In this document: piece after piece, positions 1 to 64,000 of the stretch
How the letters are laid out: the number at the start of each line of letters is the position of its first letter
How positions within the stretch are numbered: the first letter of the stretch is position 1
NCBI GenBank assembly: GCA_902598405.1
Contig: CACKBQ010000004.1
Span: forward strand, 1-64,000
From: an uncultured Pelagibacteraceae bacterium
GTDB taxonomy: Bacteria; Pseudomonadota; Alphaproteobacteria; Pelagibacterales; AG-422-B15
Direction of reading: 5' to 3'
DNA length: 64,000 bases
Position numbers and translations under genes: made by a program
The notes under the pieces: model-generated
What the model saw: the letters and a program-made list of their open reading frames with translations, nothing else
The model's database searches: none
What the model was told of the DNA's origin: nothing

Positions 1-1
1 G

Positions 2-574
2 GAAGGTGAAGGAATGCCTATGGAAGGTGAAGTAGAAGGATTTATGGGCGCAATGTGGAATGGCGTTTTTTATAATGCAGGCCAACAAGCAGCTTTTGAA
101 GCAGCAATGCTTGCTGATCCGACTGGCGGCCAAAATGGTGGCATGGGTGCCGGCGGCGGCGGCGGCGGCGGCGGCGGAGGCGGAGGGGGCGGTGGAGCCC
201 CAAGCCTTACTGCAACACCTGGTCGAGATTTCTTAAATGGAACTAACGGTGTGCAAGATACATTTGTATTTACGTTAGGACAAGAAGCAGGAGCGAACAG
301 TCCAGCAACAACACCGATTGAGATTGGTATTGGAGCAAATACAGGATCTGCGGATATGCTCTCGAATTTTAGTAGAGCTGACGGAGATAAAATAAAACTA
401 TTTGACGTAGATGGAGTTACGCCAATTGCAAATCCTGTTTCAAGTAATACTCTTGACGTGATGGCAGGTGGTGGCGGATATGCAGTTTATGTGGAAGGAT
501 CGAGCGGGGTTCTCTTTAATACTACCAGTCCTGACGTTGCAAACTTACAAGACTCTGACTTTACTGTAGCTTAG
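2..574 (+). CDS. C-terminal part of a Gly-rich, probable type I-secreted (RTX/adhesin-like) protein; open at the window's left edge
   Basis: Frame is open upstream of the listed ATG at 14 (E-G-E-G-M-P-M-E-G-E). 15-Gly run; C-terminus 'DTFVFTLG...LSNFSRADGDKIKLFDVDG...LQDSDFTVA' resembles T1SS substrate tails; followed directly by ABC exporter and HlyD genes. Confidence 0.6.
   Translation, partial: EGEGMPMEGEVEGFMGAMWNGVFYNAGQQAAFEAAMLADPTGGQNGGMGAGGGGGGGGGGGGGGGAPSLTATPGRDFLNGTNGVQDTFVFTLGQEAGANSPATTPIEIGIGANTGSADMLSNFSRADGDKIKLFDVDGVTPIANPVSSNTLDVMAGGGGYAVYVEGSSGVLFNTTSPDVANLQDSDFTVA
152..196 (+). repeat. Poly-glycine tract: (GGC)x8 followed by seven mixed Gly codons
   Basis: Read directly: ggc x8 then gga ggc gga ggg ggc ggt gga, in frame. 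Confidence 0.95.
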
Positions 575-631
575 AAAAACCTATTTTTCTTGCTTCTAGT
601 TTTGTTCCTTGAACTGTAGTACCATTTCTCT

Positions 632-2278
632 ATGAAATTTGTTTTAAAAAGAATATTTTTAGATAGGGCTTTATTCTTTAAAATTCTAGTTGCTTCCTTT
701 CTGGTTAATCTTCTTGCATTAGCAACTCCAATTTATGTAATACAGGTCTTACAGCGATATGTTGCATACGGCGTTATCTCAACTCTAATCACACTTTTTT
801 TTGGAATTATATTTATAGTAATTTTTGAATTTTTTTTTAAAAATATAAGACACCGCATGGCGAGACAGTATGAACTTGGCAATTTAGTTTATACTAATCA
901 AATACTTAACAAGCTTGTTTCAATAAAGACACAAATTTATGAAGTATCAAAGAAGTTCAGAAATGATATTATAAATCATCACATAACAAATATTCAAAGT
1001 ACATTTTCTGCTACAAACATTGTTTCAATTGTAGATGTTCCCTTCACATTAATTTTCTTACTAGCTCTATTTTTAATCCATTATCAATTAGGATTAATTA
1101 CACTTTTTTTTCTTGGATTACCGTTCATTGTTAATAGGATATTAAATGAAAGAGTGCACAAGCTATCTCAACAATCTGTGGTAGATAACAACAATTCGTT
1201 TAGATTATTTGAGAATGTGCTTACAAGAAATAGCACAATTAAATATTTCAATATCTTGAAATTTATAAATAATTCATGGAACTTAATTGCAAATAGAACA
1301 GCAAATACCAAAGAGAATCTTGAGACTGAGAAGAATTTAGTTAGTTCTTTTTCTGGTTTAATTGCATCATTATTAACAGTCTTTATTATAGGATGGGGAG
1401 CCACACTCGCAGTTGATGGACAAATTTCAGTAGGCGCTTTAATTGGAGCAAATATCTTGGCTGCAAGAGCACTCATGCCTATTAATAGATTAGTTTTACT
1501 TCAAGACCAACTGTCAAAAATGGAGGATTCATATAATGAGCTAAATAAATTTTCAAGTTATGCATCTGAAAAGTCTGAAGGAAGAGAAATACAAGATCTT
1601 AGAGGCAAGATAGTTTTAGAGGATACTTTTTTTCAATACCCTGAACAAAAAAATCCAATTTTTGAAAGTTTAAATCTTAAAATCAATCCTGGAGAAATTG
1701 CTGTAATTGTTGGCAACAATGGATCTGGAAAATCAACACTCATAAAAGCATTATCTGGTATTTTAGATTTCACGAGAGGAAGGTTTTTCATAGATGAGAT
1801 TGAGGTAGGACAATTAGCTGAGAAATGGTATCGCAGAAATTTGATATACTCCCCGCAAGAGCCTAAATTTGTAGATGGTACAATTAGAGATAATTTAATC
1901 GGTGATAAAAAGATGGAGCAAGACCAATTTGTAAAAATACTAACCAAAACAAACCTAATTAATTTTATCAATTCTGACAAAAATGGAATAAATAAAGTTT
2001 TAGACTCTAGCGACGAGCAATTGCCATTAGGCATTCGAAAAAGAATGGCTTTAGCAAGAGGTATGATTAATAATGGTAAATTGGTATATCTGGATGAGCC
2101 AACAGAGGGTCTGGATAATGAAGGAAAAAAATCAATACATAGTATAATTAAAGATTTCAAGAATGATAAAAAGAGTTTAGTTATAGCTACTAATGATCAA
2201 GAAATAATTGATATGTCTGATATCTTAGTAGATCTTAATTCAAAACCAAAACCACTAGTTGTAAAACAAAAAAAATGA
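632..2278 (+). CDS. Type I secretion ABC transporter, permease/ATPase (PrtD-like)
   Basis: N-terminal TM domain; Walker A GNNGSGKST, Q-loop YSPQEP, Walker B KLVYLDEPTEGLD; ATGA overlap with HlyD gene. Confidence 0.85.
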   Translation: MKFVLKRIFLDRALFFKILVASFLVNLLALATPIYVIQVLQRYVAYGVISTLITLFFGIIFIVIFEFFFKNIRHRMARQYELGNLVYTNQILNKLVSIKTQIYEVSKKFRNDIINHHITNIQSTFSATNIVSIVDVPFTLIFLLALFLIHYQLGLITLFFLGLPFIVNRILNERVHKLSQQSVVDNNNSFRLFENVLTRNSTIKYFNILKFINNSWNLIANRTANTKENLETEKNLVSSFSGLIASLLTVFIIGWGATLAVDGQISVGALIGANILAARALMPINRLVLLQDQLSKMEDSYNELNKFSSYASEKSEGREIQDLRGKIVLEDTFFQYPEQKNPIFESLNLKINPGEIAVIVGNNGSGKSTLIKALSGILDFTRGRFFIDEIEVGQLAEKWYRRNLIYSPQEPKFVDGTIRDNLIGDKKMEQDQFVKILTKTNLINFINSDKNGINKVLDSSDEQLPLGIRKRMALARGMINNGKLVYLDEPTEGLDNEGKKSIHSIIKDFKNDKKSLVIATNDQEIIDMSDILVDLNSKPKPLVVKQKK

Positions 2279-3489
2279 CAGAAAAGTATTCAAACCTTAA
2301 TACAAAGTATCAAAAAACAACAAATTTACTTTTTTACTGCTTTTCAGCATTCACAATTATTGTGATTGTGTGGTCTTTTATTTTTCAAATTGACATCGTA
2401 AGTAATGCAGAAGGTCAAGTGATTCCTGTCGGTGAAGTTAAAACAATACAGCACTTGGAGGGAGGAATAATTGAAAAAATATTAGTAAAAGAGAGTGAAT
2501 ACGTTGAAACTGGCCAACCTTTAGTTGTACTTGCTGCAACAGCTAGCGAGGTTGATGTTGAGGAACTTCAAGTAAGAATGGATACACAAATAATTAAATC
2601 AGTTAGATTAGAAGCAGAGATAAATAATTTTGAGGTTCCTATTTTTCCTGACTCATTATCACAAAAAAGGGAAAAAATAATAAATAAATCAATGGAATTA
2701 TTTCTGAGCCGTCAAAAATCATTTGAAGGAACACTAAAAGAGTTTGACGCTTTGGCAGCAAAAGCACAAACTGATGTAGATATTTTATTAAGACAAGCAG
2801 AGATGAGTCAGCAATTAATGGAAGAACAAGTAACATCAGAGTTTGCTCATTTAAATATTTTAAAGGAATTGAATAGTGCTAAAGGGGTTTTAGAAGAAAC
2901 GATTGAAAAAAGAGAGAATTTCAAAAATCAGTTTATTGAAGAAGCAAGGAATGAGCTTCAAATAGCGCAGCGAGAGCTATCGCAATCAGATGAAACGATG
3001 AAAAAGCTAAAAGATAGTCTTAACAGAACAACGATTACTGCACCCGTTGATGGTGTTGTAAAAAATTTATTTTTTGTAACAGAAGGTGGAGTAATTAAGC
3101 CTGGCGGCTCAATATTAGATTTAGTGCCCACAAAAGATAGTCTTATTGTAGAGGCAAGACTACCTAACAGTGATATTGGATTTGTAAAAGTAAATCAAGA
3201 AGCTGTGGTAAAACTATCATCAGCTGATTCTGTCAATTTTGGCCAGATTAATGGCAAGGTCATACAGATTAGTCCTGATACAGAGCAAGATGAAAATGAC
3301 AAACGAATTGTATTTTATAAAATACTTGTCGAAACTGAACAAGGGTATTTCCAAAGCAAGAATAGAATTTATCAATTGGTTCCTGGTGTAAAGGTAGTGG
3401 CAAGTATTCAGATAGGACAAAGAACTGTGGCTAACTATTTATTATCCCCTTTTATGGGTACTATGGACCAGACTTTTCAAGAAAGATAA
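2275..3489 (+). CDS. HlyD-family type I secretion membrane fusion protein
   Basis: Single N-terminal TM, 'GEVKTIQHLEGGIIEKILVKESEYVETGQPL' biotinyl/lipoyl-like hairpin, 'TITAPVDGVVKNL'. Confidence 0.9.
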   Translation: MTEKYSNLNTKYQKTTNLLFYCFSAFTIIVIVWSFIFQIDIVSNAEGQVIPVGEVKTIQHLEGGIIEKILVKESEYVETGQPLVVLAATASEVDVEELQVRMDTQIIKSVRLEAEINNFEVPIFPDSLSQKREKIINKSMELFLSRQKSFEGTLKEFDALAAKAQTDVDILLRQAEMSQQLMEEQVTSEFAHLNILKELNSAKGVLEETIEKRENFKNQFIEEARNELQIAQRELSQSDETMKKLKDSLNRTTITAPVDGVVKNLFFVTEGGVIKPGGSILDLVPTKDSLIVEARLPNSDIGFVKVNQEAVVKLSSADSVNFGQINGKVIQISPDTEQDENDKRIVFYKILVETEQGYFQSKNRIYQLVPGVKVVASIQIGQRTVANYLLSPFMGTMDQTFQER

Positions 3490-3536
3490 ATATAGTTTGT
3501 CTTGTACATTCAAAAACAAATAATACATTAACAGCT

Positions 3537-4031
3537 ATGAAAATATTAATTTGTGGACTACCTGGATCTGGAAAAACATGGCTAGCAGAGAGACTAGTTC
3601 AAAATATTGATAATTGTGCCTGGTATAATGCTGATATAGTTAGAAGCGCATCGAACGATTGGGACTTTTCAAAAGAAGGAAGATCAAGGCAAGCAATGCG
3701 AATGAAAACGTTTGCTAATTTCGAAAAAAGTAATGGAAGATACGTAATATGTGACTTTGTTGCTCCAACAAAGGCTGCAAGAGAGTCTTTCGGGGCTGAT
3801 TATTTGATTTGGCTTGATACAATTAAAGAAGGAAGAGTTGTAGATAATAAAAAAAATGAATTAAAGAATTCTAAGGACCTACCATTTGAAGTTGAAACGC
3901 TCGAGAATTCTCAAGCATTTAAAGATACAACTAATATGTTTGAAGAGCCTAAAAATGCAAATAAAATTATAAATAGTTTCATGAGTGATCAGGAAATAGC
4001 TGCTCTGGCGAGAGAAATCACTAATGTTTGA
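3537..4031 (+). CDS. APS-kinase-like P-loop kinase (CysC-like, divergent)
   Basis: P-loop GLPGSGKTWLAERL; 'NADIVRSASNDWDFSKEGRSRQAMRM' resembles the CysC nucleotide/substrate region. Confidence 0.65.
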   Translation: MKILICGLPGSGKTWLAERLVQNIDNCAWYNADIVRSASNDWDFSKEGRSRQAMRMKTFANFEKSNGRYVICDFVAPTKAARESFGADYLIWLDTIKEGRVVDNKKNELKNSKDLPFEVETLENSQAFKDTTNMFEEPKNANKIINSFMSDQEIAALAREITNV

Positions 4032-4419
4032 TTGGAAAAAGCCAACATCTCAAATGCTTGGCCGTTGGCAACCTTGGCATAAAGGACATACGGAGCTATT
4101 TAAAAAAGCTTTAAATTTGTCAGGACAAGTATGCATAATGTTTAGAGATGTTTCAGGAGTAGATGCTGGAGTTGATGGTCAATCAGATAACCCGTTTGAG
4201 TTTGAAGAAGTAAAGCGACGTATAATTAACAGTCTTGAATTAGCGGGATTTAAAAATGAGAGAGAATTTATTGTAATAAAGGTCCCAAATATAACTGATA
4301 TTTCATTTGGTAGAGGGGTTGGCTACACATTTACAGAGCATGACCTGGGAGAAGAGATTCATAAAATTTCAGCAACAAAAATTCGAAAAGAGATGAGAGA
4401 TAAGGACGAATTAGCTTAA
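4024..4419 (+). CDS. Small nucleotidyltransferase-fold protein (cytidylyl/adenylyltransferase-like)
   Basis: 'GRWQPWHKGHTELFKKAL' HxGH motif and C-terminal 'ISATKIRKEM' similar to the ISxTxIR motif; 8-nt overlap with preceding gene. Confidence 0.65.
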   Translation: MFDWKKPTSQMLGRWQPWHKGHTELFKKALNLSGQVCIMFRDVSGVDAGVDGQSDNPFEFEEVKRRIINSLELAGFKNEREFIVIKVPNITDISFGRGVGYTFTEHDLGEEIHKISATKIRKEMRDKDELA

Positions 4420-4766
4420 AATATTGTTGCTCCAAATATTTTTATTTCACCGTCTTCTGTACCTAAAACTAATCTTCCAAGATAGTCGCCATCTGAAATA
4501 GTGCTTTTTTGTTTGAATAGCACCGTGACATGTTCGTCTCTTCTTATGCACCCTAGAAATTCATTCTCTTGTTTTAAATTTGTAATTACCTCGTTGTTTG
4601 TCCATTGTTTTGCGAGCTCAATTTCGTTCGCCCCAAAGAGCATTCTTGCAGAAAAATCTTTAGTAAAACCAAAGTAATCTTGAGAATTTGAGCACATAAT
4701 TAAGTTTTCCCAGAGAGGGGAAGCAATTTCTAAAATTTCATTATCAGATTTCTTAAGAAGATCCAT
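4416..4766 (-). CDS. Conserved-looking hypothetical protein immediately downstream of aprA
   Basis: 116 aa ORF adjacent to aprA in the same direction; no family recognised. Confidence 0.6.
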   Translation of the reverse strand: MDLLKKSDNEILEIASPLWENLIMCSNSQDYFGFTKDFSARMLFGANEIELAKQWTNNEVITNLKQENEFLGCIRRDEHVTVLFKQKSTISDGDYLGRLVLGTEDGEIKIFGATIF

Positions 4767-6602
4767 TTAGTCGACAAGATTATGCATTGGAGCCTTATTC
4801 ATACTGAATTCACCTGTCTTTCTGTCTCTTTGTGAAACTGTCAAACAGTGCCAATTTGCATCATCGATTTTCATGTGATCACCACGGTAATAATAACCAG
4901 GCCAACGTGTTTCTTCCCTAAATAATGTATGACTCGTTACACACTGAGAAGTGGTGACTCTATGCTTTAATTCCCAAGCTCTCATAAGCTGGTGGTAATC
5001 TTCCGCAGCTACATGCTCTAAATCTTCTTCAAGCATCTTTAGGAGATTGGTACCAATTTTTAATAAATTATCATTTGTCATATACGAAACTCCAACACCC
5101 CCTACGTATTCATCCATAATTTTTTGTAAACGTTGGAGCCCTTGAATTGGTAGAATATAGCTTGGTGATACTGTGCCAGCAGTAATTTCATTTCTTCCAA
5201 CTTTATAATTTTCAAGAGGTTTGTAGATTACTTCTTTTAAATCTTCGTATTGTTTGTCTGTAACTTTAATTTCCTCATTTTGGATATCATTTACGTATTT
5301 TACAGCGGCTTTTGCAGCAAGACGTCCCTCAGTAAATGATCCTGAGGAAAACTTATGCGCACTTCCACCAACTGTGTCACCTGCACCAAATAACCCATTA
5401 ACACTTGTCATTCTATTGTAGCCCCAAAAATAATCGCTTGGTGAGATATCCTCTGGACCACTTACCCAGGCTCCGGAACAAGTAGCATGTGAGCCCATTA
5501 CATATGGTTCGGATGTAGTGAGTTCAGGATTAGTATACTTTGGGTCAATATTCTGAGATGCCCATACTACTGCTTGACCAACTGTCATTCCTAGAAAATT
5601 TTCCCAGCCAACTGTTTCCATATGCGGATCTTGAAATGCCTCTTTGGTAACCATATGAATAGGACCACGACCAGCTTTTACTTCCTCAATAAACGCATGG
5701 TTTCTGAGACACGTTGGAACAGGCACGTGATCAATATATTCTCCTACAAGTTTTTTTGTTTCTTCGTACCATTTTTTCTCGTAGTTCTCACCGTTACCAT
5801 TTTCTGTATAAGTCTTGAGATGTAAAAAATAAGCACCCACTGGTCCATAACCATCTTTAAATCTTGTCAGAACTATTCTATTTTCCATTTGTGTCATTTT
5901 GGCTCCAGCCATAATAGGAAGAGCGTATGCTGAGCCATTACTCCATGGCGCATACCAAGTCCTTCCCATTCCTTCACCAACAGCTCTTGGTTTGAAAATA
6001 TGAGATGCGCCTCCTGCAGCCACTATAACTGCTTTGGCTTTAAAAACATGGTAATTTCCTGTTCGCATATTGAAACCAACAGCACCACCTACTCGCTCAG
6101 ATTTGCCTTCATCCATCAGAAGATGAGTAATCATTATTCTATTATAAATTTTATCAGCTGATTTTTTTGCGGCCTCAGCTACAATGGGTTTATAACTTTC
6201 ACCGTGGATCATTATCTGCCATTTACCTTCCCTTTGGTACCTGCCAGTTTCTTTATCACGCATTATTGGTAATCCCCATTCATCGAACATATGGACCGTG
6301 GAATCGACGTGTCTTGCAATATCGTATGTAAGGTCTTCTCTCACTAAACCCATTAAGTCATTTCTCGCATATCGCACATGATCTTCTGGTTGGTTTTCAT
6401 CCCATTGCATTCCCATATAGCAGTTTATTGCGTATAGTCCCTGGGCTACTGCACCACTTCGATCAATATTTGCTTTTTCAACACATACTATTTTAAGATC
6501 TCTGCCCCAATGTCTTGCTTCAAAGGTAGCGCCTGTTCCAGCCATTCCACCACCGACAATGAGAATGTCACAATCCTCATGAATTGTTTTAATTGAAGCC
6601 AT
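4767..6602 (-). CDS. aprA: Adenylylsulfate reductase alpha subunit (flavoprotein)
   Basis: FAD motif DILIVGGGMAGTGATFEARHWG, characteristic AprA C-terminus (RWPGYYYRGDHMKIDDANWHCL), paired with aprB. Confidence 0.93.
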   Translation of the reverse strand: MASIKTIHEDCDILIVGGGMAGTGATFEARHWGRDLKIVCVEKANIDRSGAVAQGLYAINCYMGMQWDENQPEDHVRYARNDLMGLVREDLTYDIARHVDSTVHMFDEWGLPIMRDKETGRYQREGKWQIMIHGESYKPIVAEAAKKSADKIYNRIMITHLLMDEGKSERVGGAVGFNMRTGNYHVFKAKAVIVAAGGASHIFKPRAVGEGMGRTWYAPWSNGSAYALPIMAGAKMTQMENRIVLTRFKDGYGPVGAYFLHLKTYTENGNGENYEKKWYEETKKLVGEYIDHVPVPTCLRNHAFIEEVKAGRGPIHMVTKEAFQDPHMETVGWENFLGMTVGQAVVWASQNIDPKYTNPELTTSEPYVMGSHATCSGAWVSGPEDISPSDYFWGYNRMTSVNGLFGAGDTVGGSAHKFSSGSFTEGRLAAKAAVKYVNDIQNEEIKVTDKQYEDLKEVIYKPLENYKVGRNEITAGTVSPSYILPIQGLQRLQKIMDEYVGGVGVSYMTNDNLLKIGTNLLKMLEEDLEHVAAEDYHQLMRAWELKHRVTTSQCVTSHTLFREETRWPGYYYRGDHMKIDDANWHCLTVSQRDRKTGEFSMNKAPMHNLVD

Positions 6603-6606
6603 CTAT

Positions 6607-7071
6607 TTAGTTAATTCCTTTTTGATTATCTTTCTTTAGACTTGGAAGACCTGTGTCAATATTAAGTCCATTAGGTTCTGAGTAAAGTAATTGTGAATCT
6701 ATCTCTTCATTTGTTGGAGGAGTTTCATCAGCAAGATTTGGAATATGTTTACCCCAAGGTTTAGTTGTAATTGGCGATACAAAATTTTTCTCGTGACCAT
6801 TTCGGAATTTTATTCTCCAAGATATGGTTCCTTTTTCCTCTTCACGTAGTACTCTTACTTTATGATGCATTGGCGCAAAATCAGCATATCCTCTTGCATC
6901 AATAGCATTCTGTGGACATGCTTTGACACATGAATAGCACTCCCAGCACATGTTAGGCTCTATATTCACGGCACGTCTAGTTTCTTTATCAATATGCATA
7001 ATGTCTGATGGACATATGTCTACGCAATGACCACAACCATCGCATCTTGTCATGTATACAAATGTTGACAT
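6607..7071 (-). CDS. aprB: Adenylylsulfate reductase beta subunit (two 4Fe-4S clusters)
   Basis: CDGCGHCVDICP and CWECYSCVKACP motifs; adjacent to aprA. Confidence 0.95.
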   Translation of the reverse strand: MSTFVYMTRCDGCGHCVDICPSDIMHIDKETRRAVNIEPNMCWECYSCVKACPQNAIDARGYADFAPMHHKVRVLREEEKGTISWRIKFRNGHEKNFVSPITTKPWGKHIPNLADETPPTNEEIDSQLLYSEPNGLNIDTGLPSLKKDNQKGIN

Positions 7072-7110
7072 ATATATTCCTCTTCTCGATTCCTAGTAAA
7101 TCAGTTTTTA

Positions 7111-7908
7111 TTAATAATGCCTAGGCGATTCTCGTTTAATTCCAAGCCCAAATTGCTTTGGTGCATCAGCTGGGGCAGGCAAGTCATCTCTATACCCATC
7201 AGCCTCAGATAAATTCTTTTGAATGGCTGCACCAGGTTTGTAAAACATGTGAGCAAATTTTGACCAATAAACACCACCAAACAATACAATATTAGATAAG
7301 CCAAAGAGCACTAAAAACAAGGTATCTAGTATTGGAACTCCTGACGACTGAGTAAATGACCAAGCTAGTCCAAATGTTGCTGCAGCTAAAAGCGATAATA
7401 CAAAAAGATCTGCTCTTATGATTCTATTCCACGGATTTGCCTCAGCTGAGACATCGACCCTTAAGAAAAACCAAAACCAATAACCTCCTAGACATGTCAT
7501 TATAGCGCCAACATGCCATAACAATGATATTTGATGGGGAGCGGCTGTATTTGCATATCCAAATATTAAGATAACAGAAGCAACCCAAAATAATATCGAA
7601 CCGTACATGCCTAAAAGATGAGCAGCTCTTCTTTGTCCTCTGCCTAATTCTGAAGTTGTTAAAATATCACTAGCAATTGTCTTGCTTATAATTTTTGCCT
7701 TTTGAGAACCACTCAAATCATTTGTTGCAGATGCTTTTGCTCTTTTAAAATTAATGAAAAAATATTTTGCATTTTTCTTATGCGCCATATCCACTAAAGT
7801 ACCTATTGCAACCATTAGTATCATTACAACTACAAAGCCTTGTAATGCAATGGCGGGCACAAAGGCCATAAGTTCTTCGAAAGGATTTATATAAATCATA
7901 AGTATCAA
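7111..7908 (-). CDS. aprM: AprM-like membrane protein associated with APS reductase
   Basis: Multi-TM protein directly upstream of aprBA in the same orientation. Confidence 0.65.
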   Translation of the reverse strand: MILMIYINPFEELMAFVPAIALQGFVVVMILMVAIGTLVDMAHKKNAKYFFINFKRAKASATNDLSGSQKAKIISKTIASDILTTSELGRGQRRAAHLLGMYGSILFWVASVILIFGYANTAAPHQISLLWHVGAIMTCLGGYWFWFFLRVDVSAEANPWNRIIRADLFVLSLLAAATFGLAWSFTQSSGVPILDTLFLVLFGLSNIVLFGGVYWSKFAHMFYKPGAAIQKNLSEADGYRDDLPAPADAPKQFGLGIKRESPRHY

Positions 7909-7925
7909 TACACTATAACAGAATC

Positions 7926-7949
7926 TATAAATAATAACTATTATTTATA
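7926..7949. promoter_or_regulatory. Perfect inverted repeat upstream of aprM (candidate operator)
   Basis: TATAAATAATA-AC-TATTATTTATA: 11-bp arms, 2-nt centre, about 17 nt upstream of the aprM start. Confidence 0.4.
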
Positions 7950-7952
7950 CTT

Positions 7953-8888
7953 TCAAGGCAGGGGATTAGTTTCAAAATTATTATACAAATGTTTCAAATT
8001 CGAAACTTTTTGGATATCTTCTCTTAGATTTTTCGTCCCAGAGTCAATTGCTTCTGAACTGAATTCGATAATACAGCTGCTAAAGCTCTTACGATTTTTT
8101 AATCGAGAATAGTAGTCTCTTAAATTGCTTAATTTTTTTGTGAATAGACCAATCAGATTAACCTCATCAAGTCTGTGTAATAATGTCATCCAGGTTATAT
8201 CTGCAATACTAAATTTATCCCCATCAATCCATATCTTGTTCTCTAAATGAACATCTAATGATGTCAAATGTGATTTAAGATTCTCAAATGCCTTTATAGC
8301 AACTCTTTGATGTGGAGAATTTTTATTAAAGACTGAGTAGCCTAATAGTCGATATAAAGTAAAATTAAGCGCTCTAAACTTTGAAGGATGCTTTATAAAA
8401 TAATTAAAAAATTTTAAGAAACTAATTTTTCTAAGCATAGAAACAAACAATGGTTGAGTAAGTAGGGACACACAATTACCTGCGTAGTCATTTATCCCAT
8501 TAACCGGGTCATCTCCAACTAACGAACCTTTTTTATTCCAATAATCAACTGTTTCACTCTCCCCAAGTTTATTTGGAAAAGTTTCCATTAAATATCTTAT
8601 TTGTTCGTGAGACTCATAAATAGGCTGATTGTTATGTAATAGAACTGGTACTGTTGCTTTTGGATTAATTTTAAGAAAATCTTTTGATAAATTTTCACAA
8701 TCTTTTGTTTCAATAATATGTATATGAACTGGCAGGTAATCAATTTTATATTCCTCAAGACATATTCTTACTTTACGAGAGCAAAGTGAGAAGTTGTTAT
8801 GATAAAGCACCCATTCAGAATTTGAGTCTGATACTGAATATTTTTGTTTACCGATAAGATCTTTGTTTTTAGGATTCTTTTTCTTCAT
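7953..8888 (-). CDS. Glutathione S-transferase family protein
   Basis: Thioredoxin-fold N-terminus 'LYHNNFSLCSRKVRICLEE...NPKATVPVLLHNNQPIYESHEQIRYL'. Confidence 0.8.
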   Translation of the reverse strand: MKKKNPKNKDLIGKQKYSVSDSNSEWVLYHNNFSLCSRKVRICLEEYKIDYLPVHIHIIETKDCENLSKDFLKINPKATVPVLLHNNQPIYESHEQIRYLMETFPNKLGESETVDYWNKKGSLVGDDPVNGINDYAGNCVSLLTQPLFVSMLRKISFLKFFNYFIKHPSKFRALNFTLYRLLGYSVFNKNSPHQRVAIKAFENLKSHLTSLDVHLENKIWIDGDKFSIADITWMTLLHRLDEVNLIGLFTKKLSNLRDYYSRLKNRKSFSSCIIEFSSEAIDSGTKNLREDIQKVSNLKHLYNNFETNPLP

Positions 8889-9240
8889 CCCATACTTTGT
8901 TTAGCAATTGACTGGCTGAAACTGCTGTAGGAAAACCACTATAGTGAGCCACATGCAATATCATTTCTTCAATTTTTTCTTTCGTAATTCCTAAATTTTT
9001 AGCCCCTCTTAAATGAGATTTTAATTCATTCTCTCTATTAAGTGCTACCAAAACAGTGAGCGTAATCATGCTTCTTTCTTGAAGCGATAACTGCTCAGTT
9101 CGTGACCAGATTGTTCCATACAACATATCAATTATTTGCTTTAGCAAATCTTTAGAGACAGGAGTTTCATCGTTTTTAAGTAAATCCATCTTCTTCAGGA
9201 TTTCTAATCCTTTTTTTCGATCTTGATCGTCTAATGGCAT
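8869..9240 (-). CDS. Carboxymuconolactone decarboxylase family protein
   Basis: 'RSMITLTVLVALNRENELKSHLRGAKNLGITKEKIEEMILHVAHYSGFPTAVSA'. Confidence 0.85.
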   Translation of the reverse strand: MPLDDQDRKKGLEILKKMDLLKNDETPVSKDLLKQIIDMLYGTIWSRTEQLSLQERSMITLTVLVALNRENELKSHLRGAKNLGITKEKIEEMILHVAHYSGFPTAVSASQLLNKVWDEEKES

Positions 9241-9270
9241 TTTTATATTTTACTCCTTAATATCAGTGTT

Positions 9271-10881
9271 TCAATTAAATTCAATTTTCTCTCTAATATT
9301 CAATAATACATCATTAATAATAGTTTCAAGACTATCGCTTTTATCAAAGTTAAATAAATCGAAAACATATTTATCAGGTCTTAAGATAACTCCAGAACAA
9401 TCAAACTTTTCACAGTAAATTTGTAAATCTTTATGAGTTTCTTCACACGCAATGTAACCCTCATAGTTTGAACGGTCGTAATTGGGAGTTATATTTATGA
9501 TCTTAAAATTATGTTTTTTTAATAGTTCAAGATTATCCTCTGAGATATTTTTATTGCCTTCAAAATTATTTAAAATAATACCAAAATTCTTTTCTAGCAC
9601 ATTATCGGTGCCAAAAATCCTACCATCATGAAGACGAACATTTATCTCATTGAAGTAATATCTCTCTATAGAAACATTCTTAATTTTTGGCATTTTATGA
9701 ACACCGGGTCCTAGACGGTTTCCGTTTAAAACAGGAAAAATATTTTCTTTACCTCTTAAATAGCTTTGTGTTCTTAACAATGCATTTCTAATAAATGCTT
9801 TAAATTTACTTTTAGCATTTATGACTCCTCCCATTTTAATTGCCCCTCGAGTAATTCGGGCGACGTGCGGCCTTCTTTCTGATTGATAGGTATCTAATAT
9901 TTGGGGTGAGTAAAGTCCCTTTAGTACTCCATTAATTTTCCACAATATATTTTCAGCATCCCTACATCCAGAATTCATTCCTTGACCCATAAAAGGAGGC
10001 ATTTGATGCGCCGCGTCACCGAGTAGAAAAATGTTTTCATTTTGCCATTTAACAGCATCAGCTGCATGAAATGAGTATACTGCAGTTCTGCTAAATTCAA
10101 CTTCATTATCTCCGATCCATTGGTCTATGTATTGTCTAAAAACTTCTTCTTTTTGAATTTCATCAACAGAATCACCTGGCATAAAGGCTATTTCAAATCT
10201 AAAGCAATTATCAACTCCTTGAATAATTGTTGTTGGTCGTGACGGATTACAATATTGAATCGCATCAATATCTGTGAAACAGTCAAATTTACTTTTAGTA
10301 TACCCGTCCACTACCATCCAGGTCTCATCAGCGTCTAAACTTTTAAGTTCAACATTGCTGAGTTTTCTAATTGTACTATTTGCTCCATCGCATGCCAAAA
10401 GATACTTACTGTTCGTTTTAAACTCTTCGCCAGTTTCAATATTTTTGTAAGAACAATTCACAACGCCATCTGATTGATCAACACTTAAAATTTCATTACC
10501 TGTTTTAATAGTATTAGTCTGATATTTTTTTGCATTTTCTCTATGCGCTTGATCAAACTGTGGTTGGTGAATGAATAGTATTGAATGTTGATAATTATAT
10601 GTATCAAAACCATCCATCGTAATTTTTAAAATTGATCTTTTCTTAGCATCTTTGTTATCAACACCTCTAATTTTTCTTGTTTTTACTTCAGTTAGAAAGT
10701 TACAATGAGCCATTGCTCGTTGGCATTCAGCATCCCATGTAATTGCTCTGGGCAAGGGGTAGGTTTCTTTTTCCTTATCTAAAATTAACGCTTTAATACC
10801 GTAATACCCTAGCAAGTTTGCGCAAGTTTCACCCACTGGTCCATAACCAGCTACAATGACATCATATTCAGTATCACTCAC
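9271..10881 (-). CDS. FAD-dependent aromatic monooxygenase (MhpA-like 3-(3-hydroxyphenyl)propionate hydroxylase family)
   Basis: 'DVIVAGYGPVGETCANLLGYYGI', 'LLACDGANSTIRK', 'NIFLLGDAAHQMPPFMGQGMNSGCRDAENILWKI'. Confidence 0.85.
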   Translation of the reverse strand: MSDTEYDVIVAGYGPVGETCANLLGYYGIKALILDKEKETYPLPRAITWDAECQRAMAHCNFLTEVKTRKIRGVDNKDAKKRSILKITMDGFDTYNYQHSILFIHQPQFDQAHRENAKKYQTNTIKTGNEILSVDQSDGVVNCSYKNIETGEEFKTNSKYLLACDGANSTIRKLSNVELKSLDADETWMVVDGYTKSKFDCFTDIDAIQYCNPSRPTTIIQGVDNCFRFEIAFMPGDSVDEIQKEEVFRQYIDQWIGDNEVEFSRTAVYSFHAADAVKWQNENIFLLGDAAHQMPPFMGQGMNSGCRDAENILWKINGVLKGLYSPQILDTYQSERRPHVARITRGAIKMGGVINAKSKFKAFIRNALLRTQSYLRGKENIFPVLNGNRLGPGVHKMPKIKNVSIERYYFNEINVRLHDGRIFGTDNVLEKNFGIILNNFEGNKNISEDNLELLKKHNFKIINITPNYDRSNYEGYIACEETHKDLQIYCEKFDCSGVILRPDKYVFDLFNFDKSDSLETIINDVLLNIREKIEFN

Positions 10882-10886
10882 GCTAC

Positions 10887-11780
10887 TTAGTATGCAGGCG
10901 TATCTTCTGGCTCTTCAATAACTTTATTATTAATGAATCCCAGTTTTTCAATTTCAATTTTTATTTCGTCACCTGCTTTAAGCCAATTTCTTGTCATCAC
11001 TGCAGAACCAGCCGGTGTACCGGTTGGTATCAAGTCTCCAGGTTCTAGCGTAAAAGCAGTTGATAAGTACTCAACCAATGTAAAACAGTCAAAAATTAAA
11101 TCACTTGTCGAAGCTGATTGCCTTAATTCTCCATTTACATATGTTTCAAGCTTTAGGTCATGTGGATTGCCAACTTCATCACTGGTTACAATATATGGAC
11201 CAAATGGACAATGGGTGTCCCATGATTTTCCCATAGTCATTGTCATAGGAGGGCCACGCATCTGCCAATCTCTGATTGTAACGTCGTTAACGACTGTATA
11301 GCCGTAAATAACTCCAGCTGCTTTGTCATAAGGTACATGACGACATTTTTTTCCAATAATGAAACCAAGTTCACCTTCATAATCTAAAAATTCTGAAGCA
11401 CGAGGCCGATGAATATCATCGTATGGACCGTTAACAGAGCTATTTTGCTTATTAAATATATTTGGATATTTTTCTTGAGCTTTACCTATTGTTTTTGCAG
11501 CTGTTTGCGCAACTTCATCTTGATGTTCTTTATAGTTCAATCCAACCGCCAGAATTTTACTTGGTTTTGTAATAGGAGCTTTTAAATGTACTTTGCTTAA
11601 CTCAATTTTAATTTCACTATTATCAATAAGTTTTTTTGCAGTATCTAGACCCTGATCTCCAAGAGCGATAAAATCTATCATGTTGTTGGGTAATGAACTA
11701 TTTGAGAAATCCACTACGTGGTCTCCACTTATTGCGCCTATGGATGTAATGCCATTAAATGTAAAAGTAACTAATTTCAT
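10887..11780 (-). CDS. Fumarylacetoacetate hydrolase family protein
   Basis: 'ILAVGLNYKEHQDEV', 'DYEGELGFIIGKKCRHV', 'GDLIPTGTPAGSA'. Confidence 0.88.
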   Translation of the reverse strand: MKLVTFTFNGITSIGAISGDHVVDFSNSSLPNNMIDFIALGDQGLDTAKKLIDNSEIKIELSKVHLKAPITKPSKILAVGLNYKEHQDEVAQTAAKTIGKAQEKYPNIFNKQNSSVNGPYDDIHRPRASEFLDYEGELGFIIGKKCRHVPYDKAAGVIYGYTVVNDVTIRDWQMRGPPMTMTMGKSWDTHCPFGPYIVTSDEVGNPHDLKLETYVNGELRQSASTSDLIFDCFTLVEYLSTAFTLEPGDLIPTGTPAGSAVMTRNWLKAGDEIKIEIEKLGFINNKVIEEPEDTPAY

Positions 11781-11854
11781 AAAACTGAGTCAATAAATAT
11801 CTAAAAGCTGGATTTGTAACAAGTTTAAATAATGTATATTATTTTATAATATAT

Positions 11855-13558
11855 ATGAAGAAATCTATATCAAGACGATCTTTTATTAAAAAGTCTGCAG
11901 CCTCAATTGCTTTAGGAGGCCTTGCATCTATTTTACATTTACAAAATGCGCCAGCCTATATTAAACCTAAGAATTATAATATTTTATTAATATTAAATGA
12001 TCAGGAGCGGGCATGGCCATATATTCCAAAAAGCATTGATTTGCCTGCACGCAGATATTTGGAGAATATCTCAACCTATTTCAATAGATCCTATACCTCA
12101 ACACCAATATGTTCACCTGCACGTAGCTCTGTTTATACGGGGCAGCATGTTCAATTTACCGGAGTATGGGATAATACGGTAACCCCTTGGGTTCCAGGTT
12201 TATACGATAATGTAAATACAATAGGTCACCTTTTAAAAAATCAAGATTACGAAACAGGTTATTTTGGTAAATGGCACTTAACAAACATTACTGAGAGTAA
12301 CGTAAATGAAAATGCTCTCGGATATGATGGTATGCGAAAAATGTTTTCAAAATATGGTTTTGATAATTCAGATCAACCAGGCGAGCGTGATTTAGGTCAG
12401 GGGGGTTTTAAATTTGATGGTTTGACTGCAGAATCTGCATCAAATTTTATTAGAGATAAAAAAGGAAATGAAAAGCCTTGGTCTGTGTTTGTAAATTTTG
12501 TCAATCCTCACGATATAATGTTTTTCAGGGCATCTTCTGAAATATTGGGTACGGGATTTATCGGTGAAAATCAAAAATTTGCACCTGATGATCCAATATA
12601 CAAAAAAGAACACGATTTTGATTTTCCTAAAAATTTTGGTCGAAGGTCTTTAGGTGAAGGTGAATTTGGAACGGAAATAATGAATACAGTTTATGGAGAA
12701 ATTCCATATGATAGACTAGATTTATGGAGAAGGTTTTGTAATTATTATTATAACTGTTTACGTGACGTTGATAGACACATGATGAAACTTATTCATTCCT
12801 TGGAAGATACTGGTCAAATAGATAATACAATCATCTTCATGATCTCTGACCATGGAGAAATGCTTGGACAACAAGGAGCAAGAGGAAAAATAGTTTCTTG
12901 GGAGGAATCAATCAGAGTTCCAACGCTTGTTTACCATCCAGACTTAAAAGATAAAAAACTTTGTAACTCAGTAATATCAAACATTGATATCGTTCCAACA
13001 TTATTAGAGTTTACAGGTCTTAGTAAATCTGAACTTAGAGATAAGCACCCTGAATTAAAAGGTAACAGCTACGCGGAGTTGGTTGAAAATGTTAACTACG
13101 ACAACGTACGTGATAAAGAGGGCCATCTAATTCATGGAGTTCAAATCATCCCCACAGTTTTTGAAGTTGCGGAAAAATTTCGACATACAGCACTTGCGGA
13201 CGGCTTTTTAGCTAAGACAAAAGCATTTATGTCTGAGGGAAAATTCTTACCAGATTTTACTCCACCGCTGAATTACAAAGGTGTAGTTGATAAAAAACAT
13301 AAATTTCTAAGGTTTTTCTCACCTCGTCAAAATAATATTCCTACAAACTACGATGAATTGACTAAATACAACGCAGAATATCAATTATATGATTTAGAAA
13401 ATGATCCATTCGAAATGAATGATTTGGCAAAAGATGAAAATAATAGAGATTTACTTATGTCTATGAATGATAAATGTAATACATTAGCGGATAAGGAGAT
13501 TGGTCTAGAAAATCATGTTATTCACTTGCCTGGTCCCGATTGGTTTTGGACAGCTTAA
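11855..13558 (+). CDS. Tat-exported sulfatase (Cys-type, formylglycine-dependent)
   Basis: Twin-Arg signal 'SRRSFIKKSAASIALGG'; sulfatase signature CSPARSSVYTGQ (12110-12124 encodes CSPAR); 'MISDHGEMLGQQG'. Confidence 0.88.
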   Translation: MKKSISRRSFIKKSAASIALGGLASILHLQNAPAYIKPKNYNILLILNDQERAWPYIPKSIDLPARRYLENISTYFNRSYTSTPICSPARSSVYTGQHVQFTGVWDNTVTPWVPGLYDNVNTIGHLLKNQDYETGYFGKWHLTNITESNVNENALGYDGMRKMFSKYGFDNSDQPGERDLGQGGFKFDGLTAESASNFIRDKKGNEKPWSVFVNFVNPHDIMFFRASSEILGTGFIGENQKFAPDDPIYKKEHDFDFPKNFGRRSLGEGEFGTEIMNTVYGEIPYDRLDLWRRFCNYYYNCLRDVDRHMMKLIHSLEDTGQIDNTIIFMISDHGEMLGQQGARGKIVSWEESIRVPTLVYHPDLKDKKLCNSVISNIDIVPTLLEFTGLSKSELRDKHPELKGNSYAELVENVNYDNVRDKEGHLIHGVQIIPTVFEVAEKFRHTALADGFLAKTKAFMSEGKFLPDFTPPLNYKGVVDKKHKFLRFFSPRQNNIPTNYDELTKYNAEYQLYDLENDPFEMNDLAKDENNRDLLMSMNDKCNTLADKEIGLENHVIHLPGPDWFWTA

Positions 13559-13561
13559 TAT

Positions 13562-14254
13562 ATGAAAGAAGAAGTAATATTAAATTTTGATTTATATAAA
13601 AAATATAAATCAGAATATGCCCCTGACAGTTTTCATCATGTTGCTTTTAAAACTCAAAATTATGATGCAATGGTTGAATTTTACGAAAAACTTTTCGGTT
13701 GTAAGCCCATGTATAAAAGTAATGATATTGCTTTTCTGGCTTTTGATGAAGAGCATCACCGTATTGCAATTGCAAACACTGAACCAGGAGTAAAGAAATT
13801 AGGATTTATTTCAAAGATTATATTAGCATTTAGAAATTGGCTTAACAAAAATATTCCAACAACTATTGGGCTGGATCATATCTCTTATTGTCTTAACCCA
13901 ATCGATAAATGGTTTGATTTTTATCATAAGGCAAAAGATAGAGGTCTTGAGCCTTACTGGACAATCAATCATGGATGGATAACGGGCATGTATTACAAAG
14001 ATCCAGACGGTAATCTTGTAGAATTATTTTTTGAGCATTGGACAAATGATGAAGAATATAAAAATGAAATTTCTGCTAGAGGTTTTCCTGAAGAGCCAGT
14101 AGGTACGAATATGGATATCGATATACTCTATCAAATGTACAAAAAAGGTGAATCACTAAAAAATTTAACAAAAAAAGGAAACACAGTTCCAGAGGGCAAG
14201 AAGCCAGTTGCAGGAATTCAGGCCGCTATCAATATGCGTAAAAAATTTAAATAA
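13562..14254 (+). CDS. VOC-family protein, extradiol-dioxygenase-like
   Basis: Metal-ligand-like residues in [17 protein letters not shown] and '[14 protein letters not shown]'. Confidence 0.75.
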
Positions 14255-14258
14255 CTAT

Positions 14259-14774
14259 ATGGATCTTTATGATCAAAATCTTATTCCAAGAATAATATTT
14301 ACTGTCATATCAGTTGTATTAACTATAGGACCCACTATTGCTGATTTTAATAAAACGCATGCAACTCATCCTGATTGGACAGGGCACGCTCGCTTTCATG
14401 TGGTTTGGCAAGTCTTAGGTTTTTATCCGATAATGATATTAAATTTAATTGTTCTATGGATCAATATTTCAAACTTTTACTATCCATATCAATTATTCTT
14501 TTGGCTTTTCTGGTATATTGGCTTTGTAGGATCTTTTTTGATCACATTATTAAGCATGCCATTATTTAAAGGCAAACTGTCTGACCCTGGAGGAAGAACT
14601 CCTTTTTTGTATACATTTGGTAAGAAATTTAAACTTTTACCAGGTAAGGATAAACATTTACCCTTCAAGATAAATGGAGAAGTGAAGACGTATAAAGTAG
14701 ATGAAAATTTGCACAATTTAGTTTTACCTTCAATAATTGTCGTTATAACTTCTTTTTATTTCATAGTTCTATAA
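14259..14774 (+). CDS. Small membrane protein of unknown function
   Basis: Several hydrophobic helices; in-frame ATG at 14259 avoids the 47-nt overlap implied by the ORF-track start at 14208. Confidence 0.6.
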
Positions 14775-14786
14775 AAGAGCACATTC

Positions 14787-15407
14787 ATGTTTGAGTATTT
14801 TTTTCCATTATTATTACTTTGCATTATCCAATCTGGCACTCCTGGTCCGAATAATATTATGCTAACGGCTTCAGGAAAAAACTTTGGTTATGTAAAAACA
14901 ATTCCTCATATGACAGGTGTTGTCTTCGGGTTTTTAACTTTATTGATTGTGATGGGATTAGGATTAATATCTGTTTTTACGAGCTACCCAATTGCACAAA
15001 CTATTTTGCAAATACTAGGCTCGCTATATTTACTATACTTGTCGTATAGAATTTATTTTACTTATAGTTCAGATAATGAGGATCGATCAAAACCAATAAC
15101 ATTCATAGAATCATCTCTTTTTCAATATGTTAATCCAAAAGGTGTTATGATGGCAATTACGACTATTTCTATTTATACGGACTATAAAAACTTTGAGTTT
15201 ATAGATAGTTTTCTTGAAGGAATGGTTTTTGTACTTTTGGGTTTTACCATATCTAATACTTTTTCAGTTCTCACTTGGACATCAGTCGGAGTTTTTTTGA
15301 ATAATTTCATAAAGTCGAAGGCTGCAATTAGAAATTTTAATGGCTTAATGGCAACTTTACTTGTTTTAACAGTTATATGGATTAATTATGAATTCTATGG
15401 ATCTTAA
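14787..15407 (+). CDS. LysE/RhtB-family translocator
   Basis: 'GTPGPNNIMLTASGKNFGYVKTIPHMTGVVFGF...QYVNPKGVMMAIT'. Confidence 0.88.
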   Translation: MFEYFFPLLLLCIIQSGTPGPNNIMLTASGKNFGYVKTIPHMTGVVFGFLTLLIVMGLGLISVFTSYPIAQTILQILGSLYLLYLSYRIYFTYSSDNEDRSKPITFIESSLFQYVNPKGVMMAITTISIYTDYKNFEFIDSFLEGMVFVLLGFTISNTFSVLTWTSVGVFLNNFIKSKAAIRNFNGLMATLLVLTVIWINYEFYGS

Positions 15408-15990
15408 TAGAAAATTAATAACTTATTTAGTTTTAGGACATTGCTTTATCATCGCCATATCAAATTATTTAGTGCAGTTTCCAATAAATATATTTGGTTT
15501 GGATTATACAATTGGTACATTCACATTCCCAATTATTGTTTTGGCAACAGATTTAACCGTACGACTTTCAAATGCAAGAAATGCACGCAAAGTTATTGGT
15601 TTTGCTTTCGTGCCGGCTTTCATAATTTCATATATATTTGCTGACTTCAGAATAGCAATTGCGTCTGTTTTAGCTTACTCAATCGGACAGTTACTTGATG
15701 TATTTGTATTTTCGAAAGTAAGGGACAGAGTAGGTGACGATGGGTTAAATTTGGGTTCTTATTGGTATCTTGCGCCTGTTGTAAGTACCTTTTTTGCTCA
15801 ATTAATAGACACATATCTGTTTTACGGCGTAGCATTTTACAATTCCACAGATGACTTTATGCGTGAAAATTGGGATCTGATTGCATTTAATGATTTCATT
15901 CTTAAGCTAGCAGTTTGCTATCTAGCATTTTTACCAATTTATGTTTTAATTCTTAATAGAACTTTTAATTATATAAGAACACGCACTTAG
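15388..15990 (+). CDS. yhhQ: Queuosine precursor transporter (YhhQ/VUT family)
   Basis: 'FPIIVLATDLTVRLSNARNARKVI...SYIFADFRIAIASVLAYSIGQLLDVFVFSKVR'. Confidence 0.85.
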   Translation: MNSMDLNRKLITYLVLGHCFIIAISNYLVQFPINIFGLDYTIGTFTFPIIVLATDLTVRLSNARNARKVIGFAFVPAFIISYIFADFRIAIASVLAYSIGQLLDVFVFSKVRDRVGDDGLNLGSYWYLAPVVSTFFAQLIDTYLFYGVAFYNSTDDFMRENWDLIAFNDFILKLAVCYLAFLPIYVLILNRTFNYIRTRT

Positions 15991-15994
15991 AATA

Positions 15995-16957
15995 ATGATA
16001 TTTACTTCTATTACACCTGAAGCTTTTGATCATAAAAATATTCCAAATGACATTCATGAAATGAATGATCATATAAAAAACTTACTAGTCAACGCGCCTC
16101 CATCACATGAAATACCATTTGAGGTTTTGCAAGATATAAGAAGACAAGGCGGTGGATTGCTTGCGTTTCAGCCATACTCTGATCGTGCTGAAAATAGACA
16201 AGTGGGTGATGGTGACCAGAAAGTAACGATACGAATATTTAATCATGATAGTCCTGATTTTATTTATATGCATATTCACGGTGGAGGTCACTGTATCGGC
16301 GCTGCAGATATGCAAGACCAATCTTTGGAAAAAGTTTCAAAAGAGTTGAATTGCGTTGTTGTAAGCGTGGAATATCGTCTTGCACCAACCAATCCTTATC
16401 CTGCCGCTCCAGATGATTGTGAAACAGCCGCTACTTGGTTGATAGAAAATTCAAAAAAGGAATTCAATACTGAAAAGATTATAATTGGTGGCGAGTCGGC
16501 TGGCGCCAACTTATCAGCAGTTACATTGTTGAGATTGAAGAGTAAAGGGCTGCTAGATACTATCAAAGGAGCAAACCTTATTTATGGATCTTATGATGCT
16601 CGTCTAACTCCAAGTGCAATCAGACAAGAAGGTTCTGATGAGATTTTCTTATTATCATATGCCATGATTAGAAAATTTAGGGACTCATATTTTCAGGGAG
16701 ATGTAGACAAAAGTTTACCAGACGTTTCTCCAATACAAGGTGATTTAAGCGGAATGCCCCCAGCACTGTTTACAGTTGGAACAAGGGATTTATTGCTTGA
16801 TGACTCGTTATTTATGTTTGGTCGGTGGCTAAGTTATGGTTCTAATGCTGAGATTATAATTGTACCTGGAGCAGATCATGCTTTTAATGCATTTCCATCA
16901 GAAACAACTACCTTGGTTGAAAATAAGATTAACGAGTTTTTGCAATCAGTTCTCTAA
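15995..16957 (+). CDS. Alpha/beta hydrolase (HSL-like)
   Basis: 'MHIHGGGHCIG', 'GGESAGANLSAVTLL', 'PGADHAFNAF'. Confidence 0.85.
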   Translation: MIFTSITPEAFDHKNIPNDIHEMNDHIKNLLVNAPPSHEIPFEVLQDIRRQGGGLLAFQPYSDRAENRQVGDGDQKVTIRIFNHDSPDFIYMHIHGGGHCIGAADMQDQSLEKVSKELNCVVVSVEYRLAPTNPYPAAPDDCETAATWLIENSKKEFNTEKIIIGGESAGANLSAVTLLRLKSKGLLDTIKGANLIYGSYDARLTPSAIRQEGSDEIFLLSYAMIRKFRDSYFQGDVDKSLPDVSPIQGDLSGMPPALFTVGTRDLLLDDSLFMFGRWLSYGSNAEIIIVPGADHAFNAFPSETTTLVENKINEFLQSVL

Positions 16958-17791
16958 ATTACTGAGATAGTTTTCAGCTACACGTTGCCCTAAGTTGTAA
17001 TCAGCTTTCAAAATATTAACATTTTTAGAGTCTCTTTTTGATTTAAGTCTTGTTGGTGGGCATAATTGGATTACTTCACAATCTGAAGGAGGGTTATGTA
17101 TGAAATCTAAAGCAGTGTTGTAAGTTTTGTCATGCTTAAGCAGAGCTTTTCTAAGTTCAGGATATTCTTTAGAAAAAAATGCTCCAATATAATTTTCAAG
17201 TTTTAGTTTTCTCTTAAATTTTTCTTCATAAGTTCTAATAACTATGATGCGTTTGGCGCCGAGCTCATAAGCCTTTCTGACAGGCAGAGGATCAGCTACG
17301 CCGCCATCAAATTTACGACGTCCGTCTATCATGCTGGGTGTTCTTACTAGTACAGGCAAAGTTCCAGATGCTATCATTTTAGGCATCCATTCATCGTCTC
17401 CAAATTCATGATATTCAGCTTGAGCGCTAAGAGCATCAGTCACAACCGCAATGTATTTTTTGCCTTCAACAGTTTTTCTAATTTTTTCCATATTTGGCTT
17501 AAACATTTTCTCGCCGTCTTCGTACATTTTATGAAATTTGATTATGTCGCCACCTGTGAAGATATTTTTATAATCTAAGTAATCTCCTCGCGCAGCATAA
17601 AGCATCTTTTCTAAATTATTGTCAGTTTCTCTAATGAGGTACCAGCAAAGAACTGCTACACCATTTGATACTCCAATATAAATATCGAATGGATCGTAAT
17701 CCCTCTTTATAAATGTATCGGTGATTCCGAAAGAAAATACACCTCTTTGTCCGCCACCTTCAACAATTAGAGCTGTTTTTTTATTTTCCAT
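16946..17791 (-). CDS. Patatin-like phospholipase family protein
   Basis: 'ALIVEGGGQRGVFSFGITD', 'IYIGVSNGVAVL', 'FDGGVADPLPV'; start set at MENKKTALIVEGGG (17791) rather than 17827. Confidence 0.85.
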   Translation of the reverse strand: MENKKTALIVEGGGQRGVFSFGITDTFIKRDYDPFDIYIGVSNGVAVLCWYLIRETDNNLEKMLYAARGDYLDYKNIFTGGDIIKFHKMYEDGEKMFKPNMEKIRKTVEGKKYIAVVTDALSAQAEYHEFGDDEWMPKMIASGTLPVLVRTPSMIDGRRKFDGGVADPLPVRKAYELGAKRIIVIRTYEEKFKRKLKLENYIGAFFSKEYPELRKALLKHDKTYNTALDFIHNPPSDCEVIQLCPPTRLKSKRDSKNVNILKADYNLGQRVAENYLSNLEN

Positions 17792-17827
17792 GATACAATA
17801 AATTAGTAAGGATATATAAGAAATCAA

Positions 17828-18583
17828 ATGTGTTCGATAGTAATTTTAAAACAAAGTGACTCTGAGTGGCCCATTATAATTGGTGCCAATCGAGATGAAA
17901 TGAGTAATCGAGACGCTATACCACCTGGTCGTCATTGGGACGACAGACCACATATTTTTGCAGGCAAGGACATGACGGCGGGCGGTACCTGGATAGGAAT
18001 TAATGATTTTGGTGTTGTCGCTGCAATTATGAATAGAATGAACAGCCTTGGACCTATGGATAATAAAAGAAGTAGAGGTGAATTGGTTCTTGATGCACTA
18101 GATCATGCAGATGCATCTGAAGCATTAAATTCAATAATTGAAATTGAAAAAGACTCATATAGAGGTTTTAACATGTTCATAGCAGATAATTTAAATGCAT
18201 ATTGGATCAAGTCAGATGAAAAAAATTCTGTAATTGAATATTTCAATATCCCTGATGGCTTATCAATTATAACAGCTTATGATCGAAATGATTTAAATTC
18301 TAAGCGCATAAAAACTTATTTATCAAAATTTGCTTTATCGGTTGATCCAAAACCAGGTAAAGATGAATGGCAGGACTGGGAAATGTTATTAGGCAGTACA
18401 TATTCTGATAACAATGATCCTTTGTCAGCAATGTGTGTGAAAACAGACATGGGTTTTCAAACTGTATCTTCAACACTCATCGCTCTACCAAGTTTTCAAC
18501 CCAAGATGGGATCGGCAAAGCCTGTCTACAAATTTGCCAATGGCTCACCAGACTCGGCAAGTTTTATGGAAATGGACATTTGA
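17828..18583 (+). CDS. NRDE family protein (TANGO2-like)
   Basis: 'MCSIVIL...WPIIIGANRDEMSNRDAIPPGRHWDDRPHIFAGKDMTAGGTWIGIN'. Confidence 0.88.
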   Translation: MCSIVILKQSDSEWPIIIGANRDEMSNRDAIPPGRHWDDRPHIFAGKDMTAGGTWIGINDFGVVAAIMNRMNSLGPMDNKRSRGELVLDALDHADASEALNSIIEIEKDSYRGFNMFIADNLNAYWIKSDEKNSVIEYFNIPDGLSIITAYDRNDLNSKRIKTYLSKFALSVDPKPGKDEWQDWEMLLGSTYSDNNDPLSAMCVKTDMGFQTVSSTLIALPSFQPKMGSAKPVYKFANGSPDSASFMEMDI

Positions 18584-18662
18584 GTTCTGTATTTGCTCTT
18601 TAAATTATTGATTTCTATATACTATTTTTCTTAGAAATTACTAAACAAGCTCATATTTAGTA

Positions 18663-18690
18663 TTGTTAGATGATTATGAATTATTATAAT
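18663..18690 (+). promoter_or_regulatory. Candidate sigma70-type promoter for the fadA-fadB operon
   Basis: TTGTTA (18663-18668), 16-nt spacer, TATAAT (18685-18690) upstream of the ATG at 18722. Confidence 0.45.
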
Positions 18691-18721
18691 CTTCAATCTT
18701 ATTAATAATTGGAGCTTTTAA

Positions 18722-19930
18722 ATGACTGATTGCTATATTTACGACACTGTAAGAACCCCTCGTGGTAAGGGTAAAAAAAACGGAACCCTTCATGAAGTAA
18801 CTGCACTGGAACTTGCAACTCAAGTTTTAAATAATATTAAAGATAGAACAAAAATTGATACAGCAGATGTTGATGATGTTGTACTAGGATGTGTTGCGCC
18901 AGTTGGTGAACAAGGTGCCTGTATTGCAAGAACAGCAGTGTTAAATGCCGACTATGATCAATCAGTTTCAGGTGTTCAGATCAATAGATTTTGTGCATCT
19001 GGTTTAGAAGCTACTAATATGGCAGCTGCACAAGTAATGTCTGGACAGTCACAAATGTCCATCGGCGGCGGTGTTGAGTCTATGTCTAGAGTTCCAATGG
19101 GCTCGGATGGTGGCGCAATGGTTGCTGACCCTTCAGTTGCAATAAAAAATTACTTTGTTCCACAAGGTATTAGTGCAGACTTAATTGCTACCAAATATGG
19201 TTTCTCAAGAGATGATGTAGATAGTTATGCTGTTGAAAGTCAAAAGAGGGCAAAAAAAGCTTGGGATGAAAAAAGATTTTCAAAATCAATAACACCCGTG
19301 AAAGATATCAATGGTTTGACAGTGCTCGATCATGATGAACATATGAGACCTGATGCTACGATGCAATCACTTGGTTCTTTAGATCCATCTTTTGCAATGA
19401 TGGGTGAAATGGCAGGTTTTGATGCTACTATTCAACAACGATACCCTGAAGTTGAAGCTGTTAATCATGTACACACTGCTGGCAATTCGTCAGGAATAGT
19501 TGACGGAGCAGCTGGAATACTGCTTGGAAATAAAGAGATGGGTGACAAATATGGTTTGAAGGCTCGTGCTAAAATCAAAGGTTTTGCTTCAACAGGTTCT
19601 GAGCCAAGCATCATGCTAACTGGTCCTGGTTATGTTTCTGATAAACTACTAAAAAACTTAGGCATGAGCAAAAGTGACATTGACTTGTGGGAGCTTAACG
19701 AAGCATTTGCAGTTGTTGTACTAAGATATATGGAGCATATGGGGATTGATCACTCAGACATTAACGTAAATGGGGGCGCAATTGCTATGGGGCATCCATT
19801 GGGTGCAACTGGAGCTATGATCTTAGGAACTGTACTTGATGAGTTAGAGAGAAGCAATAAGTCTACTGCTCTTGCCACACTTTGTGTTGGTGGTGGTATG
19901 GGAACTGCAACCGTAATTGAGCGCGTTTAA
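18722..19930 (+). CDS. Acetyl-CoA C-acyltransferase (thiolase)
   Basis: '[22 protein letters not shown]', '[18 protein letters not shown]', '[18 protein letters not shown]'. Confidence 0.93.
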
Positions 19931-19956
19931 TAACTTAAAATTTTAGGACAATAATC

Positions 19957-22149
19957 ATGGCTGATGTAACTTATGAAATAGATAGCGACGGTGTTGCCGT
20001 TGTAACGTGGGATTTGGAAAATCGTTCAATGAACGTTTTAAATTTTCAATCTCTTGGTGAATATAGATCAATTATTGAGAAATTAATCTCAGATGAGTCA
20101 GTCAAGGGTATTGTTCTCAGAAGTGCAAAAGATGCATTCATAGCTGGCGCAGATTTAACTTCATCTGAAGTTTTTGGTTTTGATAGCGTTCAAGAAGATA
20201 AAGTTAAAGCTGCAGAAAAAATTTATAATGGCAACATGGACATGCAGCTATTGTTCAGAAGCATGGAAACATCTGGCAAGCCATTCGTAGCTGCGATAAA
20301 CGGTCATGCTTTAGGTGGTGGGTTTGAAATATGTCTCGCCTGTCACTATCGTGTAGCGATAGATAATGATAAAATTCAGATTGGACAACCTGAAGCGAAA
20401 GTTGGTTTGATACCTGGTGCAGGTGGAACTCAAAGAGTTCCTAGACTTGCCGGTGTAACTCAAGAGATAATGGGCTTTCTACTAGCAGGTACTCCGTTTA
20501 CTCCAAAAAAAGCTCTAAGTGCTGGCCTTATTAACGAAGTCACAGACGCAGATAACTTAATTAATGCAGCAAAAAAATATATTGTGGATGGCGGAAAATC
20601 AGTTCAACCATGGGACGAAAAAGGTTTTAGGTTTCCGGGGGGCCTTCCTTATACCCCAAAAGGCGCAATGATTTGGGCTGCGGCATCATCTTCATTGAGA
20701 AAAAATTCTTATAATAACTATCCTGCACAAACTGCAATCCTTTCTGCTGTTTATGAAGGCGTTCAGGTGCCGATTGATGCAGCACTGAGAATTGAAGCGC
20801 GTTATTTTACAAAAGTTGTAATGGATCCTAGATCTCAAAATATGGTTCGAAGTCTTTTTGTAAATATGCAAGCTTTGAGCAAAGGCGCAAGAAGACCAAA
20901 AGATTTTGATAAATATGATGTTAAAAAGATTGGAATTCTTGGTGCAGGCTTAATGGGCGCAGGAATTGCCTATGTTACTGCTAAAGCAGGCATTGAAGTT
21001 GTATTAATTGATATGGATCAAGCTGCGGCAGAAAAAGGAAAAGAATATTCTACTAAGATTTTAGATAAACAATTAAGTAAGAAAAAAACTACTGAAGAAA
21101 AAAAAGAAAAGCTATTAAGTCTCATTACGCCTACAACTGATTACTCTCTTCTAAAGGGCGCAGATCTTATTGTAGAGGCAGTATTTGAAAATAGGGATAT
21201 AAAAGCAGATGTAACCGCTAAAGCAGAAGCGCAAATATCAGAAACTGCTGTATTTGGTTCCAATACATCTACTTTGCCAATTACAGGTCTAGCTCAAAAT
21301 TCTAGCCGTCCTGCAAACTTCATAGGTATTCATTATTTTTCACCAGTAGAGAGAATGCCTTTAGTTGAGATCATCATGGGAAAAGAAACTTCTCAGGAAA
21401 CATTGGCAAAAACAATGGATTACGTTCAAAAAATTAGAAAGACTCCAATTGTTGTAAACGACAGTAGGGGTTTTTACACTAGTCGTGTATTTGGTACATA
21501 CACTGGCGAAGGTGTTGCAATGTTAGCAGAAGGTATAAAACCAGCTTTAATTGAAAATGCTGGTAAAATGACAGGCATGCCAATGGCTCCACTAGCTCTT
21601 TCTGATGCTGTGGCATTGGATCTTGCATGGAAAGTAACAACTCAAACGAAAAAGGACTTTGAAGCTGAAGGCAAAGAGTTCCCAATAACTCCGATGTATT
21701 CAATTATGGAAGAAATGGTTGAAAAGCAAGGCAGGTTTGGGAAGAAAAACAATAAAGGTTTTTATGAGTATCCTGAAAATGGAAAAAAATACCTATGGCC
21801 TGAACTTTCTAACCTATGCAAAGAAAGTGACGATCAACCAGATGTTGAGGAATTAAAGAAAAGATTTCTATATATACAAGCACTTGAAACAGCTAAATGC
21901 TATGAAGAAAACGTACTAACAGATGTTAGAGATGCGGACATTGGCGCAATACTAGGTTGGGGCATGGCACCATGGACCGGAGGTCCACTATCCTTCATCG
22001 ATATGGTTGGTGTTAAAGAATTTGTGGCTGAAGCTGATAAACTCGCACAAAAATATGGAGAAAGATTTACTCCATGTAAAATGCTTCGTGATATGGCGGC
22101 TAAAAATGAGAGTTTCCACAAGGGCGGTAGCTCTAGTCAAGCAGCTTAA
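19957..22149 (+). CDS. 3-hydroxyacyl-CoA dehydrogenase/enoyl-CoA hydratase fusion (FadB/FadJ-like)
   Basis: Enoyl-CoA hydratase half 'GGFEICLACHYRVA', HAD half 'GILGAGLMGAGIAYVTAKAGIEVVLID'. Confidence 0.93.
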   Translation: MADVTYEIDSDGVAVVTWDLENRSMNVLNFQSLGEYRSIIEKLISDESVKGIVLRSAKDAFIAGADLTSSEVFGFDSVQEDKVKAAEKIYNGNMDMQLLFRSMETSGKPFVAAINGHALGGGFEICLACHYRVAIDNDKIQIGQPEAKVGLIPGAGGTQRVPRLAGVTQEIMGFLLAGTPFTPKKALSAGLINEVTDADNLINAAKKYIVDGGKSVQPWDEKGFRFPGGLPYTPKGAMIWAAASSSLRKNSYNNYPAQTAILSAVYEGVQVPIDAALRIEARYFTKVVMDPRSQNMVRSLFVNMQALSKGARRPKDFDKYDVKKIGILGAGLMGAGIAYVTAKAGIEVVLIDMDQAAAEKGKEYSTKILDKQLSKKKTTEEKKEKLLSLITPTTDYSLLKGADLIVEAVFENRDIKADVTAKAEAQISETAVFGSNTSTLPITGLAQNSSRPANFIGIHYFSPVERMPLVEIIMGKETSQETLAKTMDYVQKIRKTPIVVNDSRGFYTSRVFGTYTGEGVAMLAEGIKPALIENAGKMTGMPMAPLALSDAVALDLAWKVTTQTKKDFEAEGKEFPITPMYSIMEEMVEKQGRFGKKNNKGFYEYPENGKKYLWPELSNLCKESDDQPDVEELKKRFLYIQALETAKCYEENVLTDVRDADIGAILGWGMAPWTGGPLSFIDMVGVKEFVAEADKLAQKYGERFTPCKMLRDMAAKNESFHKGGSSSQAA

Positions 22150-22198
22150 ATAAGACTACTATATAACTTATAACTTTTACTGATTTGAGAGGATCTAT

Positions 22199-23521
22199 AT
22201 GGCAAATACCACACCTACGACTAATTCTTTGGAAAACTATTTTTTACCTTTTACTGCAAATAAAGACTTTAAGAAGGATCCAAGATTATTAGACAGAGGT
22301 GAGGGAGTATACTACTGGAATCATAAGGGCGACCAGGTAATAGATGCTTCTTCAGGTCTATTTTGTGTTCCATTGGGACATGGCAGAAAAGAAATAGCTG
22401 AAGCTGTTCATCAGCAATTATTAAAATTAGATTACTCTCCTAGCTTCCAAGTTTCTCATTTACCTGCTTTTGCATTAGCTGAAAAGGTAGCAAATCTTCT
22501 ACCGGGAGATTTAAACAATGTCTTCTTTACAATTTGTGGATCTACTGCAATTGACTCTGCAATTAAAATAATTCAGGCTTATCAGCACGCAATTGGACAA
22601 TCGCAACGTGTAAGGTTTGTGTCAAGAGAACGCGCATACCATGGTGTAAATATCGGAGGAACCTCATTAAGTGGCATGATTAAAAACCGTGAGATATTTA
22701 CTGCAACAATGCCTGGAGTTATTCATTTAAGACACACTTGGTTAGAAGAAAATAAATATACAAAAGGTCAGCCGCAACATGGAGCTCATCTTGCTGAGGA
22801 TCTTCAAAGGTTTGTTGAAATGTATGGTCCCGAGTCAATTGCTGGGTGTTTCGTCGAACCCATTGCTGGTTCAACAGGAACAATTGTTCCCCCTATTGGA
22901 TATTTAGAGAGGTTGAGAGAGATTTGTGATAAATATGGGATTGTTCTTGTTTTTGATGAAGTCATCACTGGTTTTGGTAGAACAGGAAAATCATTTGGGG
23001 CTGTAAAATACAATGTACAGCCTGATATGATTACAATGGCAAAGGCAATTACTAATGGAGCGCAGCCTATGGGGGCAGTTGGTGTTTCAGATAAAATTTA
23101 CAATGCGATTGTTGATAATGGACCAGAGCACGGAGTAGAGTTTTTTCACGGATATACTTACTCAGGTCATCCAGCTTGTGTAGCAGCATCTCTTGCTACT
23201 TTAGATGTATATGAAAAAGAAGATGTGTTCGCAAGAGCAGAAAAGATGTCGCCATACTTTATAGATGCAGTTTTTGATGCATTTCAGGATATACCAATTG
23301 TTACAGACGTAAGAGCGGATGGAATGATGGCTGCTTTTGATCTAGCAGTTGATAAAAATCCTGGTGTGAGAGGATATGATGCCCAAAAGAAAACATTTGC
23401 TAATGGTGTTCACATAAAATTTACTGGGGATGCTGGTATAGTTGCCCCTGCATTAATTGCTGAAGAAAAACATATAGATGAAATGCTTCAAAGAATTAAA
23501 GAGGTCTTAGTAAAATACTAG
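22199..23521 (+). CDS. Class III aminotransferase, omega-amino acid/taurine:pyruvate type
   Basis: 'YFLPFTANKDFKKDPRLL', PLP region 'LVFDEVITGFGRTGKSFGAVKYNVQPDMITMAKAITNGAQPMGAV'; same operon as xsc. Confidence 0.85.
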   Translation: MANTTPTTNSLENYFLPFTANKDFKKDPRLLDRGEGVYYWNHKGDQVIDASSGLFCVPLGHGRKEIAEAVHQQLLKLDYSPSFQVSHLPAFALAEKVANLLPGDLNNVFFTICGSTAIDSAIKIIQAYQHAIGQSQRVRFVSRERAYHGVNIGGTSLSGMIKNREIFTATMPGVIHLRHTWLEENKYTKGQPQHGAHLAEDLQRFVEMYGPESIAGCFVEPIAGSTGTIVPPIGYLERLREICDKYGIVLVFDEVITGFGRTGKSFGAVKYNVQPDMITMAKAITNGAQPMGAVGVSDKIYNAIVDNGPEHGVEFFHGYTYSGHPACVAASLATLDVYEKEDVFARAEKMSPYFIDAVFDAFQDIPIVTDVRADGMMAAFDLAVDKNPGVRGYDAQKKTFANGVHIKFTGDAGIVAPALIAEEKHIDEMLQRIKEVLVKY

Positions 23522-23529
23522 CAACTTAT

Positions 23530-25974
23530 ATGTCAAAGCTTCCTTCACACACAGAGGTTGTTATTATTGGAGGAGGCATTGCTGGTACAAGCATTGCATA
23601 CCACCTTGCAGAGAGAAATGTTCAGGTCACACTTGTTGAAAGAAAGAGTTTAACTTGTGGCACAACTTGGCATGCAGCTGGATTGGTTGGTCAATTAAGG
23701 GCAACAAAAAATCTTACAAAAATGGCCAAGTATTCAACGGAGCTCTATCATAAGCTTAATCAGAAAGAAGATCTATCTGCTGGATTTTTGATAAATGGTT
23801 CAGTTTCTATTGCGGAAAATGAGGGGCGTTATCAAGAAATGAGTAGAGGCGCATCAATGGGTCGAAGTTATGGCTTAGAAATAAATGAAATTTCAATTGA
23901 TGAAGTAAAGGAGAAATACCCACTTCTCGATACAAAGCATGTTAAAGGAGCATGGTTTTTGCCTCAAGACGGGCAAATTAACCCGGTAGATATTACAATG
24001 TGCCTTGCAAAAGAAGCAAGACGAATGGGTGCTAACATTATTGAAAATAATAAAGTCATTTCAATCGAACAAGAAGGTGACAAGGTCACAAAAGTTATTA
24101 CACAACAAGGTGATATTACATGTGATAAGATTGTTATATCTGCTGGAATGTGGAGTAGGGAAGTAGGTAAAATGTGCGGGGTGAATATACCTCTGCATGC
24201 ATGTGAACATTTCTATGCTGTAACTGAATATTCAGAAGATATACCAAAAAATTTACCCATCTTAAGAAACCCAGATGCCTATATTTATGTGAAGGAGGAC
24301 GCCGGAAAACTTTTAATAGGCGCCTTTGAAAAGAAAGCAAAGCCTTGGGGCATGAACGGTATTCCTGAAGATTTCGAATTTGATAGTTTACCAAACGACC
24401 TTGATCATTTCGGACCTATTTTAATGGAAGCAATGGATAGGCTTCCAATATTGAATGAGCTTGGCATTAAAACATATTTTAATGGACCTGAGAGCTTCAC
24501 ACCTGATGATAGGTATTACTTAGGCAAAGTGCCTTACAAAGAAAATATATTTGTTTCTACTGGCTTCAATTCAATAGGAATTCAATCTGCTGGAGGAGTT
24601 GGCAAAGTTATGGCTGATTGGATCATAAATGACAAAAGTAAGATTGATTTGTGGGATGTAGATGTCGCTAGAGTATTAGATTTTCAAGATGATAATGAAT
24701 ATTTAAGAGAAAGAAGCTCTGAAACGCTTGGGCTCTTGTATGCTGTGCATTGGCCATACTATCAATTTGAAACGTCAAGAAACAAAATTAAATCTCCACT
24801 CTATAACCAACTTGAAAAAGAAGGAGCTTGCTTCGGAGAAGCGGCTGGATGGGAAAGGCCAAATTGGTATACCAATAATGGTCAAAGACCTCAATATCAA
24901 TACTCGTATCATAAACAAAATTGGTTTGAAAATGTAAGGAGTGAATGTATTGCAGTAAGAAATGATATTGGCTTATTTGAACTTACATCTTTCTCTAAGT
25001 TTATTATTCGAGGAGATGATGTAGTTAATTTTTTAAACTATATGTGTGTAAGTGAAATGAATGTACCAATTGGGCGAATTATATATACACAAATGTTAAA
25101 TGACGAAGCTGGAACAGAAGGAGACATTACTTTTACAAGAATAAGTGAAAATGAATTTATGTTTGTTACGGGTCCAACTTCACACAATAAAGACTATTAC
25201 TGGTTATTATCTCATTCAAAAAAATTTAAAAATATAGAAATTATTGATGTTACTAAACAATATGGCTGTCTTTCAATAATGGGACCCAATTCAAGGGAGC
25301 ACCTTCAAAGAATATGTAATGAGGATATTTCAAATGAAACATTACCGTTTGGATTTTCTAAGAAAATAAATCTTGTTGGCGCTGAATGTAGGCTTCATAG
25401 AATTACATACGTTGGCGAGTTGGGTTTTGAAATATACATCCCTTATAATAATTTGGAAAAAGTATTTGATGTTGTTTATGCAAAAAATGGAAAGAGCCCA
25501 GTAAAACTTGCAGGCTATCATGCACTAAATTCACTGAGAATGGAGAAAGGGTATCTTCATTGGGGGCATGATATTGGAGTTGAGGAAAACCCTTTTGAAG
25601 CGGGTGTTGGATTTTGTGTAAACTTTAATAAGAAGATGCCTTTTTTAGGACAGGCAGCACTTGAAGAAAAGAAGAAGTCTGGTCTTAGTAAAAGAAAAGT
25701 AAATTTTGCATTATCTAACAATGACTTATTGATTTATCACAATGAGCCAATCTATTTTGACGGTAAGATTGTTGGTGAAATTTCTTCAGGTATGTATGGT
25801 TTCTATTTAGACAAATCCCTAGGCATGGGTTACATTTCAAACAATGATAGTTACTCTGTTGAGGAAATGATGAGTCATCAAAAATTTGAAATTGAAGTTG
25901 CTGAAACTAAATATTCTGCAGAGGGGTCAATAAATTGTTTTTATGATCCAGGCAGAGAAAAAATATTAGTGTAG
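23530..25974 (+). CDS. FAD-dependent dimethylglycine/sarcosine dehydrogenase-like protein with GcvT-type C-terminus
   Basis: 'EVVIIGGGIAGTSIAYHLAE', 'CGTTWHAAGL' (covalent-FAD His context in DMGDH/SARDH), C-terminal aminomethyltransferase-like 'ALNSLRMEKGYLHWGHDI'. Confidence 0.88.
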   Translation: MSKLPSHTEVVIIGGGIAGTSIAYHLAERNVQVTLVERKSLTCGTTWHAAGLVGQLRATKNLTKMAKYSTELYHKLNQKEDLSAGFLINGSVSIAENEGRYQEMSRGASMGRSYGLEINEISIDEVKEKYPLLDTKHVKGAWFLPQDGQINPVDITMCLAKEARRMGANIIENNKVISIEQEGDKVTKVITQQGDITCDKIVISAGMWSREVGKMCGVNIPLHACEHFYAVTEYSEDIPKNLPILRNPDAYIYVKEDAGKLLIGAFEKKAKPWGMNGIPEDFEFDSLPNDLDHFGPILMEAMDRLPILNELGIKTYFNGPESFTPDDRYYLGKVPYKENIFVSTGFNSIGIQSAGGVGKVMADWIINDKSKIDLWDVDVARVLDFQDDNEYLRERSSETLGLLYAVHWPYYQFETSRNKIKSPLYNQLEKEGACFGEAAGWERPNWYTNNGQRPQYQYSYHKQNWFENVRSECIAVRNDIGLFELTSFSKFIIRGDDVVNFLNYMCVSEMNVPIGRIIYTQMLNDEAGTEGDITFTRISENEFMFVTGPTSHNKDYYWLLSHSKKFKNIEIIDVTKQYGCLSIMGPNSREHLQRICNEDISNETLPFGFSKKINLVGAECRLHRITYVGELGFEIYIPYNNLEKVFDVVYAKNGKSPVKLAGYHALNSLRMEKGYLHWGHDIGVEENPFEAGVGFCVNFNKKMPFLGQAALEEKKKSGLSKRKVNFALSNNDLLIYHNEPIYFDGKIVGEISSGMYGFYLDKSLGMGYISNNDSYSVEEMMSHQKFEIEVAETKYSAEGSINCFYDPGREKILV

Positions 25975-25985
25975 AAAGTATAGTT

Positions 25986-27764
25986 ATGACTAAAATGACG
26001 ACAGAAGAAGCATTTGTAAAAGTTTTGCAAAAACACGGAATACAGCACGCATTTGGAATAATTGGATCTGCATTCATGCCAATTTCCGATTTATTTCCAA
26101 AGGCAGGTATTACTTTCTGGGACGTAGCTCATGAAAATAACGGCGGTATAATCGCAGACGGCTATACTAGAGCGACAGGAAAAATGTCTATGTGCATTGC
26201 ACAAAATGGCCCAGGCATTACTAACTTTGTTACGCCAATAAAAACTGCATACTGGAATCACACTCCAATGCTTCTAGTTACTCCACAAGCGGCTAATAAA
26301 ACTATAGGACAAGGTGGCTTTCAGGAAGTAGAACAAATGGCATTGTTTAAAGATATGGTTTGCTACCAGGAGGAAGTGAGAGATCCTACTAGAGTTGCCG
26401 AAGTACTAAATCGAGTAATTTCAAAAGCATTCAAAGGTTCTGCTCCAGCACAAATAAATATTCCTCGCGATATGTGGACACAAGTTATAGATATCGAGTT
26501 ACCGCCAATAATAAAATTTGAAAGACCATCAGGAGGAATCGAAGCAATAAAAGAAGCGGCAAAACTTCTATCTAATGCTGACTTTCCAGTAATATTATCA
26601 GGAGCAGGGGTGGTCTTAGCTGATGCAATCAATGACTGCAAAGCTTTAGCTGAAAAATTAGACTCACCTGTTGCTTCTGGCTATCAACATAATGATAGTT
26701 TTCCAGGTAGTCATCCACTTGCAGTGGGGCCTTTAGGTTATAACGGCTCAAAAGCTGCTATGGAGTTAATTTCTAAAGCAGACGTTGTTCTTGCCTTAGG
26801 AACTAGACTAAACCCATTTTCAACATTACCTGGTTACGGAATAGATTATTGGCCAAAAGATGCAGCTATTATTCAGGTTGATATAAATTCTGATAGAATT
26901 GGATTAACAAAAAAAGTTTCAGTAGGTATATGCGGTGATGCAAAACAAGTTGCTCAGCAATTATTAAATAGTCTTTCTCCTGAAGCGGGAAACAAAAATA
27001 GAGATGAGAGAAAAGCTCTAATTCATCAAACCAAATCTGCTTGGTTACAAACATTGAGTAGTATGGATCATGAAGATGACGATCCTGGAACGTCATGGAA
27101 TGAGGAAGCTAGAGTAAGGGATGCAGATCGCATGTCTCCTCGCATGGCTTGGAGGGCTATACAGAATGGCTTACCAAAAAATGCAATAATTTCATCCGAC
27201 ATAGGCAATAACTGCGCAATAGGAAATGCTTATCCAACATTTGAGGAAGGTAGAAAATATTTAGCTCCAGGTCTTTTTGGGCCTTGCGGTTATGGCTTCC
27301 CTTCAGTTTTAGGAGCTAAAATAGGCTGTCCAAATATTCCTGTTGTTGGTTTCGCTGGAGATGGAGCTTTTGGTATAAGCATGAACGAAATGACATCTTG
27401 TGCTAGGGAAGAATGGCCTGCAATAACAATGGTGATATTTAGAAACTATCAGTGGGGCGCCGAAAAAAGAAATTCGATATTATGGTATGACAATAATTTC
27501 GTCGGTACCGAACTAGATCCTGAATTAAGCTACGCAAAGGTTGCAGAAGGCTGCGGATTGAAGGGTGTTATAGTTAAAACCATGGATGAGCTGACAAATT
27601 CACTCAGAGCTGCGTGTGAAGAACAGTCAAATGGAGTTACAACTTTTATTGAAGTTATTTTAAATCAAGAGCTTGGGGAACCTTTCAGACGAGATGCAAT
27701 GAAAAAACCAGTTGAAGTTGCCGGCATCAATCCTGATGATATGAGCCAAGAGCAGCACGGTTAA
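25986..27764 (+). CDS. xsc: Sulfoacetaldehyde acetyltransferase (ThDP enzyme)
   Basis: Long Xsc-like N-terminus 'EEAFVKVLQKHGIQHAFGIIGSAFMPISDLFPKAGITFWDVAHENNGGIIADGYTRATGKM'; ThDP motif 'VGFAGDGAFGISMNE'. Confidence 0.92.
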   Translation: MTKMTTEEAFVKVLQKHGIQHAFGIIGSAFMPISDLFPKAGITFWDVAHENNGGIIADGYTRATGKMSMCIAQNGPGITNFVTPIKTAYWNHTPMLLVTPQAANKTIGQGGFQEVEQMALFKDMVCYQEEVRDPTRVAEVLNRVISKAFKGSAPAQINIPRDMWTQVIDIELPPIIKFERPSGGIEAIKEAAKLLSNADFPVILSGAGVVLADAINDCKALAEKLDSPVASGYQHNDSFPGSHPLAVGPLGYNGSKAAMELISKADVVLALGTRLNPFSTLPGYGIDYWPKDAAIIQVDINSDRIGLTKKVSVGICGDAKQVAQQLLNSLSPEAGNKNRDERKALIHQTKSAWLQTLSSMDHEDDDPGTSWNEEARVRDADRMSPRMAWRAIQNGLPKNAIISSDIGNNCAIGNAYPTFEEGRKYLAPGLFGPCGYGFPSVLGAKIGCPNIPVVGFAGDGAFGISMNEMTSCAREEWPAITMVIFRNYQWGAEKRNSILWYDNNFVGTELDPELSYAKVAEGCGLKGVIVKTMDELTNSLRAACEEQSNGVTTFIEVILNQELGEPFRRDAMKKPVEVAGINPDDMSQEQHG

Positions 27765-28381
27765 ACTCTTTGAAGAGTGTGCATTCGCGACCTTGCACTA
27801 TCTTTGTGGTTAGGCAAAGCAATAAAAGGTTTTGATAATTTGATATAATTGTACTCATTCGATCTTTTTTCTAATTCGCGCTTAAATCCAAGTTTTGAGA
27901 AAATTTTTTCTGAAATAGAGAGTATGAGATAACCCCCAGGCTTTGTTAATCTAATTAACTCCTTTATTGATGACGGTCCTACATGACCTGACGTCAAAAC
28001 ACCTGTGCATATAACTAAATCAAATTGATTTCCCTTTAAACTTGTTTTCTTGCTTAACGACTCGCAAACCAGTTTTTTATATATTTTTTTAGAGCGAGCT
28101 ACTCTTAACATATCTTTTGAATAATCTATCCCCACGATATTATTGTAACGAAGAGCTTTTAAAACTTCTGCGACATAGCCAGTACCACACCCTGCATCAA
28201 GAATTTTTGAGCCCTTCTTTACATTTATATACTTTTCTAGAATCTGTTTAACTTTAATTGGGTAAGCGTAGCCCCAGTCTTTTAGGTCACTGTCATAACC
28301 GTCAGCCCATTCCCTATAATGTTTTTTTAGGCGGGTTGAATTCTTTTCCTTATAAACAATGTTTAGCCATTTTTTACCCAT
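27761..28381 (-). CDS. SAM-dependent methyltransferase (class I)
   Basis: 'ILDAGCGTGYVAEVLKALRYNNIVGIDYSKDML'. Confidence 0.88.
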   Translation of the reverse strand: MGKKWLNIVYKEKNSTRLKKHYREWADGYDSDLKDWGYAYPIKVKQILEKYINVKKGSKILDAGCGTGYVAEVLKALRYNNIVGIDYSKDMLRVARSKKIYKKLVCESLSKKTSLKGNQFDLVICTGVLTSGHVGPSSIKELIRLTKPGGYLILSISEKIFSKLGFKRELEKRSNEYNYIKLSKPFIALPNHKDSARSRMHTLQRV

Positions 28382-28436
28382 TATGAGCGCTTTCCTCTTT
28401 TTAATATTTAATAAATAGTATAAAAATTAGTCATAT

Positions 28437-29552
28437 ATGTTGATCGGTATCCCTAAAGAAATTAAGCCACAAGAAAATAGAGTAGGCCTAACTCCTGAAA
28501 GTGTAAAGGAACTTATTGATGATGGTAATGAAGTAATCATTGAAAGAACAGCCGGTCAGGGGTCAGGTTTTGATGATCAAAATTATAACGATGTTGGGGC
28601 GACAGTTTTTGAAAATGCGCAAGATATTTTTGATCGCGCTGAGTTGATCATTAAAGTTAAAGAACCTCAAGAAGATGAAATTAAAAAGTTGAAAGATGGT
28701 CAGCTGCTATTCACATATTTACACCTTGCTGCAAGTAAAGCATTGACAGAAGGATTAATGAATTCTGGAGCAACATGTATAGCTTACGAAACTATAACCG
28801 ATAAAAATGGAAGGCTTCCATTACTTGCTCCGATGAGTGAAGTAGCTGGTAGAATTTCAATACAAGCAGGAGCCAGAGCTCTTGAAATGACAAACAAAGG
28901 AAGAGGCGTCTTATTATCTGGTGCAACAGGAGCACCGCCAGCTAAAGTTGTAATTATTGGATGTGGAGTTGTAGGGTTTAATGCCGCCCTTATTGCTCAT
29001 GGAATGAAATCAAATGTAACGCTTATTGATCAATCTGAAGCAAGACTCAATGAATTAAAAAATTATTTTAATAATGAAGTCAATACATCAATATCAACAC
29101 CTGAAACTATAGCTGAAGAAGTTAAAAACTGTGACTTGCTAATAGGAGGTGTGCTGATCCCGGGTTCTAGTGCGCCCAAATTAGTATCGGATGAACTAGT
29201 TTCTAAAATGAAAAAAGGAGCAGCCATTGTGGATGTCGCAATAGATCAAGGTGGGTGCATTGAAACCAGCAAGCCTACTACTCACGCAGACCCGGTTTAT
29301 ATTAAACATGACGTGGTACATTACTGTGTAACAAATATGCCAGGATGCGTTCCCCGTACATCTACCATCTCTCTAAATCAAGCTACATTACCGTTCGTAA
29401 AAAAATTAGCGAGAGATGGGTTAAAAAAAGCGTTATCTGATGATAGGAATTTTATGAATGGGCTAAATGTTATAAAAAATAAGTGCACTCAAGCAGATGT
29501 AGCAAGAGATCTAAACATAGCATTTTCAAACCCTGAAAATTTAGTTGCTTAA
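28437..29552 (+). CDS. ald: Alanine dehydrogenase
   Basis: 'MLIGIPKEIKPQENRVGLTPESVKEL', 'VVIIGCGVVGFNAALIAHGM', 'DVAIDQGGCIETSKPTTH'. Confidence 0.93.
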   Translation: MLIGIPKEIKPQENRVGLTPESVKELIDDGNEVIIERTAGQGSGFDDQNYNDVGATVFENAQDIFDRAELIIKVKEPQEDEIKKLKDGQLLFTYLHLAASKALTEGLMNSGATCIAYETITDKNGRLPLLAPMSEVAGRISIQAGARALEMTNKGRGVLLSGATGAPPAKVVIIGCGVVGFNAALIAHGMKSNVTLIDQSEARLNELKNYFNNEVNTSISTPETIAEEVKNCDLLIGGVLIPGSSAPKLVSDELVSKMKKGAAIVDVAIDQGGCIETSKPTTHADPVYIKHDVVHYCVTNMPGCVPRTSTISLNQATLPFVKKLARDGLKKALSDDRNFMNGLNVIKNKCTQADVARDLNIAFSNPENLVA

Positions 29553-30595
29553 ATACTTTTTGCGGCCTTTGACAGGTTTTTTAATTTAAGCATTGCCATA
29601 TCTCTACTTAAATATCCAAGACCACAATCAGGAGCTGCTATAAGTCTCTCTTTATCAATATGGTTTAGACAGGACAGCAATCTATCCCTTATCACATCAA
29701 TTTCTTCTACTTCACTTGAGGCAACCTTTATTAACCCAAATATTATTTTTTTTGATTTATACAACTCAAGTAGTTTTAAATCATTGTGTCTATGAGCATC
29801 TTCAATAGATATGGTATCAATCAGACTATTCTCTAAGGCATCTGCAATTTCAAAATAACTTATTAACGGCGCTTTAGGATAATCATCTGCATCAATTTTA
29901 TCTGGATATCCACAACATATATGAGTTATCTTTTCACAGTCTGTAACTCCATGAAAACATCTTTCAAGATTATCTATTCCAAATTCGATTGCCTCTTTTG
30001 ATTTTCTTGCAAATAAAGGTTCGTCTACTTGTATATATTTACAGCCAGAACTGACTAATGACTTTATTTCTTTATTTATTGCCTCCCCTAAATCTACTCC
30101 TAACATTTTATGATCATTATAAAATTCATCAGCAATGGTATCTGTGATAGTCAATGGTCCAGGTATTGTAACTTTAATAGGATTTTTTGATATTGACTGA
30201 TTAATTTCGTATTCTTTATTTAAAAAAGACCCAATAAATTGAATTTTATTTGTGATTGTTGGAAGCCAACAATCATAATTACCTGTTCTCGCTGTTTTCT
30301 TTGTTAACTTTTCAAAATCGATCCCACCTAGATGCCTGCAGTGATAATGAATATAATTTTCTCGTCTAACTTCACCGTCTGTAATAATATCAATACCGCA
30401 CTCAATTTGATCTTTAATAATACTTTCTGAGGCAAGTTTTATTTGGACCTCATATTCTTCTCCCATTTTTAGTTTTGCCTGTTCCCACTTAGAAGTTGGG
30501 TATTCAGCATCTGTTCCTTTCTCATCTTTGAACCAATCAGGTAAAGTTAAGAAATCTGGCTTTGGGTAGGCGCCAATTGTAGTTGTTAAAATCAT
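29549..30595 (-). CDS. Short MetE-like (cobalamin-independent methionine synthase C-terminal-domain type) methyltransferase
   Basis: 'TTTIGAYPKP', 'YIQVDEPLF', 'THICCGYP', 'APDCGLGYLSRDMA'; 348 aa, no N-terminal MetE half. Confidence 0.82.
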   Translation of the reverse strand: MILTTTIGAYPKPDFLTLPDWFKDEKGTDAEYPTSKWEQAKLKMGEEYEVQIKLASESIIKDQIECGIDIITDGEVRRENYIHYHCRHLGGIDFEKLTKKTARTGNYDCWLPTITNKIQFIGSFLNKEYEINQSISKNPIKVTIPGPLTITDTIADEFYNDHKMLGVDLGEAINKEIKSLVSSGCKYIQVDEPLFARKSKEAIEFGIDNLERCFHGVTDCEKITHICCGYPDKIDADDYPKAPLISYFEIADALENSLIDTISIEDAHRHNDLKLLELYKSKKIIFGLIKVASSEVEEIDVIRDRLLSCLNHIDKERLIAAPDCGLGYLSRDMAMLKLKNLSKAAKSI

Positions 30596-30754
30596 ACAAA
30601 AAGTCTATTTAAAACAATAATTTAGCCAAGAAATAATTAAACTTAAAAATAAAAATAATAATCATTTTTATCAATGCTTTATAGGATAAATTTAAAGTAT
30701 CTATTTATGATTAATTTTTATGTATATTTATCATGTATTTAGATAAAGATCCAT

Positions 30755-30790
30755 TTAAAGAAAATTTATTAACTTATTAAATTTCTTTAA
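30755..30790 (+). ncRNA. Imperfect hairpin in the long leader of the ABC substrate-binding protein gene
   Basis: TTAAAGAAA(A)TTTA - TTAACTTAT - TAAATTTCTTTAA: 13 pairs with a single A bulge. Confidence 0.35.
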
Positions 30791-30866
30791 CTTTGTTCTT
30801 TACAGCTACCTCTATATGTATGAAAATTTTTATCAATTAAACAAATAAATTAAATGAGGAGTAGCC

Positions 30867-32012
30867 GTGAAGAAAATTAATAAAACTCTTAAGGCTGCAA
30901 AAGTTTCAAGAAGATCAGTCCTGAAAGGTGCAGCTGCAACTGGTGCAGCAGCAGCTATTGGGCCTTGGTATATTCCAAACGCTTTTGCTGCTCCCGTTGT
31001 TAATGTTTTAATGTGGGGCGAATATTTGCCGGACTCAGTAGTTGCAGATTTCAAAGCAAAAACTGGAATTACTGTTAACCATACTAAAATAGGAGATAAC
31101 GGTGAAATTATATCAAAAATGAAAGCTGGTGGTGGAGCCGGTTATGACCTTGCAAGTCCAACAAACATGAGAGCTTTGCAATGGGCTGACCTTGGCGTAC
31201 TTGCCCCATTTGATATGAATCGAATAAACACAAGCGCTGTTAACCCAGGAATGCTAGCTGTTGGTGAGCGTGACTGGAATTTTGGTGGAAAAGGATCTCA
31301 CTGGGTACCACAACTTTGGGGTACTGAGTCGATTTCTTGGAGAACCGACAAATGGCAACCCGATGGACTTCCAAGCTTTGGAGATATTTGGGAGCCTAAT
31401 CCTGGAATAGATGGCGCATTCATGATGGGTAGAACATACTCAATGATGACTGGATGTGGTATTTGGATGCATCATCAAGGCAAAATGGATTTCTGGTCTT
31501 CGTACAACGATGAAGATACAATGAGAAAGAATTGGGAAACAATTACTGACTATTGTATTTCAAAAAAAGGAAATCTTGTTAAATTTTGGTCTGGTGCCGA
31601 TCCTCAGAAACAAGGATTCACATCTGATGGTGTTGTCGTAGGACAAACTTGGGATGGCCCTATTGCAGCAATGATGAAAGCTGGAGAACCAGTTGCGTAC
31701 CAAACTACTGATGAGGGTGCGTTGGCATGGATCGACGGTATAACAATGTCTGCAAAAGCAGAAAACATTGATGAAGCTTATGAGTTAATCAATTACAGTT
31801 TTACACCAGAAGTAGGCGGCCAAACTGTGAATGAAATCGGTTATAACTCAGCTGTTAATGGAGCTTCAGACCATTACTCAGATGAAACTAAAGCTTTAGC
31901 AAAAGCAATATACCCGGGGGACACTTCGACCAAGTTAAATCCTTGGCCACCAGAACCGCCATGGTATGCTGATGCAAGAGCTGAATACGCTAACAAATTT
32001 GAAACAGCGTAA
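30867..32012 (+). CDS. ABC transporter substrate-binding protein, spermidine/putrescine type (Tat signal)
   Basis: 'VSRRSVLKGAAATGAAAAIG' signal; 'VNVLMWGEYLPDSVVADFKAKTGITVNHTKIG'; next to PotABC homologs. Confidence 0.88.
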   Translation: MKKINKTLKAAKVSRRSVLKGAAATGAAAAIGPWYIPNAFAAPVVNVLMWGEYLPDSVVADFKAKTGITVNHTKIGDNGEIISKMKAGGGAGYDLASPTNMRALQWADLGVLAPFDMNRINTSAVNPGMLAVGERDWNFGGKGSHWVPQLWGTESISWRTDKWQPDGLPSFGDIWEPNPGIDGAFMMGRTYSMMTGCGIWMHHQGKMDFWSSYNDEDTMRKNWETITDYCISKKGNLVKFWSGADPQKQGFTSDGVVVGQTWDGPIAAMMKAGEPVAYQTTDEGALAWIDGITMSAKAENIDEAYELINYSFTPEVGGQTVNEIGYNSAVNGASDHYSDETKALAKAIYPGDTSTKLNPWPPEPPWYADARAEYANKFETA

Positions 32013-32036
32013 TTAGTTCTCTAGGATTAGTTATTA

Positions 32037-32068
32037 AAAGCGCCCAAGGCATTGTCTTGGGCGTTTTT
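32037..32068 (+). terminator. Rho-independent terminator between substrate-binding protein and ATPase genes
   Basis: CGCCCAAG-GCATTGT-CTTGGGCG followed by TTTTTAT; 8-bp GC-rich stem plus flanking A/T pairs. Confidence 0.92.
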
Positions 32069-32110
32069 ATTGAATCGTGTTTTTCAGTTAAACCATTATA
32101 ATTTGTATCA

Positions 32111-33208
32111 ATGAGCGCAGATGTAGAGTTAAGTGATGTTTCGGTAACATTTGGCAGTTTTTATGCCGCCAAGAATGTCAATGTGAAAGTAAATGGAGGT
32201 GAGTTCTTCAGCTTCTTAGGACCTTCAGGCTGCGGAAAGACTACTCTGTTAAGGGCTATATCTGGATTTCAAGAACCTTCTGAAGGTAAAGTGCTTATTG
32301 ACAATAAAGATATGTCTGGAATTGGTCCAAATAAAAGACCAACCGCGTTAATATTTCAAAACTTAGCTCTGTTTCCTCTCATGAGTGTATCAGAAAATAT
32401 TGCATTTTCCCTTGAAGTAAGGGGCGTATCAAAAGAAGAAAGAAAAAAAAGAGCGGATGAACTTTTGGAATTGATAGCATTAGAGGGACAAGGAGATAAA
32501 AAAGTTCATCAACTCTCTGGAGGTCAAAAACAAAGAGTAGCCATTGCAAGAGCTTTAGCTGTTGAGCCAAAAGTTCTTCTTTTAGATGAACCATTGTCTG
32601 CCTTGGATTTAAAACTTCGTCAAAGAATGAGAACCGAACTTAGAGAAATACAAAAAAGAGTAAACATTACATTTATTTATATTACGCACGATCAAGGAGA
32701 AGCCCTAACAATGTCTGATCGAATAGCGGTCATGAATGAAGGAGAGCTTGAGCAAATTGGAAAATGCGACGAAGTTTATAACAATCCATTAACACCATTT
32801 GTTGCAACATTCGTTGGTGAGAATAATCCTTTATATGGAAAAGTTACAGGTATTGAGGGAGATAAAGCTAAAATTGAAACTGCTGATGGGCAATATTTAG
32901 CAACGATGAATGAAAGCAAAAAGTTAAATATTGGAGATGAGTCAATTGCATTTGTTAGACCTGAGTCTTTGTTTATACCAAGAGATGGCGACAACTTTGA
33001 TAATAAAATTGATGTGAATATTGAAAGTTTTGAATTTGAAGGAAATTTAAAAAACTTTTACGCAAGCCTTAAATCGGGAGCAAAAATTAAATTTTCAGTA
33101 CCAAACGCCATAGATACATCCTCTATAACTTCAGGATCGTCAATCGTACTAGGTTTTGAATCTTCAAAATCAGTAATATTACCCAAAGCATCTCTAGCTA
33201 TAGATTAA
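32111..33208 (+). CDS. ABC transporter ATP-binding protein (PotA-like)
   Basis: 'LGPSGCGKTTLLRAISG', 'LSGGQKQRVAIARAL', 'LLLDEPLSALD', C-terminal TOBE region. Confidence 0.93.
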   Translation: MSADVELSDVSVTFGSFYAAKNVNVKVNGGEFFSFLGPSGCGKTTLLRAISGFQEPSEGKVLIDNKDMSGIGPNKRPTALIFQNLALFPLMSVSENIAFSLEVRGVSKEERKKRADELLELIALEGQGDKKVHQLSGGQKQRVAIARALAVEPKVLLLDEPLSALDLKLRQRMRTELREIQKRVNITFIYITHDQGEALTMSDRIAVMNEGELEQIGKCDEVYNNPLTPFVATFVGENNPLYGKVTGIEGDKAKIETADGQYLATMNESKKLNIGDESIAFVRPESLFIPRDGDNFDNKIDVNIESFEFEGNLKNFYASLKSGAKIKFSVPNAIDTSSITSGSSIVLGFESSKSVILPKASLAID

Positions 33209-33211
33209 GTC

Positions 33212-34141
33212 ATGAACAATTTTTTATTTACTCAACCATTTTTTAAGAAAAACGGTAAGGCAGTTGCGATATATTTTTTAGTAGCAATAATATTTTGGTT
33301 TGTTTTCTTAGTTATAATTCCACAATTTTATATGTTGGATTTATCATTTAGAACCAACGTCCCCCCTTTAGCAAGAGGTGGACCTGAAGATTATTATACT
33401 TTTGAACACTATAGCCACTTTATATTTGGATCTAAGACAGCCACTGATGCTTTTAACTTTGTTGATTTAGGTGTATTTGGAAGAACTATTTTTGTTTCAA
33501 TGCTTGTCACAATTGCAAATCTGCTATTTTGCTATCCAATAGCATTTTATATAGCGAAAATTGCAAATCCTAGTACCGCTAGACTTCTTATTGTTTCTCT
33601 GATTATTCCTTTCTGGATTAATGAATTGCTTAGATCATTCGCATTGAGAATTTTGTTTGCAAACGAAGGTGTAATTAACAATTTCTTGACTGGGGTTGGA
33701 TTACTCGATCAAGGAATCCTATTTATCACTTATGATATCGGCTTATATACCGGCTTAATATACGCTTATATTTTGCTGATGATGTTCCCTCTCTATAATG
33801 CAATCGAAAGTTTGGACATTAATCAAATCGAGGCAGCAAAAGATTTAGGTTCCTCGTCTTTTAGAACACATTGGAGAATAGTTATTCCTCATGCAAAACC
33901 AGGTATCGTATCTGGTTGTACTATGGTTTTTATGTTAACTGTTGGAGCATTAGCAACACCAGTTGTTTTAAGTAGTCCTAATACTTTATGGTTTCCTCAA
34001 CTGATATATCAATGGTTTAACATGAATGACAACTGGTCTAGAGGATCAGCTTATTCAATTATTTTGTTAATAGTATCTGTTATTTTTGTGCTCACAATGA
34101 TGCGAATATTTAAAGTTAGAATTGGAGAAATTATCAAGTGA
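33212..34141 (+). CDS. ABC transporter permease (PotB-like)
   Basis: 'EAAKDLGSSSFRTHWRIVIPHAKPGIVSG' EAA motif; between PotA- and PotC-like genes. Confidence 0.92.
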   Translation: MNNFLFTQPFFKKNGKAVAIYFLVAIIFWFVFLVIIPQFYMLDLSFRTNVPPLARGGPEDYYTFEHYSHFIFGSKTATDAFNFVDLGVFGRTIFVSMLVTIANLLFCYPIAFYIAKIANPSTARLLIVSLIIPFWINELLRSFALRILFANEGVINNFLTGVGLLDQGILFITYDIGLYTGLIYAYILLMMFPLYNAIESLDINQIEAAKDLGSSSFRTHWRIVIPHAKPGIVSGCTMVFMLTVGALATPVVLSSPNTLWFPQLIYQWFNMNDNWSRGSAYSIILLIVSVIFVLTMMRIFKVRIGEIIK

Positions 34142-35346
34142 GACCGAGTTATTTTATAAATTTCATGATGGGAATATATATTTTTATATTTTTCGCATAC
34201 TTATTTGGGCCGTTGATCATCATGAGCATTACAGCATTCAACTCTGCAGAATTTCCATCGATCACACCTTGGGAATGTTTTAGTTTTAGATGGTTTAATG
34301 AAGGTAAAATTGCTTATGATGGACAACATCTGGCAGGACTTTTATCTGACTGGAGACTTCACGATGGTATTATTAGCAGTTTGATTATAGGTGCAGGAGT
34401 TGTAACTCTCTCCGTACCGATTGGAATGGCCGCAGCAATAGTATTAACTCAAGTGCGTTCGCAGTTGAGGGATATTTATTACTCAATTTCGATTATGCCC
34501 GTTTTATTTCCTGGTGTGATAATTGGTATTTCAACAGTCGTTTTATGGGACCGAATAGCAGGCTTAGGAGGAGAGGGGTTCATTGCAGATATTGGAAGAA
34601 ACGGAATATTTCTAACAATTTTGGCTCAAACCTGTTTTATATCTACTTATTGTTTTTTAATATTTGTAGCAAGACTTCAAAGATTTGATCAGACTCAAGA
34701 AGAGGCAGCTTTAGACCTTGGAGCGTCGCAAACTCAAGTATTTTTTAAAATTTTAGTTCCTTACTTAAGCCCCGCAATAGCATCGGCTGCAGTAATTGCT
34801 TTTTTATTTTCATTTGAAAATTATAACACGACTGTATTTAGCATTTTATCGGATCAAACATTAACAACTGTAATTGCATCAAAAGTAAGGCTGGGAATAA
34901 GTCCTGCATTGAGTGCATTAGCTTTAACAATAATAGCGTTAACTATTATAGCTGCAGTTACCTATGAGGTTTTACGAAGAAGAGCAGAAAAACGATATGC
35001 AGAGTCTCAGGAAAAGTTTGTAAAAGAAAAAGCAGCAGACAATAGAATTAATAAAAAATATAAAGCTGGTTTTAAAATTCCAAAGGGAATTGCCGCTATA
35101 TTGTTAATAGTGGTCTTTGCTACTTACGGAGCTACCCAAGTAGTGAAAAATGATCTTTACGGACAATCATGTATTGATGCTGCTGATAAGGAGAAAAAAT
35201 CCAAATTTCTTGAACAATTGCAAACTTTAGAGTCTAATGAACTTACTGATGAAGAACTTTCTGGAGGGTCCTTAGGTGGCAATCAGGATTACGGAGATAT
35301 ATTTGGAGACCCATCATTATTCCAAGATTTTGGAGGATTTGATTAA
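34138..35346 (+). CDS. ABC transporter permease (PotC-like) with an unusual C-terminal extension (GTG start)
   Basis: 'EAALDLGASQTQVFFKILVPYLSPAI'; after the permease domain a further TM helix and acidic/Gly-rich tail. Confidence 0.9.
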   Translation: MRPSYFINFMMGIYIFIFFAYLFGPLIIMSITAFNSAEFPSITPWECFSFRWFNEGKIAYDGQHLAGLLSDWRLHDGIISSLIIGAGVVTLSVPIGMAAAIVLTQVRSQLRDIYYSISIMPVLFPGVIIGISTVVLWDRIAGLGGEGFIADIGRNGIFLTILAQTCFISTYCFLIFVARLQRFDQTQEEAALDLGASQTQVFFKILVPYLSPAIASAAVIAFLFSFENYNTTVFSILSDQTLTTVIASKVRLGISPALSALALTIIALTIIAAVTYEVLRRRAEKRYAESQEKFVKEKAADNRINKKYKAGFKIPKGIAAILLIVVFATYGATQVVKNDLYGQSCIDAADKEKKSKFLEQLQTLESNELTDEELSGGSLGGNQDYGDIFGDPSLFQDFGGFD

Positions 35347-35352
35347 TAGATT

Positions 35353-36312
35353 ATGAGCGATAAAAAAGAACCAATTCAACCAGTAAGCGGAACAGTTGTT
35401 CCTAGGTATGCTGGCCCATCTACATTTGCACGTCTTCCTGAGCTGAGAGATGTTGAAGAGTGTGATGTAGCTATTATAGGTGTACCATTTGATGCAGGTA
35501 CGAGTTATCGTCCTGGGGCTAGATTTGGTCCTCAAAGTGTAAGACAAGCTTCTAGACAGCTGAGAACGAATTATCATCCAAACTATGATGTTGAACCTTT
35601 CAAGGTGCAACAGGTAGCTGATGCTGGGGACATAGCCTGTAATCCCTTTGATATTGACGAGGCAATTAAGCAAATTGAAAAAGGATCTACTGAGCTGCTC
35701 CAAAAAGTTGGAAGTATTGTAACTATTGGCGGTGACCACACAATTGCATTGCCATTACTTAGATCAATTAATAAAAAGGTTGGTGGTCCGGTTGCCTTAG
35801 TTCACTTTGACGCTCACTTGGATACTTGGGACACATACTTCGGAGCTCCTTATACGCACGGTACGCCATTTAGAAGAGCAAGAGAAGAAAAGCTATTTTT
35901 GGATGATGCATCAATGCATATTGGAATTCGTGGCCCTCTTTACAGTACAAATGATTTAAAAAATGATCGTGAATTAGGTTTTAAAACCATTCACTGCGAT
36001 GAATTCCAAACAAACACAATTGATCAAATTGTTAAAAGAATAAAAGATAGAATTGGCAATAATCCATTATATATATCCATAGATATTGATGTTTTAGATC
36101 CAGCACATGCTCCTGGAACTGGAACCCCAGAAGTTGCGGGAATGACCACAAGAGAAATATTAAATGTATTAAGAGGATTGGCAGGTTCACAGCTTGTTTC
36201 AGCAGATGTCGTGGAAGTCGCCCCAGCCTATGATCATGCAGAACTTACGTCGACCGCTGCAGCAACAATTGTTTATGAGCTGATAAATATTATTGCAAGA
36301 AACCCAAAGTAA
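35353..36312 (+). CDS. speB: Agmatinase/ureohydrolase family protein
   Basis: 'GGDHTIALPLLRSI', 'ALVHFDAHLDTWD', 'SIDIDVLDPAHAPGTGTPEVAGMTTRE' Mn-binding motifs. Confidence 0.88.
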   Translation: MSDKKEPIQPVSGTVVPRYAGPSTFARLPELRDVEECDVAIIGVPFDAGTSYRPGARFGPQSVRQASRQLRTNYHPNYDVEPFKVQQVADAGDIACNPFDIDEAIKQIEKGSTELLQKVGSIVTIGGDHTIALPLLRSINKKVGGPVALVHFDAHLDTWDTYFGAPYTHGTPFRRAREEKLFLDDASMHIGIRGPLYSTNDLKNDRELGFKTIHCDEFQTNTIDQIVKRIKDRIGNNPLYISIDIDVLDPAHAPGTGTPEVAGMTTREILNVLRGLAGSQLVSADVVEVAPAYDHAELTSTAAATIVYELINIIARNPK

Positions 36313-36313
36313 T

Positions 36314-37093
36314 CTATTTAATTTCAAACCAGATTGGAACATGATCAGAGGGTCTTTCAAGACCTCTAAATTGTTTTTCTATTTGACAGTCAGTTATTCG
36401 ATCAACTGCACTTGGTGTTGCAAGAAAATGATCAATTCGAAGACCGTTGTCTTTTTCCCATGACCCTCTTGAATAGTCCCAGTATGTGAACTCATAGGGT
36501 TTAGAATTATAAATTCTTAGCACATCAGACAGACCTAAATTTATGATTTCTCTGTAAATTTTTATAGAGTCTGGATGATGCAAAGCGTCATTTTTCCACT
36601 TATTAATATCAACCGCGTCATCAGAACCTGGTATTATATTATAATCCCCTCCAAATATAATTGTTTCATGGTTTTCTATTTTATTTTGAGCATACTTTTT
36701 AAATCTCCTCATCCAATCTAATTTGTAAGGAAATTTTTCAGTATCAATAGGATTGCCATTAGGGAGATATAAAGAGACAATATTAAAAGGATTTTCGACT
36801 TGTACCTGTGCATCAATAAATCTTGCTTGAACATCTTCTTTGTTTCCCGGCAAAGTATCTGTAATTTTTTTTATTGGGGCTTTTGATAAAATAGCCACTC
36901 CATTATATGATTTTTGACCCTTTTTAATTATTTGGTATCCAAGTGATGAAATCTCTTCTTCTGGAAAGTTTTCATCAGTTGATTTTGTTTCCTGAAGCAT
37001 GACTATATCTGGTTTAACTGTTTTATCTAATTCAATTAAATGAGGTAAACGAACCCTTATTGAATTTACATTCCAACTTACTATTTTTACCAT
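36314..37093 (-). CDS. xthA: Exodeoxyribonuclease III
   Basis: 'VKIVSWNVNSIRVRLPHLIELDKTVKPDIVMLQETKS', 'RIDHFLAT', 'PSDHVPIWFEI'. Confidence 0.93.
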   Translation of the reverse strand: MVKIVSWNVNSIRVRLPHLIELDKTVKPDIVMLQETKSTDENFPEEEISSLGYQIIKKGQKSYNGVAILSKAPIKKITDTLPGNKEDVQARFIDAQVQVENPFNIVSLYLPNGNPIDTEKFPYKLDWMRRFKKYAQNKIENHETIIFGGDYNIIPGSDDAVDINKWKNDALHHPDSIKIYREIINLGLSDVLRIYNSKPYEFTYWDYSRGSWEKDNGLRIDHFLATPSAVDRITDCQIEKQFRGLERPSDHVPIWFEIK

Positions 37094-37179
37094 CCGTATT
37101 CTTTTATTGTTATTTTAAGATTCTTAAAGTAATGAGTTTATTGTACAATAAAAATTTATGTTACCAATTCTATTTAGTG

Positions 37180-38316
37180 ATGATTTCTGAAGATTTATCT
37201 TTTATTTCAACCAATCAAGAAACTTCGAAAGGTAGGCTGTATAAAGAGAATTACAGTCAAACTAGATCAGAGTTCCAAAGGGATCGTGATCGAATTCTTC
37301 ATTCTGCTGCCTTTAGACGACTTAAACACAAGACACAGGTATTTGTTTCAAATGAAGGAGATCACTACAGGACAAGATTAACACATTCGCTCGAAGTATC
37401 ACAAATAGCGAGGTCAATAAGTAAAATATTCAATCTCAATGAAGATTTAACTGAAACATTATCTTTAAGTCATGATATTGGTCATCCGCCATTTGGACAT
37501 GCTGGAGAAGATGCTCTTTCAGAATGCATGGTTTCTCATGAGGGTTTTGACCATAATGATCAGGCAATTAGAATTGTACATTTGTTAGAAAAAAAGTATT
37601 TTGATTTTGAAGGTTTAAACTTAACGTGGGAAACACTTGAAGGACTCGTAAAGCATAATGGGCCGATGACAAAAGATGTTCCAAAAACCATAGAAGCTCT
37701 CGATAAAGCGTTTGACTTAAAGTTGAATGAGTTTTCATCAATTGAAGCGCAAATAGCCTCAATAGCGGATGACATAGCATACAATAATCATGATTTAGAT
37801 GACGGACTTAGAGCAGGTTTTTTTTCATATGATGATCTGGCTGAATTGCCAATGATTGGTGAAATTATTAAAAATTTTCCGAAAAATTATAACTCTTACG
37901 ATATGCAGCGTATAAATAATGAAATAACAAGAAAATCAACCTCAATTATGATTACTGATGTAATTAATACAATTAGTGAGAAAGTTAAAAAATCAAAAGT
38001 AAGATGCAATGAAGATGTCAGGCTTAATAATGAAAAAATTGCTGACTTTTCAGATAAAACAAAAGAAGAAGTAAAGTATATTAGATCTTTCCTATCAATG
38101 AAAATGTATAATCATGATAAAGTAAAAGCAATGACCAGTAACGCCCATCAAATTATATCATCACTATTCAAACTATTTATAGAACAAGATGAAAAATTCT
38201 TAAAAGAACATATGAAAAAAATTATTTCTGATGAGGATAAACCAAGAGCAGTATGCGACTTCATAGCTGGAATGACTGATAACTATGCTCAGAATTTTTA
38301 TAATAAATTTAATTAG
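37180..38316 (+). CDS. dgt: Deoxyguanosinetriphosphate triphosphohydrolase-like protein
   Basis: 'FQRDRDRILHSAAFRRLKHKTQVF', 'LSHDIGHPPFGHAGEDAL'; start set to internal ATG 37180 (MISEDLS). Confidence 0.9.
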   Translation: MISEDLSFISTNQETSKGRLYKENYSQTRSEFQRDRDRILHSAAFRRLKHKTQVFVSNEGDHYRTRLTHSLEVSQIARSISKIFNLNEDLTETLSLSHDIGHPPFGHAGEDALSECMVSHEGFDHNDQAIRIVHLLEKKYFDFEGLNLTWETLEGLVKHNGPMTKDVPKTIEALDKAFDLKLNEFSSIEAQIASIADDIAYNNHDLDDGLRAGFFSYDDLAELPMIGEIIKNFPKNYNSYDMQRINNEITRKSTSIMITDVINTISEKVKKSKVRCNEDVRLNNEKIADFSDKTKEEVKYIRSFLSMKMYNHDKVKAMTSNAHQIISSLFKLFIEQDEKFLKEHMKKIISDEDKPRAVCDFIAGMTDNYAQNFYNKFN

Positions 38317-38319
38317 TTT

Positions 38320-40059
38320 ATGAGAAACATAAATGGTTATTTAAAAAATATAATCGGAGCAGAATTTTCAAAAATATTCAATGTTTCGAATGAAACTGTA
38401 GAGAAGAGCTCGTTTGTAGTTGAATACCCAAAAAATAAATCTGATGGTGAACTAAGTACAAATATTTGTATGGTTCTTGCAAAAGAGACATCAGCAAATC
38501 CAGTAGAGGCAGCTAAAACTCTCATTAAATCATTAGAGAAAATTGAGGACTTTGAGATGTTGGAAGTTGCAGGTCCAGGCTTTTTAAACTTTAATATTTC
38601 TAAAGATACTTGGTTTAAATTTTTAAGTCAGTTGCTAGAAACGAACTTGCTCTTCAATGAGGAAATTGGTTTAAATAAAAATATAAATGTCGAATATGTT
38701 TCTGCGAATCCTACAGGTCCCTTACATATCGGTCATTGCAGAGGAGCTGTATTTGGTGATGTACTATCAAATCTACTGAAAGTCACCGGTCACAATGTAA
38801 CAAAAGAATATTACATAAATGATGCAGGTACTCAAATTGATACTCTTGCAAACTCTACAATTATTAGAATAAAAGAAATCATCAATAGCAAAAGCGAAGA
38901 AAACTATCCAGATGATTTTTATCCTGGTGAATATCTAATCGATGTTGCTAAAAAAATAATAGACAAATACGGTACATCAATTCTTGAAAGCGATAATCAC
39001 TTTCTAATAATAAAAGACGAGTGTGTAAATTTACTATTAGAAAACATAAAAGAAGACTTAGGCAAACTATCAATTAATCAGGATGTTTTTGTTTCAGAAA
39101 AAGAATTAATAACTCAAGGTAAAATCGACAAAACCATAGATGAACTCAAAAATATGAATTTAATCTATGAGGGCATGTTAGATAAGCCTAAAGGCAAACA
39201 AATTGAAGATTGGGAACCAAGAAAGCAATTATTATTTAAATCATCTGAATATGGAGATGAAATCGATAGACCATTACAAAAATCAGATGGTGAGTGGACT
39301 TACTTTGCAAACGATATTGCCTATCATTATGACAAATACTTAAGAGGATCGACACATTTAATCGACATATTAGGCGCTGATCATGGCGGATATATTAAGA
39401 GAATGAGCGCTTCGATACAGGCTCTAACTAATAACAAAGCAAGATTTACAGCAAAGTTATGTCAAATGGTAAAACTTATCAGTGATGGCAAGGAATTAAA
39501 AATGTCAAAAAGATCTGGTGACTTCATTACCTTAAGTGATTTAGTGAAAGAAGTTGGCAGTGATAGTATTAGATTTATGATGATGTATAGAAAAAATGAA
39601 GCACCCTTAGAGTTTGATTTTAAAAAAGTCACTGAACAGTCCAAAGAAAATCCAGTTTTTTATGTACAGTATGCTCATGCAAGAATTTCGTCTGTATTGA
39701 ACAATCTTCATTCACAAAATATTAAATTAAATTTAGAGAATTTTAGTGAATGTAATTTTTCTGAACTTAATGATCTTTCTGAAATATCCCTTTTAAAAAA
39801 AATCCTGGATTATAGTAATATCATTAATACGTCAGTTTCTCTATTTGAGCCACATCGAATTGCATATTACCTGTATGAATTAGCATCAGAATTTCACTCC
39901 TTATGGAGTCAGGGAAAAGTAGATAACAGTAAGAAATTTATAGATGCAGATAATATACCAAGGACTTATGCTCGAATGGCACTACTGATTGCTACTCAGA
40001 GAACAATAAAATCTGGACTTGATATTCTTGGAGTTTCCTCGCCAGATGAAATGAAATAA
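38320..40059 (+). CDS. argS: Arginyl-tRNA synthetase
   Basis: 'YVSANPTGPLHIGHCRGAVFGD', 'LKMSKRSGDFITLSDLV'. Confidence 0.95.
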   Translation: MRNINGYLKNIIGAEFSKIFNVSNETVEKSSFVVEYPKNKSDGELSTNICMVLAKETSANPVEAAKTLIKSLEKIEDFEMLEVAGPGFLNFNISKDTWFKFLSQLLETNLLFNEEIGLNKNINVEYVSANPTGPLHIGHCRGAVFGDVLSNLLKVTGHNVTKEYYINDAGTQIDTLANSTIIRIKEIINSKSEENYPDDFYPGEYLIDVAKKIIDKYGTSILESDNHFLIIKDECVNLLLENIKEDLGKLSINQDVFVSEKELITQGKIDKTIDELKNMNLIYEGMLDKPKGKQIEDWEPRKQLLFKSSEYGDEIDRPLQKSDGEWTYFANDIAYHYDKYLRGSTHLIDILGADHGGYIKRMSASIQALTNNKARFTAKLCQMVKLISDGKELKMSKRSGDFITLSDLVKEVGSDSIRFMMMYRKNEAPLEFDFKKVTEQSKENPVFYVQYAHARISSVLNNLHSQNIKLNLENFSECNFSELNDLSEISLLKKILDYSNIINTSVSLFEPHRIAYYLYELASEFHSLWSQGKVDNSKKFIDADNIPRTYARMALLIATQRTIKSGLDILGVSSPDEMK

Positions 40060-40062
40060 AAA

Positions 40063-40245
40063 ATGAGGTTCATAATTTTCTCTTTAATTTTAGCAATTTT
40101 TATTACTTCCATTTATTTTTACACTAAAAAAGAAGAAGAAGAGATTATCGAAATAAAAACCAATTTAAATGATTATAGAATAATACCAAAAGACAAGGGA
40201 GGCGTTGATACTCCTGACTTAAATATATACGATCTTGGAGATTAA
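40063..40245 (+). CDS. Small single-TM protein between argS and nagZ; possible SPOR-less remnant of the alphaproteobacterial argS-linked SPOR protein
   Basis: 60 aa: one TM helix then 'YRIIPKDKGGVDTPDLNIYDLGD'. Confidence 0.6.
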   Translation: MRFIIFSLILAIFITSIYFYTKKEEEEIIEIKTNLNDYRIIPKDKGGVDTPDLNIYDLGD

Positions 40246-40254
40246 TTTAATAAA

Positions 40255-41265
40255 ATGAAAAAATACCTACCTTTAATTTGTGGCATTTCTGGCGAAAAAT
40301 TAACAACAGAAGAAATAAAATTTTTTAGAGATTACAAACCTTGGGGAATAATTTTATTTGAAAGAAACTGTATTAATAAAGACAATTTAAAAAATTTAAT
40401 TAAAGAACTCAAAGAAATTAATCATCAAAATATTCCAATATTGATAGACCAGGAAGGTGGAAGAGTTTCAAGACTAAATTTTAAGGGTGTTAATAAATTT
40501 AAATCAAATCTTTTTTTTGGGCAAATTATTGAGAAGGATGCAGACTTAGGGTTTGAATTATTAAGACTTAATACTGAAATTTTAGCTCATACTTTAAAAG
40601 AATTGGGCATTAACACAAACACAGTGCCAGTTTTAGATTTACCAGCAGCAAATGAAAGTGGTGTAATTGGAGATCGAGCTTTTTCGATAAATGAAAGGAC
40701 TGTCTCTAAAGCAGGTAAGATAGTAATTGAAACAATTAATAAATGCGGCATAGCTTCTGTGATTAAACATTTACCTGGGCACGGACGAGCAAGAGTTGAC
40801 AGTCATTTTGAAATGCCTGAAGTAGATGAAATTGAAGATGAACTTATGAGTACTGATTTTAAGCCTTTTCAGAACAATTCCGACGCATTATTAGGTATGA
40901 CAGCACATATTCTATTTAAGTCTTTAGACGATCAAAATATTGTTACTTTTTCAAAAAAAATTATTGAAACAATAATAAGAAATAAAATTGGCTTTAGAGG
41001 GCTACTGATGACTGATGATATTTCAATGAAAGCTATTTCAGATGATGTTGATATTGCTGCTTTAAAATCACTTAATGCCGGCTGTGACCTCGTTCTTCAT
41101 TGTAATGGAAACATCAATGAAATTAATAAGATAGCTGAAAGAATTAAGAGTGAAGCTGAGCCTATTTTAATACCTGACGATCTTATCAATATCTATCAGA
41201 CAAAATCTGATTTCCCACATGAAGAAAACTTAAAAGCCTACGAATATCTAACAAAGCAGCTTTGA
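40255..41265 (+). CDS. nagZ: Beta-N-acetylhexosaminidase
   Basis: 'PILIDQEGGRVSRLN', 'VIKHLPGHGRARVDSHFEMP', 'LLMTDDISMKAI'. Confidence 0.93.
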   Translation: MKKYLPLICGISGEKLTTEEIKFFRDYKPWGIILFERNCINKDNLKNLIKELKEINHQNIPILIDQEGGRVSRLNFKGVNKFKSNLFFGQIIEKDADLGFELLRLNTEILAHTLKELGINTNTVPVLDLPAANESGVIGDRAFSINERTVSKAGKIVIETINKCGIASVIKHLPGHGRARVDSHFEMPEVDEIEDELMSTDFKPFQNNSDALLGMTAHILFKSLDDQNIVTFSKKIIETIIRNKIGFRGLLMTDDISMKAISDDVDIAALKSLNAGCDLVLHCNGNINEINKIAERIKSEAEPILIPDDLINIYQTKSDFPHEENLKAYEYLTKQL

Positions 41266-41325
41266 TGTATTTTATCGTATATAAACATCATCTGTTATAT
41301 AATAAAAGAATCAAAAAATTGAAAA

Positions 41326-42123
41326 ATGGAAGATATTTCAAGTACTTATACTGAACAGGAAGCATCTAATCAAACAAGCCCAGATGATTTGATTGTAAAC
41401 TTGGGAGAATTTGAAGGTCCCCTAGATCTGCTATTAACATTAGCTAAATCTCAAAAAGTAGATTTAATGAAAATTTCTATTCTCCAGCTTACAGAGCAAT
41501 ACTTGGAGTTTATAGAAAAAGTTCGTAATCGCAATTTAGAGTTGGCGGCTGACTATCTTGTTATGGCGGCTTGGATGGCTTACTTAAAATCCAATTTGTT
41601 AATACCAAGAGAAGAGTCAGGTGAAGAATTGAGTGCTGAAGAAATGGCAGAAAGATTGAAATTTCAACTCAAGAAACTTGAAGCGATCCGACAAGTTTCT
41701 CAAAAATTAATGAATTTACCAAAACTTGGTACTGATTTTTTTAATAGAGGGATGCCTGAAGGCATAAGGTTGATACGAACGCCTGAATATTATCTGAATT
41801 TATACGATCTTTTAAAATCATATGCAGATCAAAGGTACAGGACTGCCTACTCATCGATGACTATTGAAAGACCACCTGTTTTTGCAATGGAAGATGCGCT
41901 TGTTAGGCTTCAAAGAATGATAGGTGATGTACCAGAATGGACTCGGCTTGAGAAATTTTTACCACATGAATTTTCAAATGGTAAAAGCGCTAGATCAGGT
42001 GTTGCAGGAACCCTGGCTGCAGCAATGGAACTTGTAAGAGAAGGGGTACTTGAAGTGCAGCAGCTGGTTCCTTTTGGACCAGTATTCTTAAAAAATAAAA
42101 AGGATGATGAATTCATTAATTAA
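41326..42123 (+). CDS. scpA: Segregation and condensation protein A
   Basis: 'EFEGPLDLLLTLAKSQKVDLMKISILQLTEQYLEFI...AADYLVMAAWMAYLKSNLLIP'. Confidence 0.93.
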   Translation: MEDISSTYTEQEASNQTSPDDLIVNLGEFEGPLDLLLTLAKSQKVDLMKISILQLTEQYLEFIEKVRNRNLELAADYLVMAAWMAYLKSNLLIPREESGEELSAEEMAERLKFQLKKLEAIRQVSQKLMNLPKLGTDFFNRGMPEGIRLIRTPEYYLNLYDLLKSYADQRYRTAYSSMTIERPPVFAMEDALVRLQRMIGDVPEWTRLEKFLPHEFSNGKSARSGVAGTLAAAMELVREGVLEVQQLVPFGPVFLKNKKDDEFIN

Positions 42124-42130
42124 ATAAATT

Positions 42131-42814
42131 ATGTCTGATGAAATAGAAAAAAATAATGTTATGAATTTTCCATCTGAGGATATGGACAATCTTAGAATTC
42201 TCGAGGCTCTTCTATTTGCAGCAAATGAACCCCTTGATGCAGAGAGTTTAAAGGCAAGATTGCCAAAGGGTACAAATTTAAACAAATTACTAAATTTAAT
42301 TGAAGCTCAATATAAAAATAGGGGAGTTAATCTGGTCAAAACTGGCAATAAATGGAGCTTTAAAACTGCCACCGATCTTGCACCAATGATGAAAAAAGAA
42401 AAAATAGTTCAAAGAAAACTATCAAAGGCTGCTACTGAGACTTTGGCAATAATCGCCTATCATCAACCTGTTACAAGAGCTGAAGTTGAAGACATAAGAG
42501 GAGTTCATTTTAGTCCCGGAACTCTTGATGTTCTTATGGAGTTAAACTGGGTGAGGCCAATCGGTAGAAAGAAGGTACCAGGAAGGCCCATTATTTATGG
42601 TACAACTGAGAGGTTCTTAGAGTACTTCCAGCTAGAACAAGTAACAGATTTACCTGGACTTGAAGAATTAAAAGCAGCTGGACTTTTAGAAAGCCGCCTG
42701 CCTCCAAATTTAGACATTAGAGAACCAAAAGAAATTGATCACAGCCAGATAGAACCATTCGGAGAAGATGAAAATATAGATGATCTGATTCAAAGTGGAC
42801 ATGAGGCAGAATAG
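42131..42814 (+). CDS. scpB: Segregation and condensation protein B
   Basis: 'LEALLFAANEPL', 'ETLAIIAYHQPVTRAEVEDIRGV', 'GRPIIYGTTERFLEYF'. Confidence 0.93.
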   Translation: MSDEIEKNNVMNFPSEDMDNLRILEALLFAANEPLDAESLKARLPKGTNLNKLLNLIEAQYKNRGVNLVKTGNKWSFKTATDLAPMMKKEKIVQRKLSKAATETLAIIAYHQPVTRAEVEDIRGVHFSPGTLDVLMELNWVRPIGRKKVPGRPIIYGTTERFLEYFQLEQVTDLPGLEELKAAGLLESRLPPNLDIREPKEIDHSQIEPFGEDENIDDLIQSGHEAE

Positions 42815-42830
42815 AAATTAGCCTTAAATT

Positions 42831-44231
42831 GTGAAACGTCTATTTAAAGCAATCCTGTTTGCAAACATTTTTTTTTATATTTGCACTTCAATATCCTCAG
42901 ACCCGTTACTGCCAGGTGGCAAAACCTCGAATGAGGTTGAAAATAAAAATAGTTTTTCACTGGTTGCAAGAAATTTAGGAGATAATTTAAAAATCAATTT
43001 TCTTGTAGGAAATGCTTTATTTGAGAGAATTTGGGAAGATGCAAAATTCTCAGAAAATATTGCAAGAGATGGTTTAGGGCCTTTTTTCAGTGCTCGTTCG
43101 TGCGAAGCATGTCATATTTCTGATGGACGAGGACATTTGCCTATAGATGAATCTGATGACGCTGTATCTGTTGTTATTCAAATTTCAAAAAATCAGGACT
43201 CAATTTCAGATGGTATTAAAAACCTACCAGATCCCATTTACGGAAATCAAATTAGTGAATTCTCGGTTGAAAGTATTCCAAGAGAAGCGGACATTGTTAT
43301 TAATTATGAATATGTTCCAATATCTTACAATGATGGTCGTATAGTCGAATTAAGAAAGCCTGTAATTAAAATTAGAAATTTTTATTACGGAGATATCAAT
43401 GAAGATACAAACTTTTCAGCAAGAATCGCACAACCAATGATTGGTCTAGGTTTAATTGAAAACATTAGTGAAACGGATATTTTAATAAATGCAGATGTGA
43501 ATGACATAAACGGTGATGGAATATCTGGAAAAGCAAATATTGTTTGGCATTATGAAAAAAATGATTATTCCCTTGGTCGGTTTGGCTGGAAAGCATCACA
43601 ACCTACGGTTTACCAACAAACTGCAGATGCCTTTTTTCATGACATGGGTTTATCAAATAAACTTTTTGAAAACCCATTAAACTGTACTGATTTGCAATTA
43701 AGCTGTCAAAATGCAGTCAGTGGAAATAGCGAAAGCTATGATGGCTATGAAGTTTCTAATGATCAATTGGATCTAGTGGTTTTTTATTCATCGCAACTTG
43801 GTGTGCCAGTAAGAAGAAACGCGAAAGATATTAACGTGGTGAAAGGTAAAGAAATATTTTTTAAAATTGGTTGCAATTCTTGTCATACTGAGAGATTTGT
43901 TACAAAAAATGAAAGTACGCATCAAAATTTAGCCAATCAAATCATATACCCTTATTCTGATTTTTTGTTGCATGATATGGGTGAACAGTTGTCTGATGGT
44001 GTTTATGAATTCAATGCCAGTGGCTCTGAGTGGAGAACACCCCCTTTGTGGGGAATAGGGTTGACATCAGTGGTATCTGCAGAATATGGATTTTTACATG
44101 ATGGCAGAGCTCGAACAATTGAGGAGGCTATATTATGGCACGGCGGGGAAGCCTCTAGAGTGTTAGAAGAGTTCAAATCATTAGATAAAAATCAAGTAAA
44201 TCAATTAATTAGCTTTGTAAATTCTCTATAA
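42831..44231 (+). CDS. Di-heme cytochrome c / thiol oxidoreductase-like (DHOR, COG3488-type) protein
   Basis: Two CxxCH sites: CEACH (43101-43115) and CNSCH (43872-43886); 'RTPPLWGIGLTSVVSAEYGFLHDGRARTIEEAILWHGGEA'; GTG start. Confidence 0.85.
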   Translation: MKRLFKAILFANIFFYICTSISSDPLLPGGKTSNEVENKNSFSLVARNLGDNLKINFLVGNALFERIWEDAKFSENIARDGLGPFFSARSCEACHISDGRGHLPIDESDDAVSVVIQISKNQDSISDGIKNLPDPIYGNQISEFSVESIPREADIVINYEYVPISYNDGRIVELRKPVIKIRNFYYGDINEDTNFSARIAQPMIGLGLIENISETDILINADVNDINGDGISGKANIVWHYEKNDYSLGRFGWKASQPTVYQQTADAFFHDMGLSNKLFENPLNCTDLQLSCQNAVSGNSESYDGYEVSNDQLDLVVFYSSQLGVPVRRNAKDINVVKGKEIFFKIGCNSCHTERFVTKNESTHQNLANQIIYPYSDFLLHDMGEQLSDGVYEFNASGSEWRTPPLWGIGLTSVVSAEYGFLHDGRARTIEEAILWHGGEASRVLEEFKSLDKNQVNQLISFVNSL

Positions 44232-44263
44232 AATCAAATCGGTAAAGTGCGTCATATTTGCTA

Positions 44264-44280
44264 TTGATAATCATTCTCAA
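44264..44280. promoter_or_regulatory. Fur-like operator overlapping a candidate -35/spacer
   Basis: TTGATAATCATTCTCAA: near-perfect 17-nt palindrome; TTGATA (44264-44269), 16 nt, TATATA (44286-44291). Confidence 0.65.
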
Positions 44281-44289
44281 TAAGATATA

Positions 44290-44314
44290 TAGAATGAAAC
44301 TTAGTATCATTCTA
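44290..44314. promoter_or_regulatory. Second inverted repeat just downstream of the Fur-like box
   Basis: TAGAATGA-AACTTAGTA-TCATTCTA: 8-bp perfect arms, 9-nt spacer. Confidence 0.5.
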
Positions 44315-44330
44315 AAGAAGGGAAAAATTT

Positions 44331-45362
44331 ATGAATTCAGTATTAAGATTCTTAGCAATAGCTGTAATTAGTTTTGTAACAGTTGGTAGTTCATTCGCTA
44401 AAGAAGTCAATTTGTATACGTCAAGGCATTATGATTCAGACGATGCATTATATCAAAAGTTTACGGATGCTACTGGCATCAAAGTAAACGTTATTTCAGG
44501 TAAAGGAAAAGCATTAATGGAAAGACTTGCTTCAGAAGGAGCAAATTCTCCTGCTGATGTCTTTATTACTGTTGATGCTGGTAATCTATGGAAAGTTCAA
44601 AAAGATGGAATGTTCCAAAGTATTAACTCAAGTACTATCGATTCAATTGTGCCTGAAAACTTAAGAGGCCCAAACAATGAGTGGGTGGGAATAGCTAAAC
44701 GCTCTCGAGTGATTTATTATAATCCAGTAAATGTTTCTGCAGAGGATATGGAAGGGCTTACGTATGAAGATCTTTCAGATCCAAAATGGAAAGGCAGAGT
44801 TGCAATAAGAAGTTCTGGCAATATGTACAATCAGTCTTTAGTTGCCTCATTGATTGCTAATAATGGTGTCGATGCTACCGAAAAGTGGGCACACAGATTT
44901 GTAGGCAATTTTGCAAGAAAACCTGAAGGTAATGACAGAGCACAAATTATGGCAGTTGCAAATGGCGAAGCAGATGTTGCTGTAGCGAATAGTTACTACA
45001 TTGGTTTGATGTTATCTGGTAAAAAAGGCGAAGAACAGCAAGCCGCTGCCAGAAAAGTTGAACTTCATTTCCCAGGCCAAGATGGACGAGGAGCTCATAT
45101 TAATGTAAGTGGAGCTGGTCTTATGAAAAATGCTCCAAATGCAGGTAATGCTGTTAAGTTCATAGAGTTCTTGCTTAGTGAAGAAGCTCAAAGTCACATA
45201 GTTAATAACACTTACGAGTTTCCTATGCTTGAAGGTGTTGCACCTAGTGATTTAATAGCTCAATTTGGTTCTGGTTTTAAAGAAGATCAGACTTCAGTTG
45301 CAAGCTATGGTGAATTCAATCCTGATGCTGTTAAGTTGATGGATAGAGTTGGTTGGCAATAA
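44331..45362 (+). CDS. fbpA: Iron(III) ABC transporter substrate-binding protein
   Basis: Signal peptide; 'KEVNLYTSRHYDSDDALYQKFTDATGIKVNVISGKGKALMERLASEG'; adjacent FbpB/FbpC homologs. Confidence 0.9.
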   Translation: MNSVLRFLAIAVISFVTVGSSFAKEVNLYTSRHYDSDDALYQKFTDATGIKVNVISGKGKALMERLASEGANSPADVFITVDAGNLWKVQKDGMFQSINSSTIDSIVPENLRGPNNEWVGIAKRSRVIYYNPVNVSAEDMEGLTYEDLSDPKWKGRVAIRSSGNMYNQSLVASLIANNGVDATEKWAHRFVGNFARKPEGNDRAQIMAVANGEADVAVANSYYIGLMLSGKKGEEQQAAARKVELHFPGQDGRGAHINVSGAGLMKNAPNAGNAVKFIEFLLSEEAQSHIVNNTYEFPMLEGVAPSDLIAQFGSGFKEDQTSVASYGEFNPDAVKLMDRVGWQ

Positions 45363-45378
45363 TTTATCGCTAACCAGT

Positions 45379-45450
45379 TTGAGGTAATTTGGCCACCGTC
45401 TCTTCTTCTCATTAGTATCCAAGGTCAAATTACCTCAACTAAATTGAGGT
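45379..45450 (+). ncRNA. Candidate cis-regulatory RNA with two mutually exclusive hairpins upstream of the peroxiredoxin gene
   Basis: TTGAGGTAATTTGGCC (45379-45394) pairs with GGTCAAATTACCTCAA (45423-45438); ACCTCAA (45432-45438) also pairs with TTGAGGT (45444-45450), which contains the GAGG ribosome-binding site for the ATG at 45458. Confidence 0.6.
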
Positions 45451-45457
45451 TATATTT

Positions 45458-45991
45458 ATGAATAGATTACCAAATGTAACATTTAAGATCAGGTCTCAAA
45501 ATGAATTTGAGACTGGGGAAATGTGTTATCTTGAAGGAGACAAGGCATGGATGTCAATTTCCTCTAGCGATTTATTCTCAGAAAAAAGAGTTTTAATATT
45601 TTCATTACCGGGCGCCTTTACTCCAACTTGTTCATCACAGCAATTGCCTGCATTTGATGAGAAATTTGAAGCTTTTAAAAACTTAGGAATTGATGAAGTA
45701 TTTTGTGTCTCCGTTAATGATTCATATGTCATGAACGCTTGGAGTAACTATATGGGCGTTAAAAATGTGCAAATGATTCCAGATGGAACGGGTCAATTTA
45801 CAAGGATGATGGGCATGCTTATTAATAAAGATCATAATGGATTCGGTATGAGGTCTTGGAGATATGCAGTTGTTGCAAATAATATGGAAATTGAACAGAT
45901 GTTTATCGAGCCAGGTCTTAATGATACAGGAAATGATGATGATCCTTATATTGAAACAAATCCTGATAATATATTAGAGTTTCTTAAATAA
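45458..45991 (+). CDS. Peroxiredoxin (Prx5/AhpC-TSA type)
   Basis: 'LIFSLPGAFTPTCSSQQLPAFDEKFEAFKNLGIDEVFCVSVNDSYVMNAW'. Confidence 0.92.
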   Translation: MNRLPNVTFKIRSQNEFETGEMCYLEGDKAWMSISSSDLFSEKRVLIFSLPGAFTPTCSSQQLPAFDEKFEAFKNLGIDEVFCVSVNDSYVMNAWSNYMGVKNVQMIPDGTGQFTRMMGMLINKDHNGFGMRSWRYAVVANNMEIEQMFIEPGLNDTGNDDDPYIETNPDNILEFLK

Positions 45992-46016
45992 ATAGTATAG
46001 ATAACAGCAACTATTT

Positions 46017-47630
46017 ATGAAGTTAGATTTTTGGCAAATTACTCCGGTTGCAACATTTGCAATTTTTATTGCTCCTGTATTTATTGTGCTATTCAGTCTT
46101 GCTGGTGATTACTCTGAAAACTGGACACATTTGTATAACCATGTACTTTTTGGTTATATAGAAAATTCTATTTATTTAGTTCTTGGGGTCTCAATTATGG
46201 TTGCCATAATTGGTGTTGGCACTGCCTGGCTGGTAACCAACTATAATTTTACAGGAAAAAATATTTTTGAATGGGCGTTAATTTTACCACTTGCTGTACC
46301 TCCATATATACTTGCTTACACTTTTACTGGTTTATTCGATACCTTTGGTACTGCGAATAATTTAATAAGGGATCTTTTTGGGCTCGGTGCAGATTTTATT
46401 TTTTTTCCTAAAGTAAGAAATGTTCCTGGAGCGATTGTAGTATTTTCCTTCACCCTATACCCATATGTATATCTTGTGAGCAGAATGGCCTTTATAAATC
46501 AATCTAGATCAATTCTTGAAGCGGGTAGAACTCTTGGACTTGGTAAACTAGAAGTATTTTATAAATTAGCTGTTCCAATGATTAGACCTGCAATTATTGG
46601 GGGCCTCATGCTCGTAATCATGGAAACTTTATCTGATTTCGGAGCAGTTGATCACTTCGCTATTTCAACTTTTACAACTGGAATATTCAGAACATGGTAC
46701 GGCATGTATGATATTGAAACTGCAAAGCAGTTAGCTTCATTGTTACTCATATTTGCAATTTTATTAATTATATCTGAACGTTACTCTCGAAAAAATGCTA
46801 GATATTCAAATGCCAGCTCAGTCTTTAAGCCGCTTTATTTAGCTAGGCTGAAAGGTAGTTCAAATATTTTAGCAATATTAATCTGTTTCGTTCCAATCTT
46901 TGTTGGTTTTTTATTGCCTGTGATGGAACTTGGGTACTGGGCATTTAATTACAAGTTAGATTTTTTTAATGATAAGTTTCTTACGACTGCATGGAATACA
47001 TTTTACTTAGCAATAATAGCAGCTTTCTTATGCAGTCTATTAGCTGTTCTTATAAATTTTTCAATTAGATATAAAAAAAATAATTATCTGAAGTCTATGA
47101 GTTCATTTTTGACTGTTGGATATGCGGTGCCAGGTTTGATACTTGCAATTGGCGTTATGCAGCTACTTACATTTTTAGACAGAAACATTGGAGATTATTA
47201 TTTTGATTTTGTACTTACAGGTAGTCTAGTTGGATTAGTTTTAGCTTATATAATAAAATCCTATGCGCTCTCAAGTTCTACGATTGAAGCTGGATATCAG
47301 CGTATAAATATGAGAATTGATGATGTAGCAAAAACACTTAAAACATCAGGCTGGTCTCTCTTATCTTCAGTTCATTTGCCATTATTAAAAACTAGTTTTC
47401 TAACAAGCATGTTATTGGTAGTTTCAGAAGTCATAAAAGAACTTCCCGCAACGCTTATTTTGAGACCATTTAATTTTGATACATTAGCCGTATATACTTA
47501 TATTTATGCAGCAGAAGAAAGAATGTACGATGCTGCTGCACCTTCTATTGCAATAGTTATGGTAGGGCTTATTCCAATAATAATATTGACTAGAATGATC
47601 AGAAGTTCTAGACCTGCATCAAGAGATTAA
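46017..47630 (+). CDS. fbpB: Iron(III) ABC transporter permease (fused, FbpB-like)
   Basis: Two permease halves: 'EAGRTLGLGKLEVFYKLAVPMIRPAIIGG' and 'DDVAKTLKTSGWSLLSSVHLPLLKTSFLTS'. Confidence 0.92.
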   Translation: MKLDFWQITPVATFAIFIAPVFIVLFSLAGDYSENWTHLYNHVLFGYIENSIYLVLGVSIMVAIIGVGTAWLVTNYNFTGKNIFEWALILPLAVPPYILAYTFTGLFDTFGTANNLIRDLFGLGADFIFFPKVRNVPGAIVVFSFTLYPYVYLVSRMAFINQSRSILEAGRTLGLGKLEVFYKLAVPMIRPAIIGGLMLVIMETLSDFGAVDHFAISTFTTGIFRTWYGMYDIETAKQLASLLLIFAILLIISERYSRKNARYSNASSVFKPLYLARLKGSSNILAILICFVPIFVGFLLPVMELGYWAFNYKLDFFNDKFLTTAWNTFYLAIIAAFLCSLLAVLINFSIRYKKNNYLKSMSSFLTVGYAVPGLILAIGVMQLLTFLDRNIGDYYFDFVLTGSLVGLVLAYIIKSYALSSSTIEAGYQRINMRIDDVAKTLKTSGWSLLSSVHLPLLKTSFLTSMLLVVSEVIKELPATLILRPFNFDTLAVYTYIYAAEERMYDAAAPSIAIVMVGLIPIIILTRMIRSSRPASRD

Positions 47631-47632
47631 AA

Positions 47633-48346
47633 ATGGATATAATTCTTGAACTAAAAAATATAAAACACAGCTTCACAAGAGATAATGAAGTTTTAAAAGA
47701 TGTTTCTCTACAAGTAAATCGAGGGGAGATAATTACAATCTTAGGACCTTCTGGATGTGGCAAAACTACTTTGCTAAGAATTATTGCAGGTCTAGAAGAA
47801 CAATCAGCAGGTACAGTATCGATAGATAATGAAATTGTTTCAGGGCATTTAAATCATGTAAATACTGAGGAACGAAATATTGGATTGGTTGTTCAGGAAA
47901 GAGCATTGTTTCCACACCTCTCGATTGTGAATAATGTAAAATTTGGAATAAAAGGTAATAACAAATATAATACCGAGAGAGCTATGAGTTTATTAAAGCT
48001 ATTTAGTGTTGAGAGATATGCAAAAAACTATCCTCATGAAATATCAAGCGGTGAACAACAAAGGGTTGCATTAGCAAGAGCAATGGCGCCAAATCCAAAA
48101 ATTTTGTTAATGGATGAACCTTTTGGAGCTTTGGATAAGGAATTAAAAGTAAGATTGAGATCTGAAACAAATAAAATTCTTCGAGATAACCTCACTACAA
48201 CTATCATTGTTTCTCACGATACTGATGACGCGCTAGCAATGTCTGATAGAGTTTTAATTATGAAAGATGGTAATTTTATTCAAAACGGCAAACCTGAAGA
48301 TGTCATCTCTATAAACTCAACCGCATCTCAAAAAAACCTTATTTAA
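47633..48346 (+). CDS. fbpC: ABC transporter ATP-binding protein (FbpC-like)
   Basis: 'LGPSGCGKTTLLRIIAG', 'ISSGEQQRVALARAM', 'LLMDEPFGALD'. Confidence 0.9.
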   Translation: MDIILELKNIKHSFTRDNEVLKDVSLQVNRGEIITILGPSGCGKTTLLRIIAGLEEQSAGTVSIDNEIVSGHLNHVNTEERNIGLVVQERALFPHLSIVNNVKFGIKGNNKYNTERAMSLLKLFSVERYAKNYPHEISSGEQQRVALARAMAPNPKILLMDEPFGALDKELKVRLRSETNKILRDNLTTTIIVSHDTDDALAMSDRVLIMKDGNFIQNGKPEDVISINSTASQKNLI

Positions 48347-48372
48347 TTACCTTTTATTTGATGGTAATTTTT
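48345..48372 (+). terminator. Weak Rho-independent terminator overlapping the fbpC stop codon
   Basis: AATTACC - 11-nt loop - GGTAATT followed by TTT. Confidence 0.5.
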
Positions 48373-48429
48373 AACTTTTACTAATAAGGTATTAATATAT
48401 ATATATTATTAGAAATAATTGAGGAACAA

Positions 48430-48612
48430 ATGGGTATTAGTTTTTGGCAAATATTAATCGTTGTAGCGCTTCTTGTTATACTTTTCGGTAGAGGAAAAAT
48501 ATCTGAATTAATGGGTGACGTAGCTAAAGGTGTAAAAAGTTTTAAAAAAGGCATCAACGACGATGATGAACCAAAGTCAATAAATAAATCAGACGAAGAC
48601 TCCAAAGATTAA
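48430..48612 (+). CDS. tatA: Sec-independent protein translocase TatA
   Basis: '[42 protein letters not shown]'. Confidence 0.95.
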
Positions 48613-48627
48613 CCTTAAGTAATTGTT

Positions 48628-48924
48628 ATGTTACCTGGTATCGGAGGAGTAGAGTATCTTGTCATTGCAGCATTAATTATCATTTTTGTTGGACCGAAAG
48701 ATTTGCCGGCAGTATTAAGAACTTTTGGCAGGTGGTGGGGTAAAATTAGAAACTTCTCAAGAGAATTTAGATCTAGTATCAATGAGATAGCAAAAGAAAC
48801 AGGTGTAGATGATATTAAGTCTAAAGTTGAAAATACAAATCCCAAAAACTTTACAGACGAGATGCGTGACTCGATAAATAAAAATATTATTCAGTCAGAA
48901 AATCAGAAAAAAGAAAATGAGTGA
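48628..48924 (+). CDS. tatB: Sec-independent protein translocase TatB
   Basis: 'MLPGIGGVEYLVIAALIIIFVGPKDLPAVLRTFGRWWGKIR'. Confidence 0.93.
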   Translation: MLPGIGGVEYLVIAALIIIFVGPKDLPAVLRTFGRWWGKIRNFSREFRSSINEIAKETGVDDIKSKVENTNPKNFTDEMRDSINKNIIQSENQKKENE

Positions 48925-49693
48925 TACAAATGAAACACTTGATGAAGGAAAGCAACCTTTAATTCAACATCTTGTAGAACTAAGAAGCAGACTTATTAAA
49001 TCACTAATTTTGATTACTGTTATGTTTGTTGTTGCATATATCTTTGCAGACACAATTTATAACTTTTTAGTTCAACCATATGCCGATGCTGTACAAGGTG
49101 AATCTGGCAGAAGGCTTATATTTACTGCTTTACACGAAACCTTTTTTACTTATTTAAAAGTAGCACTATTTGCCTCTATTTTTGTTTCTCTTCCATTTAT
49201 ACTGATACAAATTTGGATTTTTGTTGCACCTGGTCTTTATCGCAATGAGAAAACTGTTGTTATTCCATATTTAATTGCAACGCCAATATTATTCTTGTTA
49301 GGAGCGGCATTGGTTTATTATTTTATTATGCCACTTGCTATCAAATTCTTTCTATCTTTCGAGTCGATTGGTGGCCAAGGAACATTACCAATCCAATTAG
49401 AAGCTAAGGTAAATGAGTATTTAAGCTTAATTATGCGTCTAATATTTGCATTCGGTATCAGTTTTCAACTACCAGTTCTTTTGACATTGTTAGCAAGAGT
49501 AGGTTTTGTCAGTTCTGAAGGATTAAGAAAAAATAGAAAGTATGTGATTGTAGGAGTTTTTGCAGTAGCAGCTATTTTAACACCACCTGACCCGATCTCC
49601 CAAATAGGGCTTGGAATACCAATATTATTGCTGTATGAAATTTCAATATTTGCTGTAAAATTTATCGAAGGAAAAAAACCTAAATCCGAGTAA
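48917..49693 (+). CDS. tatC: Sec-independent protein translocase TatC
   Basis: 'QPLIQHLVELRSRLIKSL', 'FGISFQLPVLLTLLARVG', 'AAILTPPDPISQIGLGIPILLLYEISIF'. Confidence 0.95.
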   Translation: MSDTNETLDEGKQPLIQHLVELRSRLIKSLILITVMFVVAYIFADTIYNFLVQPYADAVQGESGRRLIFTALHETFFTYLKVALFASIFVSLPFILIQIWIFVAPGLYRNEKTVVIPYLIATPILFLLGAALVYYFIMPLAIKFFLSFESIGGQGTLPIQLEAKVNEYLSLIMRLIFAFGISFQLPVLLTLLARVGFVSSEGLRKNRKYVIVGVFAVAAILTPPDPISQIGLGIPILLLYEISIFAVKFIEGKKPKSE

Positions 49694-49696
49694 AAC

Positions 49697-50965
49697 ATGC
49701 ATGACATTAAGAAAATAAGGGAGAATCCCTCAGGTTTAGATGAGTTATTAGCCAAAAGAAAACATCCGCCAGTTTCAAATCAGATAATTGAATTAGATGA
49801 AAAGAACAGGGAAATTATTGGCGAGCTTCAAGTTATTCAAGAAGAGAGAAACGCCAAGTCAAAGCTCATAGGAGAATATGCGGCTAATGGTAAAAATGAT
49901 GAAGCCGCTAAGTTAAAGGCCGAAGTTACAAGTTTAAAAGATAAAATGCAGGAGTTAGAGAATAGTCAAAGAGAAAAACAAGAAGAACTCAATACTGTTT
50001 TATCTTCTTTACCTAATAATCCAGCAGATGATGTGCCGGTTGGAGATGAAAGTTTAAATAAAGAAATTAAGCTGGAAGGCAACAAAAAAGAATTTACTTT
50101 TACTCCAAAAGAACACGATGAATTAGGCGAAAACCTCGATATGATGAGTTTTGAAAAAGCCACAAAAATCTCTGGAGCGAGGTTTGTTGTACAAAGTGGC
50201 TTGATTGCTAAAATGGAAAGAGCAATATCTAATTTTATGTTAGATCTTCATACAAATGAATTTGGATACACAGAGATGAATGTTCCTATACTTGTTAAAG
50301 ACCAATCAGTTTATGGTGTGGGACAGCTTCCTAAGTTTAAAGATGATTTATTTAAAACAACCGATGACTATTGGCTTATACCAACGGCCGAGGTTCCTCT
50401 TAGTAATATGACTAGAGAGTCAATTATTGATATTTTAGATTTACCTAAACGATATGTATCTCATACGCCATGTTTCAGATCTGAAGCTGGCGCAGCAGGT
50501 AAAGATACAAGAGGTATTATGAGACAACATCAATTTTATAAAGTTGAGCTTGTTAGTTTAACATCAGAAAGTCAATCTAAGGATGAACATGAAAGAATGT
50601 TAAGTTGCGCAGAGGAAGTTTTAAAAAGATTAAACCTTCATTATAGAGTTGTCATATTGTCTTCTGAGGATATGGGTTTTGCTGCACAAAAAACATATGA
50701 TATTGAAGTATGGTTGCCTGGTCAAAATGCTTACAGAGAAATATCTAGTTGCTCTAATTGCGGAGATTTTCAAGCAAGAAGAATGAACTCTCGCTATAAA
50801 GAAGGTAAAGAAACTAAATTTTTGCATACATTAAATGGATCAGGCTTAGCCGTAGGACGAACCTTAATATCTATTCTTGAAAATTATCAAAATGAAGATG
50901 GGACCATTCAGGTGCCAGATGCTCTTATTCCATACATGGGCGGAATAAATCAAATTTCAAGTTAA
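49697..50965 (+). CDS. serS: Seryl-tRNA synthetase
   Basis: 'MHDIKKIRENPSGLDELLAKR', 'CFRSEAGAAGKDTRGIMRQHQFYKVELV', 'NGSGLAVGRTLISILENYQ'. Confidence 0.96.
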   Translation: MHDIKKIRENPSGLDELLAKRKHPPVSNQIIELDEKNREIIGELQVIQEERNAKSKLIGEYAANGKNDEAAKLKAEVTSLKDKMQELENSQREKQEELNTVLSSLPNNPADDVPVGDESLNKEIKLEGNKKEFTFTPKEHDELGENLDMMSFEKATKISGARFVVQSGLIAKMERAISNFMLDLHTNEFGYTEMNVPILVKDQSVYGVGQLPKFKDDLFKTTDDYWLIPTAEVPLSNMTRESIIDILDLPKRYVSHTPCFRSEAGAAGKDTRGIMRQHQFYKVELVSLTSESQSKDEHERMLSCAEEVLKRLNLHYRVVILSSEDMGFAAQKTYDIEVWLPGQNAYREISSCSNCGDFQARRMNSRYKEGKETKFLHTLNGSGLAVGRTLISILENYQNEDGTIQVPDALIPYMGGINQISS

Positions 50966-50974
50966 TTCATCTAT

Positions 50975-51799
50975 ATGTCAGTTATTAATCTTAATGAAGC
51001 GAGGATATTAATTACAAATGATGATGGAATATCTGCAGAGGGTATTAAAATACTAAGAGCTATTGCTAATGAATTTTCAAATGATGTCTGGGTCGTTGCA
51101 CCTGAATATGAAAAAAGTGGTGCATCACATGCTTTGTCTTTTCAAAACGAATTAACACTTAAAAAGTACGAAGAGAAGACATTCTCAGTTAATGGTACTC
51201 CTAGCGATTGTGTTGCAATTGGTATAAGCAATGTTTTAAAAGATAAAAGACCAGATTTAATTCTGTCAGGTATCAATAGTGGCTGCAATGTTGGAGAGGA
51301 TGTTACATATTCAGGCACAATTGCTGCAGCAATGGAAGGTTTAATTAGACGCATTCCATCAATTGCAATCAGTCAAAATTATGAAGCTGGCAAAAAAAAT
51401 CAAATTGTTTGGGATGCTTCGAAAAAATTTTTAAAAAATATTTTACTTGAACTTACAATTCTTGGCTGGCCAAATAATGTATTTATGAATATTAATTTTC
51501 CTTATTGCACAGCTAATTTAGTTAAAAGTATACAGATAACAACACAAGGAAACAGGGAAACTGACGACTTGATAATTAATGAAGTTCAGAAGTCAAAATT
51601 CAGATTCGGTTTACGGAGGCGGCTTGAAGAAAATGTTAATCTAAGTATTCCTCCACTAAATGAAACAGTTGAGGGATATATGAGTGATGTAGAGGCACTG
51701 GCAGATCATCACATATCAATAACACCTCTTCATTTAGATCTTACGCATCACAAAAGTCTAAGTGATTTAAAAAAAGGTTTAAAAACTGATCTAAATTAA
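50975..51799 (+). CDS. surE: 5'/3'-nucleotidase SurE
   Basis: 'RILITNDDGISAEGIKIL', 'VAPEYEKSGASHALSF', 'LSGINSGCNVGEDVTYSGTIAAAMEG'. Confidence 0.95.
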   Translation: MSVINLNEARILITNDDGISAEGIKILRAIANEFSNDVWVVAPEYEKSGASHALSFQNELTLKKYEEKTFSVNGTPSDCVAIGISNVLKDKRPDLILSGINSGCNVGEDVTYSGTIAAAMEGLIRRIPSIAISQNYEAGKKNQIVWDASKKFLKNILLELTILGWPNNVFMNINFPYCTANLVKSIQITTQGNRETDDLIINEVQKSKFRFGLRRRLEENVNLSIPPLNETVEGYMSDVEALADHHISITPLHLDLTHHKSLSDLKKGLKTDLN

Positions 51800-51863
51800 T
51801 TATTTAGTTCAAAAATATTACCTAAGTATGTATATTGCCTAAGTTATTTTAAAGGAGAATTTC

Positions 51864-52142
51864 ATGGAACAAATGCTCATTCAACTAATGCCATTATTCT
51901 TAATTTTTGCGATTTTTTATTTTTTATTGATAAGACCTCAGCAAAGAAGAGCAAAAGAACATAGAGAGATGGTTGCTGCTGTTCAGCGAGGTGACAAGAT
52001 CGTCAGCTCAGGAGGAGTCAGAGGAAAAGTAGTCAAAGTAATCGGAGATACTGATGTGGAGGTTGAAATATCCTCAGGAGTAAATGTTGTAATGATTAAA
52101 TCAACAATTGCCGAAGTAGAGAAAGTAAATACATCACAATAA
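51864..52142 (+). CDS. yajC: Preprotein translocase subunit YajC
   Basis: 'LPLFLIFAIFYFLLIRPQQRRAKEHREMV...KIVSSGGVRGKV' pattern; upstream of secD. Confidence 0.95.
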   Translation: MEQMLIQLMPLFLIFAIFYFLLIRPQQRRAKEHREMVAAVQRGDKIVSSGGVRGKVVKVIGDTDVEVEISSGVNVVMIKSTIAEVEKVNTSQ

Positions 52143-52148
52143 ATTTTC

Positions 52149-53759
52149 ATGCTGTACTTTTCAAATTTAAAAATATTTTCAGTATTGGCTGTAATCATAA
52201 TTACTTTACTTTTTGCTGTTCCCAATTTCTTTGGGAAAGATCAATTAGAAACATTTCCAAATTTTTTTCCTAAGCAACAAGTAAACCTCGGCTTGGACCT
52301 TCAAGGGGGCTCACATTTATTGTTAGAGGTTGATACAGAAGAAATTATAAAGGAGAGAGTAGAAAACCTTAACGCAGACGTACGAAGAGTCTTAAAGAAA
52401 AACAATCTTAATTATAGTAATTTCAAGGTTTCAAATGAATCCCTAAAATTCATTGTAGAGGGTTTTAATAGCGAAATTCAAAAAGAAATTTCCGAGCTAT
52501 CCATGAGTAACTCTCAAAATATTCTTGCAATGGGAGATCAAACTAATCTAATTATCACCCAAGAAGAAAATACTGTTCAGATAAATTTTACTGAAGAATT
52601 TATAAAACAATCTGTTTCGAATGCAGTTGCCCAATCGTTAGAAATTGTTCGAAGGAGAATAGATGAACTCGGCACAAGAGAGCCATCAATACAAAGACAA
52701 GGATCATCCAGGATAATAATTCAATTACCAGGCATTGATGACCCTGACCGTATTAAGTCTTTACTGGGCCAAACGGCTAAACTTACTTTTCAATTAGTTG
52801 ATACTTCTGTGAATTTTGATCCTTTTAATCCCTCGAAGGCACCAATTGGTTCAGAAATTTTGGAATCTGATGCGGATGAAGAGTTTAAATACATTGTAAA
52901 AAAGCGAATTATGGTTGGAGGTGAAAATCTTGTTGATGCGCAACCTGGTTTTGATCCTCAAACAAATGAACCAATTGTATCTTTTAGGTTTGATCGTATA
53001 GGTGCAACAAAGTTTGGAAGGGTTACACAGCAAAATGTGGGCAAACCTTTTGCGATTGTACTTGATAATAAAGTAATAAGTGCGCCAGTAATAAGGGAAG
53101 CTATTTTGGGTGGTTCTGGTCAGATTTCTGGAGGTTTTGACTCAGAAGAAGCAAATGATCTTGCTATTCTTTTGCGAGCTGGTGCTTTACCTGCCCCACT
53201 AATTATTTTAGAAGAAAGGTCGGTTGGACCTGATCTTGGCGCTGACTCAATTGAAGCGGGTCAATTTGCTGCAATAATTGGTTTTATTGCTGTCATTATT
53301 TTTATGATATTTGTCTATAGATATTTTGGCCTGCTTGCAGATATAGCATTAATTATAAACTTATTTATGGTCCTTGGCGTTTTATCTTTGTTTCAAGCAA
53401 CTCTAACATTACCTGGTATCGCTGGAATAATATTAACAATTGGAATGGCTGTGGATGCGAATGTTCTAATTTTTGAGAGAGTAAAAGAAGAAATTAGAAA
53501 TGGATCGAATATGATGAATGCTGTTGAAAACGGGTATAAAAGAGCTTTATCAACAATATTAGATGCAAATATCACAACATTGATTGCTGCAATAATATTA
53601 TTTTTTATGGCTTCGGGGCCAGTGAGGGGTTTCTCTATTACATTGGCTATTGGAATCTTTACATCAGTTTTCACTGCCTTTACTTTCACAAGATTGCTAA
53701 TTTCATTCAACGCTAAAAGATTAAAACCAAATTTTGTAGGTCTAAGTAAAAATGTTTAA
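52149..53759 (+). CDS. secD: Protein translocase subunit SecD
   Basis: 'VNLGLDLQGGSHLLLEVD', 'SAPVIREAILGGSGQISGGF', 'GMAVDANVLIFERVKEE'. Confidence 0.96.
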   Translation: MLYFSNLKIFSVLAVIIITLLFAVPNFFGKDQLETFPNFFPKQQVNLGLDLQGGSHLLLEVDTEEIIKERVENLNADVRRVLKKNNLNYSNFKVSNESLKFIVEGFNSEIQKEISELSMSNSQNILAMGDQTNLIITQEENTVQINFTEEFIKQSVSNAVAQSLEIVRRRIDELGTREPSIQRQGSSRIIIQLPGIDDPDRIKSLLGQTAKLTFQLVDTSVNFDPFNPSKAPIGSEILESDADEEFKYIVKKRIMVGGENLVDAQPGFDPQTNEPIVSFRFDRIGATKFGRVTQQNVGKPFAIVLDNKVISAPVIREAILGGSGQISGGFDSEEANDLAILLRAGALPAPLIILEERSVGPDLGADSIEAGQFAAIIGFIAVIIFMIFVYRYFGLLADIALIINLFMVLGVLSLFQATLTLPGIAGIILTIGMAVDANVLIFERVKEEIRNGSNMMNAVENGYKRALSTILDANITTLIAAIILFFMASGPVRGFSITLAIGIFTSVFTAFTFTRLLISFNAKRLKPNFVGLSKNV

Positions 53760-54678
53760 TATTTCTGGAACACAAATTAATTTTTTAAAAGTAAGGGTAA
53801 TTACCTTTATTCTTTCTGCAATATTGATATTTCTTTCAATAGGGGCTTTTTTTGTAAATGGATTGAATTTTGGAATTGATTTTAAGGGTGGTACACTTAT
53901 TGAAATCGAAACATCTCAAGAAATAGAAATTTCTGGTTTAAGAGATAACTTAAATACCCTTGAATTAGGGGATGTTCAAGTTCAAGAATTTGGATCTAGT
54001 AAAAATTTACTAATTAGAGTAGAGCAACAATTAGGTGGAGATCAAGTTCAACAAGATGTTGTTCAAATAGTAAAAGATAGCTTAGGGTCTTATCTTTCAT
54101 CCGATATTAATTTTAGAAGAACTGAGGTTGTAGGGCCTAAGGTTAGCGGAGAATTAATACAATCTGGTGCTATAGCAATTTTTGTCGCTGTATTTGCAAT
54201 GCTTGTTTACATTTGGTTTAGGTTTGAATGGCAGTTTTCACTAGGAGCAGTTCTCGCACTTGTTCATGATGTCATATTAACCATAGGTGTTTTTTGTTTA
54301 ACTCAATTAGAGTTCAATTTACCCATCATTGCCGCAATACTTACTATTGTTGGATACTCTATGAACGATACAGTTGTTGTGTACGATAGGGTCAGAGAAA
54401 ACTTACGTAAGTACCGTTCTAAAGAAATTACAGATTTATTAAATTTGTCAATTAACGATACTTTATCAAGAACAATTGTAACTTCTGTGACTACGCTTTT
54501 AGCTTTGTTATCGTTATTCATTTTTGGAGGTGAAGTGATTAAAGGGTTTACGTTTGCAATGATTTGGGGAGTTATAGTTGGAACATATTCATCAATTTTT
54601 GTAGCAGCGCCATTACTGAGATACCTTGATGTAAAACGTGAGTGGAATACGACGTCAGCAGTAGACTCAACTAGATAA
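53752..54678 (+). CDS. secF: Protein translocase subunit SecF
   Basis: 'GLNFGIDFKGGTLIEI', 'GYSMNDTVVVYDRVRENLRK'. Confidence 0.96.
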   Translation: MFNISGTQINFLKVRVITFILSAILIFLSIGAFFVNGLNFGIDFKGGTLIEIETSQEIEISGLRDNLNTLELGDVQVQEFGSSKNLLIRVEQQLGGDQVQQDVVQIVKDSLGSYLSSDINFRRTEVVGPKVSGELIQSGAIAIFVAVFAMLVYIWFRFEWQFSLGAVLALVHDVILTIGVFCLTQLEFNLPIIAAILTIVGYSMNDTVVVYDRVRENLRKYRSKEITDLLNLSINDTLSRTIVTSVTTLLALLSLFIFGGEVIKGFTFAMIWGVIVGTYSSIFVAAPLLRYLDVKREWNTTSAVDSTR

Positions 54679-54679
54679 T

Positions 54680-55288
54680 TTAGTAAAGATTTTGTGCAAC
54701 TACCATTGCTAACAGCATAGGAATGGAAAGCACGGTGTTTGTTCTTGAGAATAGCATTGCTGTTCTGGCTGATTTTGCTTTTGTATCTGCATCAACTTGA
54801 ACAATCCCCAATGCCTTCTTTTGATTTGGCCAAATAACCATCCATACATTATAAGCCATTATGATAGCAAGCCACATACCAATTCCTATTGTAAGTTCTT
54901 TACCATTAAATCCATAAGCCAGTGTAAATGTAAGTGCATTGACTGATCCCTCATGTCCATAATAAAGAGCTAGAGTTGTAAGACCTGTAATTAATGTTGC
55001 CAAAGCAGCCCATCTGAACCAGAAAAGAGCCGCAGGGGCAATAACTTTTCCTATTGCTGGCTTTTGCTCATCAGGAATATTTGGCATATTAGGAATCTGT
55101 ACGAAGTTAAAGTAATAGAGGAGGCCAATCCACATGACTCCAGATATGACGTGAAGAAATCTCGAGAGTGAGGCCCAATATAGTTGGTCAAAGCCACCAT
55201 AGTGGCCTGTAACCATAATGAGTAAAAGAATTGCCAACAATGTTCCAAGTATGACTGTTCTTTGCAATGATTGTAATATTGATGCCAT
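54680..55288 (-). CDS. PuuD-like membrane protein (urate hydroxylase N-terminal membrane domain type)
   Basis: Multi-TM with 'LSRFLHVISGVMWIGLLYYFNFVQIP...FWFRWAALATLITG'; no CxxCH. Confidence 0.65.
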   Translation of the reverse strand: MASILQSLQRTVILGTLLAILLLIMVTGHYGGFDQLYWASLSRFLHVISGVMWIGLLYYFNFVQIPNMPNIPDEQKPAIGKVIAPAALFWFRWAALATLITGLTTLALYYGHEGSVNALTFTLAYGFNGKELTIGIGMWLAIIMAYNVWMVIWPNQKKALGIVQVDADTKAKSARTAMLFSRTNTVLSIPMLLAMVVAQNLY

Positions 55289-55336
55289 TAACGATTCATA
55301 GCATGTTTTATGCGTGTGTGTAAAATATTTATGTGA

Positions 55337-58165
55337 CTATTTGAGAATTTTATTTAAATACTGACCTGTATAACTTTTTTTGAGTTTTGCAATATCTTCT
55401 GGTGAACCGCTTCCTATTATTTCACCACCACCGTCACCCCCTTCTGGGCCCAAGTCAATGATCCAATCAGCTGTTTTTATGACGTCTAAATTATGCTCTA
55501 TCACAACAACAGTGTTACCTTGATCTACTAAAATTTGGAGTACTTCGAGTAGTTTCTTAATGTCATGGACATGAAGCCCTGTAGTTGGCTCATCAAGTAT
55601 GTACAAGGTTTTGCCTGTGGCTCTTTTTGAAAGTTCTTTTGAAAGTTTAATTCTTTGTGCTTCACCACCTGATAAAGTAGTAGCTTGCTGACCAATTTTT
55701 ATATAGCCAAGCCCTACATTTTGAAGTGTATCGAGTTTCTTTTTAATCATTGGGATTGCTTCAAAAAAAGAACATCCTTCTTCAACTGTCATATCTAAAA
55801 TATCTGCAATACTCTTATCTTTGTACTTAATTTCAAGCGTTTCTCTGTTGTATCTTTTGCCCTCACATTCATCGCAAGTGACATATACATCAGGAAGAAA
55901 GTGCATCTCTATCTTAATTACACCATCACCTTCACAAGCTTCACATCTACCGCCCTTAACATTAAATGAAAATCTTCCAGCTTTATAACCTCTGGCTTTT
56001 GATTCTGGCAAACCGGTAAACCAGTCTCTTATAAAAGTGAAGGCTCCGGTATAAGTTGCGGGATTTGATCTTGGGGTCCTTCCAATTGGAGATTGGTCAA
56101 TATCTATAACTTTATCAAGTTCTTGAAGACCCTTTATTTCCTTATGCTTTGCAGGTGTGTACCTTGACCCGTTCAACGTTTGTGCGACTGACTTAAAAAG
56201 CGTATTAATTGTTAAAGTTGATTTACCGCTACCAGAAACTCCGGTAATACAAGTAAGTGTTCCAAGAGGAATTTCGCAGTCGACATTTTTAAGATTATTG
56301 CCCTCAGCTTTTATAATTTCTATATATTTATTATTTAGAGCTTTTCTTCTATTGCTAGGTATTTCAATTTTTAGTTTACCAGATAAGTATTGACCAGTTA
56401 TGCTATTTTGATTTTTTTTAATTTTTGTAACATTACCCTCAGCAACTACTCTTCCGCCATTAACGCCAGCAGCTGGTCCCAAGTCAACTACATGATCAGC
56501 TGTCGTGATTGCCTCTTCATCATGCTCAACGACAATAACTGTATTTCCAAGATCTCTTAATCTTTTAAGAGTTTTTAACAATCTTTCATTATCACGCTGA
56601 TGCAAGCCAATCGAGGGTTCGTCTAGCACATAGAGAACTCCTGTCAAACCTGATCCAATTTGTGATGCAAGACGAATACGTTGTGACTCACCGCCTGATA
56701 AACTACCCGAACCTCTTGAAAGAGTTAGATATTCAAGACCTACATTATTTAAAAAAAGTATCCTTTCATTGAGTTCCTTAAGAATTCTAAATGCAATTTC
56801 TTTTTCTTTTTTAGTTAATTTTTTTTCAAGTTTCTGAAACCAAATAACAAGTTCTTTAATAGATTTGTCGCATACTTCACCTATGTGCAGCTTGTCTATC
56901 TTTACAGCCAATGCAGTCTCTTTAAGCCTAAAACCATTGCATGCATGGCATCTTACTTCACTCTGATATCTCTCAATTCTTCCGCGCATCCAATCACTTT
57001 CTGTCTCTAGATATCTGCGCTCAAGATTATTGATTACTCCTTCGAAAGGTCTTTCATACTCATAACCGTCATCATAAGTAAACTTTAATTCTGTTTCACC
57101 AGAGCCATAAAGAATTATGTTTTGAATTTTTTTTCCTAGTGATTTCCAGGGTGTATCAAGTGAAAATTTATATTTTCTAGCTACAACCTTTAAAATATTT
57201 CTAAAATACCCGTATCTCGAGACTGGCCAAGGAGCAAGTGCATCCTCATTTATTGAAAGGTTTTTATTTGGAACAACTAAATTAGGATCAATTGATAAAT
57301 CGGTACCAATTCCATCACACTCTTCACACGCTCCATAAGGATTATTAAAAGAAAATAACCTTGGTTCAATTTCGTCAATTGTGAAACCAGATACAGGACA
57401 AGCAAATTTTGATGAAAATAGTTCATTATCTACTTTACCATTTTTCATTTCGAAGTTTTCAACGATCACCAATCCATCACTTAAATTGAGGGCAGTTTCG
57501 ACACTATCCGCCAACCTGTTACCTATTTCATCGTTTAGTACGATACGGTCTACTACAACCTCGATGTCATGTTTCTTTTTTTTATCAATTTCAGGTAAAG
57601 AGTCGAATTCGTATAATTCCCCATCAATCTTTACTCTTTGAAAACCTTTCTTGTGCAATTCTTGTAATTCCTTTTTGTACTCACCTTTTCTTCCTCTGAT
57701 AATTGGAGACAATATTAGAAACTTTGAACCTATTTCTCTTTCTTTTATTCGATCAACTATTTGGGTCACTGTCTGACTTTTAATGGGTAATCCGGTTGCA
57801 GGAGAATAGGGTATTCCAACTCTCGCAAAAAGAAGACGAAGATAATCATACACCTCAGTAACAGTACCAACTGTTGACCTAGGATTTTTTGATGTTGTTT
57901 TTTGTTCGATGGAAATTGCGGGACTTAACCCTTCTATTAAATCAACATTTGGTTTTTGCATCATTTGCAAAAACTGTCTTGCATAAGCTGATAAGCTCTC
58001 AACGTATCTTCTTTGGCCTTCGGCATAAATAGTATCAAATGCAAGGGAAGATTTACCTGAGCCAGACAAACCAGTTATTATTGTTAGCTTCTCACGGGGT
58101 ATTTTGACGTTAACATTTTTTAAATTATGTTCACGGGCTCCTTGTACTGAAATTGTCTTACTCAT
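55337..58165 (-). CDS. uvrA: Excinuclease ABC subunit A
   Basis: '[62 protein letters not shown]'; zinc-finger Cys motifs. Confidence 0.97.
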
Positions 58166-58274
58166 AAGAATTAATTAATCTTAACACTCCTGATTTAAAG
58201 ATAACCTGTGCATAAACAGCAAAATAGGGATTTTTGTATGTACAGTGCATCAATATCTGGATAAATTACAGTAT

Positions 58275-58733
58275 ATGGCTGCTAGTTTAAATAAAGTAAT
58301 GCTCATAGGTAATCTTGGAGCAGATCCCGTAATTCGTCAGACTCAAGATGGGAAAAGGCTTGCCCAACTTAGCTTAGCCACATCCGAGTCATGGAAAGAC
58401 AAGGCAACAGGAGAGAAAAAAGAAAAAACCAGTTGGCATAGAATAGTCATATTTAACGATGGTTTAGCTGGTGTTGTTGAGAGTTACCTTAAGAAAGGCT
58501 CAAAAATTTACATTGAAGGCCAACTACAAACTAGGAAATTTACAGATCAGAGCGGAGTTGAAAAATATACGACAGAAATAGTTCTTGGAAACTATAATGG
58601 CGTACTTACCATGCTTGACTCAAGGAACTCGGGAGGCGGCGATTCAATTCCAGATATGGGTTCAGATATAAATCAAGACATGGGAGACAGTGCTCCACCT
58701 GACCTTGATATAGACGACGAAATACCCTTTTAA
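58275..58733 (+). CDS. ssb: Single-stranded DNA-binding protein
   Basis: '[60 protein letters not shown]', acidic tail DIDDEIPF; start set to 58275. Confidence 0.96.
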
Positions 58734-58768
58734 GTCTACTTTTTTCAATCGAAAACTGGGCAAATTTC

Positions 58769-58777
58769 TGATATAAT
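58769..58777 (+). promoter_or_regulatory. Extended -10 promoter element upstream of gyrA
   Basis: TGATATAAT (TGnTATAAT) about 80 nt upstream of the gyrA start. Confidence 0.6.
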
Positions 58778-58855
58778 ATTCTTAATTTTTATAACAAAAT
58801 CGTGCTTATTTTTCCTATTTTTTAGGGATTTTTAGCGCTTCAATAGGTAGTAGAA

Positions 58856-61561
58856 TTGACTGATTCCAAGGATCAAAATGAAGATCTTAAAACAGGTAAA
58901 GAGCAATCTGTAATCCCCATATTAATCGATACAGAAATGCAAAATTCTTACCTCGATTACGCTATGAGCGTAATCGTTAGTAGGGCATTACCCGATGTTA
59001 GAGACGGACTTAAACCAGTTCATAGAAGGATTTTATATGCAATGCATGAGTCAGGCTATGAGTGGAATAAACAACATAGAAAGAGTGCTCGAGTTGTCGG
59101 TGATGTTATTGGTAAATACCATCCGCATGGAGATCAAGCTGTTTATGATGCGTTGGTCAGACTTGCCCAAGACTTCTCAATGAGCGTGCCACTATTAGAT
59201 GGTCAAGGCAATTTTGGATCAATGGACGGTGATAGGGCTGCTGCAATGAGATACACGGAAGTTAGAATGGCAAAAATTGCTAGTTTCCTTCTTGAAGATA
59301 TAGAAAAAGAAACGGTCGACTTTAGACCTAATTATGATGAAACTGAAAGTGAGCCATCTGTTCTTCCTGCAAAATATCCAAACCTACTTGTCAACGGTGC
59401 AGGTGGTATAGCCGTTGGTATGGCGACTAACATTTTACCTCATAATTTAGGAGAGGTCATTGATGCTAGTATTGCTTACCTTAAAAATACCGATGTAACT
59501 TTTGAGGAAATAAATCAAATTATAAAAGGTCCAGACTTTCCTACGGGTGGAACAATTATTGGTATAAAAGGCATAAAAGACTCTCAGTCATCAGGAAGAG
59601 GCTCAATCATTGTTCAGGCAAAATCAAACATAGAGGAATTTAAAACAGATCGAGAAGCAATCGTATTTACCGAAGTACCTTACCAAGTTAACAAATCATC
59701 TTTGCTTGAGAAAATAGCTGAACTTGTCAGAGATAAAAAAATTGATGGTATAAGTGATTTAAGAGATGAGTCTGACCGCCAAGGAGTGAGGGTTGTTGTT
59801 GAATTAAAAAAAGGGGTAATATCACAAGTTGTATTAAATAAATTATATAAATTTACTGCACTACAAAGTTCTTACGGTGTTAATTCATTAGCGTTGGTAA
59901 ACGGAAAACCAAAATTAATGAATATAAAAGAATTCATTCACCATTTTATAGAATTCAGAAAAGAAATTATCAGAAACAGGACTCGTCATGATCTCGGCAA
60001 AGCAAGAGATAGGGCCCATGTATTAATTGGCCTAGCAGTTGCTGTTGCTAATGTTGATCAAATAATAGAAATAATTAAAAGCTCCAAAGATCCTAATGAG
60101 GCAAGAACCTCGCTTCTTAAAACTAAGTGGCTAAGTAAGGATATTGATGATTTGTTAAAGTTAGTTGATGACCCAAGGCAAATTAAAAATGAAAAAGAAA
60201 TTTATTTAACAGACGAGCAGGCCAAAGCGATATTAGAGTTAAGGTTGCAACGTTTGACTGCTCTAGGTAAAGATGAGATCAAGTCAGAGTTATCAGATCT
60301 TTCCAATCAAATAAACAAATTCCTCTCAATATTAAGGGATACTGAGGTATTGAATGATGAAATAAATGTTGAGCTAAATGAAATTAAAAATCAATTTGCA
60401 ATACCAAGAAGAACAGAAATTAATGAGGGCGAGGCTACAGATATTGATCAAGAAGACCTTGTTCAAAGAAGTGATATGGTCGTAAGTGTAACAAACTCAG
60501 GTTATATAAAAAGGGTTCCTTTAAATATGTACAGAGCACAGAAAAGAGGTGGCAAAGGAAGAGCAGGAATGAAAACCAATGAAGAAGATTTTGTAACTCA
60601 AGTTTTTACATCAAGTACTCATGACAATATGTTGTTTTTCTCGTCTGGAGGAATAGCTTACAAACTTAAGACATGGAAGATTCCTGAGTCATCACCCCAA
60701 GCTAAGGGCAAAGCAATAATCAATCTCTTAAATCTTAAAGACACTGAAAGTCTATCAAGTATCCTTGTGTTGCCAGAAAATAAACAATCAAATGGAAATG
60801 AGTATTTAATATTTGCTACATCAGACGGCAGCATCAGAAAAAATAGTTTAGAAGATTTCAAAAGGATTCAAGCAAATGGTAAAATTGCAATGAAACTAGA
60901 TAATAATAATGCAATCGTTGGTGTAAAACTTTGTAATGATGAAGACGATATTTTACTATCAACAAAACATGGAAAGTGTATTCGAACTCCTGTTTCAAAA
61001 TTGAGAACAACTAAAAGTAGAAGTTCGGTGGGTGTAAGGGGCATCAGGCTAACAAAAGATGATAAAATTATTTCAATTTCTGTCATTTCTCATACTGATG
61101 TATCGTCAGCAGAAGCAAAAGCTTACTTAAAAATGATTTCAAAGGAAAAAGGAATGCAAGAAGAAACCGAGAGTGACGATAATGATACTGATAACTCTGT
61201 TTCTGACATTGAAATATCTAAGGATCGATATGATGAATTAAAAGCGAGAGAACAATTCATTTTAACCGTTACTGAAAATGGCTTTGGTAAAAGATCTTCT
61301 TCTTACCAGTTTAGAGTTTCTAATCGCGGAGGATCGGGCATTATGTGTATTGCGACATCAAATAGAAATGGCAATGTTTTAGCTTCTTTTCCAGTCAATA
61401 ATGATGATGATATAATGCTGATAACTAAAACAGGTCAATTAATTCGCTGCCCAGTAAAAGATGTTCGCGTAGCTGGTAGAAATACGCAGGGAGTAAGTAT
61501 ATTTAAAACAACAAAAGAAGAAAAAGTTGTTTCTGCAAGCAGAGTTGAGCTAGATAGTTAA
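58856..61561 (+). CDS. gyrA: DNA gyrase subunit A
   Basis: '[33 protein letters not shown]', '[35 protein letters not shown]'; TTG start. Confidence 0.97.
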
Positions 61562-61604
61562 TAAATTACTAGAGGTCTTTAAATAATCATTATATATTCC
61601 AAAC

Positions 61605-62084
61605 ATGAGTAGAACTGGCATATATCCTGGAAGCTTTGATCCCATTCATAAAGGGCACATTGATATTATCAATAGGGCTACAAAACTTGTTGATAAATTA
61701 TATATCGCAGTTGCTGACAGCCAGCATAAATCACCTTTATTTGATTTAGATGAAAGAAAAGAAATGATAGAAAATGAGTTTTCATCAAATGATAAAATTG
61801 AAGTAATTGCATTTGATAATTTATTGATTGATTTAGCTAATTCACTAGATGCAAAGATACTCATAAGAGGTCTTCGTGTTGTTTCTGATTTTGAATATGA
61901 GTTTCAGATGTTGGGCATGAATAGACAATTAGATAATAATATTGAAACAGTATTCTTAATGGCAGACGCTCAACGGCAATCAATTTCCTCTAATTTTGTA
62001 AAAGAAATTGCACGTTTGGGAGGAAATATTGGTAATTTTACAAATAAGTTTGTTGAGCAAAAATTAAAAGATAAATTCAAATAA
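61605..62084 (+). CDS. coaD: Phosphopantetheine adenylyltransferase
   Basis: 'GIYPGSFDPIHKGHIDIINRATKLVDKLYIAVA', 'SSNFVKEIARLGGNI'. Confidence 0.95.
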   Translation: MSRTGIYPGSFDPIHKGHIDIINRATKLVDKLYIAVADSQHKSPLFDLDERKEMIENEFSSNDKIEVIAFDNLLIDLANSLDAKILIRGLRVVSDFEYEFQMLGMNRQLDNNIETVFLMADAQRQSISSNFVKEIARLGGNIGNFTNKFVEQKLKDKFK

Positions 62085-62089
62085 ATAAA

Positions 62090-62641
62090 ATGAAATTAAT
62101 AAGAACTTTAATCTTTGTATTTTCATTTTTTATAGCGTTAATCGCAGAAGGAGTTGTCATGGCAAATGACCCAGAAAATTCAATCCAAATAGAGCTTAAA
62201 GATGGTAATGTAATAATAGAACTACTACCTGATATCGCTCCAAATCACGTAAATAGAATTAAAGAACTTGCAAGAGAGGGCTTTTATGACGGAGTACCCT
62301 TTCACCGTGTTATAGAGGGCTTTATGGCTCAAACTGGTGATGGTGAAAATAGAAATGGAACAGGCGGATCAACCAAACCTGATTTGAAAAATGAATTTGG
62401 TGATACACCCCATCTTCGTGGAACAGTATCAATGGCAAGAACAGCCGATCCGGATTCAGCTAATAGTCAATTTTTTATATGTTTTGCTGAGGCTCCACAT
62501 CTAGACGGCCAGTATACTGTTTTTGGTCAAGTCGTAGAAGGGATGGAGTTTGTTGACAAGATTAAACGTGGAGAGCCAGGCTCTGGAAGTGTAGATAACC
62601 CAGATGAAATGATAACTGTAAGGGTCATTTCAGATCTATAA
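62090..62641 (+). CDS. Cyclophilin-type peptidylprolyl isomerase
   Basis: 'FYDGVPFHRVIEGFMAQTGDG', 'GTVSMARTADPDSANSQFFICFAEAPHLDGQYTVFGQVVEGM'. Confidence 0.94.
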   Translation: MKLIRTLIFVFSFFIALIAEGVVMANDPENSIQIELKDGNVIIELLPDIAPNHVNRIKELAREGFYDGVPFHRVIEGFMAQTGDGENRNGTGGSTKPDLKNEFGDTPHLRGTVSMARTADPDSANSQFFICFAEAPHLDGQYTVFGQVVEGMEFVDKIKRGEPGSGSVDNPDEMITVRVISDL

Positions 62642-62646
62642 TTTTC

Positions 62647-64000
<1,354 letters not shown>

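Follow-up and report, generated by a model that had tools for sequence, protein, structure and literature searches.

Taurine is a major labile solute of the sea, of which SAR11 bacteria are abundant consumers, and methylated taurines occur in marine organisms. To our knowledge, no folate-linked route for methylated taurines has been described. The cultured N-methyltaurine degraders Alcaligenes faecalis and Paracoccus versutus reportedly release methylamine, as Weinitschke and colleagues are said to have found in 2006; this N-methyltaurine dehydrogenase route acts on the compound considered here and likewise ends at Xsc, but it yields methylamine and is not known to involve folate-linked demethylation. 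A full-text literature search, with subscription papers mostly outside its reach, returned no report of a folate-linked bacterial N-methyltaurine demethylase.

Characterized enzymes provide points of comparison. Human DMGDH carries FAD at His91, oxidizes its amine substrate at the flavin, captures the released carbon on THF, and passes electrons to ETF (PMC5082570). The N-methyl-aminoethylphosphonate oxidoreductases PbfC and PbfD are FAD enzymes appended to a core pathway, to which they open an N-methylated substrate (PMC10590968). They are single-domain proteins with non-covalent FAD, encoded in phosphonate clusters, that convert N-methyl-AEP to phosphonoacetaldehyde and methylamine and are inactive on taurine (PMC10590968). 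The protein described below would resemble them as an FAD enzyme that opens a core pathway to an N-methylated substrate, and differs from them in being a multidomain protein with a predicted covalent flavin and a proposed demethylating, rather than methylamine-releasing, reaction.

We analyzed a 64,000-nucleotide stretch of DNA (the window; GC 35%) from a SAR11-type MAG (1.05 Mb, 81% complete), in which a gene of the DMGDH/SARDH family lies between a probable taurine:pyruvate aminotransferase gene (tpa) and xsc (Table 1). The three products are 440, 814, and 592 aa long and the intergenic gaps are 8 and 11 nt; the plus-strand reading frames and spacing given by a first-pass annotation of this DNA proved exact. 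Profile searches leave the identities of Xsc (TIGR03457, 961.8 bits against a cut-off of 676.4) and Ald (TIGR00518, 471.4 bits against 391.85) in no doubt, and the row contains the authentic xsc of a taurine (Tpa-Xsc) locus. The aminotransferase passes the AptA model NF052567 of NCBIfam (563.1 bits, cut-off 500), and among solved structures it comes closest to beta-alanine/omega-amino-acid:pyruvate transaminases. Its earlier description as a taurine-type aminotransferase needs correction on this point: the protein family is AptA-type, and a probable role in taurine metabolism is therefore deduced from the xsc linkage.

We consider it fairly probable that the intervening gene encodes a demethylase for methylated taurine, acting on N-methyltaurine and possibly on N,N-dimethyltaurine; within this reading, we infer the substrate, the side on which the product forms, the electron acceptor, and the transporter. 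The FAD domain would act on the N-methyl group of N-methyltaurine (perhaps also of N,N-dimethyltaurine), oxidizing it to an iminium; the carbon would be trapped as 5,10-methylene-THF in the fused folate domain, and the electrons would pass to ETF. Taurine and pyruvate would then be converted by the AptA-type aminotransferase to sulfoacetaldehyde, with Ald recycling the alanine, and Xsc would cleave sulfoacetaldehyde to sulfite and acetyl phosphate. The alpha subunit of ETF is absent from the incomplete source assembly, whereas each of seven near-complete SAR11 genomes searched for it, relatives from the source genome's own family included, encodes it. Delivery of taurine to the next enzyme would account for the optional nature of the gene, the retention of tpa, and the C1-oxidation and ETF genes that travel with its relatives.

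Table 1. Coordinates of the features in and around the taurine gene row of the window.
Feature	Position	Strand	Basis or remark
Class-III omega-aminotransferase (AptA type), probable taurine:pyruvate aminotransferase (tpa)	22199..23521	+	NF052567, Aminotran_3, adjoins xsc
DMGDH/SARDH-family flavoprotein of clade B, candidate N-methyltaurine demethylase	23530..25974	+	Domains, 5l46 match, tree, omega
His48, covalent FAD attachment site by homology	23671..23673	+	Alignment to 5l46; equivalent to human DMGDH His91
His227, corresponding to His225 (catalytic) in Arthrobacter DMGO	24208..24210	+	Unchanged across both clades, A and B
Tyr253, corresponding to Tyr259 (catalytic) in Arthrobacter DMGO	24286..24288	+	Invariant
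Asp532, corresponding to Asp552 (folate domain) in Arthrobacter DMGO	25123..25125	+	Asp throughout clade B, mostly Glu in clade A
Tyr627, corresponding to Tyr651 (folate domain) in Arthrobacter DMGO	25408..25410	+	
Glu634, corresponding to Glu658 (folate domain) in Arthrobacter DMGO	25429..25431	+	Invariant
xsc, sulfoacetaldehyde acetyltransferase	25986..27764	+	TIGR03457
ald, alanine dehydrogenase	28437..29552	+	TIGR00518; able to restore the pyruvate that the aminotransferase consumes
PotD-like binding protein (30867-32012), ATPase (32111-33208), and two permeases; possible sulfonate importer	30867..35346	+	Profile searches

The candidate demethylase contains, in a single chain and all above Pfam gathering cut-offs, the domains DAO (residues 10-364), FAO_M (369-418), GCV_T (424-695), and GCV_T_C (721-806) that define the DMGDH/SARDH architecture. 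Its best matches among solved structures, nearly full length, are human DMGDH (5l46; E 4.5e-133) and rat DMGDH (4p9s/4pab; E 1.4e-129), in keeping with the DMGDH-like assignment made at first reading. The covalent-flavin context noted then is also in place: the motif CGTTWHAAG, within the (S/T)TWHAAGL context of the family, contains His48, which is predicted by homology with human His91 to form the covalent bond to FAD. The catalytic His/Tyr pair and the folate-domain Asp/Tyr/Glu set are present as well, each with a counterpart in the N,N-dimethylglycine oxidase (DMGO) of Arthrobacter globiformis (1pj5, 3gsi), with which the protein also shares its architecture. All six residues are retained in the seven taurine-linked relatives checked. 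Since none of the flavin, base, and folate residues has been lost, C1 transfer to THF is to be expected. The protein shares with DMGDH its domain order, covalent-FAD His context, catalytic His and Tyr, folate domain, and fold; it differs in overall identity (about 30%), in belonging to another deep clade, in having Asp for Glu at the folate-domain acid, and in its proposed sulfonate substrate. Identity to the Arthrobacter enzyme is about 26%, and unlike that oxidase the window protein is probably an ETF-using dehydrogenase. An AlphaFold model built from 11 sequences (pLDDT 73.6) has low reliability near the active site and served for the fold only; a fold search with it gave DMGDH and DMGO as top matches (TMq 0.83 to DMGDH). 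Alignment of clades A and B (see below) yielded no single residue marking sulfonate specificity.

Conservation was followed in the family of the source genome (f1) and in a neighboring, Pelagibacter-like family (f2). Every f1 ortholog with readable neighbors (65-98% identity) stands exactly between tpa and xsc. The first-pass annotation had left the recurrence of this triplet to be checked; it is found in more than 15 related genomes, and the gene row is thus not a product of chance. One named relative, whose protein is 98% identical, is the uncultured Pelagibacteraceae bacterium AG-895-F07. Other f1 genomes (L062-L070) have tpa directly adjoining xsc and no demethylase, which bears out the earlier statement that plain taurine degradation needs no DMGDH-like enzyme and marks the demethylase as an accessory, added step. 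Between more distant f1 genomes the demethylase is 65-84% identical, compared with 88-97% for tpa and 89-93% for xsc. Despite this faster divergence, its dN/dS (omega) of 0.05-0.15, where calculable and with dS near saturation, indicates purifying selection. As judged from gene order and substitution patterns, the putative demethylase is an optional but functional insert in the f1 taurine gene row. The copy of one close relative (L024, genome G021) has in-frame stops, possibly from a frameshift or a MAG assembly error.

Thiolase and FadJ-type genes (18722-22149) lie directly upstream of the aminotransferase gene, at a gap of 49 nt. They accompany it even in the few f1 genomes (L187-L190) that have tpa with neither xsc nor demethylase, and the aminotransferase may therefore also serve another pathway. 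Farther upstream (16946-18583), a patatin-like gene on the minus strand sits beside a TANGO2-like gene on the plus strand, a pair kept across f1. The AptA-like character of the aminotransferase, its beta-alanine transaminase relatives, the thiolase and FadJ genes before it, and its occurrence without xsc in some sister genomes could all be accommodated if N-methyl-beta-alanine or another beta-amino acid were demethylated and beta-alanine passed to the aminotransferase. The xsc-less sister genomes, however, are also without the demethylase, and in f1 the demethylase is found solely with xsc, two contig ends aside; we regard this alternative as very improbable.

Phylogenetic trees split the family into two deep clades. 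Clade A comprises human DMGDH, both other paralogs of the source genome, and their f2 counterparts. Clade B comprises the window gene together with 40-52% identical relatives, which come from alphaproteobacteria, gammaproteobacteria, and a small number of other bacteria. The phylogenetic placement called for by the first-pass annotation was thus obtained in part: the window protein does not group with characterized human DMGDH, in a comparison that covered DMGDH and no characterized SARDH sequence. The clade-B genes of f1 and f2 are joined under a fast model, with a long-branch warning, and not under a mixture model; a constraint uniting f1, f2, and L160 is not rejected (p-AU 0.48). A single clade for all taurine-linked clade-B genes was rejected (p-AU 1.6e-49), the loci being scattered in the tree. 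No relative of the window gene was found on viral contigs.

Clade-B genes are often paired with a clade-A gene, frequently together with an MttB-type methyltransferase and an HTH-cupin regulator, an association that looks like stepwise betaine demethylation. Where A and B co-occur, the clade-A enzyme would plausibly take the tertiary amine and the clade-B enzyme the secondary amine, and an added MttB would take the trimethyl form. This company, and the breadth of clade B, could also belong to an enzyme of glycine betaine breakdown, a dehydrogenase of sarcosine (or dimethylglycine), that has come to lie in a taurine operon by chance, osmolyte genes being grouped or co-regulated. Against such an assignment, two clade-A paralogs are already present in the source genome, and one of them directly follows a BHMT-like homocysteine S-methyltransferase gene; the window gene is cleanly inserted between tpa and xsc and occurs at no other f1 location. 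The second clade-A paralog is clustered with further genes weakly resembling its flavin or folate half.

The clade-B gene of the f2 genomes, about 43% identical to the window gene, is no more than 6 kb away from a tpa-like gene in 32 of the 45 genomes in which both were found, and lies elsewhere in the remainder; the usual layout is TauABC // tpa-ald-B. xsc is present in 46 of the 48 f2 genomes with clade B, versus 6 of the 16 without it (Fisher p 3e-6, relatedness ignored). Neither tpa nor xsc is close to the clade-B gene in the f2 genome G058. The HTCC1062 gene SAR11_1221, named sardh by prediction as a putative sarcosine dehydrogenase (PMC3160333), is probably the clade-B relative at G058 position 1167054, matched by chromosome position, that is, gene order and spacing, only. 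It would then be about 43% identical to the window gene, from which it differs in not being near tpa or xsc, and its function is a prediction. This likely correspondence keeps a sarcosine dehydrogenase as the main rival of the demethylase we propose, although we think it an unlikely one. At six loci of one Pelagibacter-type subclade the clade-B gene now stands beside an iron-uptake-like ABC transporter; we set these transporter genes aside as an uninformative clue to function.

Outside SAR11, we collected 104 clade-B loci by protein similarity, irrespective of neighbors, with the flank fixed before xsc was counted. xsc occurs in the fetched flank of six, where 0.09 would be expected from the xsc density in these data and an assumed 3.8-Mb genome, a post hoc estimate that ignores relatedness. 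The linkage is thus repeated in unrelated lineages far above chance, which again speaks against a sarcosine dehydrogenase placed fortuitously. MttB is near 21 of the 104, pointing to betaine-type substrates. The first-pass annotation had taken homologs lying mostly outside xsc operons as a sign against its proposal; this is so for the wider clade, with just the six linked loci, and not for the near orthologs, all of which are in tpa-xsc rows. Given the breadth of the clade, most of whose members have no xsc close by, clade-B membership alone is uninformative about sulfonates.

Two of the six loci belong to Arenicellales, and the others include Ahrensia and further alphaproteobacteria. The Arenicellales order is B-alaX-GFA-pta-xsc-(ald)-tpa, with ald in one of the two; the genes between B and pta-xsc (L281, 10548-11770; L282, 10457-11619) encode AlaX-type tRNA-editing and GFA-type (glutathione-dependent formaldehyde-activating family) proteins. 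The alphaproteobacterium G224 has MttB-TauCBA...A-B-pta-xsc-tpa across about 25 kb. Its MttB-type gene adjoins TauC and TauB and shares their orientation (L283, 2196-6678), a placement that would suit trimethyl taurine (taurine betaine) as substrate. Ahrensia kielensis combines TauABC, a MocR-type regulator, A, B, pta, and xsc. This A-B pair is the genome's sole strong one and may serve glycine betaine, a point in favor of the sarcosine assignment. Two more clusters came to light besides these. On a plasmid of Paracoccus seriniphilus, TauABC-like genes, a cupin gene, A, B, ETF beta, ETF alpha, folD, and purU run in one direction and are followed by xsc, and Marinomonas pollencensis has TauAB // ETF-QO, ETF beta, ETF alpha, purU, B, folD, HTH // A. 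The clade-B copy of Paracoccus denitrificans PD1222 has no taurine context at its locus. The TauA-, TauB-, and TauC-like proteins of Paracoccus, Marinomonas, Ahrensia, and f2 match taurine models best, at scores below the curated cut-offs, and so may carry another ligand.

These partner genes also bear on which side of the nitrogen is oxidized. N-Methyltaurine could be split into sulfoacetaldehyde and methylamine, bypassing the aminotransferase, as reported for the cultured degraders and in the analogous phosphonate reaction. The partner clusters nevertheless bring FolD, PurU, or GFA for C1 units, the fused folate domain retains Asp532, Tyr627, and Glu634, and tpa is kept beside the demethylase; we regard methylamine release as very improbable. 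Returning to demethylation, similar genes beside taurine genes in several unrelated bacteria suggest an undescribed route for methylated taurine. More tentatively, marine bacteria might hold a distributed methylated-taurine pathway in which MttB, A, and B strip the three methyl groups of taurine betaine singly, C1 units flow through ETF, FolD, and PurU, and taurine proceeds to Xsc, with the final step present in SAR11 as an optional addition to its taurine operon. If the demethylase reading is correct, organosulfonate turnover would be tied to one-carbon energy metabolism, and genes annotated merely as "FAD-dependent oxidoreductase" or "sarcosine dehydrogenase" would acquire a function. Cultured test organisms would be at hand in Paracoccus seriniphilus DSM 14827, Marinomonas pollencensis CECT 7375, and Ahrensia kielensis DSM 5890.

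TauABC was considered as the importer in the source genome and dropped, as TauC was found neither there nor in seven near f1 relatives. Because TauC is absent, we propose the PotD-like ABC system downstream of ald as a possible importer of the sulfonate and a candidate for taurine-type compounds. The system stays close by in f1 genomes whether or not they have the demethylase, and in both Arenicellales tpa is followed by a gene for a binding protein that is 50-52% identical to the one encoded at 30867-32012. An agmatinase gene (35353-36312) comes after the transporter genes, which may instead serve polyamines.

Follow-up and report, generated by a model that had tools for sequence, protein, structure and literature searches.

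The fbpA locus

The window, by which we mean the whole 64-kb stretch of DNA that was analysed, comes from the AG-422-B15 lineage of SAR11 and carries a binding protein-permease-ATPase gene set of which fbpA is a member (Table 1). No family model above its cut-off names the substrate of the FbpA-like protein, which is probably iron, as judged from the Fur- and Irr-type boxes upstream of the gene and from the SAR11 literature (PMC2864753). Under iron limitation, the sfuC, sfuB and sfuA transcripts of P. ubique rise 16-, 10- and 5-fold (PMC2864753). The Fur-box-like palindrome is putative, and a similar box also lies upstream of fbpA in sister genera. The Irr/ICE-like boxes (TTAGTATCATTCTAAA) that precede fbpA are found in other subclades (L023, L031 and others) before prx or fbpB as well, which suggests that internal iron-controlled promoters may have been gained there. 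The peroxiredoxin gene also adjoins fbpA in a genome of a sister genus (G062); within the genus it has been lost from this site repeatedly (L011-L022), with a short 3' remnant remaining.

Table 1. Features at the fbpA locus, numbered by position in the window
Feature	Position	Strand	Remarks
Fur-box-like palindrome TTGATAATCATTCTCAATAA, putative, upstream of fbpA	44264..44283	+	read in sequence
Irr/ICE-like box TTAGTATCATTCTAAA, upstream of fbpA	44301..44316	+	read in sequence; resemblance only
fbpA-like (sfuC-like) periplasmic substrate-binding protein gene, 343 aa	44331..45362	+	SBP_bac_6/8/1 Pfam matches
fbpA stop codon	45360-45362	+	read in sequence
Arm A, 3' stem-loop	45379..45394	+	16-bp inverted repeat; covariation
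Terminal loop, 28 nt	45395..45422	+	conserved core ACCGTCTCTTCTTCTCATTAGTATCC (45395-45420)
Arm B, 3' stem-loop	45423..45438	+	inverted repeat; drifts by G-U wobbles, pairing kept
A' (TTGAGGT), with prx Shine-Dalgarno GAGG (45446-45449)	45444..45450	+	can pair with 3' part of B
Peroxiredoxin (Redoxin family) gene, prx	45458..45991	+	PF08534
fbpB-like ABC permease	46017..47630	+	BPD_transp_1
fbpC-like ABC ATPase	47633..48346	+	ABC_tran

A long hairpin follows fbpA in the window

A preliminary description of this DNA had noted the pairings between fbpA and prx, and these were borne out. Arms A and B form 16 pairs, one of them G-U, the 3' portion of B (45432-45438) can instead pair with A' across the intervening CTAAA, and GAGG stands 8 nt before the ATG of prx. 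The absence of a U tract after A:B was likewise confirmed, as no T run lies 3' of B. No other such inverted repeat in the window is as long as A:B, but when the full window was dinucleotide-shuffled 40 times, 2 of the shuffles reached 16 pairs somewhere, so that length by itself is no more than modest support. The z score of the local fold is -3.2, and equal stability was seen in 0 of 200 shuffles. The decisive evidence for the hairpin is conservation and covariation in relatives, rather than length.

No Rfam family scored above its gathering threshold in the window. The low-threshold matches at the element (up to E = 10), plant miRNAs and the like, were set aside as implausible noise and included no iron-responsive element (IRE). 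No published description of the element was found in the literature searched.

The hairpin is tied to fbpA and selected as RNA

Directly 3' of fbpA, the A:B hairpin was present in all 32 genomes of the same genus (g1) in which fbpA was found, in one copy per genome; in six further incomplete genomes of the genus neither the hairpin nor fbpA was found. The only exception to an intact element is one genome (G005) in which a deletion took both arm B and the greater part of prx, and there the element is thus dispensable. Prx is missing from beside fbpA in roughly two thirds of the hairpin-bearing genomes, where a short piece of it often survives. In another genome (G020) the gene after fbpA is convergent, so that fbpA is apparently the last gene of its own transcript, and the hairpin is retained. 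Because it persists both without prx and beside a convergent neighbour, the element belongs with fbpA rather than with the gene downstream. Search R1 gave no match outside genus g1 among 397 genomes of the order and 385 of the class.

Across 15 distinct versions of the hairpin, 98.2% of cells were paired, as compared to 33-53% when the partner was slid by 1-3 columns. Compensatory substitutions in relatives, named earlier as a test of the element, were found: changes on both sides occur in 4 of 15 pairs, and the A:B helix is genuine and under selection as RNA. The wobbles comprise 25 G-U cells and a single A-C cell, which identifies the fbpA-sense (+) RNA as the functional form, not antisense RNA or DNA.

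The loop is the most conserved part of the hairpin

The preliminary description had overlooked the loop, which is better conserved than any other part of the hairpin. Among 13 representatives, 20 of 25 loop columns are invariant and diversity (pi) is 0.045, below the 0.064 of the first and second codon positions of fbpA. The comparison values are 0.33 at third positions of invariant residues, 0.45 at four-fold sites and 0.40 in the 5' spacer. The loop is under strong purifying selection. A split form of its core, ACCGTCT..TTAGTATCC, occurs in 25 of the 397 order genomes, always after fbpA, and its carriers are genus g1 plus two genomes of sister genus g7; the reversed-pattern control gave no match in the same 397. 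In g7 the core ACCGUCU…UUAGUAUCC is kept within hairpin arms that are entirely unrelated, so the stem is exchangeable while the loop core is retained. Genus g8 has a hairpin at the same site, with a partly similar loop (CTCATTA..AT).

Several other appearances of the loop sequence were considered and rejected. A mini-ORF across it (TTG GCC ACC GTC TCT TCT TCT CAT TAG behind GAGG) has lost its start codon in L031, L033 and L091. Near matches in three Pelagibacteraceae genomes (G037, G043, G055) fall inside the coding frame of an ftsW-like cell-division gene, and the two matches found beyond SAR11 (L087, Clostridia; L111, Verrucomicrobiales) lack a stem. The 69 exact matches to the loop core in viral contigs are attributable to chance, as they favor no particular gap length and lack a long stem.

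Two local variations were also seen. In g7 (L158-L160) a further hairpin abuts the fbpB start codon, its loop TGTATCCTAATTT resembling that of g8. In G020 (L034), GGATACTAATTTTT downstream of the hairpin complements the loop segment ATTAGTATCC, giving a terminator-like alternative fold; a downstream GGATACTAAT complementary to the loop occurs in this one genome only.

Hairpins in the wider Pelagibacteraceae

Six Pelagibacteraceae genomes with fbpB directly adjacent to fbpA (L035, L072, L079, L244, L245, L249) also have a hairpin in the fbpA-fbpB spacer. These hairpins are independent, covary strongly, in 9 of 22 pairs (6 sequences), and carry their own, different conserved loop (ATTACCC-like). 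No comparable hairpin was found in L070 and L076, where fbpB is also directly adjacent. In most other Pelagibacteraceae genomes fbpA and fbpB are separated by a small cysteine-rich gene, and such a hairpin is absent. The product of the small gene is a cysteine-rich (CxxC) protein, present in many Pelagibacter genomes (most of L243 and L246-L282).

The proposed translational switch

The headline of the preliminary description was a translational on/off switch, in which A:B leaves the prx Shine-Dalgarno free and B:A' buries it. The geometry is correct, and with A masked B:A' does form in silico, bringing Shine-Dalgarno accessibility near zero. The energies are nevertheless lopsided (A:B -21.3 versus B:A' -6.9 kcal/mol), leaving A:B more stable by about 14 kcal/mol, and A' itself is poorly kept. 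TTGAGGT occurs only in the nearest relatives of the window, with CTGAGGT in L008. L153 and the next clade have TTAAGGT, which carries a mismatch to B, and L023, L031 and L033 have no A' at all. In L026 and L028-L030 a second repeat pairs with B but lies off the ribosome-binding site, the prx start being about 75 nt further on. The element also persists after deletion of prx and in the absence of a co-directional gene downstream. With A' mismatched or absent in most relatives, the switch is not supported and we consider it very improbable; the perfect A' match of the window is recent, and the comparison gives no support to selection of B:A' as a switch. The companion idea, that a ribosome terminating on fbpA could affect arm A, also fails if the ribosome covers about 12 nt, as the arm is then out of reach. 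What fits best from that description is its other suggestion, a 3'-end-stabilising stem that sets the fbpA:fbpB ratio.

Discussion

We favor the interpretation, with a probability of roughly 0.55, that the 3' stem-loop protects the fbpA segment of the mRNA and that its conserved loop is read by a sequence-specific factor. From the RNA structure and its link to fbpA we infer protection, an effect on stoichiometry, and recognition of the loop. The stem-loop would sit in the 3' untranslated or intercistronic part of the fbpA mRNA, where the long stem most likely blocks 3'-to-5' exonucleases; the fbpA segment would then outlast the downstream prx-fbpBC segment and leave the binding protein in excess over the permease. 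Among ABC operons of E. coli, the gene that is stabilised is without exception the one for the binding protein, and most stabilised upstream segments are delimited by hairpins that have no U tract (PMC5927463). The SAR11 locus shares two properties of the malE-malF type: a stable hairpin lies between the binding-protein gene and the next gene(s), and the U tract is absent, with the L030 clade as the exception. In several subclades the downstream gene has an apparent promoter box of its own, so that differential decay may matter less there. A plain protective hairpin needs no conserved loop, and a sequence-specific reader is therefore called for. Most likely the stem displays the loop to such a factor, protein or RNA, which could tune protection of the fbpA mRNA, perhaps with iron status. 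A narrower proposal has the loop bound by an RNA-binding protein that senses iron or redox state and stabilises fbpA mRNA under iron scarcity, a convergent counterpart of the transferrin-receptor IRE; we regard it as a rather unlikely elaboration.

The conserved loop also raises the alternative of a trans-acting sRNA, released as a stem-loop when the fbpA transcript is processed and pairing through its loop with target mRNAs under iron limitation. The nearly invariant loop is displayed single-stranded, and the element occupies, in one copy per genome, the 3' UTR of a probably iron-controlled gene, as such an sRNA would. Against it, Hfq was found in 0 of 20 genomes of the genus, most of them incomplete, as compared to 5 of 14 control genomes; a conserved terminator U tract is absent; and a search with one 15-nt seed, allowing up to 2 mismatches, found no conserved site complementary to GATACTAATGAGAAG above the reversed-pattern background. 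Together, the failure to find Hfq, a conserved T run or, from that seed, a conserved target makes an sRNA less likely, and we hold it to be an outside possibility. Termination or partial termination, with most transcripts ending after fbpA and some reading through into prx-fbpBC, would likewise yield an excess of binding protein. It would suit G020, where only a convergent gene follows fbpA, and L030, which has a T run 3' of B, and B:A' was flagged as terminator-like. That single terminator-like match, however, equals the shuffle expectation of 0.8, the T run after A:B is absent in most lineages, and a Rho-dependent route has no need of the A:B structure; a terminator is accordingly unlikely as well.

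Least probable, in our estimation to the point of being hardly tenable, is a DNA-level element such as an operator, promoter or recombination site that is palindromic by chance. Its appeal is that the loop holds TTAGTATC, which also makes up the left half of the ICE-like box in front of fbpA. The excess of G-U over A-C pairs favors RNA, though, and the fbpA promoter of g7, which does retain the loop core, lacks such a half-box. No promoter-like match was found in the element, which is single-copy and always follows fbpA. The same-sense TTAGTATC common to the loop and the box is probably a coincidence.

SAR11 bacteria are among the most abundant in the ocean, and fbpA/sfuC mRNA has been put forward as a metatranscriptomic marker of iron limitation (PMC2864753). 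If the protective stem-loop sets the lifetime of that transcript, the reading of such marker data would be affected. Retention of the loop through replacement of the stem points, moreover, to a sequence-specific factor in a streamlined, regulator-poor organism.

Comparison with known systems

The closest parallel is malE-malF of E. coli, where a hairpin without a U tract likewise lies between ABC binding-protein and permease genes (PMC5927463). The putatively protective SAR11 element differs in that its loop is also strongly conserved and outlives replacement of the stem. The rpsL and ffh motifs of P. ubique are also SAR11 intergenic structured RNAs, but lie upstream of genes, and one less-supported motif of the same survey likewise has an especially conserved loop (PMC2704228). 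That survey considered only intergenic regions of >100 bp (PMC2704228), so that a short fbpA-fbpB spacer would be missed. With RyhB, FsrA and IsrR the element has in common a conserved single-stranded RNA segment in a probably iron-controlled unit, but it is without its own promoter, Hfq, a conserved terminator or a found target. Among eukaryotes, the iron-responsive elements in the 3' UTR of the transferrin-receptor mRNA place a conserved loop on a hairpin of an iron-uptake message. The SAR11 hairpin, in contrast, has no CAGUGN loop, no bulged C and no IRE match in Rfam. We conclude that the element is an intercistronic 3' stem-loop of a known type, with its unusually conserved loop as the new feature.
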